Shown here: positions 1 to 64,000 of the stretch, in pieces
How the letters are laid out: each line of letters begins with the position of its first letter
Numbering within the stretch: position 1 is the stretch's first letter
Source of the DNA: Sphingobacterium humi
GTDB taxonomy: Bacteria > Bacteroidota > Bacteroidia > Sphingobacteriales > Sphingobacteriaceae
DNA: 64,000 bases
NCBI RefSeq assembly: GCF_009768885.1
Contig: NZ_WSQA01000014.1
Location: forward strand, 62,001-126,000
Direction: 5' to 3'
Made by a program: the position numbers and the translations under genes
Notes under the pieces: model-generated
Told to the model about the DNA's origin: nothing
The model's input: the letters and a program-made list of their open reading frames with translations, nothing else
Database searches by the model: none

Positions 1-133
1 CACCTGCACCCTTATTTTTTTTATTAAGCCAGCCTCGCTGTACCAAATCCATAAACTATGCAGCTTAATTTGCTTGATTTCCAGTAATAACGTATTTTTG
101 AATCCCGCTATTAACCAGCAGGTCACACTCGGT

Positions 134-670
134 ATGATATTATCAGATAAAAGAATTTTAGAGGAAATCGAAAAAGGGAGCATTGTTATTGAACCTTTCG
201 ATCGTAAATGTTTAGGAACAAACTCCTATGATGTGCATTTAGGCAAATACTTGGCTACCTATAAAGAGCAGGAATTAGATGCCAAGAAGCACAATGAAAT
301 TACCCATTTCGAAATCCCTGAATCTGGATTTGTATTACAACCCGGAACCCTATACTTGGGCGTAACGCTTGAATATACCGAAACACATGGCCACGTACCA
401 TTCCTAGAAGGAAAGTCTAGCACCGGACGCTTGGGTATTGACATCCACGCGACAGCCGGTAAAGGCGATGTAGGATTTTGTAACACCTGGACCCTGGAAA
501 TTTCCGTCGCACAACCCGTGCGTGTCTATGCCGGCATGCCAATCGGACAATTGATTTATTTCGTTGTAGAAGGCGACATCGAAACCTTGTATAACACCAA
601 AGGAAACGCCAAATACAACAATAAAACCATTCGCCCGGTAGAAAGCATGATGTGGAAGAACCCGTTTTAG
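134..670 (+). CDS. dcd: dCTP deaminase
   Basis: Deaminates dCTP to dUTP in the cytosol, supplying dUMP for thymidylate synthesis. The 178-residue product has the family's usual length and carries the conserved N-terminal segment with CLGTNSYDVHLG. The core FLEGKSSTGRLGIDIHATAG holds the catalytic region (family arrangement: Ser, Arg and a downstream Glu, here in TLEIS). I chose the ATG at 134 because it gives the standard MILSDKRI start. An in-frame TTG at 74 would add 20 residues unlike the family. Nothing upstream to position 1 can be assigned. Confidence 0.95.
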   Translation: MILSDKRILEEIEKGSIVIEPFDRKCLGTNSYDVHLGKYLATYKEQELDAKKHNEITHFEIPESGFVLQPGTLYLGVTLEYTETHGHVPFLEGKSSTGRLGIDIHATAGKGDVGFCNTWTLEISVAQPVRVYAGMPIGQLIYFVVEGDIETLYNTKGNAKYNNKTIRPVESMMWKNPF

Positions 671-740
671 AAAAATTTCGTAATTTTTCATCTTATTCCA
701 ACTATTACACTGCTCAGGTGTTTATAATAAAAAATATAGT

Positions 741-1196
741 ATGGAAAACATTGAGAATAAAATCGATCTACTGCACCGCGCTATTATTATTAACAATGAT
801 AGAATTGAAGGTTATGAAAAGGCTATAGAGCTTGCTGAACCTGATCATTTAAGAGAGTTGCAACATATTTTTCACAGTTATGTTGATCAATCTTCCGGGT
901 TCGTGGCAGAGCTAAATCAGTTAAATATACAAATGGGCGGAGAACCTGAAGATGACACCAAATTCACAGGAAAAATTTATCGCATGTGGATGGAAGTGAA
1001 AACAGCTTTATCTTCGTCAAATTCTCAATCCCTTTTAGAGCTTTGTGAAAAAGGTGAGGATGAATTTAAGAAAACTTATGATGATATAATTTCTGAGGCC
1101 TCCGAGGTATATCCAGAACTTGTTAGCGTTCTTCATATTCAGCTAGTGGAACAGAATAGTGCGCATAAAAAAATAAAGGAACTACGAGATTTATAG
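741..1196 (+). CDS. DUF2383 / PA2169-family four-helix-bundle protein
   Basis: A 151-residue, highly charged, all-helical protein with no signal peptide or membrane segment. It resembles the PA2169/DUF2383 family, a ferritin-like four-helix bundle often linked to stress. The register around HRAIIINNDRIEGYEKA and the second half GEDEFKKTYDDI fits that fold. The biochemical role of the family is not established. It stands alone between dcd and a strong terminator shared with the convergent prfB. The family call comes from sequence pattern only. Confidence 0.7.
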   Translation: MENIENKIDLLHRAIIINNDRIEGYEKAIELAEPDHLRELQHIFHSYVDQSSGFVAELNQLNIQMGGEPEDDTKFTGKIYRMWMEVKTALSSSNSQSLLELCEKGEDEFKKTYDDIISEASEVYPELVSVLHIQLVEQNSAHKKIKELRDL

Positions 1197-1221
1197 TTTT
1201 TAGGTTTATGATAATTTTTTT

Positions 1222-1252
1222 AATCCCCCAAAGGAAACTTTGGGGGATTTTG
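1222..1252. terminator. Bidirectional rho-independent terminator
   Basis: A perfect 12-bp stem, AATCCCCCAAAG against CTTTGGGGGATT, closes a GAAA tetraloop and is followed by a T run. On the other side a run of T precedes the stem, so it is weaker for the minus strand. It lies between the convergent DUF2383 gene and prfB and can serve both. Confidence 0.9.
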
Positions 1253-1254
1253 TA

Positions 1255-2332
1255 TTAAAACTCCATTAAATATGCTTTCAGGAAAGCATCCAGATCTCCA
1301 TCCAGGACAGCTTGCGTATTTGATGTTTCGTAATTTGTTCGTAAATCTTTGATAAGCTTATAAGGATGCAACACATAATTCCGAATTTGCGAGCCCCATT
1401 CTATCTTCTTTTTTGATCCTTCGATTGCTGCGGTTGCCTCTTGGCGCTTGCGCATTTCAATTTCGTAGAGCTGCGATTTCAATAGACGCATGGCGTTCTC
1501 TTTATTTTGTAGCTGTGACCGTGACTCCTGGTTCTTGATAATAATACCAGTTGGTTTATGGTGCAGGCGTACGGCCGTTTCCACCTTATTTACGTTTTGG
1601 CCACCGGCGCCACCGGAGCGGAAGGTGTCCCATTCGATTTCTGCATCTTTCACCTCGATTTCGATATTATCATCCACTAAGGGATAAACATAGACTGAAG
1701 CGAAAGAGGTATGGCGTTTCGCATTTGAGTCGAACGGAGAAATGCGCACCAGGCGGTGAACACCATTTTCACCCTTTAAATAACCATAGGGGAAGTTACC
1801 GGAAAACTGCAGCGTGACGGACTTAATGCCGGCAACATCACCTTCCTGATAATCTTGTTCTGTTACTTTGCAGCCATGCTTTTCTCCCCACATAATATAC
1901 ATACGCATCAACATGGCGGCCCAGTCGCAAGATTCTGTTCCACCAGCGCCGGCCGTAATTTGTAAGATTGCATCTAGCTGATCTTCCTCCGCACTTAGCA
2001 TATTTTTGAATTCGAGCTCTTCTATCTCACTCAAGGCCAATTGATATTGTTCCTCGACTTCCTTTTCGGAAGCGTCGCCCGATTGGAAAAATTCATAGAG
2101 CACACCGGTATCATCGATAGATGCCTGGACAGCATCGTATTGATCAGTCCATATTTTATTGTTCTTAATACCGTGAAGTACTTTTTCTGCGTCTTTTGGT
2201 GAATCCCAAAAGTCAGGTTGAAGGGTAATCGCTGTTTCGCGGTCTATCTCTGCTTTTTTGGCATCGATGTCAAAGATGCCTCCTCAGGGACGTCAATCGA
2301 TCCCTCAAGTCTTGAATTTGTTCCTTGGTCAT
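1255..2332 (-). CDS. prfB: Peptide chain release factor 2 (programmed +1 frameshift)
   Basis: Releases peptides at UGA and UAA stop codons. A 20-codon first segment starts at the ATG at 2332 ([13 protein letters not shown]...) and ends in an in-frame TGA at 2272-2270. A +1 shift there continues into the 338-residue remainder, giving about 358 residues, the normal RF2 length. The body has the RF2-specific SPF tripeptide in [12 protein letters not shown] and the GGQ hydrolysis motif in [14 protein letters not shown]. Reading only from the first downstream ATG (2103) would lose the N-terminal domain, so the frameshifted product is the real one. It diverges from pgi with 72 bases between start codons. 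Confidence 0.95.
2269..2284 (-). promoter_or_regulatory. prfB: prfB programmed +1 frameshift site
   Basis: On the minus strand the sequence reads AGG AGG CAT CTT TGA C. It combines an internal Shine-Dalgarno-like AGGAGG, the slippery CTT codon and an in-frame TGA followed by C. This is the classical RF2 autoregulatory signal: when RF2 is scarce, the ribosome slips from CTT to TTT and reads GAC next. The spacing equals the well-known enterobacterial site. Confidence 0.95.
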
Positions 2333-2404
2333 AGTAGCAAAGATAATATAAAATTTACGGATACATTTCCCGTATTCCTTATATTTGAACAAAACAAGCA
2401 ATAT

Positions 2405-4054
2405 ATGTTACCAAAAATCGACTTTACAAGCACCCAAGCGTTCAGCTACTTAGCCAATCACTATATCGACATTAACGAGAAGAATTTAAAGGAACTTTTT
2501 GAGGATGATCCGGCTCGATTCGAGAAATTCTCTTTATACCTCAACGATATCCTTTTCGATTATTCCAAAAACAGGATCAATGAGGAGACTATGGCTTTGT
2601 TAATTCAGTTAGCGAAGGAATGCAAGCTTGAGGAAGCGATTGCGGCGATGTTCGATGGCGAGAAGATTAATGAAACGGAAGGTCGTCAGGTGTTACATAC
2701 TGCCCTAAGGAACAAATCGGGAAAACCTGTGCTGGTTGACGGACAAGATGTGATGCCGCAGATTCAAGCGGTGTTGGATCGGATGAAGTCCTTTACCGAA
2801 CGTATCCTTTCCGGAAGTTGGAAAGGCTATACTGGCCGAGAGATTACCGACGTGGTGAATATCGGTATCGGGGGTTCAGATTTAGGGCCCGTGATGGTAA
2901 CGGAAGGGTTAAAAGCGTATAAAACCAGGTTGAATGTGCACTTCGTATCCAATGTGGATGGTACGCATATCGCGGAAACCCTGAATAAATTGGATCCGGA
3001 GACGACTTTATTTTTAATTGCTTCCAAAACCTTTACCACACAAGAAACCATGGCCAATGCCCATTCGGCAAAGGCCTGGTTTATTTCAACCGGCGCGCAG
3101 GAGGGCGATGTGGCCAAGCACTTTGCAGCCTTGAGTACCAATGAGCAAGGCGTTGCTGCCTTCGGCATCGACACGCAGAATATGTTTGAGTTTTGGGATT
3201 GGGTAGGCGGACGCTATTCCCTGTGGTCTGCCATTGGCTTGTCCATTAGTTTGGCGGTAGGTTATGACAATTTCGAGGCCTTATTAACCGGGGCGTATGA
3301 GGCCGATGAGCACTTCCGGAATACCCCATTTGAGGAAAATATTCCTGTTGTTATGGCTTTGCTTGGCATTTGGTATAATAACTTCTTCGATGCCGAGAGT
3401 CAGGCCATTTTACCATATGATCAATATTTACATCGTTTTGCGGCCTATTTCCAACAAGGAGATATGGAAAGCAATGGAAAATATGTGGATCGCAATGGCA
3501 TGCGTGTAGACTACCAAACCGGCCCTATTATTTGGGGTGAACCAGGCACCAATGGGCAACATGCTTTTTATCAGTTGATTCACCAAGGAACTAAGTTAAT
3601 TCCATGTGATTTTATTGCGCCGGCAATCTCGCACAATGCTATCGGAAACCATCATCAGCTATTGCTGTCCAACTTTTTTGCGCAAACGGAAGCCTTAATG
3701 AATGGTAAATCCGAAGAGGAAGTTGTGGCGGAGTTGCAGAAAGCAGGGAAATCTACCTCTGAAATCGAGCGTTTAACACCTTTTAAAGTATTTGAAGGAA
3801 ATAGACCAACAAACTCTATCTTGCTGAAAGAGGTGACACCGAAGTCGCTAGGGACGTTGATTGCCCTTTATGAGCATAAGATTTTTGCCCAGGGCATTAT
3901 CTGGAATATCTTTAGTTTCGACCAATGGGGTGTGGAACTTGGGAAACAGCTAGCGAATAAGATTTTGCCGGAATTGGAAGATGGCAAGGAGGTGGAAAGT
4001 CATGATTCCTCGACCAATGGATTGATTAATCAATATAAATCCTGGCGGTCTTAG
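2405..4054 (+). CDS. pgi: Glucose-6-phosphate isomerase
   Basis: Interconverts glucose-6-phosphate and fructose-6-phosphate in cytosolic glycolysis. The 549-residue product has both PGI signatures, [16 protein letters not shown] in the SIS domain and the C-terminal [31 protein letters not shown] and the [11 protein letters not shown] segment are also typical. I chose the ATG at 2405 (MLPKIDFT...). The frame is open further left, but that stretch overlaps the start of divergent prfB. A TATATTTG -7-like element at 2380-2387 precedes the start. It ends at a strong terminator. Confidence 0.96.
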
Positions 4055-4079
4055 TTGATCGAGGGTTTAAAAAAAACAC

Positions 4080-4113
4080 GGGAGCTTGTGGATGTGTACA
4101 AGCTCCCTGTTTT
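4080..4113 (+). terminator. Rho-independent terminator of pgi
   Basis: A 10-bp stem, GGGAGCTTGT (4080-4089) against ACAAGCTCCC (4098-4107), is followed by TGTTTTG and preceded by an A tract. It ends the pgi transcript. The neighbouring minus-strand coding fragment appears broken at this hairpin, which makes it a likely junction of conserved and accessory DNA. Confidence 0.8.
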
Positions 4114-4173
4114 GTTAAAACCTTTTATTGCCGTTTCTAATTTATTCAGTGCTTCTTTGTAAAATTCTTCCAT
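4110..4173 (-). pseudogene. Truncated 5' end of an unidentified gene
   Basis: Eight bases downstream of the yggS stop on the same strand, an ATG opens a frame reading MEEFYKEALNKLETAIKGF. It runs into the pgi terminator, where the remaining codons are those of the hairpin. The N-terminus looks like a genuine amphipathic helix, and the spacing to yggS suggests it was the next gene of an operon whose body was lost. The family cannot be recognised from about 20 residues. Confidence 0.4.
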
Positions 4174-4181
4174 ACCCTTAT

Positions 4182-4913
4182 TTAAATATTTTCGTTCCAA
4201 TAATAACTATCAGGATATATTCTTTGTCCGAAAATAGCCGTACCTACTCGTACAATGGTTGCTCCCTCTGCAATGGCTGTTTCCATATCGCCACTCATTC
4301 CCATTGATAATTCCTGCATTTTTACATTAGGGATATTTAGGGCAATTATTTGCTGTTGAATATCTTTGAGCAACCGAAAACATTTACGCACTTTTTCCGT
4401 TTCAGAACTGAACAGCCCTATGGTCATCAAACCTTTTATTTTAAGGGTTTCCAAATGTGCAACATGTTTTACTAATTCAATAGCATTGTCGGGGTTTACG
4501 CCAAATTTGCTTTCTTCAAACGAAGTATTAACCTGTATCAATACTTCTATGGTTTTGTTTTCAAACTGTAAGCGTTGGTGTAGTTTTTCTGCCAAATCCA
4601 AACGGTCAAGTGATTGAATACAGGACACATTGTATTTCAACAGGTCTTTGATTTTGTTGGTCTGCAAATGCCCGATGAAATGGTTGGTGTGCGGAATTTC
4701 TTTCAAGGCTTCGTATTTTTCTTTGATTTCCTGCACTTTGTTTTCGGCTATTAGAGTTTGTCCTGCCTGTAATGCCATTTTGATACGTTCGGCAGGTATG
4801 GTTTTGGTTGCCAATAGTAATTTTACTTCATTGGGATTTCTGTTGCTTTCCTTACAAGCGTTGTTTATCCGTTCTTGTATAAGGGCAATTTTCTGTAAAA
4901 TTTCTTCGTTCAT
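4182..4913 (-). CDS. yggS: YggS/PROSC-family PLP homeostasis protein
   Basis: A 243-residue alanine-racemase-fold protein that binds pyridoxal 5'-phosphate and maintains its cellular balance; the family is not known as an enzyme. The PLP-lysine is in LLLATKTIP. Other hallmarks are HFIGHLQTNKIK, LIQVNTSFEESKFG, the GLMTIG segment and ELSMGMSGDMETAIAEGATIVRVGTAIFG (cut here as ELSMGMSGD, and VRVGTAIFG). Its start overlaps by four bases the last frame of an AAA+ ATPase pseudogene. It lies in an accessory segment that also encodes a PLP-dependent MocR regulator. It may be a second, horizontally acquired copy, which cannot be checked from this window. Confidence 0.9.
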   Translation of the reverse strand: MNEEILQKIALIQERINNACKESNRNPNEVKLLLATKTIPAERIKMALQAGQTLIAENKVQEIKEKYEALKEIPHTNHFIGHLQTNKIKDLLKYNVSCIQSLDRLDLAEKLHQRLQFENKTIEVLIQVNTSFEESKFGVNPDNAIELVKHVAHLETLKIKGLMTIGLFSSETEKVRKCFRLLKDIQQQIIALNIPNVKMQELSMGMSGDMETAIAEGATIVRVGTAIFGQRIYPDSYYWNENI

Positions 4914-5596
4914 ACTTCTGTACTTTTTTCTCTTACTTCCAATTCTTTTATCAATGTCGATTTTACCAATGTAATCCTATGGTCTTTGGCTTTGGCAAAT
5001 GAGATATTGTATATACGTGCTATGCTCTGCAATTCTGTTTGAAATCGGAATAACAGTTTGCTGAAATACTCGTGTAAAGCCTGTTGAGCAGGCATTTCAA
5101 AATTTCAGCAGCTGATACCGTCTTAACAAAGTTTTATCATTGATTTCGGGATGGTTGTTCGCATACAGCAACACTGCTTTTTCGGGATAGTAATCTATGA
5201 GCTGCATTTAGGTGTGGACCAATCTTCGCATTTCGCCTACGTCCTTATCATCGTTATCCCTCACTTTCCCAATTTGGTTAAATTCATCTAAAAACAAAAC
5301 GGATTTTTCCCTGCCTGCTTTGTCAAACACCTATTTGTTGTTCTGCGATGTTTCGCCAATACGTGAACAAACTATATTACTCAAATTGAGTATAAGAATG
5401 TTTTTGCTACAACCCGAACTGCCGTGAAGCAATATTTTTATTTACAGGCAGTGCGTATTGGCTTAATTCTTCAATATATTTATGTTCCTTAATAAGCTAT
5501 TCAAATTATTGTTTGTTAGCTTCATCAAGGAATATATCGTTTAATAACACCTGTTCTTTGTCGGTTATGATAAGGTCAAATACGTTATCAAAATTA
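4910..5596 (-). pseudogene. Decayed AAA+ ATPase gene
   Basis: Joining minus-strand frames gives a recognisable AAA+ ATPase in decay. The order is an N-terminal VFDLIITDKEQVLLNDIF, a damaged Walker A reading LLHGSSGCSKN, then NIVCSRIGETSQNNK. Next come the Walker B block VLFLDEFNQIGK, GEMRRLV, the sensor-like LIDYYPEKAVLLYANNHPE and LLRRYQLLKF. The C-terminal 61 codons (5095-4910) are open but in another frame. I count stops after ANKQ, FE, NNK and LVHT, a deletion between Walker A and NIVCS, and a frameshift near 5100. The resemblance is to ATPases in Bacteroidota defence-like loci, sometimes beside subtilase genes; that link is from memory. Confidence 0.75.
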
Positions 5597-5608
5597 TATA
5601 ATTAATTG

Positions 5609-5679
5609 AGGTCGGGAGTGGATTTGAACTATTGTGAAAGGTACTGCGTTACCTTGTCTAACCACTCGACCAACCGACC
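5609..5679 (-). pseudogene. tRNA-Cys-like remnant
   Basis: On the minus strand, GGTCGGT pairs with CCCGACC at six of seven positions to form an acceptor stem followed by a T discriminator (U73), a tRNA-Cys identity element. A D-arm GTC-GAGTGGTTA-GAC follows. The anticodon stem AAGGT/ACCTT is perfect but encloses eight bases, AACGCAGT, that contain GCA and lack the invariant T33. The T-loop TTCAAAT is present but its stem pairs only three of five. No CCA is encoded. I read it as a degenerate tRNA-Cys, perhaps left by an integrated element. Confidence 0.5.
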
Positions 5680-5722
5680 ATATTTCAGCAAAGAGGCGAA
5701 CCGATTTAGTCCGCCTTGTGCG

Positions 5723-6169
5723 TTATTTCCACCAATAGTAATAATTGTGGTTGCCGTCATACTCAAATCCGCAACGTGGATATAATTTGTTGCCAATGTC
5801 GTTTGTTTTTTCGGTTTCGAGCATCAACCCGCAAGCTCCTGTTTCATCACACCATTGTTTTGCTCGGTCTATTAACGCTACCGAAAGTCCATTACCTCTG
5901 TAATCGGGTTGAACAAACAAATCACTCAATAACCATTGCTTCGCCAATTTGATGTAATGATAAAGTTTGTACAACTGAACAAATCCAACTGCTTTACCGT
6001 CTGCATATACGACAAAAATGTTTGATTGATCGTTGTCTAATCGTTCCTTAATAAACTGTTTGCATTTTTCGTAATCGTCTTTCTGACGGTAAAAAACCCG
6101 ATAGTGGTTAAATAATTCTGCTGTTGTGTCTAAATCGGTTAGACTTACTTTTTTGATGTTGAACTCCAT
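5723..6169 (-). CDS. GNAT-family N-acetyltransferase
   Basis: A 148-residue GCN5-related acetyltransferase using acetyl-CoA; the substrate is unknown. The acetyl-CoA loop is LFVQPDYRGNGLSVALI, close to the Q/RxxGxG/A consensus. It is preceded by VGFVQLYKLYHYIKLAKQWLLSDL and followed by LMLETEKTNDIGNKLYPRCGF (motif B: NKLYPRCGF). The length is that of a single complete GNAT domain. About 60 bases upstream is a 26-base element closely similar to one at the divergent MocR promoter, so the same regulator may control it. A second GNAT gene just upstream is decayed. Confidence 0.88.
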   Translation of the reverse strand: MEFNIKKVSLTDLDTTAELFNHYRVFYRQKDDYEKCKQFIKERLDNDQSNIFVVYADGKAVGFVQLYKLYHYIKLAKQWLLSDLFVQPDYRGNGLSVALIDRAKQWCDETGACGLMLETEKTNDIGNKLYPRCGFEYDGNHNYYYWWK

Positions 6170-6230
6170 TGCTTTTAGTTATTTCGATTATAGCTCAAAA
6201 GTATCAGATTGCAGGATTAGCTTGGTGGTA

Positions 6231-6256
6231 CAGTTTTAGGATAAGTAGGTAGTCCA
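6231..6256. promoter_or_regulatory. Candidate MocR operator upstream of the GNAT gene
   Basis: CAGTTTT followed by an AT-rich spacer and GTAGTCCA matches 20 of 26 positions of the element at 8952-8977 by the mocR start, with identical spacing. On the minus strand it reads TGGACTACC..., and a TGGAC core resembles operators of the TauR type of MocR regulators. The position 62-87 bases upstream of the GNAT start suits promoter control. Binding is inferred. Confidence 0.45.
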
Positions 6257-6285
6257 AAAGAACTCTTATCACTTTTCTGATTATA

Positions 6286-6772
6286 CTATTTGGCTTTACT
6301 TATTTGGTACACCAAACTCAATCGGGATGTTCCGTCCGAATAGGTAGCTACTGCCTCCGCATTTTTATCTGTACCGATTCGCTCGATGGCGCCCTGTGAA
6401 CGAATATTGTTTGCCCCGATATGGAAATATATTTTTGAAACGAATTGGAAAAGATAAACCAACATCGTGACTTTTACCAATTTGTTTTATGCCTTTGCCC
6501 CAATGCAGTTTTCCTGTTCGTTGTAATTGTAAAAGCGTGTATTTCCGAGAATGTTCTCTATAGTTTTATCCACGATTTTAAATGCTCCTTCGCCCTACAT
6601 TGCAAGGTCAAAGAATGTTTAAATACATCTTTTTTCCAACGGTCTTTATTGGAGTGCTGTTCCCAAATTTTTAGTCGGATGCTATGGCATATAAAGCCTC
6701 AAAATCCTTTTCCTGCAATGGATGAAGAGTTGCTTTTTCGTTTTCTAACAGGAATTGGATATTGAAGATCAT
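6286..6772 (-). pseudogene. Decayed GNAT-family acetyltransferase
   Basis: The minus strand starts at an ATG at 6772 with MIFNIQFLLENEKATLHPLQ and continues as DFEALYAIASD, then hits TAA. A shifted frame continues as KIWEQHSNKDRWKKDVFKH, another contributes FYNYNEQENCIG, and the last 64 codons end with KIYFHIGANNIRSQGAIERIG and LVYQISK. This is the order of a RimJ-like GNAT protein with several frameshifts and a shortened middle, so no functional enzyme is expected. Confidence 0.75.
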
Positions 6773-6783
6773 TTTTTTAAGTA

Positions 6784-7116
6784 TTAAAACTTATCATAGT
6801 TTATTTTTATGCTGTCGCTTACAGGAGTGGACACACAAGCCAAAATCAAGCCTTGCTGTATATGGGCTTCAGATAGAATGAAATTCCTCCTTAAATGCAC
6901 TTCGCCCTCTTCCAATTTAGATACACAAGTGCCACACGTACCTCTGCAGCAGGAATGCGGAGCATCAACTCCGGCATTGAGCATCGCATCAAGCAAAGGT
7001 ATCTTTTTGTTCCATTGGATATGTTTTGTGTTACCATTCAATATCAATGTTACTTTCACGTTTTCTGAGTACTTGTCTTGTTCTTCGGCAAGTTTAGTTT
7101 CTTCTTTTGGGTTCAT
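6784..7116 (-). CDS. Plant-type [2Fe-2S] ferredoxin
   Basis: A 110-residue soluble electron carrier. The cluster ligands are Cys56, Cys61, Cys64 and Cys94 (motif CCRGTCGTC, then ILAC), the C-x4-C-x2-C-x29-C spacing of plant-type ferredoxins. The N-terminal 20 residues are charged and probably disordered. It is the last gene of a minus-strand run cupin, DapA-like, thioredoxin-like, ferredoxin, so it probably donates electrons to an enzyme of that pathway, but no oxygenase or reductase partner is encoded nearby. Confidence 0.9.
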   Translation of the reverse strand: MNPKEETKLAEEQDKYSENVKVTLILNGNTKHIQWNKKIPLLDAMLNAGVDAPHSCCRGTCGTCVSKLEEGEVHLRRNFILSEAHIQQGLILACVSTPVSDSIKINYDKF

Positions 7117-7202
7117 AATATAATTTGCTTGTAGTTTAACATTGAAACAATAATTAATAAAGCCCGAAAGTTTACTTTTGCTTTCGGACTTTGAAATTGG
7201 AA

Positions 7203-7433
7203 TTACTTCAAATCATCTATTGAAGCACCAAAGTTGATGTGTAACACATTGCCATTAGATAAAACCAATGCAGGAACAGATTTTACACCTGAACTTTCGG
7301 CGTCTTTTACTTTTGTTTTGTCTGTTCCCAAATGAATCACTTCAACCTGATTTTCAGGTATAATATTTAAAATGTCCTTTTCTGCACTTACGCATACAGG
7401 ACAACCTGCATGATAAAAAATTGCTTTTGCCAT
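7203..7433 (-). CDS. Small thioredoxin/glutaredoxin-like protein
   Basis: A 76-residue minimal thioredoxin-fold protein with CPVC redox active site at residues 11-14 and the cis-proline region VKSVPALVLSNG. There is no signal peptide, so it acts in the cytosol. It is shorter than classical thioredoxin and nearer to glutaredoxin-like mini-proteins. It sits 23 bases after the DapA-like gene and 86 bases before the ferredoxin gene. The disulfide target is unknown. Co-occurrence with a ferredoxin suggests redox chemistry in the operon. Confidence 0.8.
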   Translation of the reverse strand: MAKAIFYHAGCPVCVSAEKDILNIIPENQVEVIHLGTDKTKVKDAESSGVKSVPALVLSNGNVLHINFGASIDDLK

Positions 7434-7456
7434 TTTACGTTATTTTAGAATTATGG

Positions 7457-8356
7457 TTAATACTGATAAATTTCGATTTCAATAGCCGAAAGTATGCTGT
7501 CCAGTTCCGTTATTTCATTTTCACTAAGTGGTTTCAAAGGGCTTTTAAAACCGCCTCCACCTACTCCCAATAGGTCTAAGCCTGCCTTTATAGAACGTGG
7601 TAAACCTTTGGCTACAATGAATTTCAACAAATCAAACTGTTTGTAGAATAATCGTTGGGCTTTCTTCAAATCGTTCTCTTGTATGGCATCATAAAGGGCT
7701 ATGTTGAGTTCGGGTATTAGATTGGGCGAAGCGGTACACCAACCTCTTGCACCTGCCGAAAAAGCGGATAGTGCCAATGGGTTAGAACCGTTGAAAAAAG
7801 CTACTTCTTCACCTAATTCTCTTCTCAAATAGTGCATACGTTGAATATCCCCTGTACTTTCTTTAATCATCGTTACGTTCGGAATTTCCAATAAACGCTT
7901 CAACAATGCAGGCGACATATCCACACCGCCTGTTGCAGGGTTGTTGTATGCCATTATGGGGATGGAAATTTTAGAAGCAACGGCATCGTAATGTTTCACA
8001 ATTTCGTCGTCAGTCAGTTTCCAATAGCTCATCGGGATAATCATTACTGCCGTAGCACCTGCTTTTTCGGCAAATTGTGCGTGGTAAACGGTTTTCTCCG
8101 TAGTAAGGTTGGAAACACCTACCAATGTTGGCACTCTGCCTGCTACCTGTTGCATAGTCGCTTCGGCTACGGCTTCTTTTTCGGCATCGTTGAGGTAAGG
8201 CATTACACCTGTGCTACCCAATGGAGCAATACCGTGAGAACCTGTTGTAACCAATCGCTCTACTTGTTTTTTGAATAACGAGATATCGACATTCTCGTTG
8301 TCATCAAAAGGTGTAACCGGGTATGCGATTACGCCTTTAAATGGTACTTTGTTCAT
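7457..8356 (-). CDS. Dihydrodipicolinate synthase/N-acetylneuraminate lyase-family aldolase
   Basis: A 299-residue class I aldolase or dehydratase of the DapA fold. The Schiff-base lysine is Lys165 (VTMIKEST) and the catalytic tyrosine Tyr137 (IMAYNNP). The usual GTTGE motif is replaced by GSTGVMPYL, which argues against a standard lysine-pathway DapA and for a catabolic relative. Known relatives act on 2-keto acids such as sialic acid, 2-keto-3-deoxy sugar acids or hydroxyproline-derived imines; the substrate here cannot be fixed. It is second in a four-gene operon divergent from a MocR regulator, which suggests an amine or amino acid substrate. Confidence 0.88.
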   Translation of the reverse strand: MNKVPFKGVIAYPVTPFDDNENVDISLFKKQVERLVTTGSHGIAPLGSTGVMPYLNDAEKEAVAEATMQQVAGRVPTLVGVSNLTTEKTVYHAQFAEKAGATAVMIIPMSYWKLTDDEIVKHYDAVASKISIPIMAYNNPATGGVDMSPALLKRLLEIPNVTMIKESTGDIQRMHYLRRELGEEVAFFNGSNPLALSAFSAGARGWCTASPNLIPELNIALYDAIQENDLKKAQRLFYKQFDLLKFIVAKGLPRSIKAGLDLLGVGGGGFKSPLKPLSENEITELDSILSAIEIEIYQY

Positions 8357-8376
8357 TTGTAGTCCTGTTTTAAAAA

Positions 8377-8877
8377 TTAAAAATCTCTGCCTTCTTCTTC
8401 ACGTAATGCTACTCCTAAGTTTTGTAGTTGAGGTGCATTTTCGCAAGCGATGTATTTTGCAGGTTCAGTTTCACTAAGGTTTTGATGCTGATGCCAAGCC
8501 CACGAAGGAATATAAACGGCATCTCCTGCTTCCCATTCTACGATTTCGTCTTCTACAAGAGTAGATCCTTTACCCTCCAATACATACAATATGGTTTCGT
8601 AGGTGTGGCGGTGTTTGTGTGTTTTTTGTCCGGGAAGTAACCCTCCAATGGTCATACTCACATTTTTGCTCGGTAAATCCACAAAGAAAACAGGGTGTTT
8701 TCTTTCTTCCGAAAACTGATTGTGTACGCCTGCATTTTCAACATTTTTGTGGATAACGTGTGATGTCTTCACAAAAGTTGGTCTTGCAAAGGTTTGATGA
8801 AAGTCCTTTGAACTGAATTGTTTTTGCTCTGCGTGGATTGATTTTTTTACTTCTGTCGCTGCTTCTAATTTTGACAT
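8377..8877 (-). CDS. Cupin-domain protein
   Basis: A 166-residue protein with one cupin barrel over residues 75-150. Metal-ligand motif 1 is GQKTHKHRHTYETILYVLEG and motif 2 is GDAVYIPSWAWHQHQN; both keep several histidines. The first 60 residues are unlike the cupin fold. Such proteins can be dioxygenases, isomerases or binding proteins. It is the first gene of the operon and its start faces mocR across 101 bases that contain the candidate operator. Confidence 0.85.
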   Translation of the reverse strand: MSKLEAATEVKKSIHAEQKQFSSKDFHQTFARPTFVKTSHVIHKNVENAGVHNQFSEERKHPVFFVDLPSKNVSMTIGGLLPGQKTHKHRHTYETILYVLEGKGSTLVEDEIVEWEAGDAVYIPSWAWHQHQNLSETEPAKYIACENAPQLQNLGVALREEEGRDF

Positions 8878-8927
8878 AACTGAAATTTTTTATTGTTCTG
8901 TTGCATTATTGCATTACAAAAGTATTG

Positions 8928-8978
8928 TATATTTGGACTGTTATAATGATGCAGTTTTTATAAAAATAGATAGTCCAG
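8928..8978. promoter_or_regulatory. Divergent mocR/cupin promoter with candidate MocR operator
   Basis: TATATTTG (8928-8935) matches the Bacteroidota -7 consensus TAnnTTTG for the mocR direction. It overlaps TTTGGACT (8932-8939), which faces an inverted AGTCCAG (8972-8978) directly before the mocR ATG. The segment 8952-8977 matches 20 of 26 bases with 6231-6256. The layout suits autoregulation by a MocR protein. No clear -33 box at the right spacing is visible. Confidence 0.5.
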
Positions 8979-10400
8979 ATGCTAAGAGGTTGGAAATTTG
9001 AAATACAGTTAGACGAACAATCGGATAAAGCCATTTATCTCCAAATAGCCGATGCGATTATAAAAGATATTCATTCGGGCAGGTTAAAATCCGGTGATGC
9101 CTTGCCAGGCAGTAGAAACCTTGCACAACTATTAAGAATCAATCGGAATACGGTTGTAGAAGCCCTTAATGTATTACTTATTGAGGGTTGGCTGGTTTCC
9201 AAAGAAAGGCAGGGAACTTTTGTTGCCGATACATTGCCTGATTTTAAAGAAGTACAAAAAATAAAGCCTTTAATTTCTAACATAGAAAATAAAGAGGGTA
9301 AGCATTTTCATCTGCAGATTGATGACGGAAACCCTGACAGTAAAATTGCACCCATTTCGGAATTGGCAAGAGCATACCGTCAAATATTCAACCAAAAAGC
9401 AAGATGGCAGATGATGGGCTACGGCAATGAATTAGGCGATTTAGAATTTAGAAAAGCTATAGTTCAGATGCTCAATCATCAAAGAGGTATGCAGATAAAC
9501 GAACAAAGTATTTGCATCACTCGTGGTAGTCAAATGGCGATGTATCTAACGGCTCAATGTTTGTTTAAAAAAGGTGATTACGTACTTGTTGAAAATCCAG
9601 GATATAAACCTGCTTGGAAAGCCTTTGAGAATGCAGGTGCAAAACTTTTGCCTGTAAGTGTGGATAAAGAAGGTTTGAAGATTGATGAGGTAACTTCTTA
9701 TTTGAAATGGGGAAAAAAGATAAAGGCAATCTATGTTACACCGCACCGCCAATATCCGACAACTATAACATTGAGTTTGAAAAGAAGGTTGGAATTGATA
9801 GGGCTTTCCAACAAATACGGTTTTACAATTATTGAAGATGATTACGATAATGAGTTTCATTTTGGTTATCGTCCTGTATTGCCATTATCAAGTTTTACGG
9901 AACTAAAAAACTACGTTTACATTGGTACAATGAGTAAAGTTGTTGCACCCGCCTTACGTATCGGTTATTTGGCAAGTAACGACAGTGATTTGATTGAACA
10001 GGTGGGCAGTTTGCGAAAGATTATTGATGTGCAGAGCGACAGCATAATGGAACAGGCGGTTTTGCAACTCATCAAAGAAGGTACAATAAAACGGCATATC
10101 AAAAAGTCAACCAATCACTACAAAGCCAAAAGAGATTTTATGGCAACTGTGTTGAATAAATATATTAAGGATAAAGCAACTTATACAATTCCCGAAGGTG
10201 GTTTGGCGTTTTGGATCGTTCCTAATAAGCAGGTGGACTGGTTACAGATTTCCAAGAAGCTAAAAAGCAAAAGCATTAAAATCATTACGCCCGATACGTA
10301 TAGCTTCGATGAAACCATAAACGGTATAAGATTGGGTTATGGGTCGCTTTCTGAAAAAGATTTGGAAGCCGGCATTATTGCTTTGGCTGAATTACTATGA
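8979..10400 (+). CDS. MocR/PdxR-type GntR regulator with aminotransferase domain
   Basis: A 473-residue regulator: GntR winged helix at residues 10-80 (AIYLQIADAIIKDI, GSRNLAQLLRINRNTVVEAL), linker, then a class I aminotransferase fold. The PLP region shows EDDYDNEFHFGYRP and the Schiff-base lysine in YIGTMSKVVAPALRIGYL. Such proteins sense PLP with an amine or amino acid and regulate vitamin B6, GABA, taurine or related genes. The start MLRGWKF is the typical family start and lies directly after the candidate operator. It is divergent from the cupin operon. A yggS gene lies 4 kb away. Confidence 0.92.
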   Translation: MLRGWKFEIQLDEQSDKAIYLQIADAIIKDIHSGRLKSGDALPGSRNLAQLLRINRNTVVEALNVLLIEGWLVSKERQGTFVADTLPDFKEVQKIKPLISNIENKEGKHFHLQIDDGNPDSKIAPISELARAYRQIFNQKARWQMMGYGNELGDLEFRKAIVQMLNHQRGMQINEQSICITRGSQMAMYLTAQCLFKKGDYVLVENPGYKPAWKAFENAGAKLLPVSVDKEGLKIDEVTSYLKWGKKIKAIYVTPHRQYPTTITLSLKRRLELIGLSNKYGFTIIEDDYDNEFHFGYRPVLPLSSFTELKNYVYIGTMSKVVAPALRIGYLASNDSDLIEQVGSLRKIIDVQSDSIMEQAVLQLIKEGTIKRHIKKSTNHYKAKRDFMATVLNKYIKDKATYTIPEGGLAFWIVPNKQVDWLQISKKLKSKSIKIITPDTYSFDETINGIRLGYGSLSEKDLEAGIIALAELL

Positions 10401-10479
10401 TATTCGTGTTGATGATTTACCAATAAGTTTGGCTATCTATTCTGCTGTGTATTAAGGATTTTTTTCTATCCAATTTAAT

Positions 10480-10955
10480 GTTTCGAGAACTTCCTTCCCG
10501 AACCTTTTCCGAAAAACGAATTTATCCGCAACGTTTCCGCCATTTAACTGCCAAATAATTTTTAGCTTGTTCCTTTTTTCTCTTTCTTTCACAAATACGC
10601 CTAATTTTACTAAGTTCTCCAAGTTTCTTGAAGATGTTCTGTCAGATGTTTCGTTTAAATTCTGGCCCTCACTATTCGTTATTTTCCGTTTTCCTTCACA
10701 AACTCGACCGCTTTCAACTGTCGTTCATTTAATCCGATTTTTAGGAATGAGTATAATTCTTGGTTGCGAAGCGTGAAAATCTTTGAGTTCTTCTACGCTT
10801 AACCCTTGCGGTAAAGTTTCTTCGTTCCAAAAGACGATTTTATCAACATAAACCCTGATTTTAGGTGGTACTCCCATATAATTACGATGCACCAAAGCAT
10901 TCAGGATCACTGCACGCAATGTCTCAACAGGGGCCTCTACACCAGAATGCTTCAA
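10480..10955 (-). pseudogene. Remnant of a RecG-like/AlbA_2-type ATP-binding regulator
   Basis: On the minus strand, residues EAP/APVETLRAVILNALVHRNY and GLSVEELKDFHASQPR match the C-terminal half of the AlbA_2 family (putative transcriptional regulators with a HATPase-like domain). Downstream, after frameshifts, come LNERQLKAVEFVKENGK and a winged-helix tail ENLVKLGVFVKE, also typical. The N-terminal AlbA domain is absent and several stops interrupt the C-terminus. It abuts an AbiEii remnant on the other strand, so the junction near 10956-11000 is probably a rearrangement point. Confidence 0.7.
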
Positions 10956-11006
10956 ATAACGCTACAGTAGAAGCTAAAAAAATTATAGCAAGTTATATAA
11001 TCCATA

Positions 11007-11220
11007 ATGGCCACAAATTACTTACACCATCACAACGACTTTAAGGATATACTAGCTACTACCACGCGTGAGAAAGGTATTGACCCATATTTAGTTGAAA
11101 AAGATTACTGGATCATGCATCGTCTACAACAGTTAGGGCTACCGTTTGAGCTCGGGAACTTCAATATCGAAAGCTTTTAAAATCAAAGACAGATTTTTTA
11201 GAAGATATCGATATACATTG
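11007..11220 (+). pseudogene. Remnant of an AbiEii/AbiGii-type toxin
   Basis: The frame from 11007 reads YLHHHNDFKDIL, then KGIDPYLVEKDYWIMHRL and LGLPFEL, which is the start of the AbiEii nucleotidyltransferase toxin of type IV toxin-antitoxin systems. It stops at 11180. Shifted residues KDRFLEDIDIHW, from the nucleotidyltransferase DxD region, follow; the GGTSLSK motif is lost. An overlapping frame ending at 11044 (VEAKKIIASYIIHNGHK) may be the end of the antitoxin. Only about 60 of 250 or more expected residues remain, so it is dead. Confidence 0.7.
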
Positions 11221-11244
11221 GTTATTCTGCTTGTTTTTCGAATA

Positions 11245-11859
11245 TTAGTTATCGTGGCTTTTTAATAAAATAGTCTTTGCACTGTTGGTGGCTATTACTA
11301 ATCCTGCGAACATCATAATAATATCCTTTAATACGAGTCGCCCCGCGCCTGATAGGTATGGAAAACCAAAATTTGGTGTTGGAGCATCTCCTCCCAAATT
11401 AGGTACATATACTTCGGGGGTTGTTATTAAAAAACTTAATGTAACGATTGACATGAAAAATGTTAACAATCCTCCCCAAAAACCAATATTCGGAAACCAA
11501 ATTCCTAATAATACAGCAAATCCAATAAAAACAATAACAACACCCAAACCATAGGAAAAAAGGTAGGTGCCATTTTTGATATGCCATTCAATATTTTCTT
11601 TAATAACTTTTCCTTCTGGATTTCTATGTAAAGTATATTCCTTAATTGCCTGATTGTTTTCACTAATAATTTCATTATTGGCATCTTTATAAAAGAATTC
11701 CATTAAAGGGCTGTTTGCGACAAAAGGCACAATTCCTTCAGCTTCGTATTTGAAGGCTTTTAAACCACCAATCCAAAACATAACTATAAATATTGCCACG
11801 CGCAACGAGTTAATAAAGAAGGATTCAAACCGGCAAAACAACGTTAGGAAATTTCTCAT
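11245..11859 (-). CDS. DUF417 (YkgB/RclC-like) inner-membrane protein
   Basis: A 204-residue protein with four predicted membrane helices (about residues 14-35, 98-122, 124-146 and 178-197). The family hallmark is FWIGGLKAFKYEAEGIVPFV followed by ANSPLM. In enteric bacteria RclC is an inner-membrane protein induced by hypochlorous acid through the AraC-type regulator RclR. Here an AraC-type regulator gene lies 77 bases upstream on the same strand, so a stress-responsive pair is plausible. The central insert after residue 55 is longer than in E. coli RclC. Confidence 0.85.
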   Translation of the reverse strand: MRNFLTLFCRFESFFINSLRVAIFIVMFWIGGLKAFKYEAEGIVPFVANSPLMEFFYKDANNEIISENNQAIKEYTLHRNPEGKVIKENIEWHIKNGTYLFSYGLGVVIVFIGFAVLLGIWFPNIGFWGGLLTFFMSIVTLSFLITTPEVYVPNLGGDAPTPNFGFPYLSGAGRLVLKDIIMMFAGLVIATNSAKTILLKSHDN

Positions 11860-11936
11860 TAGCTTTCATGTTAATTTATACAATACTACAAATCTCTATG
11901 CTGGTTAACCATGGACTTATAAGGAGAATAAATGAA

Positions 11937-12761
11937 CTATTTTGCAACGATTGAAATTCCTACCTTTTCTCTGAATATTTTAGGAGAAGCACCAACATGT
12001 TTTTTAAAAAATCTTGAGAAATAATATTCATCCCTAAAGTTCAATTTCCAAGCTATAGTTTTTATTGGATCTGTGGAGAGATGAAGCATCCTTTTTGACT
12101 CAAGGATAATTCTTTCATTTATTAATTGTAAAGGACTACGGCCATATTGTTTTTTTATTTTTTTTGAAAAAGAATCAACAGCCACACCGTATTTTTCCGC
12201 GTAAAATTTAACATTCTTGGAGTTTAAGAAGTTGTTTTCTAGAATGTCTTGAAAATTAAGGTCTTCCATGTAGTAATTCGTAGATTTGTCTTTATTTTTA
12301 ATATTTATAAGTTTTTCCTTACTACAAATTGCCAGTAATAGTTGAAGGTAGGTTTTAATAATTGGAAGGTCATAATTTGTTTTATGCAGATTTATCTGGC
12401 TTAATTTTTTAAATAAAGTTATCAACTCTTCATAGATTTCATTAGAAACAGCCAGCGAAGGCTGTTCATAGATATTATTAAATAGAACGCCGTTACAAGC
12501 AACTTCTCTCTTGTGGTATTCAATGCAATAGAAATCACCATGGAATTTGATCATGGCAACAGTTGATTGTGTATTTAACATTTTAAAATGTTGATAAGGG
12601 GAAAGAAAAACAATAGTAGGATCACTAGTTGTATCTTTAAGAAGATCAATCGTAAAGCTTACGCTCTTGTTCATTATAAGAATATTATAGTATGGCTCAT
12701 AAATATCGAATGAATTTCTCGTTTCATAATGGATGTTAAATTCAACAAGTTCTTTTGACAT
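11937..12761 (-). CDS. AraC-family transcriptional regulator
   Basis: A 274-residue regulator. Residues 1-160 form a cupin-like sensor region without an assigned ligand. Residues 175-265 form the double helix-turn-helix domain, with VKFYAEKYGVAVDSFSKKIKK and the signature INERIILESKRMLHLS, then IAWKLNFRDEYYFSRFFKKH. It probably regulates the DUF417 gene downstream. RclR's paired redox cysteines are not obvious: the cysteines present are scattered (YCIEYH, ACNGV, AICSKE). Hypochlorite sensing is therefore not supported by this sequence. Confidence 0.88.
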   Translation of the reverse strand: MSKELVEFNIHYETRNSFDIYEPYYNILIMNKSVSFTIDLLKDTTSDPTIVFLSPYQHFKMLNTQSTVAMIKFHGDFYCIEYHKREVACNGVLFNNIYEQPSLAVSNEIYEELITLFKKLSQINLHKTNYDLPIIKTYLQLLLAICSKEKLINIKNKDKSTNYYMEDLNFQDILENNFLNSKNVKFYAEKYGVAVDSFSKKIKKQYGRSPLQLINERIILESKRMLHLSTDPIKTIAWKLNFRDEYYFSRFFKKHVGASPKIFREKVGISIVAK

Positions 12762-12828
12762 AGTTAAAATAGATTATGCTTAAAATTATTGTCTTAAATT
12801 ATTCCCTAATATAAGAGTAGCTGAAATT

Positions 12829-14223
12829 ATGAAGGCAAAAATCATCTATAATGAAATTTCCACCCTGCATATTAATTTCGTAAATTTGATTGGTAATATG
12901 AAAAATTTATTTTTAGATGATATTGTCGGAAATCCTACCAGTGTTATTTATCAATCTACCTATGATTTAATTAAATCACTAGGCGTTCAACCAAATCTAG
13001 CACACGTGTTTACATCCTTTAGTCTCTTGTTAGGTGCGTTTGTGTTATTTCTTATTATCAATCAAATTTTAAAAGCAGTTTTCCATTCCCTAGTTTTCAA
13101 AATCATTAAAGGGTCGAAAACTCATTGGGACGACTATCTCCTAGAAAATAAAGTCAATGAACATCTCAGCCGATTAATTTTAATAGTTATTTCCCAGCAG
13201 TCATTTCCTTTACTTTTTTTAGGTTTTTCGACACTAATGGAAATCCTGTCAAAGTTTTTAACAGTTTTATTAATAATAGCAACCTATTCTTTAATAAATA
13301 GCCTATTAAAAACAGGAAGGGATATTGCCAAAACAACTAAAGCTTTCAAGGATAAACCTTTGGATAGCTATCTTCAAGTAGTGCAAATTTTTTTATTTTT
13401 TTTAGGAGGAACACTAGTTTTTTCGCTATTAACCGGAAATTCTCCTTGGTCTTTCCTAGTTTCCCTTGGGGCTGCTTCTGCAATTTTAATGCTAGTCTTT
13501 AAAGATACAATTTTGGGATTTGTAGCAAGCATTCAAGTGTCAGCAAATGATTCGGTTCGGGTTGGAGATTGGATAGAGATGCCTAAGTATGGTGTTGATG
13601 GAGATGTAATTCAAATCAACCTTAACAACGTAAGAGTTCAAAATTGGGATAAAACTATTGTTACTATTCCTACCCATACTTTATTGAGTGACTCTTTTAA
13701 AAACTATAGGGGTATGCAAGACAGTGGAGGGAGAAGAATTAAACGTGCTCTACATATTAAGATTTCATCCATTCGATATTTAGATACCCAGGAAATTAAT
13801 GAACTTCGTAGAATCTCCCTGCTCGCTTCATTTATTGACAAAAGGGAAAATGAAATAAACAGTTATAACCTCAATAATAACATTGACCAAGAGATGCTCG
13901 TAAATGGCCGTAGAATGACAAATGCCGGCTTATTTAGAGCATATGTACAAGCTTATTGCCAAAATAATCCTAAGATACATAAAGGGCTAACCTTAATGGT
14001 TCGACAGTTGGAACCAACTGATAAGGGGCTGCCTTTAGAATTATACATGTTCACATCTGGAACGCAATGGGCTTTTTATGAAGAGACAATGGCGGATCTC
14101 TTTGATCACTTATTTGCAGCCATAAAATATTTTCATCTTGAGATCTTTGAACTTCCGGCATCAAGTGATTTAAGGATAATTAAAGATAAAGTTACACTTT
14201 CAAAAATTAGCACTTTTAATTAA
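12829..14223 (+). CDS. YbdG-type miniconductance mechanosensitive channel
   Basis: A 464-residue inner-membrane channel of the MscS superfamily. Several N-terminal helices (about residues 58-80, 115-165 and 185-235) precede the MscS pore/beta domain with DSVRVGDWIEMPKYGVDGDV. The segments VRVQNWDKTIVTIPTHTL and SFKNYRGMQDSGGRRIKRAL are those of YbdG. The family releases solutes on mild hypo-osmotic shock. The ATG at 12829 is used; an alternative ATG at 12898 (MKNLFLDD) would remove 23 residues. It lies divergent from the AraC gene. A second MscS-family gene is at 29.2 kb. Confidence 0.9.
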   Translation: MKAKIIYNEISTLHINFVNLIGNMKNLFLDDIVGNPTSVIYQSTYDLIKSLGVQPNLAHVFTSFSLLLGAFVLFLIINQILKAVFHSLVFKIIKGSKTHWDDYLLENKVNEHLSRLILIVISQQSFPLLFLGFSTLMEILSKFLTVLLIIATYSLINSLLKTGRDIAKTTKAFKDKPLDSYLQVVQIFLFFLGGTLVFSLLTGNSPWSFLVSLGAASAILMLVFKDTILGFVASIQVSANDSVRVGDWIEMPKYGVDGDVIQINLNNVRVQNWDKTIVTIPTHTLLSDSFKNYRGMQDSGGRRIKRALHIKISSIRYLDTQEINELRRISLLASFIDKRENEINSYNLNNNIDQEMLVNGRRMTNAGLFRAYVQAYCQNNPKIHKGLTLMVRQLEPTDKGLPLELYMFTSGTQWAFYEETMADLFDHLFAAIKYFHLEIFELPASSDLRIIKDKVTLSKISTFN

Positions 14224-14400
14224 TCAATCTAATAAATCCTGAGGGTAATTTGAGTTCAGTAAGAAGTGAGTATGACTAAAGAATTCTAGCAACGTATCAT
14301 AACTCTTTTGCCAAAAGTTCCAAGGATATTAGAGAAAGAATCAATTTGGAAAATTATTTATTTGAAATCTGTACTGTCACAAATAAATTTAAAGTATAAA

Positions 14401-14422
14401 AAATCAATCTTCAGATTGATTT
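14401..14422 (-). terminator. Hairpin, probable minus-strand terminator
   Basis: AAATCAATC (14401-14409) pairs perfectly with GATTGATTT (14414-14422) around TTCA. On the minus strand it is followed by a T-rich run. It lies just downstream of a decayed minus-strand gene ending at 14498 and may have been its terminator. The 270 bases between the channel gene and this pseudogene contain no other supported feature; a 72-codon plus-strand frame there looks random. Confidence 0.5.
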
Positions 14423-14497
14423 CTTTAAAGAAGGGAACCTCGCTTTTGTTATTAAAGAGTTCAAACTGCCCTGGTTTATTATATTATCAACCTAGAT

Positions 14498-14860
14498 TTA
14501 ATTTAATCGAATTAATGATTGGTTGATTTCTGCTTTTAATACTTTTGGAATTTTTGTTTTGGCTATTTCTTTTAATCCTGTTATTATTTGAGATTTTACA
14601 TAGGAATAGTTAAACCATCCTAAAGTCTCTGCCATCACGATACGTAATTAGGTATCCTCACTTGGGTCTTCAATTAGTTTAAGGTATGCATCAATATGCA
14701 GGTGGTCATTACAGTTACGAATACTGCGCGCTTGATCTAATCGAATCTAAATAGTGGTTTTGATATTATTTATAAAAGTTGAAAACAATTCAAAAACGGA
14801 GGTGGCTTGCGTTGCTGTTTTTATAACAAGAACTAATTTATTAAAAAAATCTATTGAGAA
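14498..14860 (-). pseudogene. Decayed HEAT-repeat-like protein (C-terminal part)
   Basis: One minus-strand frame of about 120 codons is interrupted only by TAG after NNIKTTI and TAA after DPSEDT. It reads VFELFSTFINN, then HLHIDAYLKLIEDPSEDT, then LRIVMAETLGWFNYSY and LKAEINQSLIRLN before its stop. The paired-helix pattern and 'EDP..D..LR..MAE.LGWF' resemble HEAT-repeat proteins. No start is visible and the N-terminal part is missing. The single-frame survival with two nonsense codons suggests recent decay. Confidence 0.5.
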
Positions 14861-15045
14861 TATTTAAATTTAGTTCACTAGTCCTATTGAAAAAAGCATT
14901 AAAACACCTTCGTTTTTCCCTTAATTATTTTTAATCAATTTCTAACTTTAAATTTTTGTCAAATCATTCGTTTGTTTTTCTTTTTAGGCTTGTTTAAGTT
15001 AACTTTCCTTTTATTGTTAAATGGATAGTTTTTAAATCTGTTTTT

Positions 15046-15507
15046 TTACAAGTTTTTGTAACGTTCGCTAAAGATATCTGCTTTTTTATTTTCTATATCG
15101 AAGGTTACCGGAATTCGATTGTAATCACCATTCCATTTGCCGCCATTGGTCTCACTGTTGGGGCCATATTTCACAATTAAAACGATGCGGAAGTTTGGGT
15201 TGCCTTCGCCACGCTGAATGAGCAGCTCGCCCTCAGCATTGGTTTCTATCCAATAGTCAATGGGGTAGGGCGGGGTGCCATGCATTTGAAATCGCCCTTT
15301 ATTGCCGTTACTCAGCTCGGCAATAGGTTCGCCATTGTCGCTGAAGTCGTATTTGTAAGTGCCCAAGAGGAGCTTTAGAATATCTGTGGGGATTTTCTTC
15401 GTCCCATAATGCTCCTGTCCAGTTACGACGGTAAATTTCTCGATATCTTGTGCTTTTAAGTACTCGGCACTAAAGCATAGCGCGAGTACAAATAGAATCA
15501 TTTTCAT
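15046..15507 (-). CDS. Secreted protein of unknown function
   Basis: A 153-residue protein with an N-terminal signal peptide (MKMILFVLALCFSAEYLKAQ, cleavage probably after AQ or AEYLKA). The mature part is a small beta-rich domain with no recognised catalytic motif (FRIVLIVKYG, YNRIPVTFDI). I do not recognise the family. It lies alone, with a terminator-like palindrome 140 bases upstream. The 185 bases left of it are AT-rich without a gene. Confidence 0.65.
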   Translation of the reverse strand: MKMILFVLALCFSAEYLKAQDIEKFTVVTGQEHYGTKKIPTDILKLLLGTYKYDFSDNGEPIAELSNGNKGRFQMHGTPPYPIDYWIETNAEGELLIQRGEGNPNFRIVLIVKYGPNSETNGGKWNGDYNRIPVTFDIENKKADIFSERYKNL

Positions 15508-15650
15508 AATCTTACGGAATTAGATTATACAAATGTAAGCCGAGCTGTTAGGCTTAAAAATACCTAAGCTTAGGTATTTTTAGCGATATGCTTTCATTTT
15601 TAATGGAAAGAGGGATTTCCATTATTTGGCTTGGCAAAAGGCATAAAAAA

Positions 15651-15678
15651 AGCGAGCAATTGCTTGCTCGCTTTTTTG
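15651..15678. terminator. prc: Bidirectional rho-independent terminator
   Basis: A 9-bp stem AGCGAGCAA/TTGCTCGCT closes a TTGC loop, with an A run on the left and a T run on the right. It lies 14 bases beyond the stop of the minus-strand protease gene, which it terminates. Confidence 0.9.
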
Positions 15679-15691
15679 AAAATTTATATTC

Positions 15692-17809
15692 CTATTTTTT
15701 GTGTAATCGAATATAATCTGTCAATACATTGGCGCTTTCCTCCAGCACAAAATCATACTCTAATTTCGGCTGTGGTTGACCTTCTTTCCAAGCAGGTAAG
15801 CCTAAGAAGCTTAATTGCTTATTGACGCGGTCGCGGTTTTTGATGCGGTTTTTCTCACGTTCTGCTTTTAGCTTCACTTCGTTTAAAGAAACCGAAGGGA
15901 TAGAATCAACTTTATTAAACTCTTCGATATCCTCTAATAAGAAGGTGTAAGCTGGCGACTTCGTCATACGGGCCTCGTGAATTTTATTCAGCTCGCTGGT
16001 TATTCCTTTTAAGTCGGACACTTTAACGAAAGTGGAAGGCTTAATTTGATCCCAAGGCAAGGCCGAAGGCTCAGAGCTCTCTCCAAATTTCTCAGCAGAG
16101 TATTGCGTTGGGAACGATAAATCTGGAATCACTCCTTTATGTTGGGTACTGCTACCTGTTACGCGGTAGAATTTACCCATGGTGATGTTGATCTGTCCGA
16201 ATTCAGGTGCACCGTTCGGAGTGTCAGTATCTTTTTCGCCAGAAGCTTTGATTAATAATTTGTTCGTTGCACTAATGAAACGCGACATGTCTACAGCGTT
16301 TTGTACAGTTCCTTTACCATAGGAGGTTGATCCTAATACAACGCCGCGTCCGTAGTCTTGAATAGCACCCGCAAAGATTTCTGAGGCCGAGGCCGAGAAC
16401 CGGTTGATCATCACGCCGAATGGGCCATCCCAAGCAACGCCTGAATCTTGGTCGCTATCTACTTGCACACGGTTTCTGGTGTCGCGAACCTGCACGACAG
16501 GACCTTTGTCGATAAATAGACCTGTTAGCTCGATAGCTTCTTGTAAAGAACCACCACCGTTATTTCTTAAGTCCATTAATACAGCATCAACCCCATCTTT
16601 TTTCAAACTATCTAGCAATAGACGCACGTCACGTGTGGTACTTTTATAATTCTGATCTCCACGGCGTACAGCATCAAAGTCGATATAGAATTTAGGAAGA
16701 TTGATAATCCCTACTTTGTAGTTCTTACCGTCTTCACCTTTGATTACTTTGATTTCACGTTTTGCAGACTCTTCTTCCAAAACGATCTTTTCTCGTGTTA
16801 GGGTCACAATTTTTGGTGCTGTTGATAGTTCGGCACCGGCCGGTAATATTTTCAATCTTACCACGGTTCCTTTTTTACCTTTAATCTTGGCAACAGCAGC
16901 ATCTAAGCGCCATCCAATGATGTCAACAAATTCGCCATTTCCTTGAGCTACAGCAACAATTCTATCGTTAATTTGCAGGGTTTTATCTTTAAAAGCAGGG
17001 CCCCCAGCAATTATTTGCTTTATGGTCACCATTTCATTTTCCATTTGCAATTGGGCACCAATTCCTTCTAAGGTATTCGACATGCTTTCATTGAAAGCCT
17101 GGGCAAAAGAAGGGTTGTAATAGGTGGTGTGAGGATCTACAGCATCGGTAAATGAGGTCATAATCACTTGAAATGCATCATTGGCATTGGTCTTGGTAGC
17201 TTGAGAAATTAAGTTTTTATAACGATTGCGCAAGGTTTCTTTGTGTTTTTCAAGATCCATTTTTGCAGAATCAGCACCGGTTAATTTCAAGTTCAACAAG
17301 TCGTATTTAACACGTTTGCGCCATTGATCCTTTAATTCAGCATCTGAAGTAAACCAGTCTAATTTCTCCCGAAAACTGGTATAGGTCTCCTCTGTGGTAA
17401 AATCATGCTTTGCATCTACTTGCTCAAGTGCATAGTTTAGGCATTGCAGATAGCGATCGGAATACTTATTGAAAATATAGAAGGCACCGGAAAGGTCGCC
17501 CGCTTTAAAATCCTGACTAAAATTATTTTTAAATTGCTGAAAGTCTTCAACATCTGATTTTAACAGGTAATTTTTCCCTTGATCCAATCCCTCCAATAAA
17601 TTATTGAAGACAATATTGGAAATGGAATCATTCATGGGTACACGTTTATAGCTAAAGTTCTCCAATAAATTGGCGACTTCCTTAGCGATGACCTCGTGTT
17701 GGGTGGTTGGTCTAAGTTGTAGGTTTTCCTCCGCTAAATCTACCCGCGGTTTCGCCCCACAGGCGACTACGGATATTAATGAAAGACCTAGGATGAGATT
17801 TCTTAACAT
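15692..17809 (-). CDS. prc: Carboxy-terminal processing protease (S41A, Tsp/Prc)
   Basis: A 705-residue periplasmic, lipid-anchored protease that degrades or trims envelope proteins from their C-terminus. From the ATG at 17809 it has a lipoprotein signal ending in SVVAC. Then come a long helical N-terminal domain, a PDZ domain around ETVTIKQIIAGGPAFKDKTL (shortened: KQIIAGGPAF), and the S41 core. The catalytic serine is in FSASASEIFAGAI and the lysine in STSYGKGTVQ. The C-terminal region is that of Tsp (DUF3340-like). The frame is open for 25 further codons upstream, but the lipobox supports this start. Confidence 0.92.
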   Translation of the reverse strand: MLRNLILGLSLISVVACGAKPRVDLAEENLQLRPTTQHEVIAKEVANLLENFSYKRVPMNDSISNIVFNNLLEGLDQGKNYLLKSDVEDFQQFKNNFSQDFKAGDLSGAFYIFNKYSDRYLQCLNYALEQVDAKHDFTTEETYTSFREKLDWFTSDAELKDQWRKRVKYDLLNLKLTGADSAKMDLEKHKETLRNRYKNLISQATKTNANDAFQVIMTSFTDAVDPHTTYYNPSFAQAFNESMSNTLEGIGAQLQMENEMVTIKQIIAGGPAFKDKTLQINDRIVAVAQGNGEFVDIIGWRLDAAVAKIKGKKGTVVRLKILPAGAELSTAPKIVTLTREKIVLEEESAKREIKVIKGEDGKNYKVGIINLPKFYIDFDAVRRGDQNYKSTTRDVRLLLDSLKKDGVDAVLMDLRNNGGGSLQEAIELTGLFIDKGPVVQVRDTRNRVQVDSDQDSGVAWDGPFGVMINRFSASASEIFAGAIQDYGRGVVLGSTSYGKGTVQNAVDMSRFISATNKLLIKASGEKDTDTPNGAPEFGQINITMGKFYRVTGSSTQHKGVIPDLSFPTQYSAEKFGESSEPSALPWDQIKPSTFVKVSDLKGITSELNKIHEARMTKSPAYTFLLEDIEEFNKVDSIPSVSLNEVKLKAEREKNRIKNRDRVNKQLSFLGLPAWKEGQPQPKLEYDFVLEESANVLTDYIRLHKK

Positions 17810-18030
17810 ATAAATGGTTTCCTTAATATTATTCATTTTCCAATTCCTGCATGTTGCGTGCATTTTTACCCTTAACAAGGGCAATAGCCGTTAAATTTAA
17901 TTAAAATATCGACACCGTATGATGGGAGAACGTAAAAATATCATTTCAATTACGGAAATGACGTTTTTTTTAGGTTTCTTAACAGTTTGAACCGATGTTC
18001 TGTTTGGAAATCGCCTGATACCAGGCCCTG

Positions 18031-19125
18031 TTAGAACAATTCTTTTCGCAATTGCCAGTACTGAGAGAGCTGCTGTTCTGCGACTTCATAGTCGCCCATA
18101 ATCATGTTTATTTCCCCGAGCTTATCATAGATAGCGAGTTGTAATACCTTATTGTCTTCTTGACCGGCCAACTCGATGGCTTTTTCAAATTCCCGCTTGG
18201 CTACTTTATAATTCTGCTGGGCATACTTCGAATAGGCGAGCATATATTCGATTTCAGGAAGGTCCAGCTTCATGTTTTTGGCCGCAGCAAGGTCACGAGC
18301 CTGAATAAGAAACCATTGGGCCTCGGTGTGTTTGTTTTGAATTTGATAAATCTTGGCCAGCTGAATCCAGGCTTTAATCTTTCCGTTATAGTCTTTGGTC
18401 TTATTATAAATTGGGATCGCCCGCCGGATTATGCTGCTTTCTGCCGCGCGGTATTCTTTTTCGTAAGCGCGGATTAAGGCAATTTTAACCAAGGCATCGG
18501 CTTGCTCGGTTAGGCTTTTGCTGTCAACTGCTTTTTGCAGGTATTGCTCCTGTAGCGCATCAGCATCTTTATAATTCCCATTATAGAGATACGCATTGGC
18601 CAAGTTAAACTGGATAATGGCCATATCTCTGTTGAACTCTGTTTTTTGAATACTATTTAAGGCACCAATCAGCAGCCCGATCGTTTGGCTTATGTTTTTG
18701 CCTTTTAGAGCTTGCCAAGCATACTCGTTGGTGAGTCCTGTCGCCAGTTGGATATTATTGTTCCGATGCAGGGTTTGAATCAGCTTGTTCCATTGCTCCG
18801 GAGTTTCCGGGAAAGGAGTGAAATGCTGCTGCAGGTAGGCCGCATTCGAGGTCTGTTTATATTCTTCGATTAAATTCTGGTAATCAAGCTTACGGGCAAT
18901 AGAGTCGTAAAAACCTTTTTTCTCTTGGTAGGAGTCTACCAATACTTCTTCCTTGGTTCGGGGAGCCGGTAATACATACACTTTAGGGCCAATGCCTTTA
19001 AAGCTTGGGTTGTATTTTGTAACATAACCAGCAGGGTCCAACAGTTCTCCATCACTCTGGGCCATTAATCCACTTAAGGGAAAAATCAGCCCTAGGGCCA
19101 ATAACACACGCACTTTTTTGAACAT
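18031..19125 (-). CDS. Secreted TPR-repeat protein
   Basis: A 364-residue protein with a signal peptide (MFKKVRVLLALGLIFPLSG, then LMAQ), followed by tetratricopeptide repeats over about residues 110-360 (for example FNLANAYLYNGNYKDADALQ, IQLAKIYQIQNKHTEAQWF and YDKLGEINMIMGDYEVAEQQ). It is probably periplasmic and mediates protein contacts; no enzyme motif is visible. I chose the ATG at 19125 because it begins the signal peptide; an ATG at 19155 would add ten residues. It shares strand with the protease downstream but is 146 bases away. Confidence 0.75.
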   Translation of the reverse strand: MFKKVRVLLALGLIFPLSGLMAQSDGELLDPAGYVTKYNPSFKGIGPKVYVLPAPRTKEEVLVDSYQEKKGFYDSIARKLDYQNLIEEYKQTSNAAYLQQHFTPFPETPEQWNKLIQTLHRNNNIQLATGLTNEYAWQALKGKNISQTIGLLIGALNSIQKTEFNRDMAIIQFNLANAYLYNGNYKDADALQEQYLQKAVDSKSLTEQADALVKIALIRAYEKEYRAAESSIIRRAIPIYNKTKDYNGKIKAWIQLAKIYQIQNKHTEAQWFLIQARDLAAAKNMKLDLPEIEYMLAYSKYAQQNYKVAKREFEKAIELAGQEDNKVLQLAIYDKLGEINMIMGDYEVAEQQLSQYWQLRKELF

Positions 19126-19319
19126 CCTCAATATTGCTTTTCCCAAAAATATCAATTCTATTTAGATTTCATAATTTATACCAGGAATTAAGAAGAACAA
19201 GGGATTGGATTTTAAGATGATAACTGTACTGGAAAGCTGGGAGGTAAAATTCCAAGTATCTTTATGTTTGAAATTTAAATGTTTGGTTATATGACGAAAA
19301 ATCCAATTTGTAACATATC

Positions 19320-19940
19320 TTAAATTAGCTTGTGCTCAATAGCTATCTTGACAAGTACAGCAGTGTTTTTAGCGCCTAATTTTAACAACAGGTTTTTCCG
19401 GTAACCACGTATGGTCTCAGGACTAAGGAATATCCTTGCTGCAATCTCTGTGTTTGTTAGACCTTCTACAATAAGTTTCAACATTTCCCGCTCGCGCAGG
19501 CTAAGCCATAGCTGTGTTTCTCTTGGCTTCTTCATCAGAAGATCTACCTCATGGCATAGAAATACTTCTCCATTAGCTACAGCCTGAATACCTATCAGGA
19601 CTTCTTCGGTCATCGCATTCTTGACTAAATATCCTGAAGCTCCATTTTCCAAAATTTGCCTGACTACACTGTATTCATTGTGCGTAGTAAGAGCTAGAAT
19701 CTTAACTGTGGGATAAAGACTTGTGAGTTCCTTGCAGAATTCCACACCACTCATATCAGGTAGTGAGACATCTAATAATAAAATATCAGGCATCCAAAAA
19801 CCGATGGAATTTCTACATTCGGTAGCACTATGTGCTATGCCTACCACTTTGGCAATGCCAGAATCATGTAAAAGAGTCCTTAGCCCATCTGTCAAAATCT
19901 TGTGGTCATCTACGATAACTACATTAATTATCCTGTCCAT
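19320..19940 (-). CDS. NarL/FixJ-type response regulator
   Basis: A 206-residue two-component regulator. The receiver domain has the acidic pair Asp11/Asp12, phosphoacceptor Asp57 (DILLLDVSLPDMSG) and the conserved lysine in GYLVKNA. The C-terminal LuxR-type HTH is LSLREREMLKLIVEGLTNTE, then IAARIFLSPETIRGYRKNLL. Its start overlaps the end of the histidine kinase gene by 17 bases, so the two are translationally coupled partners. Targets are not visible; the nearby lipoprotein/beta-barrel pair is one guess. Confidence 0.93.
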   Translation of the reverse strand: MDRIINVVIVDDHKILTDGLRTLLHDSGIAKVVGIAHSATECRNSIGFWMPDILLLDVSLPDMSGVEFCKELTSLYPTVKILALTTHNEYSVVRQILENGASGYLVKNAMTEEVLIGIQAVANGEVFLCHEVDLLMKKPRETQLWLSLREREMLKLIVEGLTNTEIAARIFLSPETIRGYRKNLLLKLGAKNTAVLVKIAIEHKLI

Positions 19941-21882
19941 TTGTTGATAGTTCTAGTTCCACGTGTACTTCTGTTCCTTCCTTTGATGAATATATATTCA
20001 ATTTCCCCTCAAATACTTCTACCCGTTGCCTGATATTGTGCAGCCCCATTCCTTCTTTAACGGTTTTCAAATCGAATCCACTTCCATTGTCCTGTACAGT
20101 AAAAGATAGTCGGTCAGCTTCCTGAACTAACTGGACATTAATCTGGGTTGCTTGAGCATGTTTGAGCGCGTTGTTGACCAACTCATGAATACAGCGATAG
20201 ACCATGACCTCCAATTTCTCAGGTAGACGGATTTCATCTCCAAAATAATGAAACTCAACGATGGGTATAGCAGTGCAGAAATCTGTCAGGGAGACCTTCA
20301 AGCCATAACGTAACAGCGATTCTGGCATCATATGGTGCGCCACGCGTCGAAGCTCCTGAATAGAATCGTCTAGCATACCCAATGCTCTCTGAAAGCGGTT
20401 CACATCAACACTCTCCAGGACTGCAGATCCAACTTGGATCTGAGGAAGATTAAGCCGGACGGCCGATAACATACCTCCCAGTCCATCATGCAAATCTTTC
20501 GCGAGCCGTGTTCTTTCGGCGGCCTCCCCATCTAGTGTCGCCTGGACTGCCACAAGCTGTTTTTCCCTTTTGATCCGTTGCGTTTCTTCCTCAGCTAACC
20601 TTCGGCGGCTCTCCGCAAGACGGTACCTCATTAAGGCAAAGGATAGAGTCGCTAGAAGAAGGGTGCCTGCTGCTATACCCAGCCAGATGTACAGTCGGCG
20701 CTGCTTTACCAGTGAGTCTATTTTGAGTTCTTTCCTTTCCGTCTGGTACCGAATTTCTAATTCAGAAATCGCCTTGCGGTTACTTGCGTTGTTTTGTTCT
20801 TGTAGCTTGGAGAAAAATAAGTTTACATAGTGCTCCATGGAGTCCATCTGCCCTAATTGTCCATGTGCCAGGGAAAGATGGATAAAGGCATGTTTAGACA
20901 AATTTACATCGGAAGAGTCAATCTCGATAGCTTTTAAAGCAGCATCTATAGTTTCTTTATACCTTCCAATGTAATAGGAGGTCGCGGATATTATTGTTGC
21001 ATTGGTTTTGGTCAGGTTAGGAAAATCTAACTTTTCAGACAATTGGAGGCTTTGGTTTGCTGCCTGCAATGCTTTGTCGTACTGGCCAAAGTAGTTGTAT
21101 GTGGAGGCCAGAACGGCAAGCGATTGGCTCTCTCCATACCTATTTTTCAGTAGCCGATAAATATCAACTGCTTTTTTAATTAAACCGATCGACCTATCCA
21201 TACTTTTATCTTCCTTTCTGTAAATAGAGGACAGCCCAAGATAGACATCTGCTGATACCCTTTGGTGGCCGGTTTTTAGGGCAATTGGTTCAGCTTTTTT
21301 ATAATATGCTAAAGCAAGATCAGCATTATTAAGCATCTTATACAGCCCGCCGATTGCTGAATATGTCCGGCACAGTTCATAATCGTTGTTAATTTCTTCC
21401 AATATCTTAGCCGACTTTTTAAATCGTTCCATGGCTCTATCATAGTCATCTTGGTAGAGATGGACCCCGCCATAGGCACGGTGGAGTGTCCCCTCCAGAG
21501 TTCTATCTTGGAGCTCAAGGGCTATCGGCATTGCGCGATCTAAGCAGATGATTGCCGAATCATAATCAGCCCTTTTAAGATAAGCTAATCCTAGATCTTC
21601 ATAAAACTGTGCTTCTGCAGTTCTGTTTTTGGTATGGAGGGTGAATCTTAATCCCCTTTTTCCAAATTCGATCGCCTTTTTCAGATTGATGTTGCTATAT
21701 TTTTCTGACAATTCTTTATATGCCTCTATTGTTTCTTTTTGAGTCAGCTTTTTCGAACTGATTAAGAGCTCTAATGAATCCACAGACTTCGCCATATTAC
21801 TCATCGGTAGGATTATCCATACAAACAATAAAATGACACTCCATAAGAATGATTTTTCCTCGAGTAAATATCTTCCGGCCAT
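19924..21882 (-). CDS. TPR-domain sensor histidine kinase (HisKA_3)
   Basis: A 652-residue kinase. An N-terminal hydrophobic segment (about residues 12-32) is followed by five or more TPR repeats in the periplasm (such as AQFYEDLGLAYLKRADYDSA). Then come a membrane helix near residues 390-412, a short coiled coil, the H-box RTRLAKDLHDGLGGMLSAVR and a HATPase domain (ELVNNALKHA, DNGSGFD, GMGLHNIRQRVE). TPR kinases of this plan are typical of Bacteroidota and are thought to sense protein interactions. It forms an operon with the response regulator. Confidence 0.92.
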   Translation of the reverse strand: MAGRYLLEEKSFLWSVILLFVWIILPMSNMAKSVDSLELLISSKKLTQKETIEAYKELSEKYSNINLKKAIEFGKRGLRFTLHTKNRTAEAQFYEDLGLAYLKRADYDSAIICLDRAMPIALELQDRTLEGTLHRAYGGVHLYQDDYDRAMERFKKSAKILEEINNDYELCRTYSAIGGLYKMLNNADLALAYYKKAEPIALKTGHQRVSADVYLGLSSIYRKEDKSMDRSIGLIKKAVDIYRLLKNRYGESQSLAVLASTYNYFGQYDKALQAANQSLQLSEKLDFPNLTKTNATIISATSYYIGRYKETIDAALKAIEIDSSDVNLSKHAFIHLSLAHGQLGQMDSMEHYVNLFFSKLQEQNNASNRKAISELEIRYQTERKELKIDSLVKQRRLYIWLGIAAGTLLLATLSFALMRYRLAESRRRLAEEETQRIKREKQLVAVQATLDGEAAERTRLAKDLHDGLGGMLSAVRLNLPQIQVGSAVLESVDVNRFQRALGMLDDSIQELRRVAHHMMPESLLRYGLKVSLTDFCTAIPIVEFHYFGDEIRLPEKLEVMVYRCIHELVNNALKHAQATQINVQLVQEADRLSFTVQDNGSGFDLKTVKEGMGLHNIRQRVEVFEGKLNIYSSKEGTEVHVELELSTNGQDN

Positions 21883-21941
21883 ATCGTTTGAAAATTAGGT
21901 TAAATACAATACAAAGATAATCAGGTTCATTCGGGATAAAA

Positions 21942-21957
21942 ACCCCCTTTTGGGGGT
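21942..21957. promoter_or_regulatory. Inverted repeat upstream of the histidine kinase gene
   Basis: ACCCCC-TTTT-GGGGGT forms a 6-bp GC stem, with AAAAA on its left that would be a U run on the minus strand. It lies 60 bases upstream of the kinase start, between that gene and the divergent lipoprotein gene. It could be a leader attenuator for the kinase operon or an operator. The sequence alone does not decide. Confidence 0.4.
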
Positions 21958-22061
21958 GCCAAAGAAAATAGCGATCGTCTAATTTTGGATTATTAATTAA
22001 TGGATAGGTCAATGCAAATCCCTAATCCGTTTGGACTATTATAAACATTAAAAAAGAAACT

Positions 22062-22865
22062 ATGAAAACAAAAATGCTGAAAGTAGTATGTATCTGTTTG
22101 ATAACGTTAGCTTCAACCTCCTGTTCGAAAAATAATGACTGTGATCCTGAGGACGAGGACAGTCCTTGCTATGCAGGCCCATTTGGGAATAGTAAACAAT
22201 TGTTGATTGAAGAAAAGACAAATGGAAAGACAGAGATGAGATTTGAATACAACGACCGGAATTTGGTGTCCGTGAGGTTTGTACATGGTGTAGATGGAAA
22301 TGTAACAAGAGAGGATTTCACCTATAATGGAGACATTCCTATTAAAGTGGAGCGCAGGTCAAATGGCCAGCTTGTCATGAGTGAGGAATACTTGTATGAT
22401 AACAGTAAAAAGCCCACCTCTGCAATTCAAAAGAATAATAAGGGGGAGAACCTTTCAAATATTAGGTATACCTATTCGGGCAACAATGTGACTGAAGCTT
22501 TATTTGATAGAGAAGGCAAATCAATAGGGGTAAATACCTATACGTTCGACAATACGGGTAAAAATATAATTAAACAGGTCCTCAACCTTCAGAATATTAG
22601 CCTGGTGACTATTGAATATAGCGATTATGACGAGAAGCCTTGTCGTTATACCAATTACCCTTGGGCATGGAAAGTAGGCTCTGTGAATAATGCGAGATCC
22701 CAATCTTTGACCTCTCAGGTTGAAGGAGGCGTCGTAGCAACAAGAAATGATCGTTGGAAGTATACCTACAATGGCTCGGGATATCCGGTTAAGGCTGAGG
22801 TTTATGACAAAAAAACAGATGCACTTATAGAAATCCGTGAATTTACCTATAGACCTGCCAAATAG
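22062..22865 (+). CDS. Lipoprotein with RHS/YD-like beta repeats
   Basis: A 267-residue protein with a lipoprotein signal ending in LASTSC; the next residues, SKNNDCDPEDEDS, are acidic. The body carries repeated beta segments of the 'YNGRNLVSVRF/YTYSGNNVTEALF/FTYNGDIP' kind (FEYNDRNLVSV, YTYSGNNV, YTFDNTGK, YTYNGSGYPVK), related to YD repeats and DUF4595-like lipoproteins. It is probably surface or periplasmic. A beta-barrel gene follows after 23 bases. Its promoter region contains TTTGGACTATTATAA, close to a motif at mocR. Confidence 0.75.
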   Translation: MKTKMLKVVCICLITLASTSCSKNNDCDPEDEDSPCYAGPFGNSKQLLIEEKTNGKTEMRFEYNDRNLVSVRFVHGVDGNVTREDFTYNGDIPIKVERRSNGQLVMSEEYLYDNSKKPTSAIQKNNKGENLSNIRYTYSGNNVTEALFDREGKSIGVNTYTFDNTGKNIIKQVLNLQNISLVTIEYSDYDEKPCRYTNYPWAWKVGSVNNARSQSLTSQVEGGVVATRNDRWKYTYNGSGYPVKAEVYDKKTDALIEIREFTYRPAK

Positions 22866-22888
22866 TTTAAATCTAAAATCAATATAAA

Positions 22889-23428
22889 ATGAAAAGAACA
22901 ATTTTCTTAATTATGGGGGTGCTCATTACAACCTTTAGTTATGCACAACAGTTTCAGAAAGGAACAACAGTAGTAAATGCTGGAATCGGGTTAGGAACCG
23001 CTCTCGGTGGCTTGGGAAAAGCACGTCCCGCTATCAGCTTATCTTTGGACCGTGGAGTATGGCCAGTTGGAGGCCCCGGAGTTATTAGCCTTGGGGGGTA
23101 TCTGGGAAATACAGGTTATAAATATTCGAGTGGAGGATATACGGCCAAATGGAATTATTTCATCGTTGGAGCAAGAGGAGCATACCACTACAATGGCTTT
23201 TCATCAGTACCGAAGCTTGATGTATATGGCGGCGCAATGCTAGGATATAATATCGTAAATTACTCTTCTGATGGTAATGACGTTGATATCTCTAATTCTT
23301 ATGGAAGTGGAATAGGCTTTTCTGGATTTTTGGGCGGGAGATGGTTCTTCACAGAACGGATTGGTGCCTATGCTGAATTGGGGTATGGCGTTTCCGTCCT
23401 GAATGCAGGATTGGCAATTAAGTTTTAG
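22889..23428 (+). CDS. Small outer-membrane beta-barrel protein
   Basis: A 179-residue protein with a signal peptide ending in TFSYAQ. Alternating glycine- and aromatic-rich strands follow (VVNAGIGLGTALGG, ARPAISLSLDRG, YFIVGARGAYHYNG, LDVYGGAMLGYNIV, FLGGRWFF, AELGYGVSVLNAGLAIKF), with a terminal phenylalanine. This is typical of eight-stranded barrels (OMP_b-brl). It is probably cotranscribed with the lipoprotein gene. The specific role is unknown. Confidence 0.82.
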   Translation: MKRTIFLIMGVLITTFSYAQQFQKGTTVVNAGIGLGTALGGLGKARPAISLSLDRGVWPVGGPGVISLGGYLGNTGYKYSSGGYTAKWNYFIVGARGAYHYNGFSSVPKLDVYGGAMLGYNIVNYSSDGNDVDISNSYGSGIGFSGFLGGRWFFTERIGAYAELGYGVSVLNAGLAIKF

Positions 23429-23755
23429 AAAAGAAATCTTTGAAGAAGGTTTTATTATATGGGAATTATATTAGAAAATATGGAGGTTTAAAACAGGAAT
23501 GTTTTTAGTATCCCTTTAATTTTTTTCTGTAAATAATAAAGGAATAGTAAACAACAGTTTTATATTCCTTTATTATCATATTAAAAATATTAAAAGTATA
23601 CACTAAGAGAAATGCTATTTTTTAGAAATGCATTTGGATTGAATATGCCTAAGCTTTAAAAGCTAGCTGTTATCTGGTAAGAAAATGTTAAAAATATATT
23701 TCTAGGTTTAAAAGGAGGGCTGCAGAACCTTGTAGAGGAAAACATAGATAGTTAA
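23429..23755. other. Intergenic, no gene seen
   Basis: These 327 AT-rich bases lie between the convergent beta-barrel and trkA genes. I see no coding frame with a family signature. No strong GC-rich terminator is obvious either; short AT-rich dyads such as GGAATAGT...TTCCTTTATT could act in termination. Confidence 0.5.
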
Positions 23756-24442
23756 TTAATTTTTTAGAAAAGCTTTAATATTCTGGTTGTCGCCATAGAT
23801 TACAATAATTTCACCTTCTTGCAATACAGTATCAGGTTTCGGAATTCCATGTAGAACTGTGGTAACAATCCTACTTTTTCCGATAAGAGATTCCCGTTCT
23901 GTTTTTTTGAGAATAGTCAATACTAGAATTTCATAGCGTTCTCGGAATCCAATTTGTTGTATGGTTAATCCTATGTGTTTTTTGGGAATTATAGCTTCCA
24001 CAATGCTATAGTTAGGATTTAATTCAAAGGAATCGACTAAGCCGCTAAGACAGAGTTTCTTAGACCAGCGTTCTGCGGTTTCTTCTTCGGGATGAACTAT
24101 TTCGGAAACTCCTATTGCATTGAGCACTTTCTCATGTAAACTGTTGACCGCGCGGCTAATTAGTCGTTTTACTTCAGCTTCTTTACATAGCGCGGTCACC
24201 ATAATGTTCGCCCCTTCGTTTTCCCCAATGGCCACAATGACTACGTCTGTGTTTTTCAAAGGAAGGGAATTAAAGGCAATAGGATCGGAAGCGTCGATAG
24301 AAATCGTGTGCGTAATGTGTTCCTTAAGGGCAGTGATGCGTTCATGTTTGATGTCTACACCAATAACTTCGTTTCCCTGGGCTGTGAGTTTTATAGCTAG
24401 CGAGGCGCCAAAATTTCCAAGTCCTATGATAATAAATTTCAT
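23756..24442 (-). CDS. trkA: TrkA/KtrA-type potassium channel regulatory subunit
   Basis: A 228-residue cytosolic RCK-domain protein that gates the TrkH channel. The N-terminal Rossmann domain begins IIIGLGNFGASLAIKL, with the GxGxxG nucleotide loop, acidic VIGVDIKHER at strand 2, and ASDPIAFNSLPL. The C-terminal TrkA_C domain starts near residue 140 (YSIVEAIIPKKHIGLTIQQI). The single RCK unit matches KtrA more than the doubled E. coli TrkA. It lies five bases downstream of trkH in the same operon. Confidence 0.92.
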   Translation of the reverse strand: MKFIIIGLGNFGASLAIKLTAQGNEVIGVDIKHERITALKEHITHTISIDASDPIAFNSLPLKNTDVVIVAIGENEGANIMVTALCKEAEVKRLISRAVNSLHEKVLNAIGVSEIVHPEEETAERWSKKLCLSGLVDSFELNPNYSIVEAIIPKKHIGLTIQQIGFRERYEILVLTILKKTERESLIGKSRIVTTVLHGIPKPDTVLQEGEIIVIYGDNQNIKAFLKN

Positions 24443-24446
24443 ATAA

Positions 24447-25823
24447 TTAATTTATGGTTAGTTCTTCCTTTGCGTACCGATAATTTGTAAACTTTACTTT
24501 TTTGAACAGTGCGATCATTATTGACAGCATCGTGACCCTTCCAATAAACATTAAAGCAATCAATATAACTTTACTCGCAGTAGAAAGTTTAAATGTTATT
24601 CCCAATGTAAGTCCCACTGTGCTGTAGGCTGAGAAGCATTCAAACGCAATTTGTAGTAGACTGAACTCTTTCTCGAATACGCTGATGAGCAAAATGCATA
24701 ATCCGATAATAAATAAAGAGAGAGTCATTGTGGCAAATGCACGTTTTATGGTAATTTCTGCAATTTCTCGTCTGAATATTTCCAATCTTTCTTTTCCACG
24801 GACCAAACTGAGAATGTTGAATACCGCTACTGCAAATGTACTAGTCTTAATTCCCCCACCTGTTGAATTCGGAGAGGCGCCTATCCACATTAAAAAGATA
24901 ATAAAAAGAATGCTATGTACTTGTAGGTGTGCAAAATCTATACTATTATACCCAGCAGTCCGTGGAGTACTAGCTGTAAATAATGCGGTTACCCATTGTC
25001 CAAATGTTCCATGTTCGTTGAATGCTCCTTGACTTTCAAAGAGCCAAAGCAATACCGTAGCGAACAATGTGATGCTCAGTGTTGTTATTAAGTTGATCTT
25101 ACTATTAATGTTGATTACCCATGGTTTGTGCGTAAATTGATTTTCTGTATATCGTTTTATAATTCTATTGATCAAATGCTTCAGGTAACGAATTAGGTTA
25201 ATTACAATTGGGAAACCCAGACCGCCCAGGATAAATAATGCAATTATGATTAACTGAAAAGGGTAATTGAAAAGGACGGACTTTTCTGCTAGTCCAAGAG
25301 GTAAAGTTGAGAATCCAGCATTACAAAAGGATGATATCGAGTGGAATAAACAAAAGAAGAGATGTTGTCCAAATCCCAAATGTCTGAATTCGGGTGTACA
25401 TAGATAAATTAATAGCGTGCCAGCAGCCTCAATCGAAAAGGATATGAGGATGATACGCTTTAGGAGTAGGAAGACCTCACCCAATTTTTCCGAATTCACC
25501 ATATCTTTACTCGCCAGTTGGTTTTCGTAGGAGGTACCGCCTTTAAAAAAATAGGCGAAATAGGAGGCAAACGTCAATATGCCTAATCCTCCGAGCTGGA
25601 TAAGTAACATAATGATTAATTTACCTAGTGGAGTAAATGCGGAGGCCGTGTCAACCACAATTAGTCCAGTGACACATACCGCACTTGTTGCTGTAAAGAG
25701 CGCATCAATCCAAGAGATAGGTACGGTATTTGACATAGGTAGGTATAACAGTAAGGTCCCTAGTAGAATTAGCAAAATAAAACTCCCAGCAAAAAGCTGG
25801 GCCGGGTTGTAGAATCTCTTCAA
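24447..25823 (-). CDS. trkH: TrkH/KtrB-family potassium uptake channel
   Basis: A 458-residue inner-membrane protein with about eight to ten helices and the TrkH pore loops, including TATSAVCVTGLIVVDT, SISSFCNAGFS, TASTPRTAGYNS and FSAYSTVGLTLG. It imports K+ on osmotic upshift together with the RCK subunit. The start is a TTG at 25823: an in-frame TGA lies only six codons upstream and no ATG intervenes. A -7-like TAACTTTG lies 17 bases ahead, so the leader is very short. It diverges from the glucosylglycerol operon. Confidence 0.92.
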   Translation of the reverse strand: MKRFYNPAQLFAGSFILLILLGTLLLYLPMSNTVPISWIDALFTATSAVCVTGLIVVDTASAFTPLGKLIIMLLIQLGGLGILTFASYFAYFFKGGTSYENQLASKDMVNSEKLGEVFLLLKRIILISFSIEAAGTLLIYLCTPEFRHLGFGQHLFFCLFHSISSFCNAGFSTLPLGLAEKSVLFNYPFQLIIIALFILGGLGFPIVINLIRYLKHLINRIIKRYTENQFTHKPWVININSKINLITTLSITLFATVLLWLFESQGAFNEHGTFGQWVTALFTASTPRTAGYNSIDFAHLQVHSILFIIFLMWIGASPNSTGGGIKTSTFAVAVFNILSLVRGKERLEIFRREIAEITIKRAFATMTLSLFIIGLCILLISVFEKEFSLLQIAFECFSAYSTVGLTLGITFKLSTASKVILIALMFIGRVTMLSIMIALFKKVKFTNYRYAKEELTIN

Positions 25824-25839
25824 ATCTCTTCGGTTTTTT

Positions 25840-25871
25840 CAAAGTTATAAAATCGTGCTGAATTCTCTAAA
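25840..25871 (-). promoter_or_regulatory. Promoter of trkH-trkA
   Basis: On the minus strand, TTTA (25871-25868), 20 bases, then TAACTTTG (25847-25840) fits the Bacteroidota pattern TTTG-N19/21-TAnnTTTG with one change in the upstream box. The predicted start point lies only about ten bases before the TTG start codon. Confidence 0.6.
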
Positions 25872-25892
25872 GCGCTTTCAATTATAGGTGAA

Positions 25893-25924
25893 TTTGCTTA
25901 TTAGTTTATTTTTACCTATCTTTG
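25893..25924 (+). promoter_or_regulatory. Promoter of the gpsA-ggp-mscS operon
   Basis: TTTG (25893-25896), a 20-base spacer and TATCTTTG (25917-25924) match the Bacteroidota vegetative consensus fully. The expected transcript has a leader of about 60 bases before the TTG start of gpsA at 25990. Confidence 0.75.
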
Positions 25925-25989
25925 TTGCTCATTAATTATATAACAGCAGAATTCGAACCTATATTCTGCAAAAAAAAATCCCCCAAAGT

Positions 25990-26979
25990 TTGATTGAAGT
26001 AAGTGTTGTTGGTGGTGGAAGTTGGGCTACTGCTTTAGTAAAAATATTAACCGAAAATAAGATCCCAACGAATTGGTATCTGAGAAGAAATGAGCAGGTC
26101 AAGCATATCAAAGAAAAAGGAAGTAATCCTAGTTATCTTCCGCAAGTGCGTCTTAATCCTTTATTTATTTTTCCCAGCGATAATCTGTTGGAAGTGATTG
26201 AGCGGGGGCAGATTGTCATTTTTGCCGTTCCTAGCGCAGCGATACAAGCGGTTTGTAATGAGCTTGACAGTTCTCTTTTTACAAATAAAATGGTTTTATC
26301 CGCGATGAAAGGAACTGTTGGCGCGAATAATGAAGTTCCGAGCAGTTTTATAAGCAGAATATTGAATATACCAGCGACTCAAATCGCGACAATTGCTGGA
26401 CCATGTCATTCGGAAGAGATTGCAGCAAGCAAACTAACCTACCTAAGCTTGTCTTGTACAAACCAGGATACGGTCGATAGGTTAAGCGTTTTATTTAGAA
26501 GACCATACATCAAAGTTTGTGGTAACGACGACCCAATGGGAGTTGGCTATGCCTCTATCTATAAAAATGTATTGGGCATCGCTAGTGGTATGGCCACAGG
26601 TTTAGGGTATGGAGATAACTTCATGGCTGTACTTGTTAGCAATGCTTTGTTCGAAATGCAAAATATCTTAGCATCGACACCCGCTGAGCAAAGAGAAATG
26701 TTAAATTCTACTTACGCTGGTGATTTGTTGGTTACGGGATATTCGAATAACAGTCGAAATCGTCGTTTTGGCGAATTAATAGCCCAAGGGCACTCGGCGG
26801 AAATAGCAGTGAATAAATTAGGGATGGTCGCTGAAGGCTATCATGCAACTCAAGGACTTTTTGGTTATGCGAATGAAAAGGAATTGAATCTACCTATTTT
26901 GACCACTGTCTATCGAATACTTTTTGGAAAAGAATCAATAGAAACAGGGTTTAAAAAATTGGAGGAAAAATTAATATAA
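25990..26979 (+). CDS. gpsA: NAD(P)-dependent glycerol-3-phosphate dehydrogenase
   Basis: A 329-residue cytosolic enzyme converting dihydroxyacetone phosphate to sn-glycerol-3-phosphate. The nucleotide loop is VSVVGGGSWATALVKIL. Further GpsA features are IFAVPSAAIQAV, LSAMKGTVG, the TIAGPCHSEEIAA segment, and the catalytic lysine in ASIYKNVLGIASGMA. The start is TTG at 25990, giving MIEVSVVGG; no ATG fits. Its last base is shared with the ATG of the phosphatase gene (TAATG). Placement ahead of ggpP/ggpS suggests it supplies glycerol-3-phosphate for glucosylglycerol rather than mainly for phospholipids. Confidence 0.9.
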   Translation: MIEVSVVGGGSWATALVKILTENKIPTNWYLRRNEQVKHIKEKGSNPSYLPQVRLNPLFIFPSDNLLEVIERGQIVIFAVPSAAIQAVCNELDSSLFTNKMVLSAMKGTVGANNEVPSSFISRILNIPATQIATIAGPCHSEEIAASKLTYLSLSCTNQDTVDRLSVLFRRPYIKVCGNDDPMGVGYASIYKNVLGIASGMATGLGYGDNFMAVLVSNALFEMQNILASTPAEQREMLNSTYAGDLLVTGYSNNSRNRRFGELIAQGHSAEIAVNKLGMVAEGYHATQGLFGYANEKELNLPILTTVYRILFGKESIETGFKKLEEKLI

Positions 26980-27776
26980 TGTTATTAGCTACAGATTTAG
27001 ATGGGACATTCTTAGGCGGAACAATGGATGATCGCCTAAAGCTCTACCAGATTATTAAAGAAAATAAGGTTATTCAATTGGTTTTTGTAACCGGAAGAGG
27101 ACTAGAATCGGTCATTCCGCTGTTAAATGATCCTACGATTCCAATGCCGCAATATATAATTGCGGATGTAGGCGCAACGGTATGTGACGGTGCCACACTC
27201 ACTGCAATTGACGAGATCCAGCATGAGATTGAACGTAATTGGCCATCGGTATATGAACTTCAGGAAGCATTTTCAGCGGTTCCCAGTTTGGTGTATCAAG
27301 GTGTTCCTCAGCAACGTCGTTGTTCGTATTACTACGATGAAAATACCAATCTAGCTAAGGTGCACGCTATTGCAGAACAAAAAGGTTGTGATGTGATTAC
27401 CTCTGTGGATAAATATTTGGATATTCTTCCTAAGGGGGTGAATAAAGGAAGTACACTGAAAAAGTTAGTAGCTCATTTGGAGGTCACCGCTGGCGAAGTG
27501 TTAGTCGCAGGAGATACATTAAATGACCTTTCATTGTTTCAAACCGGATATCAAGGTGTTGCCGTAGGGCAGTCCGAAATTGCTCTCCTAGAGGCGACTG
27601 AAGGTCTTTCGAATGTATATCAGGCAGATCGTTTAGGGGCGGGGGGCATAATTGAAAGTATGGAGACCTACGAAAGCTTTGCTCCCTACCTGAATAATTT
27701 TACGGAAGAACCACTACCTCAGCAGTCTTCTAAGGAGCGACAGCTAGTAATGGTTTACCATCGGCTTCCTTACTAA
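26979..27776 (+). CDS. HAD-IIB phosphatase domain of a split GgpPS (glucosylglycerol-phosphate phosphatase)
   Basis: A 265-residue product. Residues 1-245 are a HAD-IIB phosphatase with motif I LLATDLDGTFLGG, motif II FVTGRG, motif III lysine in KGVNKGSTLKKL and motif IV AGDTLNDLSLF, as in sucrose-phosphate phosphatase. The last residues, QLVMVYHRLPY, do not belong to HAD: they are the first beta strand of a GT20 synthase (compare the 'LYHREPY' start of cyanobacterial GgpS). The TAA at 27774-27776 is in frame with the next gene, whose ATG is two codons on. Without it a 750-residue fusion would result. It would dephosphorylate glucosylglycerol-phosphate. Confidence 0.85.
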   Translation: MLLATDLDGTFLGGTMDDRLKLYQIIKENKVIQLVFVTGRGLESVIPLLNDPTIPMPQYIIADVGATVCDGATLTAIDEIQHEIERNWPSVYELQEAFSAVPSLVYQGVPQQRRCSYYYDENTNLAKVHAIAEQKGCDVITSVDKYLDILPKGVNKGSTLKKLVAHLEVTAGEVLVAGDTLNDLSLFQTGYQGVAVGQSEIALLEATEGLSNVYQADRLGAGGIIESMETYESFAPYLNNFTEEPLPQQSSKERQLVMVYHRLPY

Positions 27777-27782
27777 CGTGTT

Positions 27783-29231
27783 ATGGACGACGGTAAGATT
27801 AAGCAAGTTCCTCCGCAAAGCCCCAATGGTATTATTCCTTCTTTATTAGGGCTTTTTGAAAAGGGTAGACCGGGCATTTGGATTGGTGAGGAAGTTGATT
27901 TAGGGAATGGAGATAAGGATATGAGGCAAAAAGTTGATGTCGATAAATTTCCTAACCTTGATGTTTCGGCTATCTCACTTTCCCAAAAAGACATTGATAA
28001 ATTTTATAGAGTATTCTCTAAGGAGGCATTTTGGCCGACAATTTTTTCTTTTGTCGATAAGGCAAAATTTAATCATCTGGATTGGCAACATTATTTAAAA
28101 ATTAATAAGCTATTTGCGGCACGGATAGCACGGGAGGCCGAACCGGAAGCGTTAGTTTGGATTCACGAATATAATCTTTGGATGGTTCCTTCATTCTTGA
28201 AAATGATGCGCCCGGATCTCAAAATCGGCTTTTTCCACCATACAGCTTTTCCTGCGGCGGATATTTTTAATACTATTCCGTGGCGACGGGAGATTATAGG
28301 AAGCTTGTTAATGTGTGATTTTATTAGTTTTCATATCCCAAGGTATGTTGAAAATTTTATTGATGTGTTGCGCAGTCACACTCCGTTTGAGCGCCTGAAA
28401 ACAGTCAATGTATCTAAACACTTTCTTACCTATAGTATGGCTCTAGGTGTCGAAGAGATGACCAAAATGATTTCTGTGGAAGGACGAACGATTCGATTGG
28501 GGGCACAACCAGTTGGCGTTAATTATGAGTTGATTGATAGTTTGATAGCTAAAAAAGAGATCGCACAGCGAATCGAAACATACAGAGTGGAGGCAGCCCG
28601 TAAAGATATGAAACGTATTGTATCTATCGAAAGAATGGACTACGTGAAGGGGCCGTTAGAAAAGGTATTGGCGTTCGGGGAATTTTTGAAGGAATACCCA
28701 GAATTTCGGGGCAAGGTCGAACTAATTAACGTCTGTACTCCACCATCGAAGGGTATGCGTATTTATGATAAAATCAGGGATCAAGTTAATCAGGCTGTGA
28801 GAGAAATCAATGGTAAGTACGCTACTTTGGATTGGACTCCAATACAATATTTCTTCCAAGCACTCCCCTTTGAAGAGGTTCTTATTCAATATGCGCTGGC
28901 CGATGTCGCATGGATTACGCCGCTACGCGATGGACTTAATCTGGTTTCCAAAGAGTTTGTGGCAACACAAGGCATCTTGAACCAGTCTGGTGTATTAGTG
29001 CTTTCGGAATTTGCTGGCGCATCGGTCGAACTACCGTATTGTGTTCCAACAAATCCATATGATCGCCGGAGCATGATTGAATCTTTACATCAAGCTCTTA
29101 CCATGCAAGGAGATGAGGCACGTTTGCGAATCAAAAGGTCCCTAGAACAAATTAAATATTATGACATTCATTATTGGGGGGAGGATTTTGTCAGAGAACT
29201 GGAGGAGAGTAATTTCACTAACGAAGTATAA
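27783..29231 (+). CDS. ggpS: Glucosylglycerol-phosphate synthase (GT20), N-terminally cut
   Basis: A 482-residue GT20 glycosyltransferase that joins glucose from a nucleotide sugar (ADP-glucose in cyanobacteria) to glycerol-3-phosphate. Hallmarks are SPNGIIPSLLGLF, WIHEYNLWMVP, FFHHTAFPAADIFNTIPWR, RYVENFIDVLRSH, IERMDYVKG, ITPLRDGLNLVSKEFV and LSEFAGASVELP. These fit GgpS better than trehalose-phosphate synthase. The first beta strand is encoded before the TAA that ends the preceding gene in the same frame, so translation from this ATG lacks it. Either a split enzyme works in two pieces, readthrough occurs, or the gene is freshly inactivated. Eleven bases separate it from mscS. Confidence 0.88.
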   Translation: MDDGKIKQVPPQSPNGIIPSLLGLFEKGRPGIWIGEEVDLGNGDKDMRQKVDVDKFPNLDVSAISLSQKDIDKFYRVFSKEAFWPTIFSFVDKAKFNHLDWQHYLKINKLFAARIAREAEPEALVWIHEYNLWMVPSFLKMMRPDLKIGFFHHTAFPAADIFNTIPWRREIIGSLLMCDFISFHIPRYVENFIDVLRSHTPFERLKTVNVSKHFLTYSMALGVEEMTKMISVEGRTIRLGAQPVGVNYELIDSLIAKKEIAQRIETYRVEAARKDMKRIVSIERMDYVKGPLEKVLAFGEFLKEYPEFRGKVELINVCTPPSKGMRIYDKIRDQVNQAVREINGKYATLDWTPIQYFFQALPFEEVLIQYALADVAWITPLRDGLNLVSKEFVATQGILNQSGVLVLSEFAGASVELPYCVPTNPYDRRSMIESLHQALTMQGDEARLRIKRSLEQIKYYDIHYWGEDFVRELEESNFTNEV

Positions 29232-29242
29232 AATAAAAACAC

Positions 29243-30088
29243 ATGAAAGTAGAACAATTGGAAAACGTAGAAGGGAAAATCGAGAAATTTATTGATAGCG
29301 CTATTGCATATGCTCCCATATTAATCAGTTCATTGGTGTCAGCAGCACTGGTACTATTCCTGGGACTATGGTTGATTCGTATAGTTCGAAAACTAGTGGA
29401 TCGGATCTTTGTAAAAAGAGATATTGAACCGAGTATTCGGACATTTCTTGGTAACTTGATTAATTGGATTCTAAAAGTAATGCTCTTTATTGTGGTCGTT
29501 AGCCAATTGGGGGTGCAAACTTCCACGTTTATCGCGGTGATTGGTGCGGCCGGCTTAGCAATAGGCATGTCTTTACAAGGGTCATTGTCTAATTTTGCTG
29601 GCGGGGTATTGATTTTACTATTCAAACCATTTCGAGTAGGTGACTATATATCCTCTTCTACGGGGGTAGATGGTACGGTTAAAATTATCGATATTTTTAA
29701 TACCAAACTCGTGACACCGCAAAATCAATTGGTCATCATCCCTAATGGAGAGCTTTCGAACAGTAATATTACCAACTATACCGAACTGGGGGGCCGTAGA
29801 ACTTGGTTTGATATCGGTATTTCGTATGATGCAGATCTGCGCATGGCCAAATCAATCTTACTGAAATGTATTAGTGATAATGAACATGCATTTTCGGAGC
29901 CCGCTCCTGAAGTGGTGGTGACGACTCTGGGTGATAGTTCAATTACTCTATCAATTCGAGTATCCACTAATAATGAAAATTTCTGGACTATGCAGGAGCA
30001 ACTTCTTATTAGCTGTAAAGAAGCTCTTGATAATGCTGGTATTGAAATACCATTTCCGCAAATGGATTTCCATATTAAGAAGAATTGA
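29243..30088 (+). CDS. mscS: Small-conductance mechanosensitive channel MscS
   Basis: A 281-residue inner-membrane channel of standard MscS size. Three helices lie near residues 22-45, 65-88 and 92-125. The pore helix is glycine/alanine-rich: FIAVIGAAGLAIGMSLQGSL, followed by SNFAGGVLILLFKPFRVGDYI. The beta domain contains TKLVTPQNQLVIIPNGELSN. It jettisons solutes when turgor rises. As last gene of the glucosylglycerol operon it would allow release of the solute on dilution. It ends in an AT-rich region without a clear GC-rich terminator. Confidence 0.94.
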   Translation: MKVEQLENVEGKIEKFIDSAIAYAPILISSLVSAALVLFLGLWLIRIVRKLVDRIFVKRDIEPSIRTFLGNLINWILKVMLFIVVVSQLGVQTSTFIAVIGAAGLAIGMSLQGSLSNFAGGVLILLFKPFRVGDYISSSTGVDGTVKIIDIFNTKLVTPQNQLVIIPNGELSNSNITNYTELGGRRTWFDIGISYDADLRMAKSILLKCISDNEHAFSEPAPEVVVTTLGDSSITLSIRVSTNNENFWTMQEQLLISCKEALDNAGIEIPFPQMDFHIKKN

Positions 30089-30712
30089 AAAAATAATCTA
30101 TAATTGACCATTAATACTTTTGGATGTCATTTTTCCCAATTTAGAAGGTTTATTCTACATAATTTAGACAGTTTTAACATTTGCCATAGAAAAAATTGAT
30201 TTATGAAAATCTTATTATATTAACATCTTTAGATTATATTAAAATAAGATCTTAGTTTTTATATAATAAGATTCATTCTTATGAAAATGATGCTTATGTA
30301 ATTAATTGCTAAATTATATTTAACTAATTTTTTTAAAAACTCACCTTGATTCCCTTCCCAAAACAGTGGATTAAAAGTTTTATTAAATCCTCTTGTACTT
30401 TGCCAATTTTTTGGAAGCAGATTTAAAAACATCCATATTATCAAATATTTCCTGTTAAATAAATCAATAATTAGCTGATTTAGATTTTAACCACTAAATC
30501 TTTCTATAAGCTGACGAATGAGATAAATTAGGAGGGATTATGAATTTTTATTAACCTTCCACACAGATATTAATTAAACTTTCAATCATCAATAATCAAA
30601 TTTATATATTTATGATGTGAAGATTAATCCTTATGTGAAGTGCGTAGGTAATAAGGACAAATACAATTGCCACTACTGCTATTAACGTTGCTAATAATGC
30701 CTTTCTATTAAT

Positions 30713-30976
30713 CTATAAAATTAATATTTGGGAATTATCTTTGAAATCTAGGATATAGTCAATAGTGTAGACTAATATTAGTATGGTTATAATAGTGATT
30801 AAAAAAATTACTACTTCATTATCGTCACCCTCAAATAAATCATTCTTTTTCATAAAATAAGAGCTAGCTAAATTAAAACAACAATTCGGGTGCCTCCAAA
30901 AAAATGATATTCCAATAGCACCTAATATGTAAATGCATTCTCCTCTTTTAGTTAATGAAAAAAGCAAGTTTGGCAA
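30713..30976 (-). CDS. Possible small membrane protein
   Basis: An 87-codon frame, or 46 codons from an internal ATG at 30853. The shorter form reads MKKNDLFEGDDNEVVIFLI and continues into one strongly hydrophobic helix, then a polar tail. This organisation is plausible for a small membrane protein, but AT-rich DNA produces such frames by chance. I do not recognise it. Confidence 0.22.
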   Translation of the reverse strand: MPNLLFSLTKRGECIYILGAIGISFFWRHPNCCFNLASSYFMKKNDLFEGDDNEVVIFLITIITILILVYTIDYILDFKDNSQILIL

Positions 30977-31103
30977 TTATAAATTTTCAAAAACTTTCTA
31001 ATGATTTTCTAACATTCCCAAGGAAAAATCACAACTATCAAACTAAAAATAAGTGTCAGATTTTCTCAATCAGAACCCTTCATATTAAAAAGCAATCGAT
31101 ATT

Positions 31104-31148
31104 AAAAAAATAGCAAGGTCCCCGATTAATTAATCAGATACCTTGCTA
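31104..31148 (-). terminator. Minus-strand terminator hairpin 3
   Basis: TAGCAAGGT (31111-31119) pairs with ACCTTGCTA (31140-31148), and inside lies GATTAATTAATC, itself a dyad. On the minus strand a T run (the A tract 31104-31110) follows. No gene is seen upstream on that strand, so it would end an unknown transcript. Confidence 0.6.
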
Positions 31149-31343
31149 AAAGTGTTGTATGTCTATTATTAAAAGGATTTAATATTTAAATATATGATTT
31201 TATTATTAAAAATAGTTGTTTAATGATAATGTTTTTCAGTTGTATACTTTCAGAAAGTAAATTTCAAAACAAACCGATGTTATAAAAGATGATTTGGAGA
31301 AATAATAGCTACTTTTGAGAGAACGCTAAGAATTTTAATATTC

Positions 31344-31371
31344 AAAAAAGCCTGATAAATACTCACCAGGC
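31344..31371 (-). terminator. Minus-strand terminator hairpin 2
   Basis: Read on the minus strand, GCCTGGT pairs with ATCAGGC around an eight-base loop, then TTTTTTG. It lies 180 bases from hairpin 1 and 200 from hairpin 3. Confidence 0.55.
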
Positions 31372-31523
31372 CTTTCAAAATATATATCCAATTTTTCTGA
31401 GATTAATAAGTGATGTAATACCCCGTATCTATTTAAGGTAAGATGGTAGGAGACTTATAATATTCAGTAATTTTAAGCTAGAATAAATTTAACAAATCAA
31501 TATTCATTTATCAAATTAAAATT

Positions 31524-31552
31524 AAAAAAAGCATCTATACTAGATAGATGCT
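31524..31552 (-). terminator. Minus-strand terminator hairpin 1
   Basis: AGCATCTAT (31530-31538) pairs perfectly with ATAGATGCT (31544-31552), with a T run following on the minus strand. The 400 bases to its right up to rarA contain no recognised minus-strand gene. Confidence 0.6.
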
Positions 31553-31962
31553 CTCACTTTTAAATTACATATTAACTTCATATCCTAAACAAGATCAATC
31601 ACTTTTGGTTTTATTTTTTTTATCGATTTTCTTTAATCAATAAAAGCAAAATATATCGACTAATAATTTACTGCCATATAAATGTGTTTTTAGTTTCTTT
31701 ATTCAGTTCCACAATCTTAAGTGGTTTGTAGTGAATTGTTCTTGAAGTCGAAATTTTTTGTTTAAGCAAATTTTACAGATATAACAATTTATAAAATTAG
31801 GGCGATAAATTATAATTAGGGTTAGAGAGAAGCCATTAAGCAAATACTAAATATTCATTTATTAATCATCAACTTTGAAAATTATTTATGGATTGTGGTT
31901 TAACATTATATGCATCTGGGAAACCATTGCCGATGCCATTAAAAATCTCTAGCTTTGTTTAT

Positions 31963-33243
31963 ATGAGTACAAGAATTCCCTTAGCAGAGCGAATGCGCCC
32001 TAAATCCATAACAGATTATGTAGGGCAAAAACACATCATTGCCGAGGGAGCAGTTTTAAACAATGCCTTGAAACAAAAGGCAATACCTTCCATGATTTTT
32101 TGGGGGCCCCCGGGAGTTGGCAAAACTACCCTGGCCCTATTGATCGCCAAGGCCATCGATCGTCCTTTTTATAACTTAAGTGCGATTCAATCCGGTGTGA
32201 AAGAGGTGCGGGAAGTAATTGAGAAGGCCGAGCAGATGCGGCAATTCAATCAGGAACAGCCCATTTTATTTATTGATGAGATTCACCGTTTTTCAAAATC
32301 ACAGCAAGATTCCCTATTAGGGGCAGTGGAGCGTGGCACAGTGACACTCATTGGTGCCACCACGGAAAATCCTTCTTTTGAAGTGATATCGGCCTTGTTA
32401 TCGCGATGTCAAGTATATGTGCTACAGGAATTAAGTAAGGAGGACCTGATTAGCATCGTGGATAAAGCATTGGCAGAAGATGAGTTTTTAAAGGGCGAAA
32501 AAATCGACCTTCAAGAGTATGAGGCCTTGTTGCAACTTTCTTCTGGAGATGCCCGCAAGCTATTGAATATTTTGGAATTGGTGACCCAGGCCGCAATCCA
32601 ACAACAGCAGCCCATTACCAATGCATTTGTGGCTCAACATGTGCAGCAAAATAGAATTCGATATGATAAATCTGGCGATCAGCATTACGATGTTATATCA
32701 GCCTTTATTAAGTCGATTCGAGGATCTGACCCGAATGCCGCTGTGTATTGGTTGGCACGTATGATTGAAGGGGGAGAGGATCCGAAATTTATTGCCCGCA
32801 GGTTGCTGATTTCGGCGTCCGAAGATATTGGTAATGCGAATCCGAATGCTTTATTGCTGGCGAATAATTGTTTTCAAGCAGTAAATGTAATTGGTTGGCC
32901 AGAATCGCGGATTATTCTTGCACAAACGGTGACTTACTTAGCCAGTTCGGCAAAAAGTAATGCCGCTTATGAAGCGATAAATAAAGCACAGGAGCTGGTG
33001 AAACGGACCGGAAATTTATCCATACCTATTCATTTACGGAATGCACCAACGAAATTAATGAAGGAATTGGATTATGGCACGGATTATAAATATGCGCATG
33101 CTTATCCGGGTAATTTTGTAGATCAGGAATACATGCCGGCAGAACTTTCCGGCGTTAAATTATACGAACCAGGGAGGAATGCTGCGGAAGAGAAGCTCCG
33201 CCTTTCCCTACGCGAGCATTGGAAAGAGAAATATAGCTATTAA
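31963..33243 (+). CDS. rarA: Replication-associated recombination protein A
   Basis: A 426-residue AAA+ ATPase (RarA/MgsA/WRNIP1 family) acting at stalled replication forks. Walker A is FWGPPGVGKTTLALLIAKA, Walker B ILFIDEIHRFSKSQQDSLL, sensor 1 LIGATTENPSFEV, arginine finger region LLSRCQVYVL. The C-terminal tetramerisation region has PNAAVYWLARMIEGGEDP and RNAPTKLMKELDYG. I chose the ATG at 31963, giving the usual MSTRIPLAERMRP start. The DEDDh exonuclease gene follows after 24 bases. Confidence 0.96.
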   Translation: MSTRIPLAERMRPKSITDYVGQKHIIAEGAVLNNALKQKAIPSMIFWGPPGVGKTTLALLIAKAIDRPFYNLSAIQSGVKEVREVIEKAEQMRQFNQEQPILFIDEIHRFSKSQQDSLLGAVERGTVTLIGATTENPSFEVISALLSRCQVYVLQELSKEDLISIVDKALAEDEFLKGEKIDLQEYEALLQLSSGDARKLLNILELVTQAAIQQQQPITNAFVAQHVQQNRIRYDKSGDQHYDVISAFIKSIRGSDPNAAVYWLARMIEGGEDPKFIARRLLISASEDIGNANPNALLLANNCFQAVNVIGWPESRIILAQTVTYLASSAKSNAAYEAINKAQELVKRTGNLSIPIHLRNAPTKLMKELDYGTDYKYAHAYPGNFVDQEYMPAELSGVKLYEPGRNAAEEKLRLSLREHWKEKYSY

Positions 33244-33267
33244 TTTATTTGTGTACTTTTGCCCACT

Positions 33268-33792
33268 ATGTCAAAAACATTTACAAGTATAGATTTCGAA
33301 TTGGCCACTGCCGCATATAGCAGTGTTTGTGCTGTAGGCATCGTAAATGTTGTCGATGGAATAATTAGCAATGAATTTTATAGTTTAGTAAGACCACCAG
33401 ATAATAAATATATGTGGCAAACCTCAAGGGTGCACGGCATTAAGCCGAAGCATACCGAGTCCGCGCCTTCCTTTGTCGATTTATTCCCGCAGATCAATGC
33501 CCTTTTAGCAGAACAGCATATGGTGGCGCATGATGAACTCTTAGACCGTTCGGTGCTGAAGGAAACCATGAAATTCTACAACCTTCCTTATGGCGATTTA
33601 AAACTGCCGCAGATGTGGGATTGTACAAGTAAAATATATCGTGCACTAGGCTTTCAGCGCACCAAGCTGAGTATCTGTTGTGAGATTATGGGCGTATCCC
33701 TGCAACATCACGATGCCTTATCGGATGCCCGGGCAACTGCAGAGTTGTATTTAAAGGTAGATGAAGTAAAAAGTAATTTAAAAATCGGTTAA
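33268..33792 (+). CDS. DEDDh 3'-5' exonuclease (DnaQ-like)
   Basis: A 174-residue exonuclease of the DnaQ fold. Exo I is FTSIDFELATAAYSSV (Asp and Glu ligands), Exo II lies around MVAHDELLDRSVLKE, and Exo III is HHDALSDARATAELYL with the catalytic His and last Asp. The motif SRVHGIKPKHTESAP is typical of the stand-alone exonucleases. The ATG at 33268 is used. Its position between rarA and manC suggests a DNA repair role with rarA; the manC start follows two bases after its stop. Confidence 0.88.
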   Translation: MSKTFTSIDFELATAAYSSVCAVGIVNVVDGIISNEFYSLVRPPDNKYMWQTSRVHGIKPKHTESAPSFVDLFPQINALLAEQHMVAHDELLDRSVLKETMKFYNLPYGDLKLPQMWDCTSKIYRALGFQRTKLSICCEIMGVSLQHHDALSDARATAELYLKVDEVKSNLKIG

Positions 33793-33794
33793 TC

Positions 33795-34784
33795 ATGAGT
33801 AAAATAATAAATGTGGTTTTGTCAGGAGGTGTAGGTTCAAGATTATGGCCTTTATCGAGAAGGGCCAAGCCTAAACAATACCTGCCGATTTTCGAAGGTA
33901 AAACCTTATTTGAATTAACCGTAGAGCGCAATCAACCCTTGGTGTCTAAAGTGACCCTAGTGGGGTCGATTCAAAATAAAGACTTAGCAGAGCCTTATTT
34001 AAAAGGATTAAATAGTGATATTATCGCTGAAGCAGCACCTAGAAATACAGCAGCAGCTATTGCTTTCGCAGCATTTCATGCTGAACCAGACGATATTTTA
34101 ATCGTAACACCGTCCGATCACCTAATCGAAGGTGAAGCAAGCTATCAGGAGGCGATTAACCAGGGGATCGTTTTTGCTCAGGAAGGCTTTATCGCCACCT
34201 TTGGAATTGTTCCAACACGTCCGGAAACGGGATATGGCTATATTGAGCATGATGGCAATACGGTATTGGCATTTCGCGAGAAACCAAATCAGGAAACCGC
34301 GCGTGAGTTTTTGAAAAAAGGGAGCTTTCTCTGGAACTCGGGGATCTTCTGTTTTAAGGCTGGTGTTTTCCTGGAGGAGCTTATGCGTTTTGAACCGAAG
34401 CTTTATACGGCTGCCGAAAAAGCTTTTGAATTTGCGCATGATTTGGTACTGGATGAAGAACATTCCCTGCAGATCCCATCAAAGAGTATTGACTACGCCG
34501 TTCTCGAGCGTAGTGAGCTGATAAAGGTAGTTCCGGCACGCTTTCAATGGTCTGATATGGGGGCTTTTGACTCCTTGTTTGCTTATTTGAAGGAAAAAGG
34601 ATACCCCGTTGATGAAAATGGCAACATTGTTGTAGGTACGAATAAGCATACGGTTTTTGTAGGCCTTTCAAATTGCATGTTAATCAATACAGAGGATGCA
34701 GTTTTGGTCTTAGACAGAAATCGTGCGCAAGATGTAAAACAGGTATACGAATTATTAGAAAAAGAAAATTCTCCTTTAGTTTAG
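33795..34784 (+). CDS. manC: Mannose-1-phosphate guanylyltransferase
   Basis: A 329-residue cytosolic enzyme making GDP-mannose from mannose-1-phosphate and GTP. The nucleotidyl-transferase signature is VVLSGGVGSRLWPLSRRAKP, followed by KQYLPIF. TPSDHLIEG, FREKPNQETA and FLWNSGIFCF are the usual substrate-site blocks. It is the short form without the fused phosphomannose isomerase domain. It marks the start of sugar-nucleotide and polysaccharide genes and precedes the CpsB-type phosphatase by 122 bases. Confidence 0.92.
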   Translation: MSKIINVVLSGGVGSRLWPLSRRAKPKQYLPIFEGKTLFELTVERNQPLVSKVTLVGSIQNKDLAEPYLKGLNSDIIAEAAPRNTAAAIAFAAFHAEPDDILIVTPSDHLIEGEASYQEAINQGIVFAQEGFIATFGIVPTRPETGYGYIEHDGNTVLAFREKPNQETAREFLKKGSFLWNSGIFCFKAGVFLEELMRFEPKLYTAAEKAFEFAHDLVLDEEHSLQIPSKSIDYAVLERSELIKVVPARFQWSDMGAFDSLFAYLKEKGYPVDENGNIVVGTNKHTVFVGLSNCMLINTEDAVLVLDRNRAQDVKQVYELLEKENSPLV

Positions 34785-34906
34785 TTTTTTTTGCTGTAGC
34801 GTTTATTTTACAATTCACGTATTCTATTTACGGAAACTTAAAGTTAATTTAACAAAAGACTTAAGTTTGTACGCTTTTACATCCAATATAACAACACTGG
34901 AACGCT

Positions 34907-35698
34907 ATGGGATTTTGGAATAATTTATTCGGAGGAGACAAAAAGAAAGAAAGATCGTATCATAACAAATTGGCTTGGATGAGTTGGGATATCCATAATC
35001 ATCTCCTGCCAGGAATCGATGATGGATGTCAAGATACCAATCAATCATTAGAATTGATTGCAGGCCTAAAAGATTTAGGAATTCACCGCTCTATTTCAAC
35101 ACCACACATTATGCATGGAGTGCATGATAATACCCCTGAATCAATAAAGGGAGCATTTGCTCAGCTTCAAGCTGCACTAAAACAGGGGGATGTTGATTTT
35201 GAACTAAAATTCTCCGCTGAGTATATGATTGATGATCAGCTCGATCATTTGATTCAAGAAGATCAGCTTTGTAGCATGCCTAATAACTATGTGCTGATCG
35301 AGATGTCTTACCTTGCGGAATCAAAAGCATTGTTTAGCATTATCAAGAGTTTGCAGGAGAAGGGCTTTCAGCCAATATTAGCGCATCCTGAACGCTATAA
35401 TTACTACCACAACAATTTCAAGATTTTCGAAGATATTAAAAATGCAGGCTGTATGTTGCAACTAAACTTGCTTTCCATCAGTAAATATTATGGTGAACAT
35501 GTGAAAACAGCAGCATTAACATTGATTAGGGCAGGGATGTATGATTTTGTAGGCACCGATATGCACCATACTAGACACCTGGAAGCATTAAAAGGCTTGG
35601 TGACAAAATACGATGTTCGGGAGCTGTTAAAGGAATGTCCTATTCGCAATGCAACGATGTTCGAAAAAAATCATGACCATGAAAAAAAAATTGCCTAA
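34907..35698 (+). CDS. CpsB/YwqE-type PHP-domain tyrosine phosphatase
   Basis: A 263-residue metal-dependent phosphatase of the PHP fold that dephosphorylates tyrosine kinases controlling capsule assembly. Metal ligands are in WDIHNHLLPGIDDGCQD, ISTPHIMHG, LILAHPERY-like PILAHPERYNYY and VGTDMHHTRHLEAL. The first 25 residues are a basic leader (FGGDKKKERSYHNK), not a signal peptide. No partner Wzc kinase is in this window. It supports the view that the region controls capsule or exopolysaccharide. Confidence 0.88.
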   Translation: MGFWNNLFGGDKKKERSYHNKLAWMSWDIHNHLLPGIDDGCQDTNQSLELIAGLKDLGIHRSISTPHIMHGVHDNTPESIKGAFAQLQAALKQGDVDFELKFSAEYMIDDQLDHLIQEDQLCSMPNNYVLIEMSYLAESKALFSIIKSLQEKGFQPILAHPERYNYYHNNFKIFEDIKNAGCMLQLNLLSISKYYGEHVKTAALTLIRAGMYDFVGTDMHHTRHLEALKGLVTKYDVRELLKECPIRNATMFEKNHDHEKKIA

Positions 35699-35728
35699 GG
35701 ATTGTTAAATAGTTTGATGTAAATATTC

Positions 35729-36280
35729 ATGTTAAAGTATTATCAGTTCTTAAAAGATCATTCAAAGGATGCCCATATCAGTAGCGAGAAAGTTATTATT
35801 AACCAAATAAAATCAATAAAGGATAAAGAAGCTTATTTAATTTTTTTAAATAAGTTCCGAGCCTTCTTTGAATATGTGGAGAAGTCGACCGCAGATTATT
35901 TGGAATCTGAAGACCTAGGATGTTCTTTTGAAAAAAGTTCAGCGAATATAAAAGACGATATTTTAGCATTAGGGGGAAGTAGCTCCATTGAAATTTCTCA
36001 CCAATTCCCGAAAATAAATAATTCCTTAGAGGCTTTAATTGGCCAATATATATTACAAGGGTCTTCATTTGGCAAATCGCACATTGGTAAAATGCTACAG
36101 AAAACTGGTGTAATTTCCTCTTCTCATTATTTTAATGATCAGATAACGACGAACATGCAAAATTGGCCTAAATTTATTGAGTTTTTAGACAGTAAGATGG
36201 ACAATGGTAATCACTTAGTTGCAGTTGAATTTTCGAATAAAATGTTTTTATCACTCCAGAGATTATTTCAAGAAAATTAA
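35729..36280 (+). CDS. bphO: Biliverdin-producing heme oxygenase (BphO-like)
   Basis: A 183-residue all-helical protein resembling bacterial heme oxygenases. An N-terminal histidine region (LKDHSKDAHISSEKV), the FLNKFRAFFEYVEKS helix, and the distal-helix motif ALIGQYILQGSSFGKSHIGK, equivalent to the 'LYVLEGSxLGG' block, support this. It would cut heme to biliverdin, the chromophore of the bacteriophytochrome encoded tail to tail with it; the stop codons overlap by four bases. The similarity is moderate, so the function rests partly on context. Confidence 0.78.
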   Translation: MLKYYQFLKDHSKDAHISSEKVIINQIKSIKDKEAYLIFLNKFRAFFEYVEKSTADYLESEDLGCSFEKSSANIKDDILALGGSSSIEISHQFPKINNSLEALIGQYILQGSSFGKSHIGKMLQKTGVISSSHYFNDQITTNMQNWPKFIEFLDSKMDNGNHLVAVEFSNKMFLSLQRLFQEN

Positions 36281-38460
36281 ACGGGAAACAAAAGTTTAAC
36301 AACAGTGCCTTCGTTTAATTTACTCTTTATAGTAATATCTATCCCTAACTTATCTGTTATCCTTTTTACGATAGCCATTCCGACACCCGAGCCTTCAAAT
36401 GCTTGGGCATTTGACATACGCTTAAAAATTTCATAAATAGACTCTAGTTCCTGCTTATCTATACCGATGCCATTATCTTCGATAAGGTACAATACACCGT
36501 TATCAGTTTGGTGAGATTCGATTACTACCAATGATTGCTCGACGCTGGATGAATATTTTATGGCATTGGAAATTAAATTTAGAAATAACTGATACAGTAA
36601 AATTTTTTCACCTTGTACCGGTAATAGATTATTTATACGGACCTGGAGATTGTTTGACCCAAACCTGTGTCTATTAATTTCCACAATCTCTGGAATGAAA
36701 TCTTCAGGTTCAACAATCTCTTTTAAGTAATTGAAGCTACTGGCTTTAGAAAATTGATGGATTTTATCTAACATATTTAGAATGATATTTACGGATTCTA
36801 AAATGTTTTTTGTCATCTTGCTTAATATTTCAGGTTTTAGATCCTGCCGATACTGAATAAATTCAGTGGATACTTTAATAGCAGATAATGGATTTTTTAG
36901 GTCATGGCTTATCGTATAGGCATATGTATCCAACGCATTGTTGGTTTCAATTAACTGTTTATTTAGCGATTCTATTTCGCTTGATTTTTGTAGCAAGGAT
37001 TCCCGAAGAATTTCTCTTATTCTATGTATAAAGTGGCGCTCCTTAGTATTCCAAATAGAGGAAGTGCCATGCACTATATTTTTCCATTTAGAAAAGGAAG
37101 TCCGAGGAGAAGGCTGAAGTATTCCATTTTCTTTTATATAGTTTTTTTCAGGTTTTCCAGCCCACACCTTTTCAAAAACAATTTCTCCTCTAAAAAAAAG
37201 GATATAAAAACCTGATTGACTATCAATTTCTACGAATGAGATTCCTGCGATTTTTTTGTCAAAAGCTTCGTATATTTCCGAATAGCTAGAAAGGGAATGT
37301 GTTATAAAAAGTCCTTCACTCGCCCATCCTTTTAATAGCTGTAGTTGCGACCGTAAAACTTCTTTTCCCGGATGCAATCCTTCCATATAAATAGTATTAT
37401 CATACACTATGGCCATGCCATCGGAGGCTAATAAGCGCATCAAAGTAGGGGCGAAAGATTTTAATTCCGGAAATATATACGGTTTTAGTAATATCTTTTC
37501 TTTTAACAGGAGCTCCAGCTTCTGAACTTCTTGTAAGTATTTTAATTTACTAGCGTCCTTTAATTGTTGGAATTTATTATTTGTAAAATTGATCGCTAAC
37601 AAGCAAAAATCCCGGATCTTCAAATCGATATGCATGGGTTCTTGATGCTGGCAGCAAACCAAGCCCCATAATTCGCCCTCAATGATAATCGAAAAGCTAA
37701 TACTAGAACGGAACCCTCCATTTTTTAGATATTGTAAGTGGATAGGGGAAAGCCTTCTTATAGATACTTCACTGAGGTCTATATCTTGGCTTTGGAGTCC
37801 TAAGATAGATGAGCCCTCACTGATACAGTCCACAACAAAACGGCAATGCTTAAAGCGATATAGAGCCCTTGCTTGCTGAGGAATGTCAAATTCTGGATAA
37901 TTAAGCCCTAAATAAGAATCTAATTCCGGCGATCTTAAAGTCTCAGCGATTACTTTGCCACTTTTGTCTTCATTGAATTGATAGACCATGACCCGATCTA
38001 CGTCCAATTGTTTAGATAGGATATTGGATAACAATGTCCAAGGGTCATTCTTGGCCGTTTGAATTTCTAGAATCTTTTGATTTAAAATGCGATTCAAATT
38101 GATGTTTTGGGGCATTCCTATTTCAAATTCCATGAATATACGGTCATCGGAAGCGTAAGCATTAAGGTAAAATTCGTTATTTCCGATTTTTAATATGTCA
38201 GAAAATTCCTGAAATTCAATTCTTCCATGTTCATGCTTCACCGGGCTTGGATCAAAACCATGGTATGTCAAATGGCGCTCAAAAAATTCTGAATAATGGA
38301 TTCCTATCAAATGATTAGGATCTATATTACCTATGAAATCTTCGATATTATCACTATAGGCTTCTAAATTTCCAGAACTGCTGAAAATTAGTAGAAATCC
38401 TATATTCTGAACTTTACCAAGAAAACCAATTTTTTCATCCTCACATTTTATCTCTTTCAT
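36277..38460 (-). CDS. bphP: Bacteriophytochrome histidine kinase
   Basis: A 727-residue red/far-red photoreceptor kinase. Domain order: PAS_2 (1-115), GAF (about 135-300), PHY (310-490), HisKA (about 505-575), HATPase. The presumed biliverdin cysteine is Cys6 (KCEDEKIGF). GAF hallmarks are YPEFDIPQQARALY and SPIHLQYLKNGG, plus VCCQHQEP. The PHY tongue motif is PRTSFSKWK. The kinase box is YTISHDLKNPLSAI, with DNGIGID and GSGVGMAIVKRI. The usual IQPHG reads VQNIG, losing its histidine. No response regulator is adjacent. Confidence 0.93.
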   Translation of the reverse strand: MKEIKCEDEKIGFLGKVQNIGFLLIFSSSGNLEAYSDNIEDFIGNIDPNHLIGIHYSEFFERHLTYHGFDPSPVKHEHGRIEFQEFSDILKIGNNEFYLNAYASDDRIFMEFEIGMPQNINLNRILNQKILEIQTAKNDPWTLLSNILSKQLDVDRVMVYQFNEDKSGKVIAETLRSPELDSYLGLNYPEFDIPQQARALYRFKHCRFVVDCISEGSSILGLQSQDIDLSEVSIRRLSPIHLQYLKNGGFRSSISFSIIIEGELWGLVCCQHQEPMHIDLKIRDFCLLAINFTNNKFQQLKDASKLKYLQEVQKLELLLKEKILLKPYIFPELKSFAPTLMRLLASDGMAIVYDNTIYMEGLHPGKEVLRSQLQLLKGWASEGLFITHSLSSYSEIYEAFDKKIAGISFVEIDSQSGFYILFFRGEIVFEKVWAGKPEKNYIKENGILQPSPRTSFSKWKNIVHGTSSIWNTKERHFIHRIREILRESLLQKSSEIESLNKQLIETNNALDTYAYTISHDLKNPLSAIKVSTEFIQYRQDLKPEILSKMTKNILESVNIILNMLDKIHQFSKASSFNYLKEIVEPEDFIPEIVEINRHRFGSNNLQVRINNLLPVQGEKILLYQLFLNLISNAIKYSSSVEQSLVVIESHQTDNGVLYLIEDNGIGIDKQELESIYEIFKRMSNAQAFEGSGVGMAIVKRITDKLGIDITIKSKLNEGTVVKLLFPV

Positions 38461-39137
38461 TGCTAACAGTTTAGAGAATTACTTTTCGGTCTAGGTAAGG
38501 GAAGACAAAAAACATTCTATAACATGCAAAATAAGAAGAAAATCTTGATTGCAAAGTTTAAATTTTCAGAACCGATTTAATTCAATTAACATGCGAATAA
38601 AAACAAGGACCAAAAAAATTATAATGTAAAAACAGTTAAATAAAAATTGTAGTTATAAACGACCTTCTTTTATTATTTCAGGAGGTAATAGCGGTTCATA
38701 GGAAATAATTACCTTATGAGAGTACTTATTCCTAAATATTCAAAAATTTTAAAAGGTCGGGTTCATTTTTTACAGGAAATACAATAAAATAAGATTGTTA
38801 TATTATTGTTGTTTTATAGCTTATAAATGTGTAACCATAATTGTGTTTAATAAATCGGTTAGGTCGAAAGTTGATTAATAAGTGACTTTTTATGTACAAA
38901 TTTGGCTGTAATTTGGAACGAGAAATAGATCACCAGCTATATTGTCTAAATTATCACAATTCGTTTTATATTGTGATTTTTTTACTTTAATTCAAGGATT
39001 TAGCTTGTTTTAATACTAAATAATTGTGGCACTTATAAATTTCGGTGGAAGATAAATCAAGTGTTCCTCCGATAGTTTAGTATGTTATTTTTATCTTTGA
39101 AATAGGTACTAATGGATTGAATTAATGTTATAATAAT

Positions 39138-39239
39138 ATGAAAGAGCAGCAGAATGTAATCAAGCTTGTTATTTCCTTGTTTTTAGGAATGATCACTTTT
39201 ATATTAGTTTGGGAATTTCTGGACTCCGTTGTTAAATAG
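39138..39239 (+). CDS. Possible 33-residue membrane peptide
   Basis: The frame reads MKEQQNVIKLVISLFLGMI, then TFILVWEFLDSVVK and a stop. It has a charged N-terminus, one helix of about 19 hydrophobic residues and a short polar tail, as in small membrane proteins. No homologue is recognised, and expression is unproven. Confidence 0.3.
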   Translation: MKEQQNVIKLVISLFLGMITFILVWEFLDSVVK

Positions 39240-39464
39240 GAAGACAACAACAGTTGGTTATTCCTCCAACAACAAACTCACCATTAAATGAATGTATTAA
39301 TGTTAATGGATCACTTTTCTAAATAATTTTAAGTAGGCTTGTTATTAATTTAGCTGTTCTGAACCATTTCTAGGATTGCCAATAAAAATAAAATACGTTC
39401 TATAATCTTTTTCGTTAGATTTTTTTTAAGCTTCACTAGAGGAATTGTTTTCAGTGAAAATGTT

Positions 39465-39488
39465 AATAAGCCTTTTGAAGGCTTTATT
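39465..39488. terminator. AT-rich hairpin before rfbB
   Basis: AAGCCTT-TTG-AAGGCTT forms a 7-bp stem, extended by AATA/TATT with one bulge and followed by TTTA. It may end a short upstream transcript or sit in the rfb leader. Confidence 0.35.
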
Positions 39489-39526
39489 TAAATTTCCAAT
39501 GACTTAAAAATTTGTATTTTTGACCT

Positions 39527-40579
39527 ATGAATCATTGTTTATTGATTACCGGAGGAGCTGGATTCATTGGGTCCCATGTAGTTCGGCATTTTGTCCTAAA
39601 TTATCCTAAGTACCAAATTATTAATCTTGATGCACTCACATATGCTGGAAATTTAGAGAACCTCGTTGATGTTCAAGACGCCCCAAATTACACTTTTATC
39701 AAAGGAGATATCACAGATCGATCTATTCTTCAAGAAATATTTTCTGCGTACAATCCCTCCGCCGTTATCCATTTAGCCGCTGAATCGCATGTGGATAGAT
39801 CGATAACAGATCCATTAGGCTTTGTTCATACCAATGTTCTAGGGACGGTTAATCTCCTAGAATCTGCTCGAGAGAATTGGAAAGAACATTTTCAGGGCAA
39901 ACTCTTCTATCATATATCAACTGATGAAGTCTTCGGGTCATTAGGAGCTCAAGGACTCTTTACCGAGGCTTCAAAATATGATCCCCACTCCCCGTATTCA
40001 GCTTCAAAAGCATCTTCTGATCATTTTGTTCGCGCCTATTCTGATACATATGGATTGCCGATTGTGATTAGTAATTGTTCTAATAATTACGGTCCAAATC
40101 ATTTCCCTGAAAAATTAATCCCATTATGTATTACGAATATTTTAGCGGGTAAATCTATACCAATTTATGGTGATGGTAAATATACTCGCGATTGGCTTTA
40201 CGTAAAGGATCATGCCAGGGCAATTGATTTAATTTTTCATCGTGGTAAAAGGGGTGAATCATATAATATAGGTGGTTTTAATGAGTGGCAGAATATAGAT
40301 CTGGTACGAGAGCTTTGTAAACAAATGGATGAGAAATTAGGCAAGAAGACCGGAACCTCAGCGAAATTGATCAATTTTGTTAAGGATAGGCCTGGTCACG
40401 ATCTTCGATATGCTATTGATGCTACTAAGCTGCATAAAGAGTTAGGCTGGAATCCTACCGTCACCTTTCAGCAGGGACTATCAGAAACTATTGATTGGTA
40501 TTTAACCAATCCAGAGTGGTTGTCACAAGTTACTTCAGGAGCTTATCAAAAATACTATAAGAACCATTACCAACAGTAG
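39527..40579 (+). CDS. rfbB: dTDP-glucose 4,6-dehydratase
   Basis: A 350-residue extended short-chain dehydrogenase, second step of dTDP-L-rhamnose synthesis. The NAD loop is LLITGGAGFIGSHVVRHF. HLAAESHVDRSI, STDEVFGSLG and the YSASKASSDHF catalytic Tyr-Lys pair are the family marks, with NNYGPNHFPEKLIPLCI and YGDGKYTRDWLYV. It opens a tight operon rfbB-rfbC-rfbD-rfbA (gaps 15, 3 and 28 bases). The order differs from the common rfbACDB of enterics. Confidence 0.96.
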   Translation: MNHCLLITGGAGFIGSHVVRHFVLNYPKYQIINLDALTYAGNLENLVDVQDAPNYTFIKGDITDRSILQEIFSAYNPSAVIHLAAESHVDRSITDPLGFVHTNVLGTVNLLESARENWKEHFQGKLFYHISTDEVFGSLGAQGLFTEASKYDPHSPYSASKASSDHFVRAYSDTYGLPIVISNCSNNYGPNHFPEKLIPLCITNILAGKSIPIYGDGKYTRDWLYVKDHARAIDLIFHRGKRGESYNIGGFNEWQNIDLVRELCKQMDEKLGKKTGTSAKLINFVKDRPGHDLRYAIDATKLHKELGWNPTVTFQQGLSETIDWYLTNPEWLSQVTSGAYQKYYKNHYQQ

Positions 40580-40594
40580 AGGGTTAAGATATCT

Positions 40595-41143
40595 ATGAAA
40601 TTAATAGAAACAGAATTAAAAGGTTGTTTTATAGTCGAACCTAAGGTATTTGGCGATAGTCGAGGCTATTTTTTTGAATCTTTTAATGAGAAGAAATTCC
40701 AAGCTGAAATTGGCCAATCCATTCACTTCATTCAGGATAACCAATCTTTTTCCAGTTATGGTGTCTTGCGTGGGCTTCATGCCCAGCGAGGGAATTCCGC
40801 GCAGGCTAAACTAGTTCGTGTGCTGCAAGGTGAAATCTTAGATGTGGCTGTGGACGTTCGGAAAGGATCAGCAAGCTTTGGAATGCATATTTCGGTCAAA
40901 CTCACCGCAGAAAACAAAAAGCAATTATTTGTGCCTAGAGGCTTTTTGCATGGGTTTGTGGTCTTATCGGAAACAGCTGAGGTCTTTTATAAATGCGATA
41001 ATGGCTATGACAAGGAAGCAGAAGTCGGCGCCAGATTTGATGATCCGGCATTTGGCATTGACTGGAAACTGCCAAAAGAGGCACTTATTATTTCGGAAAA
41101 AGATGAACTTCATCCTCCTTTTACCGCTGAAAACTGGTTCTAA
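40595..41143 (+). CDS. rfbC: dTDP-4-dehydrorhamnose 3,5-epimerase
   Basis: A 182-residue cupin-fold epimerase, third step of dTDP-L-rhamnose synthesis. Marks are FGDSRGYFFESFNEKKF, FIQDNQSFSSYGVLRGLHAQ with the catalytic histidine, VDVRKGSASFG, and FVPRGFLHGFVVLS, and the closing DPAFGIDW. The length is standard. Confidence 0.95.
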   Translation: MKLIETELKGCFIVEPKVFGDSRGYFFESFNEKKFQAEIGQSIHFIQDNQSFSSYGVLRGLHAQRGNSAQAKLVRVLQGEILDVAVDVRKGSASFGMHISVKLTAENKKQLFVPRGFLHGFVVLSETAEVFYKCDNGYDKEAEVGARFDDPAFGIDWKLPKEALIISEKDELHPPFTAENWF

Positions 41144-41146
41144 AAG

Positions 41147-42016
41147 ATGAATGGCAATAAACGCGTCGTAATAACAGGAGCAACAGGGCAACTCGGACAA
41201 GCTTTAAAAGAACGTGCTGAAGGCATCCCTGGTTTTGAGTTTATCTTTTTAGATCGGCAAGAACTTCCATTAGAAAACCTGGAGCAGGTGGTTCGCTCGT
41301 TAAAAAGCCTGCAGCCACATGTTTTGATAAATACAGCAGCCTATACCGCAGTAGATTTGGCTGAAGTAGAAATTGAGCTTGCCGAGCGTGTGAATCATTT
41401 GGCTGTCAGGGAAATGGCTGCCTATGCTGCGCAATACGATTGCAAATTTATGAGTATATCTACCGATTATGTCTTTGATGGCAGCTCTTCCTTTCCCTTA
41501 GATGAAAACCAACCTACTGCGCCAGTCAACGTTTATGGACGTAGTAAATTAAATGGTGAAAAGGCGGCTTTTGAAGTGAACGCTCAAAGTATAATTATTC
41601 GTACGTCGTGGGTCTATTCCCCTTTTGGGAAAAATTTTGTTAATACTATGTTGCAATTGATGCGCACAAAGGATGAAATATCGGTTGTAAGCGATCAGCA
41701 TGGGAGCCCCACAAATGCCTTTGATCTGGCAGACCTCTTGCTAAATATTATCGAAAAGGACCTGTGGATACCCGGTATTTATCATTATTCTAATGAAGGA
41801 GAAGCATCATGGTTTGATTTTGCTATAGCTATTAGGCAGTTAACACAACTCGACTGTAAGGTACTACCCGTTAATAGTGATGCCTTTCCGACCAAAGCAA
41901 AGCGGCCGAAAAACTCCTTGTTAGATAAATCAAAAATTAAGAGTACTTTTGATATCACAATCCCTCACTGGAAGGAAAGTCTAACAAAAATGTTAGAACA
42001 ATACCCAGAATTGTGA
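41147..42016 (+). CDS. rfbD: dTDP-4-dehydrorhamnose reductase
   Basis: A 289-residue short-chain reductase, last step to dTDP-L-rhamnose. The cofactor loop is [18 protein letters not shown], followed by [17 protein letters not shown] and [16 protein letters not shown]. The catalytic YxxxK is in [29 protein letters not shown] and the substrate region [12 protein letters not shown] are typical. It starts three bases after rfbC. Confidence 0.95.
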
Positions 42017-42044
42017 GTGTCAGATTGACAATAGAAGCTATAAA

Positions 42045-42920
42045 ATGAAAGGAATAATTCTTGCTGGAGGCTCTGGAACTAGACTGCACCCATTAACACA
42101 GGTGGTGTCTAAACAATTGTTGCCTGTTTATGATAAGCCAATGATCTATTACCCGCTATCAGTTTTAATGATGGCCGGAATTCGGGAGATCTTGATTATT
42201 TCGACACCGCAAGACTTACCTAATTTTATTCGATTATTAGGAGATGGAGTGCAGCTGGGGATTAGGATAAGCTATGCTGAGCAGCCTCATCCTGATGGAT
42301 TAGCTCAGGCATTTATAATTGGAGAAGAATTTATTGAGGATGATGATGTATGCCTGATTCTTGGCGATAATATATTTTATGGTGCGGGACTACAAAGCCT
42401 TTTGATAGATGCTCGTAATATTGTAGAAAATGATAAAAAGGCTGTTATATTTGGTTATTATGTTGATGACCCTCAGCGTTACGGTGTTGCAGAATTCGAT
42501 CAATCTGGTAAGGTATTAAATATTGAAGAAAAACCGCATACGCCAAAATCGAATTACGCTGTTGTTGGATTATATTTTTATCCAAATTCGGTTATTAATA
42601 TCGCGCACCAAGTAATACCTTCAAAACGGGGTGAATTAGAAATTACTGAAGTGAATCAAGCGTATCTGGTAGAGGATAACCTTCATATGCAATTATTAGG
42701 TAGAGGCTTTGCTTGGCTTGATACGGGTACTCATGAGTCGCTCTCTGAAGCAACAGAGTTTATTAAGACTATTGAAAAAAGAACATCTTTAAAAGTTGGC
42801 TGCATCGAGGAGATCGCCTTTTCCAAAGGTTATGTAAAATCACAAGAGTTGATAAAAAGTATTGAAAATAAGAAATCTCCATATTATGACTACGTTAAAA
42901 AGATCATATCCCGAGCATAA
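42045..42920 (+). CDS. rfbA: Glucose-1-phosphate thymidylyltransferase
   Basis: A 291-residue enzyme making dTDP-glucose from glucose-1-phosphate and dTTP, first step of the rhamnose pathway. The signature is [16 protein letters not shown], then [58 protein letters not shown] and [10 protein letters not shown]. The length is standard. It closes the four-gene operon; the TPR regulator starts 37 bases later. Confidence 0.96.
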
Positions 42921-42957
42921 ATCCTAAATTTTTTGACTTATTGTGGTTTTTCATGTT

Positions 42958-44685
42958 ATGCCTTTTCGACTCCTTTTTCCTTTTATATTTTCATGGTTCT
43001 TAATTTCTCCGATAAAGGCCCAAAACAATAATTCCTTTGTTAGTGTAATAAAGAATAAGAATAATACCGAAGCTTTTGAGTACATCCTAAATGCTCACCT
43101 AGATTATCGAGAGGATTCATTAAAAATTTCAGAGATGTTAAATCCCCTGTTGAAATTAGCAGAGGAAAAAAAATCTATAGAGCTTAAATGGCTCTATAAC
43201 ATAAAAATGGCAGATGCCTATTCTGTATATTATGATAATATAAACAATAAATCTCTATACTATTACCAGCAGGCTGACTCGCTAGTAAATGATAATCAGG
43301 AGCTCACTAACCTGTATATGGTAACCCAAATTAGGTGGGGCTATTATTATTACATTTATAGAAAAGTCAAGCAAGCCTTCCCCTATTTTTTAAAGGCCAG
43401 CGAATACAAAAACAGAATACCACCATCGAAAATTCCTTTGGTTGCAGATCATTTTAGCTACATGGCAAGCTTTTATAGCTACATTGGTGATCACGGTTCT
43501 TCCGTAGAATACCTCAAGCGCGCCATCCCCTATACAAGGGTTAATAGTCGCAAAAGGATAGATATGCTGAACTCAATAGGCGTATATCTTCGTAAAGACT
43601 CCATTCCAGATAAATCGGAAAGCTATTTTCTGCAAGCCTTAGAAGTTGCTGAACAGGCACGAGATTCGGTTTGGATTGGTATTATTTCTGGAAATATTTC
43701 AGAGTTTGAAAGAGATAGAGGTAACTTACAAAAGGCAATAGACTTGGTCTATAAAAACATATACCTAAGTGAAAAATTTGAAGAATATTTAGATGCAATG
43801 CGTGCTTATATAATTTTAGCACAGTATTATCTCGAAAAAAATGAACCCCGTGCAGCTAAGGCTTCACTATATAAGGCGCAAGGGTATATTGAAAACAAGC
43901 CCTATTTCCTTCCTTATAAAATGGATATTGCTAAGACAATGGCAGAGGTTGCCAAAGTTGAAGGAAATAAGCTAAAAGAGCTACACTACTTAAAGGACTA
44001 TATTTCCTATCGGGATACCTTGTCGAAATCCATAAGTTTTGATAGGATGCAAAAAATCTACTGGCAATGGGAAAGTGAAAGGCATCAACAATCTATAATT
44101 CAGGCAGAACAGAAAAAAAACCAGCTAAAAGTCCAATACCAATTTATAGCGATATCGTTATTCTTGATTTTTGTAATTATAGTCCTCCTAATCAACAGGC
44201 TCCGAAATAAAGAAAAAATAAGATCGACCCTTCTGGAAAAAGATCAGTTGCAACTTGCATTTGAAAAAAATAAACTTGATAAGGAAATCCTTGTTCTCAA
44301 AGACTCCTTAGAAGAATTTACGGACACCATCAAATTTAATAACCAAACCATAGACCAGTTAAGGCAAGAATTGAATCAATCAGAAAAAATAGATCATGAA
44401 TTTTATAACCAAATTAATGATAATTTGAATAGTATGCTTGATAGTCATATTATGACAGAAGATCGATGGACAAAATTCAAGTTAATATTTGATAGGGTTT
44501 ATCCTGGCTATCTTGCAAGCCAAAAGGAAAGGTTTGAAAACTTATCAGATAACGACCTTCGATTATTAGCCTTAATAAAATTAGAATTGTCTAATAGAAA
44601 TATGAGTGAACTATTGGGTGTCACGGTCGATGGAATTAAAAAAGCGAAGCAAAGGCTGAAAAAAAAACTAGAAACTGTTCATTAA
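42958..44685 (+). CDS. TPR regulator with membrane helix, coiled coil and C-terminal HTH
   Basis: A 575-residue one-component regulator. A signal peptide (MPFRLLFPFIFSWFLISPI) precedes TPR repeats, including FLQALEVAEQARDSVWIG and AIDLVYKNIYLSEKF. A membrane helix near residues 395-415 (FIAISLFLIFVIIVLLI) follows, then a cytosolic coiled coil, then a LuxR-like HTH (LSDNDLRLLALIKLELS, MSELLGVTVDGIKKAKQRLK). The DNA-binding part is therefore tethered to the inner membrane. The ATG at 42958 starts the signal peptide; a GTG at 42943 is possible. It lies behind rfbA and may control surface-structure genes. Confidence 0.82.
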   Translation: MPFRLLFPFIFSWFLISPIKAQNNNSFVSVIKNKNNTEAFEYILNAHLDYREDSLKISEMLNPLLKLAEEKKSIELKWLYNIKMADAYSVYYDNINNKSLYYYQQADSLVNDNQELTNLYMVTQIRWGYYYYIYRKVKQAFPYFLKASEYKNRIPPSKIPLVADHFSYMASFYSYIGDHGSSVEYLKRAIPYTRVNSRKRIDMLNSIGVYLRKDSIPDKSESYFLQALEVAEQARDSVWIGIISGNISEFERDRGNLQKAIDLVYKNIYLSEKFEEYLDAMRAYIILAQYYLEKNEPRAAKASLYKAQGYIENKPYFLPYKMDIAKTMAEVAKVEGNKLKELHYLKDYISYRDTLSKSISFDRMQKIYWQWESERHQQSIIQAEQKKNQLKVQYQFIAISLFLIFVIIVLLINRLRNKEKIRSTLLEKDQLQLAFEKNKLDKEILVLKDSLEEFTDTIKFNNQTIDQLRQELNQSEKIDHEFYNQINDNLNSMLDSHIMTEDRWTKFKLIFDRVYPGYLASQKERFENLSDNDLRLLALIKLELSNRNMSELLGVTVDGIKKAKQRLKKKLETVH

Positions 44686-44871
44686 CCTAAACTATACTCA
44701 ACCATTTCATTACACTACCCGGAAGGTAGCTCCCTCTGAAAAGCTATGTTTTAAAGCTGTTAGGGCACTAATATGCATTTGTCCACCCAATGTCCACCCC
44801 CCAGAACTTGACATGTTGTAACTAATACCTGTATATTTGGATGTCAACTTATTTCATTAAAAGTTTAACTA

Positions 44872-45378
44872 ATGAATTATTTATTATTAACCGCTATTAT
44901 TCCATTAGCCGTTGGTCTATTCTACATTTATAGAAGAATAATCTATAGCAATTTCGATCACTATGCTGACTTAACAGTGAGTGTACTATTAGATCAGAAT
45001 ATTGGGGATTTTACTTCCCATTACGGATGCATAATTTTTCAACTTCCTAGCTACGGGGAACATGTTAAAGAAGTTGTAATCACGGGTGTGCATGTCAGCA
45101 ATAAGCACATCCGTGTTAATGCATTCGAAAAACTAAACTTCTTTTTGACTCCTGGAAAATCTAGCGAAAGCGCAATGAGGTCAATCGGTTTTTCCATCAG
45201 CAATAGAGGTTTGGTAAATCTAAAAGATCAAAAGGAAAGTATTGTTGTAAAAGGGTATGTGATTGATAGAAAAGGTGAAAAGAAATCTTTCTTGAAAACT
45301 TCTTATTATATTTTACAGGACTTTTCCAGAGAAATTATTGGTGAAAAGTATTATAAACTCAAGCAGGCGGGGTTGTAA
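44872..45378 (+). CDS. Hypothetical membrane-anchored protein
   Basis: A 168-residue protein with one N-terminal membrane helix (LLLTAIIPLAVGLFYIY) and a beta-rich soluble part (GCIIFQLPSYGEHVKEV, VVITGVHVSNKHIRVNA, ESIVVKGYVIDRKG). No family is recognised. Codon use looks like that of its neighbours, and a terminator follows its stop. It stands alone, with 186 bases on the left holding GC-richer, non-coding sequence. Confidence 0.6.
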   Translation: MNYLLLTAIIPLAVGLFYIYRRIIYSNFDHYADLTVSVLLDQNIGDFTSHYGCIIFQLPSYGEHVKEVVITGVHVSNKHIRVNAFEKLNFFLTPGKSSESAMRSIGFSISNRGLVNLKDQKESIVVKGYVIDRKGEKKSFLKTSYYILQDFSREIIGEKYYKLKQAGL

Positions 45379-45396
45379 ACCATCTAATTGTATGAT

Positions 45397-45432
45397 AAAG
45401 CATCAAGGCAGCAGTGCTACGGTGCTTTTTTT
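45397..45432 (+). terminator. Rho-independent terminator
   Basis: AAAGCATC (45397-45404) pairs with GGTGCTTT (45421-45428), one G-T pair included, and the T run extends for seven bases. It ends the hypothetical protein gene at 45378. The 450 bases that follow are AT-rich and hold only a doubtful 30-codon frame at 45757-45849. Confidence 0.7.
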
Positions 45433-45886
45433 ATATTCAGAAAACTTCTTACCTAATCCCTTGTGCAAAATTTCCGAGCAATGTATTTATGTGAAAACTC
45501 CAATTCATGATCAATGAATTACTCATCACATTATTTAAACAATTGATTTTTTTATAAATTGCTAGTAGGCTTTTTGAGCACAGTATATTCAATATTTTAT
45601 TTCAATGAGAACAAAATCTTGTTAATATTAAAACTTTTTTGTAATATAGGTGTTTTACTGTTATAAACGCAATTAGCCTACGAGAAAACTTCTCTATAAG
45701 ACATCAATATTTATTTAATCTTAATTGCTCAATGAAGGAATTTAAATAAATTAGAAATGAAAAAGCCAACCTACAATAGCATATGCAGCCTGAGCATTCC
45801 GCCTTCTTTTAGTAATATCGCGAAAAGGAAGTTATCCGATTCTGGCTAAACATTCAGTTAGCATTTTTAACCATAAAGTATATAGT

Positions 45887-46057
45887 ATGAAAACACAATT
45901 AAAAAAAACTTACGAAGCGCCCTCCATGGAAGTGCTAGTCGTAGAATTAGAGCAGGGAATTGCCGCCGCTTCTCTTAATTCGTCACCTCAGATTGATGAT
46001 ACATTCGGACAAGGTTCAAGTTCAACGGGATGGAATACAGATGACAGTGGATTTTAA
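45887..46057 (+). CDS. Small Bacteroidota protein paired with a fimbrillin-like lipoprotein
   Basis: A 56-residue frame: basic start MKTQLKKTYEAPSMEVLVVE, then LEQGIAA, then a serine/glycine/aspartate-rich tail ending WNTDDSGF. The 'Y..P.MEV..VELEQGIAAGS' pattern recurs in short Bacteroidota proteins encoded next to fimbrillin-like lipoproteins. Their function is not known to me. It lies 22 bases upstream of such a lipoprotein gene and is probably cotranscribed. The long lipoprotein frame is open over it but the two are read in different frames. Confidence 0.7.
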   Translation: MKTQLKKTYEAPSMEVLVVELEQGIAAASLNSSPQIDDTFGQGSSSTGWNTDDSGF

Positions 46058-46079
46058 TTCCCATCTAAAACGAAAGGAC

Positions 46080-47894
46080 ATGAACAGAAAATTAAAAAAT
46101 TGCATTAGTAAGTTGGCATTCGGTATGGTGTTAACTTCGAGCATTCTATTTGCAAATAGCTGTGCTAAGGATTCCAAAGAAGACATTTCTGAACCTGGAA
46201 TAGGGACTCGCGTGGTAGTGAATGTGGGAGGAATAGACGAGATGGGGAAAATTGAATCTAAAGGGCAAGTTTCGAAGAGTTTGGATCGAGTGGGAATTTC
46301 AACAAACGCTTTAAAAACAAAATTGGTAGAAGGAGATGGGTTCGATGTTTTGATCTCACAATCTAGTAGTCAATCGCTGGCAGATGTTAAGATGAATAGT
46401 ACCCAGTCAAGTTCCAGCGGAGGAATTAAGGCAGCCGCGACACCGATGCCAACAGGATCGCTATATCGCCTGTACCTACGCAAGCAGGGTGAGATTGGAT
46501 TAACCTCATCACCATTCACTGCAGGTGTTGCCGGTAGCATAGCAGTTGAGCAAGGTCAAACTTATGAGTGGTTCGCCCTCTCGTACAATAATGCTACGAC
46601 CGTGCCAGATGCAACAAATAATATCGTTGAAATTGCCGATGGCGCTAGCCTGCTCTATGCGAAGGGCACATTTTCTGTACCTACAGGAAATGGTGATGTA
46701 GTTGTGCCATTGAATATCGTTTTCAGACCCCGAGTTAGTAAAGTAAATATTGAAATTAATACAATGGGAATGTTTGCTGCACCCACTTCGGCAACCGCTA
46801 CAGTTACGGGGGCTTATGCTAAACCTGATGCTATAGATGTGGTAACAGGCGAGCTTGTCGGAACTTCTGTGCCTCAAACGATCACATTTGCAAACTTTTC
46901 GCCTGTACCAAATACAGAAGGCCAACGTCGAATCGCAACAGCTTATCTTGCAGGTAACTCAGACGAAAATATCAATGTGAGCGTATCTAATTTAAAAATT
47001 CAGCTGGACGATAATACAACAAGGGATTTCGGTGCCTCATCGCTATCTCAAAGTTTTGCACCCCAAGTTGGAATGGAGCAGAATATCATTTTAAATTTTA
47101 TTGAAACACCTCTTACTACGTCTCGTAATGGTACTACTGTACGTTGGGCGAGATCGAATCTTTACTATCAGGATGGGGCATATAATTCATATCGTTTCTT
47201 TCACAAGAATCCTTTTACGCAAACTGCGGCTGAACAGAATAAGAGCTTTTTTTCATTTAGAGGACATCTTCCTCGGAGACTAGCGAACGCTACAGAATCG
47301 CTGCAAAAAGATCCGTGCTCACTGGTTTATCCTGCAGGGTTGTGGAAAACGCCTAGTGATCAAGAACTAAGTTCTTTGACGAGCTCAAATGGGCTTGTTC
47401 TTGATTTGGTTACGAACTTATTAGCAGCAGTTTTCCCGGAACCAGGTACGACTGGCGCTACTTTTGGAGCGAATTATATTCAATATTCGGTTACTAATAA
47501 TCCAAACCCAGCATACAATGACGCAACTAACAATCTGCGTTTTAATTATAATGGTTTGCAAACCAACGTGAGTTTAGTAAGTGGGCTGATTAATTTAAAT
47601 TTATTGAACGTTGGGGAATTGGCTTCTCTTTGGTCGAGTGACCGTGTAGCTGATTTGTCAATAGTTGAAGTTGGGGCCTGGGGTTATTTGGGATCTACCG
47701 CACCAGCACGATTAATTGCGATTCCGCCTCGTCCAGAGCGTGCTATTGGTGCTCGAAGTGCAGGGGTATTAAATATCGATCTTTTAAATTTAGGGCTTGT
47801 GGGTTCTGGATTTCATAATGTACGCTGTGTGAGAGACGCATCGTGGACTGCAAAAAGCCAGCAAGCAACATACAACCCATACCCATCTTATTAA
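46080..47894 (+). CDS. Fimbrillin-like lipoprotein
   Basis: A 604-residue surface lipoprotein. The signal reads LAFGMVLTSSILFANSC with the lipid cysteine, then an acidic linker (KDSKEDISEPG). Beta-rich domains follow, with VVVNVGGIDEMG and VVVPLNIVFRPRVSKVNIEI as in fimbrillin/Mfa-type pilus or adhesin proteins. The C-terminal part has RNGTTVRWARSNLYYQDGAY and a domain ending DLLNLGLVG. I used the ATG at 46080, which begins the signal; the frame is open upstream to 45960. The neighbouring 56-residue protein supports this family. A terminator follows. Confidence 0.75.
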   Translation: MNRKLKNCISKLAFGMVLTSSILFANSCAKDSKEDISEPGIGTRVVVNVGGIDEMGKIESKGQVSKSLDRVGISTNALKTKLVEGDGFDVLISQSSSQSLADVKMNSTQSSSSGGIKAAATPMPTGSLYRLYLRKQGEIGLTSSPFTAGVAGSIAVEQGQTYEWFALSYNNATTVPDATNNIVEIADGASLLYAKGTFSVPTGNGDVVVPLNIVFRPRVSKVNIEINTMGMFAAPTSATATVTGAYAKPDAIDVVTGELVGTSVPQTITFANFSPVPNTEGQRRIATAYLAGNSDENINVSVSNLKIQLDDNTTRDFGASSLSQSFAPQVGMEQNIILNFIETPLTTSRNGTTVRWARSNLYYQDGAYNSYRFFHKNPFTQTAAEQNKSFFSFRGHLPRRLANATESLQKDPCSLVYPAGLWKTPSDQELSSLTSSNGLVLDLVTNLLAAVFPEPGTTGATFGANYIQYSVTNNPNPAYNDATNNLRFNYNGLQTNVSLVSGLINLNLLNVGELASLWSSDRVADLSIVEVGAWGYLGSTAPARLIAIPPRPERAIGARSAGVLNIDLLNLGLVGSGFHNVRCVRDASWTAKSQQATYNPYPSY

Positions 47895-47924
47895 GAGAGT
47901 TTTTCCATAGTAATATGTATAAAC

Positions 47925-47946
47925 GGGCTGTCCTTATGGATAGCCC
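47925..47946 (+). terminator. Rho-independent terminator
   Basis: GGGCTGTCC (47925-47933) pairs with GGATAGCCC (47938-47946) around TTAT, followed by TTCTT. It ends the fimbrillin-like gene. The next 398 bases, to 48344, contain no recognised gene. Confidence 0.8.
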
Positions 47947-48344
47947 TTCTTATTATCGTTAAAACATTGATTTGTTCCTCTTTGCTTCGTAATCTTTACA
48001 TTCATCGATTAAATGTAAGGGAAATGGCTTGGTAGCCACCCCTAAAAATATCCGCGCGGTGTGCACGCTGCTGCATAACAGTTATTTCAATAAGAGTATG
48101 CTGGATTGTGATCGATAAATTTCTAAAAATAAATAGATACATTTAACTTAAATTTGGAACCTTTAGGGGATGGCAGATGAAAATGACCTTGTGCATTGGC
48201 CGAGTAGCGTTAACGCGCACATCTTGGAACTCCAGTTGTGTATGGAATCAATTTTAGAAACATTTCTAATGTGGCCTCCATTTATCCTCGTTTAAAGGGC
48301 AGCTTGATCCTGATCATTTATGCTAAATTTATAAATAGGTTGTT

Positions 48345-48524
48345 ATGCTAAAACTGATTTATGTTTTTTTCCAGATCCTAAAACGATGTCTCGTTTTTGC
48401 GAACCATTTTAATCCATTCTCCTCGCGCCAGTTACCTCTACCGGTATCTGTGTTGAAACTCGATAGCTCGACAGCAGATGATACTCGCTACCTGTTGCCT
48501 CTGTCATCAAAATTCGATCGTTAA
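48345..48524 (+). CDS. Possible 59-residue leader-like peptide before the ABC exporter
   Basis: The frame begins MLKLIYVFFQILKRC and ends STADDTRYLLPLSSKFDR, stopping six bases before the exporter ATG. It could be a small peptide cotranscribed with the exporter, possibly its cargo, or the leftover of a larger gene. It has no known leader motif such as GG and one cysteine. No maturation enzyme is encoded nearby, so a RiPP role is only a possibility. Confidence 0.3.
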   Translation: MLKLIYVFFQILKRCLVFANHFNPFSSRQLPLPVSVLKLDSSTADDTRYLLPLSSKFDR

Positions 48525-48530
48525 TTGATT

Positions 48531-50159
48531 ATGTTTTTACAAAGGGTGTTAAGCAATGAAAAGAAATGGGTCCTAGCTTTTTTGCGACCCTATGCGGCTA
48601 AATTAACGCTATATTTTTTTCTTGAAACGTTTTCGATAATTATGGGACTAACGTTTATTTGGTGTTCTAAACGTGCAATCGACTTTGCTGTCTTCGGTGA
48701 AATACTTTCCATGAAACGCTCACTATTGGGCCTTGGTCTAGCTGCGGGTGCAGGATTGTTTGCGAGCCAGTATGCCAAATGGCTAAATGAGAGAACGCTT
48801 GCGCTCATGCTCATCGATATCCAAGGAAGGATATTTGCTCCAAATATCTACACGAATTGGGCAAGCTTGACCTCCAGCCATACGGGGGACTTAATGCATC
48901 GAACGAATGTTGATGCACAAGAAGTTGTGCAGGTGCTAGGGCAATCAATTATTTCTGCAATCGTTATGGGTTTACGGTTACTCGGGGCGACAGCCCTCCT
49001 ATGGTCTATGGATCCAGCACTCGCAATTATTCTTTTGGCGATTTGTCCCTTGCTGCTGATTTCAAAAGTATACTTTCGCCGCTTGCGACATCTCCATGGC
49101 CGTCTAAAGACAGCTGAAGGACAATTAGGTAATACCTTTGAGGAAAACTTCCGCTTCCGAACGCTGATCGCTTCATTCAATATGTATGGGTCACGGATAG
49201 ATAAGCTGCGCAAAGGCCAGAAACATGTTTACGATTTAAAAGCCGCGATTATCAATTTTTCGACATTTTCTCGGGGTACCATAAATATAATTGCAAGCGT
49301 CGGATTTTTTGTCACATTCTATTGGGGCGTAGGTAAGTTGAGTGTCGGCGAAATCTCCTTTGGGACGCTTTCTGCTTTTCTTCAACTGGTGGTGAGGATT
49401 CAGGGGCCTGCGCTATCGTTGATGGGATTTATTCCTACTTTGGTGAAATTCAATGCTGCGAAAGACCGCGTCTTGGAAATTGCCGGTGGACCCTATACTG
49501 AACCCAAAGAAGAAAAATTAAAAGTCATTGAGGAAATCTCCTTGAGCGATGTATACTTTCAATATGAAGATAAACAGGTTCTTAATGGGCTCAATGTATC
49601 TTTTGCTAGAGGTGTTCCTACCGCAGTGCTAGGTCCAAGCGGAAAAGGAAAAACCACGTTGTTGCGCTTACTTCTTAAGCTTCTCGAGCCCCAGAGAGGC
49701 AAGATTTCAATCCGAACGAATGGTCAATGCATAGATCTTGAGGAGAGCCACCGTGTCAACATAGGGTATGTCCCTCAGGGAGATAAGCTCTTTAGTGGAA
49801 CCATACGCGAAAATTTAAATGTAGAAACGGCTTCCCTTTGCGATGAGCAGATAAGACAAGCGCTCGTGATCTGCTGTGCGGAATTTGTTTTTGATTTGCC
49901 GCAGGGGATAGACACCCAGATCGGAGAATCCGGTTATGGATTGTCGGAAGGTCAGATGCAACGCATCGCCGTAGCGCGAGCAGTACTGGGAGATTATCCG
50001 ATATGGCTGTTTGACGAAGTGACCTCTGCCTTAGATGCTGACACTGCAAGTAAGCTCGTGAAAAATCTGATAAGTTTGGGCGAGGATAAAATCATGGTAT
50101 TTATCACGCACGACGTGTATGTAGCTCATTCAGTGCCCAAGACTATCCTATTTAGCTAA
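48531..50159 (+). CDS. ABC exporter (fused membrane and ATPase domains)
   Basis: A 542-residue half-transporter. A six-helix exporter domain (residues 15-300) precedes the ATPase domain with Walker A LGPSGKGKTTLLRLL, Q-loop GYVPQGDKLF, a signature motif LSEGQMQRIAVARAVL (normally LSGGQ), Walker B YPIWLFDEVTSALD and H-loop FITHD. No C39 peptidase domain is present. It should work as a homodimer. The substrate is unknown; similar exporters sit in peptide-maturation loci in Bacteroidota. The ATG at 48531 is preferred to a TTG two codons earlier. GC content here is higher than in the flanks, which suggests transfer. Confidence 0.88.
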   Translation: MFLQRVLSNEKKWVLAFLRPYAAKLTLYFFLETFSIIMGLTFIWCSKRAIDFAVFGEILSMKRSLLGLGLAAGAGLFASQYAKWLNERTLALMLIDIQGRIFAPNIYTNWASLTSSHTGDLMHRTNVDAQEVVQVLGQSIISAIVMGLRLLGATALLWSMDPALAIILLAICPLLLISKVYFRRLRHLHGRLKTAEGQLGNTFEENFRFRTLIASFNMYGSRIDKLRKGQKHVYDLKAAIINFSTFSRGTINIIASVGFFVTFYWGVGKLSVGEISFGTLSAFLQLVVRIQGPALSLMGFIPTLVKFNAAKDRVLEIAGGPYTEPKEEKLKVIEEISLSDVYFQYEDKQVLNGLNVSFARGVPTAVLGPSGKGKTTLLRLLLKLLEPQRGKISIRTNGQCIDLEESHRVNIGYVPQGDKLFSGTIRENLNVETASLCDEQIRQALVICCAEFVFDLPQGIDTQIGESGYGLSEGQMQRIAVARAVLGDYPIWLFDEVTSALDADTASKLVKNLISLGEDKIMVFITHDVYVAHSVPKTILFS

Positions 50160-51205
50160 AGTTTGGGTAATCGCATTCCTATTTTGAATTCGAGGTGCGA
50201 CTCGGATCGCTCTAAGGTAACTGCTCAATTGCTAAAAGCAACAATTAATGCGATTATATGTTCTGTTAACTTCACACTATAATCTTTTCCAAGAGGAATA
50301 GGCTATACAAGGGGGCTTTAAGAATAGTTTAGATCTATTTCTTTTGTGGCTGCATATAAAGTTCTCGAATAACAAGTCCTGAGCCATCAGACTTTTAGCG
50401 AATCCGAATGTTCATCTGAAAAAATTTAAGGATAGATTTGCTACCGCCCATATCCTAATAATTGATCTATCGAACGGAAAAAGGATAAACGAGCAGCACT
50501 TGTCTTTGAATATAGTTTGCTTCCACGCTAAGGGGGCGACGCGGACTCCATTGAGTAAGTACATCGTAAACGCTTATGGTCAAAACAAACAGTCATTGCC
50601 TTTCCATTTGCTGTATGCTCCGAAATGTTGCTTGAGACATGAAAAGCAGTACCGAAAACATATGGCATGCCTATGTCCTTATAATAAGCTGTGGCCTGGC
50701 TTAATTTTGTGTTGTGAAGTGTTGATCGCTAACAACCTAATGAAAGGAGCCAGGGGAACTCCACATATGATTAAAGTTCGCTGTACAGCGGTAAAACTGT
50801 GTTCTTTTTGTTTGGTATCCTTACTTCATTACCTCATTTTTATAAACCATGCAGCAGGAAATTTATTGCGCAAGTGGACAGGCCCAACACGCACTGCCTG
50901 TTCTTGCATACCCGACACGCAATTTTGCGGGAATCTCCACCATCGGATGTAAGCATTTAGATGCACTAGGGGTTGCAAAAATCCCAGCGCAGAAATTACG
51001 ATGTTTACTAAATAGACAAGCTGTCCTTTTTTGCTGACTCATGGTTTTAGTATAAATGTTCGAGAGACGCCTCTGCGAACTTGCGTTTTCTGTTCAGCTA
51101 AGTCGTTATATCGCTACAAGCACGAAGGCGAGTATTAAATTTAGATTTCATTTTTTGTAGTTTCGTCCCGTTAGTGCTTCCAGGAGGTACTATATACTTG
51201 GTTAG
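50160..51205 (+). other. Region without a supported gene
   Basis: About 1 kb between the ABC exporter and a terminator. A 150-codon plus-strand frame (50500-50952) is open but rich in Cys, His and Arg without hydrophobic periodicity, and it overlaps a second frame. I regard both as chance. The base composition is nearer to the exporter gene than to the AT-rich flanks, so this may be decayed foreign DNA. A short RNA may be encoded at about 51160-51235. Confidence 0.45.
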
Positions 51206-51236
51206 ACCCCTTCCAACGCGAAATGGAAGGGGTTTT
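51206..51236 (+). terminator. Strong plus-strand terminator
   Basis: ACCCCTTCC (51206-51214) pairs perfectly with GGAAGGGGT (51225-51233), followed by TTTC. The gene to its right is on the minus strand and ends at 51246. This hairpin therefore terminates either that gene in the reverse sense, with a weak U run, or a short plus-strand transcript starting near a TAGTTTCG element at about 51159-51166. Confidence 0.75.
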
Positions 51237-51245
51237 CATTTTCCA

Positions 51246-53084
51246 TTATTTTATGGTGTTGAAAATCGTTTCTCGCAACAGCGGTTTATAACCATCGGTT
51301 CCAAAGATCGAGAAGTGATCAGTATCGTACATATAGATACCCTGCTGGTCATCCTTGTATATATCGCTACAATAAACGTCTACATATTTCTTCGAGATAG
51401 ATGATTTCTTCATCGTTTCATTCACTAAAGTCCTATTGTTACGTAAAAATCGATGCCCAGGGATGTCATACTCTCGCTTCATGTACCAGACAACAGGGTA
51501 TTCTACGTTATAGGCTTCAGTTTGACCGATATAGACGGTCGGAATTTGATATCGCGCGAAGTACTTTTCAGTATCAGTAATAAGCTTCGCTACCTCATCC
51601 TTGCTGTAACCTGCATAATTTGCGGATAGAATGACCTTATCAATCTTTTGATAATGATTAGGTATGTAGCTGTCAAATACATAACTCATTAGATCATAAT
51701 TTCCATTAAAGGAAGAGTTGGCGGATGGTGCAGGGAAAGTGTCATCTAGTGTAACTTGAATGAGGTTCACAGCATATTCCTTCGATAGCTCTTCAATTGT
51801 TCTTGCAAACATTCCGGCGTGACAATCGCCCAGAAGCAAATAGTTTTTCGAAGAATCCACAAGCCGTGCGTTACGCTTTAGATCATCAACCGTCACTGGA
51901 TAGGCACGGGTTGAATGGGTTTCTCCAAATCCAAACTGCCCGTGTGCCTCCACTCGGGGATAATAGTGCATAAATCTTGTTAGCGAGCTGCTCATAGGCG
52001 TCATTATTTGGGCAACGAAGATAATTTTAGTGCCCAGAAATAATACGCTCAAGGTAATAGCGTAGCATAGAGCTAATGGGCCAACTTTTAATGATGTCCG
52101 TTTAATTTCTACATAGTGCCAAGATGTCCAACCTAATATCAGCGATATTAAGAATATCGCTAATTTGATCCACCACTCATTTATTCCTCCAAAATATATT
52201 CCCAGAACAATCAGGGGCCAATGCCATAGGTACCACGAATATGAGATGTTGCCAAAGAACTTGCTTAATCGATGGCGAAATAAACTGAAATTCGGTTCTA
52301 ACCATAAAACCAACGAAGTGAGTGCTACTGTTAATAATACATTGATACCCCTTACCGCTGCTAAATCTTTAGACAATATAATAATCATCAGAGATATTAT
52401 TGCGATCGCGCCGCCCCATTGTCTAAACTTTAGCGATAAGCGCTTTGGTACCTCCGAACCAGTGATGGATATAATCCCTCCTGCAAAAAATTCCCAAGCG
52501 CGCGCGGGAAGCATGTAGTACGCAAAGCGGGGCGCGATATGGTTCGATAGCATGTAAATGACAAAGGACAATAACATCAAAACGCTTAGTATTTTTAGAG
52601 TCCTAAAGGTGCTTTTCCTGCCCCCTGGTTGAAAAGAAATGATCAAGAGCGGATAGAGCAAGTAAAATTGCCATTCCAAGGAAAGTGTCCACGTGTGAAG
52701 CAGAAAATTCAACTGAGCGGATGGTGCGAAATAATCCTGAATGGAATGATAATAAGCGTTCGAGAGAAATAAAATACTACTGAATCCAAAGCGAGCGAAG
52801 TCATAAACTTTCAGTGGGATTAATATATAGATCAATAGGAGCGTCGCAACGAGCATAGTTGCAAGCGGAGGAATAATCCTTTTAGCTCTTTGGATGTAGA
52901 ATTGGGTGATTTTGAACCGTTTTTGTTTTTGCTTTTCTAAAATTATTTGGCTGATGAGAAATCCGGAGACGACGAAAAAAATGTCTACACCTAGATATCC
53001 ATTTGCGAACAGAGGTACCCGCAGATGGTATAGGACGACGGATAATACAGCAATGCACCTTAAAAAGACGATATCATATCTCAT
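51246..53084 (-). CDS. Acyltransferase-3 with C-terminal SGNH domain (OafA-like)
   Basis: A 612-residue inner-membrane enzyme that O-acetylates surface sugars. Residues 1-350 form about ten helices of the acyltransferase-3 domain, including the catalytic RxxAxxxxxxxH pattern in FLRCIAVLSVVLYHLRVPLF, VDIFFVVSGFLIS and SLEWQFYLLYPLLI. The C-terminal part from residue 390 is a periplasmic SGNH-like hydrolase with LLLGDCHAGMFARTIEE. It points away from the downstream locus but very probably decorates its polysaccharide. Confidence 0.9.
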   Translation of the reverse strand: MRYDIVFLRCIAVLSVVLYHLRVPLFANGYLGVDIFFVVSGFLISQIILEKQKQKRFKITQFYIQRAKRIIPPLATMLVATLLLIYILIPLKVYDFARFGFSSILFLSNAYYHSIQDYFAPSAQLNFLLHTWTLSLEWQFYLLYPLLIISFQPGGRKSTFRTLKILSVLMLLSFVIYMLSNHIAPRFAYYMLPARAWEFFAGGIISITGSEVPKRLSLKFRQWGGAIAIISLMIIILSKDLAAVRGINVLLTVALTSLVLWLEPNFSLFRHRLSKFFGNISYSWYLWHWPLIVLGIYFGGINEWWIKLAIFLISLILGWTSWHYVEIKRTSLKVGPLALCYAITLSVLFLGTKIIFVAQIMTPMSSSLTRFMHYYPRVEAHGQFGFGETHSTRAYPVTVDDLKRNARLVDSSKNYLLLGDCHAGMFARTIEELSKEYAVNLIQVTLDDTFPAPSANSSFNGNYDLMSYVFDSYIPNHYQKIDKVILSANYAGYSKDEVAKLITDTEKYFARYQIPTVYIGQTEAYNVEYPVVWYMKREYDIPGHRFLRNNRTLVNETMKKSSISKKYVDVYCSDIYKDDQQGIYMYDTDHFSIFGTDGYKPLLRETIFNTIK

Positions 53085-53319
53085 GGGAACGCTTTACAGC
53101 TCTTTAGGTTTATACGAAGATAAACAAACTGAAATTAAAGTGGCAAGCCTTCCCTCCTAAAATGGGTTGACATGTGGGCTTTCAGTCAAGCGTTACAATT
53201 CTAGAAAATGTTGATGGAGAAACGCGTGCATGGAGCTCCTGGGTAGCTAAGGGAGAAATTATATTAAGAATTTTTTTATTTTGATCATATTGAGTACTTT
53301 TGGTGCTCATGTACTAATT

Positions 53320-53832
53320 ATGCTGGATTCACTGATAACCTCAAAGACTCGACTTAAACTACTTATTAAGTTTTTTGTCTCGGCTGCTAATAAAGGTTAT
53401 TTGCGAGGTATAGCGGAGGAGTTTAATGAATCAACAAATTCTGTAAGAAAAGAACTTAATCAATTGGCCGATGCGGGATATTTGAATAGAAAGCAGGAAA
53501 ATAATCGAATTTATTATCAGGCAAATACTCGACATCCGCTTTTCGAATCCCTGCAAAATCTCGTTAGAAAAAATCTTGGTATCGACAGAACAGTAGAAAA
53601 GATATTAGAAAAAGCAGGCAAAGTGGAAAGTGTAAGCCTTCTGGGCGATTATGCAAAAGGTATAGATTCGGGCACTATTGAAATAATGGTGGCTGGTGAT
53701 GAGATAGATAGAGGCTACTTACTGCAACTTCGCTCAAAAGTAGAGGCTGTGATTGGCAAGAAAGTGGAAATATATTTTGATAATCATGAAGAAGTTCAGC
53801 AGCACATCATACTTTTTCAGAAGGAAAGCTAA
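53320..53832 (+). CDS. Winged-helix regulator with nucleotidyltransferase-like tail
   Basis: A 170-residue protein. Residues 1-75 form an ArsR/MarR-like winged helix ([47 protein letters not shown]). Residues 85-165 resemble a degenerate nucleotidyltransferase ([20 protein letters not shown], where a GSxARG-type loop reads GDYAKG). This two-part protein is common at the head of Bacteroidota capsule loci next to ugd. The start at 53320 gives [11 protein letters not shown]. It precedes ugd by 23 bases and probably regulates the locus; DNA targets are not known. Confidence 0.75.
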
Positions 53833-53855
53833 ACTTTGGAACGGATCGACAAGCG

Positions 53856-55247
53856 ATGACAAATCATAAAGGAATTAGAAAAATTGCCTGTATCGGAGCA
53901 GGTTATGTAGGCGGTCCGACCATGTCGGTAATCGCACAGAAGAATCCACATATCCAAGTCACTGTTGTAGACTTGAACGCCGGTCGTATAGATGCATGGA
54001 ATGACGAAAACTTCGATAATCTGCCGGTTTACGAGCCCGGATTAGATGCGGTCATCGCCGAAGCTAGAGGTAGAAATCTCTTCTTTTCTACCCATGTGGA
54101 GAAAGCAATTATGGAGGCTGATATGATTTTCATCTCCGTAAACACACCTACGAAAACATATGGTAAGGGAAAAGGACAGGCCGCGGATTTAAAATTTATC
54201 GAGCTTTGTGCGAGGCAGATTGCGGAAGTGGCCACATCCCCTAAAATAATTGTAGAAAAGTCTACTATACCCGTAAGGACGGCCGCTACCATTAAAAGCA
54301 TTCTGGATCATACGGGAAAGGGCGTGCCATTCCAGGTGCTTTCCAATCCCGAGTTCTTAGCGGAAGGGACCGCTATACAGGATCTTTACAAGCCCGACCG
54401 GATTTTGATCGGTGGAGAGGATCCCGATGCAATCGCTGCCCTAAGATCGATTTATGAGGCATGGGTTCCGTCAGATCGGATTATTGCCACCAACCTATGG
54501 TCATCAGAACTTTCCAAGCTTGTGGCCAACGCATTTTTGGCACAGCGCGTTTCATCGATAAATTCGATCTCAGAGCTCTGCGAAGTAACTGGGGCAAATG
54601 TCGATGAAGTTGCTCAAGCTATCGGTAGAGATTCCAGAATTGGACCGAAGTTCCTAAAGGCATCGGTTGGATTTGGGGGCTCTTGCTTTCAAAAAGATCT
54701 TTTAAATCTAGTGTACATAGCACGATCTTATAACCTCAACCAAGTTGCCGATTATTGGGAACAAGTGATCAAAATTAATGATCATCAAAAAATAAGATTT
54801 GCAGAAAAGATCATACAAACGATGTACAATACGGTAAATGGCAAGAAAATTGCTTTTATGGGTTGGGCATTTAAAAAAGATACGAATGATACGAGAGAAT
54901 CGGCAGCGATTTATGTAGCCGACCACCTTTTAGAGGAACGAGCAAAGATTGAAGTGTTTGATCCAAAAGTCCAGGAAAATCAGATTTACAATGACTTAAA
55001 CGCGCTAGCGACACGCTCCAAAGAGGAAAACCAGAAATTGCTAAAAGCAGTGTCGAGTCCTTATCAAGCGTGCGAAGGTGCACATGCAATAGCGCTGCTT
55101 ACAGAGTGGGACGAGTTTATTGAATATGATTGGCAACGTATTAAGAATAACATGAGAAAGCCGGCTTTTGTTTTCGATGGGAGAAAAATTTTGGATAGAA
55201 AAAAGCTTGAAGACTTAGGATTTATTTATTACGCCATAGGAGAATAA
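53856..55247 (+). CDS. ugd: UDP-glucose 6-dehydrogenase (eukaryotic-type)
   Basis: A 463-residue enzyme oxidising UDP-glucose to UDP-glucuronate. N-terminal NAD loop is [52 protein letters not shown] and the catalytic cysteine block [18 protein letters not shown] follow. The longer form with a central insertion and the residue pattern correspond to the animal/plant-like branch, unlike the shorter bacterial Ugd. It supplies glucuronic acid to the surface polysaccharide. Confidence 0.93.
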
Positions 55248-55275
55248 CGTATTTGCAATATTTAAAGATAGAAAG

Positions 55276-55764
55276 ATGAAAGAAATCGAAAATACTAAGC
55301 TAGGTCGTAAACGACAGGATTACAATCCAGGCCCACGAGTAGGCATTACATTTAGCACTTTTGATTTACTGCATGCCGGACACATTATGATGCTGGCCGA
55401 AGCGAAACGCCAATGCGATTATCTAATCTGTGGATTGCAAATGGATCCCACCTTGGATCGTCCGGAAAAAAATGCTCCGACACAAACGGTGGTAGAGCGT
55501 TACATTCAACTTCGAGGTTGTCAGTACGTCGATGAAATTGTTCCGTATTCTACCGAACAGGATTTAGAGGATATATTAAAATCCTTCAAGCTAGATGTTC
55601 GCATCGTCGGAGATGAATATAGAGATCGAGACTTTACAGGAAGAAAATATTGTGAAGAGAAGGGCATTGAACTTTATTTCAATAGTAGAGATCATAGGTT
55701 TTCCAGTTCGGGACTGAGGAAGATCGTAGCTGAAAAGGAGAATGCTAAAAACGGGCATAAATAA
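55276..55764 (+). CDS. Cytidylyltransferase-like nucleotidyltransferase
   Basis: A 162-residue enzyme of the HIGH superfamily, like glycerol-3-phosphate or ethanolamine-phosphate cytidylyltransferases. The nucleotide motif is FDLLHAGHIMML (HxGH), preceded by GITFSTFD, and the second motif is FSSSGLRKI (normally ISSSxIR). It keeps VGDEYRDRDFTG. The substrate may be glycerol-3-phosphate, giving CDP-glycerol for a phosphoglycerol substituent on the polysaccharide. No glycerolphosphotransferase is seen in the window. It lies 28 bases after ugd. Confidence 0.82.
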   Translation: MKEIENTKLGRKRQDYNPGPRVGITFSTFDLLHAGHIMMLAEAKRQCDYLICGLQMDPTLDRPEKNAPTQTVVERYIQLRGCQYVDEIVPYSTEQDLEDILKSFKLDVRIVGDEYRDRDFTGRKYCEEKGIELYFNSRDHRFSSSGLRKIVAEKENAKNGHK

Positions 55765-55796
55765 TCAACTTATTTCTTAGAATAAAACCAAATTTA

Positions 55797-56765
55797 ATGA
55801 GTAAAATATTAATTACCGGTGGAGCTGGATTCATTGGTTCCAACTTAACGGAATATTTTTTAGGAAAAGGACACCAAGTTGTCATTCTTGATAACTTTGC
55901 GACCGGCCATCGTCACAACATTGCACAGCATGACGAGAATCCAAATTTTAAATTGATCGAAGGCGATATTCGTCATGTTAATGATTGTCAAAAAGCTGTG
56001 GAAGGAGTTGATTATGTTCTACATCAGGCAGCTTTAGGATCGGTTCCTCGTTCAATTAAGGATCCGCAGACCTCTAATGAAGTCAATGTTTCAGGCTTTT
56101 TGAACATGCTAGTTGCTGCCAGAGACGCAAATGTGAAGCGTTTTGTCTATGCTGCCTCTTCATCAACCTATGGAGATTCTGAGAGTCTGCCGAAAGTGGA
56201 AGATAAGATTGGAAAACCGCTTTCTCCCTATGCGATTACAAAATATGTGAACGAACTATATGCGGAAATTTTTTCCAAAACTTATGGTATGGAAACCATT
56301 GGTCTGAGATATTTTAATGTTTTTGGACGTCGTCAAGACCCAAATGGCGCGTATGCAGCAGTAATTCCTCTTTTCGTAAAGAAGTTTATGAATCATGAAA
56401 GTCCAGTAATCAATGGTACTGGCGATTATTCCAGAGACTTTACTTATATCGATAATGTAATTCAAATGAATGAGCTCGCAATGTTGACGGAAAATCCAGA
56501 AGCTGTAAATACAGTGTATAACACGGCTGTAGGCGATCGTACAACGCTTAATCAGTTGGTTGGGTACTTAAAAGAGTTTTTGACGGAGTATGACGCTGAA
56601 ATTTCTAAGGTTGAGGTCGTTCATGGTCCTAATCGTCAGGGGGATATTCCTCATTCCTTGGCTTCTGTGGATAAAGCTAAGAATCTTTTAGGCTACGAGC
56701 CAACACATGTTATTAAAGAAGGATTGAGAGAAGCTACCCAATGGTATTGGGAGAATTTAAAATAG
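55797..56765 (+). CDS. UDP-N-acetylglucosamine 4-epimerase (WbpP/TviC-like)
   Basis: A 322-residue short-chain epimerase. The NAD loop is ILITGGAGFIGSNLTEYF. The catalytic pair is in PYAITKYVNELYAEIF, preceded by AASSSTYGDS. RYFNVFGRRQDPNGAYAAVI and SRDFTYIDNVI match WbpP/TviC, which interconvert UDP-GlcNAc and UDP-GalNAc or their uronic acid forms. The next gene encodes a WbpA/TviB-type dehydrogenase, so together they would produce UDP-GalNAcA or the like. Confidence 0.9.
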   Translation: MSKILITGGAGFIGSNLTEYFLGKGHQVVILDNFATGHRHNIAQHDENPNFKLIEGDIRHVNDCQKAVEGVDYVLHQAALGSVPRSIKDPQTSNEVNVSGFLNMLVAARDANVKRFVYAASSSTYGDSESLPKVEDKIGKPLSPYAITKYVNELYAEIFSKTYGMETIGLRYFNVFGRRQDPNGAYAAVIPLFVKKFMNHESPVINGTGDYSRDFTYIDNVIQMNELAMLTENPEAVNTVYNTAVGDRTTLNQLVGYLKEFLTEYDAEISKVEVVHGPNRQGDIPHSLASVDKAKNLLGYEPTHVIKEGLREATQWYWENLK

Positions 56766-56787
56766 GTATTAAATATAAAGAATTAGA

Positions 56788-58074
56788 ATGAAAAATATTG
56801 CCGTTATAGGATTAGGATACGTAGGCCTACCACTTGCAAGACTGTTCGCCACGAAATATCCAGTTTTAGGTTTTGACATTAATCAAAAAAGAATTGATGA
56901 ATTGCGTTCCGGTAAGGATTTGACTTTAGAGGTTGAAGACGATATTCTTAAGGAAGTTTTGGTTGATAATAATCCATTTGATAAAGCTGAATCGATTGGC
57001 CTATACTGTTCGAATAAATTAGAAGACATTGAAAAGGCCAATTTTTATGTTGTCACTGTACCTACGCCAGTAGATAAAAATAACCGTCCGGACCTTACAC
57101 CACTATATAAAGCCTCGGAAACAGTAGGTAAAGTATTAAAGAAGGGTGATATTGTAGTTTATGAGTCAACTGTATATCCTGGTGTTACCGAAGAAGAGTG
57201 TATCCCAGTGCTGGAACGAATTTCTGGATTGAAATTTAACGTTGATTTCTTTGCTGGATATTCGCCTGAGCGTATTAATCCTGGTGATAAACAGCATACA
57301 GTAGAGAAGATTTTGAAAGTAACATCTGGTTCGACTCCGGAAATTGGAAAAGAGGTGGATGAAGTTTACAAATCGGTTATTACAGCAGGAACGCATTTGG
57401 CTCCGACGATTAAGGTCGCGGAAGCAGCTAAAGTAATAGAGAATTCTCAGCGAGATATTAATATTGCTTTTGTAAATGAATTAGCGAAGATATTCAATAT
57501 TTTAGAAATTGATACTCATGCTGTTCTAGAGGCTGCAGGAACAAAATGGAACTTCTTACCGTTCAAACCAGGATTGGTTGGTGGACACTGTATTGGAGTT
57601 GATCCTTATTACTTGGCCCAAAAGGCACAAGAACATGGTTACCACCCAGAGATAATTTTAGCCGGCCGTCGCTTAAATGATTCTATGGGTGAATATGTGG
57701 CCTCTCAAGTCGTTAAAACAATGATTAAGAAGGGCATCAATGTAAATGGTGCAGTAGCTTTGATGCTCGGTGTAACATTTAAAGAAAATTGTCCCGATGT
57801 GAGGAATACGAAGATTGTTGATGTAATAAGAGCTTTGGAAGATTATGGCGTGAAAGTTACCACCTTTGATCCTTGGGCAAATCCCGTCGAGGTACAACAT
57901 GAGTACGGAATTGAAAGCTTGTCAGATTTACCACCTGGAAAATATGATTCAATTATCCTCGGAGTCGCTCATGATGAGTTTTCTGCAATAAATTATGATT
58001 TGTTAGCAAAAGAGCTGGCCATCATTTATGATGTCAAAGGAGTTTTAGGCGCAAAAGCGACTTCAAAGCTCTAG
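56788..58074 (+). CDS. UDP-N-acetylhexosamine 6-dehydrogenase (WbpA/TviB-like)
   Basis: A 428-residue NAD-dependent nucleotide-sugar dehydrogenase, second in this locus after ugd. The NAD loop is [58 protein letters not shown] and the catalytic cysteine block [20 protein letters not shown] are TviB/WbpA features. It likely oxidises UDP-GlcNAc or UDP-GalNAc to the uronic acid. It follows the 4-epimerase gene by 22 bases. Confidence 0.92.
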
Positions 58075-58085
58075 TTTGTTTGGAA

Positions 58086-59477
58086 ATGGCTGATATCTAT
58101 TCTAAGTTAATAAGAGGTACTGCAGTTTATGCAATAGGTAACTTCGGTAGTAAAATTTTGTTATTCGCCCTTGTTCCGATTGTTTCGTTTTTTTTAACCA
58201 AAGAAGAGCTTGGAGAGTATGATTTGGTACAAACCGCAATGAATTTATTAATACCAATTTTTTCAGCGCAGATTTTCAATGGAACATATAGATGGCTTCT
58301 AGAGAAAAAGACGAAAACACCCCCCCAAACGGTAATATTAAACGGATTAACTATTTGTGTCGTGGGGTTGCTTCTGTTCTCTATTTTGTATTTTATCACT
58401 TCGGAATTTATTCCTCTTTCAATCAGCTTTGTCACTGGGTTACTTCTGTTGGGTAGTAGTATGTTTTTTCAATATTTTCAGTTTGTCGCCAGAGGATTAG
58501 GAAAAAGCCGATTGTTTTCGTATTCGGGCATTCTTTATTCATTCATTCTAGTAATCTCGACGTTTTTATTGCTGAAAATATTTGCTGTTGGTGTCGAAGG
58601 CTTATATTGGTCAATCATAGCAGCAAATCTTGTGGGTTCAGTTTTTCTTTTTTTTACTAGTAAAATATATCTCTATACCAAGATAGCAAGCTATGATTTA
58701 ACCACACTGAAGGAAATGCTTCATTTTTCACTTCCTTTAATTCCCAATCAGATAAGTTGGTGGCTTATCACCGCTTCTGATAAGTTTTTAATTTTGAAAA
58801 TCTTATCTGCGGATATGAATGGAATTTATGCGATTTCCTCTCGGTTTCCTGCGATTATGACCATCATTAATTCAATCTTTCTGTTGGCATGGCAAGACTT
58901 TACTATTAAGGATGACGGCCAAGACGTTCGAGTAAATACGCGCTTGTTTAACACTTACATGAGAGTGCAATTTGGAATGGTTTTGCTTCTTGCTCCGTTG
59001 TCGGAGTTAACCGTTAAATTTTTAGTTGATGCAAAATTTTATGAGGCTTACAAATACATGCCTATCTTGTATTTAGGCGTTGCTTATTCAGCAATGGCAG
59101 GCTATTTTGGCGCGATATATTTGAAATCACGGAATACAATCGGAGTTTTTACAACTAGTATTGTTGGTGGTATAGTAAATATTTTAATTACCTTTTTACT
59201 AATGAAAAATGTCGGTTTATATGCCTCAGCAATAGGGACGTTCGTGAGCTTTTTCTTGATAGTTTTAATTAGGATTTTACAGACTAAAAAAGTCATGCCG
59301 ATAAAGGTTCCTTTTCCAGAAATGCTTTTCTTTACAATTTTATCACTCTCTTTGTCATTTTTTGTGGTACATTTTGATGTGCGAGTCAACCTATTAATCT
59401 TTCTATTCACCTCTATACTGGTGTTCTACTTTAACAAAAATATTTTTATAAAAATCAAAAATCGGATAGTAAAATGA
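58086..59477 (+). CDS. Wzx-type polysaccharide flippase
   Basis: A 463-residue inner-membrane protein with 12-14 predicted helices of the MATE/Wzx superfamily (such as LLFALVPIVSFFLTKEELGE, FSLPLIPNQISWWLI and AVGVEGLYWSIIAANLVG). The N-terminal segment IRGTAVYAIGNFGSKI is typical of O-antigen flippases. It would move undecaprenyl-linked repeat units to the periplasm. I preferred the ATG at 58086 to the TTG at 58080. Its end overlaps the next start by four bases. Confidence 0.9.
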   Translation: MADIYSKLIRGTAVYAIGNFGSKILLFALVPIVSFFLTKEELGEYDLVQTAMNLLIPIFSAQIFNGTYRWLLEKKTKTPPQTVILNGLTICVVGLLLFSILYFITSEFIPLSISFVTGLLLLGSSMFFQYFQFVARGLGKSRLFSYSGILYSFILVISTFLLLKIFAVGVEGLYWSIIAANLVGSVFLFFTSKIYLYTKIASYDLTTLKEMLHFSLPLIPNQISWWLITASDKFLILKILSADMNGIYAISSRFPAIMTIINSIFLLAWQDFTIKDDGQDVRVNTRLFNTYMRVQFGMVLLLAPLSELTVKFLVDAKFYEAYKYMPILYLGVAYSAMAGYFGAIYLKSRNTIGVFTTSIVGGIVNILITFLLMKNVGLYASAIGTFVSFFLIVLIRILQTKKVMPIKVPFPEMLFFTILSLSLSFFVVHFDVRVNLLIFLFTSILVFYFNKNIFIKIKNRIVK

Positions 59478-60463
59478 AAAATCAAAAATTTGGTCTACTG
59501 ACATATCCCGCGACGCCTTATTATAATGTTGGAGATTATATTCAGAGTCTTGCAGCAAAGCAATACCTGCCGCAAGTTGACCAGCTAGTTGAGCGTGAAA
59601 AACTTCGAAGCTACGATGGTGAGGAAATTAATATGATCATGAATAGCTGGTATATTTATAATACTGCTGAATTTCCCCCTTCGAGTAAAATCAATCCATT
59701 GTTTGTCTCTTTCCATTTGAATTCAAGCGTCAAGGATAGGATTTTGGGGAACGAATCTACGGTCAACTATTTTAAGAATTATGGTAAAGTTGGGTGTCGA
59801 GATTTGTACACGTTACAGAGTTTGCAATCAAAAGGAATTGATGCGTATTTCAGTGGCTGTTTAACTACTACACTTGATCTAAAATATAAATTTGATGGTC
59901 CTAGAGAAGGGGTGATCCTGGCTGACCCATTATTTTTATTACCGAACATGGAAATACTAACCTATAACTATAAGTTCTTTCTTAAGGGGGCATTAAGAGG
60001 TGATCTGTTTAAATTGGGAGTTAGGAAGAAGTTGTTAAGAAAGATTATTGACAGTGAAATCTTACAGAATGTACCCAACCTTCACCATAAATTACCCGGT
60101 CATCACTCAGAAGAACGGAGATTCCAAGAAGCAGAGAAATTTTTACATAAATTTTCACGTGCGAAACTTGTTATTACGTCCCGCATTCACTGTGCACTTC
60201 CGTGCTTAGCATTAGGTACTCCAGTTATTTTCATCAACTACGGGTTCTCAAATGCCTCAGATCAGAGCCGTTTTAAAGGAATCACGGACCTTTTTAACAC
60301 GATCAATATCGATCAGAACGGTAGAATCCAATCGAATTTCGGTTTCGAAGATGGAGATATTATAAATGAAAACACGGTAGCTGAAAATCCTTCAACCTAC
60401 AAAGCTTATGCGGAAAATCTGAAAAAGGTCTGTCATGATTTTATTAACTCGCTGGATTCATGA
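59474..60463 (+). CDS. Polysaccharide pyruvyl transferase-family protein
   Basis: A 329-residue cytosolic protein. N-terminal FGLLTYPATPYYNVGDYIQ matches the 'NxGDxxQ' start of the family; further marks are VGCRDLYTLQSLQSKGI with GCLTTTL, and LVITSRIHCALPCLALGTPV, the family's conserved SR.H....A...G.P block. Members add a ketal pyruvate to sugar residues, using phosphoenolpyruvate, but some relatives have other roles. It is translationally coupled to the flippase before it and the glycosyltransferase after it. Confidence 0.88.
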   Translation: MKNQKFGLLTYPATPYYNVGDYIQSLAAKQYLPQVDQLVEREKLRSYDGEEINMIMNSWYIYNTAEFPPSSKINPLFVSFHLNSSVKDRILGNESTVNYFKNYGKVGCRDLYTLQSLQSKGIDAYFSGCLTTTLDLKYKFDGPREGVILADPLFLLPNMEILTYNYKFFLKGALRGDLFKLGVRKKLLRKIIDSEILQNVPNLHHKLPGHHSEERRFQEAEKFLHKFSRAKLVITSRIHCALPCLALGTPVIFINYGFSNASDQSRFKGITDLFNTINIDQNGRIQSNFGFEDGDIINENTVAENPSTYKAYAENLKKVCHDFINSLDS

Positions 60464-61593
60464 GAATTTGTCAAGTAATTAATTCATTAAGTTCAGGCGG
60501 TGCGGAAGTATTTACCTCCCAATTGGCAGTCGCTCAAAAAAAGCTCGGCCATGATGTTTTTTTGATAACCTATCAAGGGGCTATAGATGAAAAGGGACGA
60601 ATTCTTAACAAATATCTTACGGACAACGGTGTCATTGTGAAACACCATCGTGGTTTTAAGAAGGGATCATATGGATATATAATAGCATTCCTTTTCCTTC
60701 TAAGACAGATAGCAATGATTCGTCCTAACGTTGTTCACGCACATCTGCAGCTTAGCGATTTATTCATTTTTGTCGTTAGAAAACTTTTATTTTTTTACGA
60801 CTTCAAAATAGTTAGAACTTTACACAATAAGAGACGAGCTGCTCGTCTGAGTAATAGTGTTGAAACTTCTATGGTGACGGGGTACGATTCAAACGTGGCG
60901 TGTAGCGATTTCGTCCGGGACAACTATGAAAATACTCCCCTCCGTAAACATTTAATCAGTATACCCAACGGCATAGATTTAAGCGAAAGTGATAAGTTAA
61001 AGGACCTAACACAAGAAAAAGCTCGCCGACTGCTTAATTTGCCTCAAGATGCGATTATATTCGCGAATGTCGGGTCTATGTATTTATCGGATAATGCCAT
61101 CTCCAAAAAGAATCAAAAATTTATTGTTGAAGCAGTTGATGAAGTATCAAAGCATCAAGACAAATTTATTTGCCTCTTAATAGGTGATGGTACGCAACGT
61201 AGTCAGTTAGAAAATGATGTGAATACTAGAGGACTTTCAGAACAGATATTATTCACAGGAAACGTGTTGAACGTCTATACATATATTAAAGCTGTAGATT
61301 TCTTTGTTATGCCGTCAATCGATGAAGGTTTGCCTATAGCCCTCATTGAGGCTGTTTGTAGTGGTAAATACGCAATTACTTCCGGAATTGACGCATTCAT
61401 ACCGTTTAAATCAAAATCGGTAAAACTCTTAAACTCCTTTGAATTGGACGAATTCGTTAACGAAATTAGATTTGCAATATCCAACATATATTTGTGTAGA
61501 GCCCTTGGAATTGAAAATATTAGTTATTTTAGAAATAAATTTGACATCAATATCACAGCGAGGAAATATTTAAGATTGTATAATGATCTGTAA
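60460..61593 (+). CDS. Glycosyltransferase family 4
   Basis: A 377-residue GT-B glycosyltransferase. N-terminal ICQVINSLSSGGAEVFTSQL, the acceptor-site start of GT4 enzymes, then VVHAHLQLSDLF and CSDFVRDNY. The donor-binding domain has IIFANVGSMYLSD, LLIGDGTQRSQLE, FTGNVLNVYTYIKAVDFFVM and the EX7E-like motif DEGLPIALIEAVCSG. The sugar donor and acceptor are unknown. It overlaps the previous gene by four bases and the next by eleven. Confidence 0.92.
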   Translation: MRICQVINSLSSGGAEVFTSQLAVAQKKLGHDVFLITYQGAIDEKGRILNKYLTDNGVIVKHHRGFKKGSYGYIIAFLFLLRQIAMIRPNVVHAHLQLSDLFIFVVRKLLFFYDFKIVRTLHNKRRAARLSNSVETSMVTGYDSNVACSDFVRDNYENTPLRKHLISIPNGIDLSESDKLKDLTQEKARRLLNLPQDAIIFANVGSMYLSDNAISKKNQKFIVEAVDEVSKHQDKFICLLIGDGTQRSQLENDVNTRGLSEQILFTGNVLNVYTYIKAVDFFVMPSIDEGLPIALIEAVCSGKYAITSGIDAFIPFKSKSVKLLNSFELDEFVNEIRFAISNIYLCRALGIENISYFRNKFDINITARKYLRLYNDL

Positions 61594-62983
61594 TTCTCAT
61601 AAAGTTTGGCACCCCTTTGTTTTTGTTATTGCTGCATCTCTAATAACAATTTACACGCTGTCTAGTGGATGGTTTTCTGCGTTTTTATTTTGGTTTTTGT
61701 TATTTTTTGGGTCGATAGCATACCTTCAGTATGCGCACAGAAGGGAGTCTAAAAATATTTTAAAACTTTTCGTAATTTCATACAGTCTTTATACTATCTA
61801 TACTTTAGTGACAAACTATTTGTTTGTTAATGATCCTTCTCGAGAATTTTTCATGATTGTCGATTCTTTTAAATTTTGGAATCATTCGAACTATGTAATG
61901 TATGATTTTTCAGACGTTTGGAATCGATTTTTATTCGTCTTACCTGAGACCTCTCGTTATCCGTTATTTAGCTTTATAAATCTTCTGCTATCTTTTTTTT
62001 CTCAGTTGATAGACGTAAATAATATCTTGGTAATGAAAATCCAAAGCGTGTGGATAGGGTCAATTTCGATCCCTTATATTTATTTGTCACTTCGTAAATT
62101 TTTGCTTCAGAGTGTCGCTTACAAAGCGGCACTATTGTTCTCATTATTCTCCCATGTTGTAATTTATTCAGTTGTTTTTAATCGAGACCCTCATATTTAT
62201 TTAGTGTTTGTTTTGGCGAGTTATTTACTGGTACATTTTGACACGAAAAAATTTGTGTTTATAAAGCTGTTTGGGCTCATGTTACTCGCAATGGGGTTTA
62301 GGCTGGAACATGGTCTTTTCTTTAGCGTATTCATTATTGGATACTTTTATCTTAAAGCCACGAAAAACAAAAGTTTGTTACTAGTTTTGTTCGCTGTTCT
62401 GCCGGTTTTTTTTGCTATTTTTTCTCCTAGTTTTCTTGATAAATATGGCGATAACTCTGAAGCATATCAAAATCAGATTGACAGAGTTGAACGAACGAGC
62501 TTTTCAGCGGGAGCTGCTCTTTCAAAATTACCTCCTGGATTGAAGCAGATAGCTATGGGAATAAATAGTCAGATCGCCTCTGCCGTACCATTTTGGCGGG
62601 GATGGAAGCCAGAACCGAATGATCCGAATTTTAGGAGATTTCCTGTACCCGGGTATTTCACTTCTTGGCGTTTTATGGAAGGTGTTGCAGGTGTGTTTTG
62701 GTTTTTTGTTTGGGGTATTGTGGTCGCAGGGTTTGTGAGAGGTGTGCATAAATTTGTTCCTCAGGAGATTAAAATTCCTTTCTATATAGGCGTATTGTTG
62801 ATACTTGTGGCATCATCTTCTATTAATATTAGAAGGATTTATTGTGTTTACCCCGCGATATATATTTATGCAACGTATATATATGTATTGTTACCACCAT
62901 TTTTTCGAAATCAGGCAATTCGTTATTCAGCTATTACTTTAGTCGCATTTTATTGTATATACCTTAGTCTTAAAGGATTTTAA
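61583..62983 (+). CDS. Multi-spanning membrane protein, probable Wzy polymerase
   Basis: A 466-residue protein with about 11 predicted membrane helices (FVFVIAASLITIYTLSS, FLFWFLLFFGSIAYLQYA, FLLQSVAYKAALLFSLF, LLLVLFAVLPVFFAIFS and others) and a large loop before residue 380. The arrangement suits an O-antigen polymerase, a role otherwise missing from the locus between flippase and glycosyltransferase. No conserved Wzy motif is distinct, so this is by context. It overlaps the glycosyltransferase end by eleven bases. Confidence 0.7.
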   Translation: MICNSHKVWHPFVFVIAASLITIYTLSSGWFSAFLFWFLLFFGSIAYLQYAHRRESKNILKLFVISYSLYTIYTLVTNYLFVNDPSREFFMIVDSFKFWNHSNYVMYDFSDVWNRFLFVLPETSRYPLFSFINLLLSFFSQLIDVNNILVMKIQSVWIGSISIPYIYLSLRKFLLQSVAYKAALLFSLFSHVVIYSVVFNRDPHIYLVFVLASYLLVHFDTKKFVFIKLFGLMLLAMGFRLEHGLFFSVFIIGYFYLKATKNKSLLLVLFAVLPVFFAIFSPSFLDKYGDNSEAYQNQIDRVERTSFSAGAALSKLPPGLKQIAMGINSQIASAVPFWRGWKPEPNDPNFRRFPVPGYFTSWRFMEGVAGVFWFFVWGIVVAGFVRGVHKFVPQEIKIPFYIGVLLILVASSSINIRRIYCVYPAIYIYATYIYVLLPPFFRNQAIRYSAITLVAFYCIYLSLKGF

Positions 62984-62984
62984 T

Positions 62985-64000
62985 ATGATTTTTAAACTTA
63001 GAATTTTAATTATAATAATCTTTTCTGGATTTGTTCGAATTCAAGCTCAGTCGATTACTAGCATTCCACACGCACTTCTTCCTACTAACTATCAAACGTT
63101 AGCAATTCAACAACAATTCAACGACCTGAAGATCCGGGCTGTAAGTTTGGTCGAATATTTACCTAGAAATTACATAAAGGATGGTTCAAGAGATTATACA
63201 AAATATCTCCAAAAAGGAATAAATGAAAATGCGGTTGTTATTTTACCAAATTTCCCAGTTTTGGTAAATGATAATGGTCTTCAATTGAAAAGCAATTCTT
63301 CAATACTCTTTTTGGAGAAGTCTGAAATTATTTTGAAATCCTCAAGCAAAGGTACATATAACATATTAAATTTAGAGGGTATAAATAATGTCTCATTATT
63401 TTATCCAAGAATAAAGGGAGATCTTACTAAACATCTAGGAAAAGAAGGTGAGTGGGGAATGGGCATAATGATTAAAAGCAGCGAAAACGTGTTCATTTAC
63501 AATGGTCGGATTGAGAATTGTTGGGGAGACGGCATCTATGTCGGAGCCGTATTTGATTCTGCTCGAAAGCGGTTTCTAAAGGAATCGAAAAATATTAAAG
63601 TGTACAATACAATATGTAACTCTAATCGTCGTAATGGAATTGCTATCGTCAGTGTCGATGGTATTGAGGTTTTTAACTCCACATTTGCCAATTCCAGACT
63701 TATGTATCCTAAGGCGGGTATTGATATCGAGCCCGGCGCTGCTAAACTTGACAATGTATTTATAAAGAACTGCCTTACCTACAGAAATAAAGCTAGGGGG
63801 ATTGATTTAATGTTGAGAAAACTTGTCGGGACTGGAAGTCGAGAAATAAATATAACGATTTCAAACCACACTGATCATAGTTCTATGGTTGGGATTCGAA
63901 TTGCAGGAATTAAGAAGTATAACCGAAACTTCAATAAAACAGGGGGGAGGATTACCATATCCGGCCTAAGGGGTTCGAAGAATAATAAACTGGTTAAATT
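62985..64000 (+). CDS. Right-handed beta-helix (pectate-lyase-like) protein, 3' end outside window
   Basis: The reading frame is open from the ATG at 62985, one base after the polymerase stop, to the edge: 338 codons and no stop. A signal peptide (LRILIIIIFSGFVRIQAQ) is followed by parallel beta-helix repeats: NENAVVILPNFPVLV, SSENVFIYNGRIENCWGDGI, NIKVYNTICNSNRRNGIAIV, DGIEVFNSTFANSR. Such proteins are polysaccharide lyases, epimerases or hydrolases; with uronic-acid-forming genes nearby a polymer-processing lyase is reasonable. Catalytic residues cannot be judged because the end is missing. Confidence 0.8.
   Translation, partial: MIFKLRILIIIIFSGFVRIQAQSITSIPHALLPTNYQTLAIQQQFNDLKIRAVSLVEYLPRNYIKDGSRDYTKYLQKGINENAVVILPNFPVLVNDNGLQLKSNSSILFLEKSEIILKSSSKGTYNILNLEGINNVSLFYPRIKGDLTKHLGKEGEWGMGIMIKSSENVFIYNGRIENCWGDGIYVGAVFDSARKRFLKESKNIKVYNTICNSNRRNGIAIVSVDGIEVFNSTFANSRLMYPKAGIDIEPGAAKLDNVFIKNCLTYRNKARGIDLMLRKLVGTGSREINITISNHTDHSSMVGIRIAGIKKYNRNFNKTGGRITISGLRGSKNNKLVK

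Follow-up and report, generated by a model that had tools for sequence, protein, structure and literature searches.

Glucosylglycerol is a salt-protecting osmolyte. Fused glucosylglycerol phosphatase-synthases (GgpPS) are described in Stenotrophomonas rhizophila, Pseudomonas mendocina, Azotobacter vinelandii and Marinobacter adhaerens in PMC10873239, which agrees with a first-pass annotation of the DNA studied here that had mentioned such proteins in Stenotrophomonas and Azotobacter. The present locus lies in a window of 64,000 nt, the whole stretch that was analysed, from a Sphingobacterium draft genome in 32 contigs. As in the proteobacterial enzymes, an N-terminal phosphatase and a C-terminal synthase form one frame in the window's relatives, and the window's own sequence exceeds the cut-off of the profile TIGR02398 when its stop is read through, whereas the window's gene is cut by one TAA. 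The neighbours also differ, with a ggp phosphorylase gene described for Marinobacter (PMC10873239) versus gpsA beside the window's ggpPS. From its sequence, the product of the uninterrupted Sphingobacterium gene is predicted to have GgpPS activity, and a literature search limited to titles and abstract openings found no publication on GgpPS in this genus.

Organization of the locus

Two ORFs in a common frame are separated by a TAA, which is followed by CGT, GTT and the ATG of the second ORF, as the first-pass annotation had placed them (Table 1). The genome has two PF07479 matches, the gpsA-like gene being one of them; a gpsA match lies directly upstream in 34 of the 64 loci having the phosphatase start, and the dehydrogenase likely supplies the acceptor for GgpPS. 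The MscS gene adjoins ggpPS in 2 of the 64 loci (L034 and L035) as well as in G078 and G080, and the potassium uptake pair stands beside ggpPS in G078 too. The locus is the fused gpsA-ggpPS arrangement of Sphingobacterium, a gene pair with ggpPS second. Promoter-like sites (13 versus 13.9 in shuffles) and terminator-like sites (4 versus 3.4) were at shuffle level.

Table 1 Features of the ggpPS locus, with positions numbered from the first nucleotide of the window
Feature	Position	Strand	Remarks
TrkA/TrkH-type potassium uptake pair	23756..25823	-	divergent; neighbouring osmotic genes
gpsA-like NAD-dependent glycerol-3-phosphate dehydrogenase	25990..26979	+	PF07479; its own TAA overlaps the phosphatase ATG (TAATG)
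phosphatase piece (ggpP part, HAD/S6PP, 265 aa)	26979..27776	+	PF05116, E 6.3e-47; 1s2o sucrose-phosphatase, E 1.8e-13; ends at the in-frame TAA
predicted first GT20 synthase strand, residues 254-265, RQLVMVYHRLPY	27738..27773	+	final 12 sense codons of the phosphatase piece
in-frame TAA	27774..27776	+	relatives have a Glu or Asp codon
synthase piece (ggpS part, GT20, 482 aa)	27783..29231	+	PF00982, E 2.4e-124; starts at the ATG 6 nt past the TAA
MscS-type mechanosensitive channel	29243..30088	+	11 nt downstream; associated osmotic gene, outside the enzyme

Domain identity and position of the stop

The HAD/S6PP phosphatase occupies residues 1-231 of the first ORF, and the second ORF encodes the GT20 synthase. 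Residues 1-236 of the structural model matched 1s2o with Z 27.9 and an rmsd of 2.4 over 230 residues; together with PF05116, this gives the locus the N-terminal HAD-type phosphatase of a fused GgpPS. Against TIGR02398, the glucosylglycerol-phosphate synthase equivalog with a cut-off of 569, the piece after the stop alone scored 559.9 bits, below the cut-off, whereas reading through the stop gave 576.1 bits for the synthase and 574.2 for the whole, and moved the start of the match from profile position 14 to position 1. The proposal that the tail QLVMVYHRLPY belongs to the synthase rather than to the HAD domain is thereby supported. The OtsA profile TIGR02400 (cut-off 564.85) gave at best 395.8 bits, read through. 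In structure the synthase resembles the OtsA trehalose-6-phosphate synthases 1gz5 and 1uqu, sharing the GT20 GT-B fold (Z 40.7-40.9, rmsd 2.2-2.5, 450-454 residues, 30% identity), but its score below the TIGR02400 cut-off sets it apart and a different acceptor is expected. The two domains form one ORF in the relatives but not at the locus; because of the in-frame TAA, the sequence as it stands is that of an interrupted fused GgpPS gene and does not itself belong to the fused-enzyme family.

The TAA is located 12 residues into the synthase domain, at its thirteenth residue, with residue 254 of the modelled fold corresponding to residue 1 of E. coli OtsA. Residues Y260, H261, R262 and P264, the YHR-P motif, were invariant across 36 alignment rows, and the modelled synthase strands span residues 256-262 and 266-270, so that the stop falls where the first strand gives way to the second. 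Arg262 (codon at nt 27762-27764) aligns with OtsA Arg9, which binds glucose 6-phosphate according to PMC1769515. By alignment and model, the predicted first strand, the YHR-P motif and the putative acceptor-binding Arg262 stay with the phosphatase piece, and translation beginning again at the ATG, 6 nt further on, would give a synthase without them.

Conservation of the fused frame in relatives

The first-pass annotation had suggested that the TAA replaced an acidic codon such as GAA. At this position an acidic residue was found in all 64 relatives with the flanking motif (Glu in 52, Asp in 12), and the codon in the seven nearest relatives was GAA in six (L098-L101, L103 and L104) and GAG in L102, in line with that suggestion. 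A stop inside the synthase was observed in one of the 62 Sphingobacteriaceae genomes with a strong TIGR02398 match (399 examined), namely the present one, so that the alignment proposed earlier finds the TAA unique among the family genomes examined. Sixty-one of the 62 other synthase matches lay in frames of 746-798 codons, and one, below the cut-off, in a 500-codon frame. Within the genus, a strong phosphatase match was found at 50 places in 49 of 93 genomes, the remaining 44 having none; besides that of the window, 47 of these places were open frames of 746-772 codons and two ran off contig ends. The orthologous GgpPS genes of S. mizutaii (L032/G029), S. cellulitidis (L033) and S. endophyticum (L034) show 91% identity over the synthase and 77-80% over the phosphatase and have gpsA upstream, but are uninterrupted frames of 758-772 codons with GAA at the stop position.

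Because the relatives show at this site a single, unbroken frame of about 750 codons, the two ORFs are not a chance juxtaposition, and the earlier reading, in which one in-frame TAA divides a fused GgpPS, holds. The two well-separated genes that would have spoken against it were not seen in relatives, and the YHR strand belongs to the synthase. A Met occupied the ATG position in 7 of the 64 loci; therefore, the ATG is older than the stop and was not made along with it. The YHRLPY tail of the window is unchanged relative to the relatives.

Synthase dN/dS was 0.039-0.050 between the window and its five nearest relatives and 0.043-0.079 among those relatives, G080 and CZ2 being left out for saturated synonymous sites. 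An excess of dN on the window branch was found in none of six non-independent comparisons (differences -0.0134 to -0.0011, highest upper 95% bound 0.0138). With synonymous change on the window branch at roughly 0.5 per site, this bound leaves room, by our estimate, for neutral drift over only about the last 3% of that branch. Beyond the stop the frame shows the same degree of conservation as in uninterrupted relatives, which leaves three readings of the stop: a very recent event, an error of assembly, or a break that is tolerated. As to relaxed selection on the phosphatase, one of six branch comparisons gave a window-branch excess (0.0368, interval 0.0069-0.0624, with S. endophyticum as sister and S. 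mizutaii as outgroup), while the intervals of the other five included zero and the two with G080 as outgroup pointed the opposite way; gpsA, taken as control, also gave an excess in one of six (0.0302, interval 0.0018-0.0612).

Outside the family, 35 of 394 Chitinophagaceae genomes had a match and two were flagged with a TAA. That of G630 was its natural terminal stop and was rejected as an interruption, and the other, in the metagenome-assembled genome G422 (L089), is an internal TAA 14 codons past the window's stop position, at a site occupied by Lys in four of the six relatives displayed. Its contig title gives a coverage of 4.4, and its synthase had a mean dN of 0.200 to nine relatives, compared with 0.197 for L078, 0.123-0.163 for most others and 0.325 for L088, the highest. 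This TAA is independent of the window's and a minor curiosity, which weakly hints that breaks at this hinge may be tolerated.

Origin of the stop

The stop is present in the assembly, is unique among the family genomes examined and is followed by a constrained frame. The locus is probably an ordinary fused GgpPS gene in which a very recent nonsense mutation, if real in the organism, removed glucosylglycerol synthesis. Most likely, a single G-to-T change would have turned GAA into TAA at residue 13 of the synthase domain. The translated product would then be an entire phosphatase domain carrying 12 synthase residues of no use, and the synthase would be lost, either untranslated or restarted without its first core strand and the Arg predicted to bind the acceptor; some restarted translation from the ATG 6 nt downstream is plausible. 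No functional synthase would be made, the strain would form no glucosylglycerol by this route, and it may depend on solutes of another kind, trehalose for example. Isolated nonsense mutations of recent date are to be expected in the genomes of bacteria. That GgpPS is dispensable is favoured by an intact OtsA-OtsB fusion gene elsewhere in the genome and by the genus genomes without a strong phosphatase match, but the undecayed frame after the stop counts against a real loss unless the loss is very young. Among the four options of the first-pass annotation, recent inactivation is favoured and sequence error comes second, whereas readthrough found no positive support in the data and assembly of two pieces is an improbable candidate.

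A base-calling or assembly error in the draft, with the true gene intact and normal GgpPS made, is a less likely explanation. It accords with the uniqueness of the stop and with a frame constrained as in intact relatives, and the sole comparable internal stop found is in the low-coverage contig of G422. However, the assembly was clean where sampled, the matched stretch being free of stops in all 61 ABC matches and in 129 of 130 TonB-plug matches, and the lone exception (C8:74662-74772) is a 5'-decayed remnant of a TonB receptor with many stops upstream. Among neighbouring orthologues (26 from G078 and 7 from G094, overlapping sets with poor synteny), three other ORFs were flagged, but their stops precede likely start codons. 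An error here would also have to be a substitution in ordinary sequence rather than a homopolymer indel. The same survey, stop-free in 190 of 191 domain matches counted over the matched stretch, with an ordinary decayed remnant as the sole exception, led to the rejection of a change in genetic code. Another plug match (C11:43351-43590) was observed in an unusually short frame of 384 codons (L174).

It is improbable that the stop and restart create a split enzyme, in which the tail of the phosphatase chain, with its strand and Arg262, docks with the synthase chain and rebuilds activity. The ATG in the same frame just past the stop, the position of the stop between two modelled strands, the constraint apparent on both halves, the TAATG overlap already present at gpsA-ggpP and the TAA of G422, 14 codons on, are all compatible with it. 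Against it, none of the 62 other Sphingobacteriaceae matches is split here, no conserved signal emerged, the ATG was there before the stop, the constraint is equally well explained by recency, and strand complementation is hypothetical. A natural split GgpPS with a tolerated stop, its pieces rebuilding an active enzyme and the G422 TAA representing a second break at the hinge, appears somewhat more doubtful still.

Programmed or suppressor-driven readthrough of the TAA, giving the fused protein, is very improbable. The frame is constrained on either side of the stop, and the base after the TAA is C; a C following a stop is a weak termination context. Yet all 45 Rfam tRNA matches carried sense anticodons by ARAGORN, in a list that may be incomplete (150 of 312 candidates scored, no tRNA-Ile among those read; ARAGORN run on 25 of 30 loci and 10 of 14 tRNA stretches, jointly covering all 45), and so no stop-reading tRNA was found among them. 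The 100 nt after the stop had no stable RNA structure, being less stable than shuffles (z +1.45), and a stop was present at this position in none of the 64 relatives and inside the synthase in none of the 61 other matching genomes of the family. Least probable of all is an old split into two separate genes in this lineage, for which two ORFs with a possible start codon each could be cited, since over a long separation the tail and the missing strand would have been free to change whereas YHRLPY is preserved, the split is absent from all close relatives, and by eye there is neither a spacer nor an obvious ribosome-binding site directly before the ATG.

Biological significance

The locus is most likely not a new kind of gene, but a broken copy of an ordinary enzyme or a sequence error. 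It makes visible the fused gpsA-ggpPS arrangement of Sphingobacterium and is otherwise routine. GgpPS is patchy in the genus, with about half of the genomes carrying a strong phosphatase match, and the stop, if real, would represent a fresh loss of glucosylglycerol synthesis caught before decay of the gene.

Organization of the interrupted ggpPS locus

In the draft assembly of S. humi (4.69 Mb in 32 contigs, with the window at C6:62001-126000), sequences encoding a HAD/S6PP phosphatase (PF05116, E 6.3e-47) and a GT20 synthase (PF00982, E 2.4e-124) lay upstream and downstream of an in-frame TAA, respectively, the latter beginning at an ATG 6 nt past the stop. As sequenced, the gene thus falls outside the fused GgpPS family as defined by a single frame. 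The upstream gene, one of two gpsA-like glycerol-3-phosphate dehydrogenase genes in the genome, had a stop codon overlapping the phosphatase ATG. An MscS channel gene was located 3′ of ggpPS and a divergent TrkA/TrkH pair on the opposite flank, so that potassium uptake, gpsA, ggpPS and MscS were grouped together. Among these, only gpsA was a regular neighbor in relatives (directly 5′ of ggpPS in 34 of 64 loci), TrkA/TrkH and MscS being rare. Beside ggpPS of one relative, G078, a trkA homologue matched in two frames, resembling a frameshift, and the trkH match contained one stop.

Coordinates of the interrupted ggpPS genes and other features
Feature	Location	Strand	Remarks
Interrupted ggpPS frame	window 26979-29231	+	751 codons including its own terminal stop; one internal TAA
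Internal in-frame TAA	window 27774-27776	+	only stop inside the 751-codon frame
TrkA/TrkH, gpsA, ggpPS, MscS group	window 23756-30088		
Fused GgpPS, Chitinophagaceae MAG (G422)	L089:5197-7455		TAA at 6031-6033; synthase covered by G422:C325:5261-6721
OtsA-OtsB fusion and next ORF	G000:C12:859-4877 (L156)		735 aa, then 600-aa ORF
TonB-dependent receptor fragment	G000:C8:72943-74676 (L173:944-2677)	-	577 aa; 5′ part riddled with stops
TonB-plug match	G000:C11:43351-43590 (in L174)		open frame of 384 codons
trkA/trkH matches of G078	L100:5810-7843		beside ggpPS

Position of the stop codon within the synthase domain

The TAA sits within the synthase domain. The piece after it scored 559.9 bits against the glucosylglycerol-phosphate synthase profile TIGR02398, under the cut-off of 569; with the TAA counted as a residue the score was 576.1 bits, and the match start moved from profile position 14 to 1. 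The proposal of the first-pass annotation that a single TAA splits a fused GgpPS is upheld. VMVYHRLPY, just before the stop, aligned with strand 1 of Tps1-type enzymes, in keeping with the preceding strand belonging to the synthase. The structure predicted for the read-through protein from 36 sequences (mean pLDDT 82.9) had strands at 256–262 and 266–270, the stop being residue 266, and its synthase part matched E. coli OtsA (1uqu, Z 40.9, rmsd 2.2, 450 residues), model residue 254 pairing with the first residue of OtsA. Judged from the end points of this match and the alignment, not residue by residue, Arg262 would be equivalent to OtsA Arg9, described as binding glucose 6-phosphate (PMC1769515). 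Y260, H261, R262 and P264 were unchanged in all 36 alignment rows, which represented the window and 35 of 61 full-length relatives. A synthase starting at the downstream ATG would be without the first strand and Arg262.

Comparison with related genomes

TIGR02398 matches (E 1e-120) occurred at 63 places in 62 of 399 Sphingobacteriaceae genomes. Besides that of the window, 61 were in open frames of 746–798 codons and one, in G263, in a 500-codon frame scoring under the cut-off. Only the S. humi genome had a stop inside the match, making the TAA unique among the 62. With the phosphatase piece as query, 51 of 93 genus genomes matched, two weakly; the remaining 49 gave 50 places, comprising the window's frame, 47 of 746–772 codons and two truncated at contig ends. 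A scan of genome contigs yielded 66 loci, most of them (and the nearest named ones) from Sphingobacterium, and 64 with the YHR motif; the exceptions (L094 and L095, titled methanogen MAGs) also lacked the N-terminal phosphatase. The codon at the stop position was GAA in 41, GAG in 11, GAC in 7 and GAT in 5 of the 64, as expected had the TAA replaced an acidic codon. Met was present at the position of the possible restart ATG in 7 of 64 loci, so this ATG is older than the stop.

Origin of the stop codon

The interruption is probably a young nonsense allele. Synthase dN/dS was 0.039–0.050 when the window was compared with its five closest relatives, versus 0.043–0.079 among those relatives. Six three-taxon comparisons, which overlapped, in no case showed more synthase amino-acid change on the window branch than on its sister; the differences ran from -0.0134 to -0.0011, and the upper bounds reached 0.0138 at most. 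Given about 0.5 synonymous change per site on the window branch, neutral drift of the synthase could, by rough estimate, account for no more than about 3% of that branch. The stop is therefore very young, absent from the organism, or harmless. For the phosphatase the test was mixed, with window-branch excess in one of six comparisons, as for the control gene gpsA.

Absence from the organism, that is, a sequence error, is the second most likely reading. In the sampled domains, 129 of 130 plug and 61 of 61 ABC domain matches in the genome were stop-free, which counts against poor assembly, although it says nothing on one single base. The plug exception was a decayed remnant, the receptor fragment on C8; the plug match on C11, in an unusually short frame, is possibly another fragment.

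A further, improbable alternative is that termination at the TAA and a plausible restart at the ATG yield cooperating pieces. An active split enzyme would need strand donation between chains, for which no positive evidence was found. The sole suggestive parallel was an independent in-frame TAA, 14 codons past the window's stop position, in the fused GgpPS of a Chitinophagaceae MAG (G422; RVAP-stop-SPNGII), with intact frames on both sides and a coverage of 4.4 stated in the contig title. G422 was one of 35 matching genomes in a survey of 394 from its family; in G630, the second genome flagged, the stop was terminal. As to read-through yielding the fused protein, searches found neither a suppressor tRNA among the 45 tRNA matches of the genome nor a stable RNA structure in the 100 nt downstream of the stop. 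Reassignment of TAA as a sense codon is opposed by the same stop-free plug and ABC matches.

Predicted consequence

A young nonsense mutation would likely abolish synthesis of glucosylglycerol, the product predicted for Sphingobacterium GgpPS by family assignment, with the phosphatase still produced. A second osmolyte route is still present, since an intact OtsA-OtsB fusion (GT20 plus trehalose-phosphatase) was found on contig C12; the ORF after it resembled, by eye, a GH15-type glucan hydrolase. Enzyme fusions of the GgpPS kind have been described in other bacteria (PMC10873239). What is new is another instance of a gene broken by a probably young stop, the kind of enzyme itself being known.
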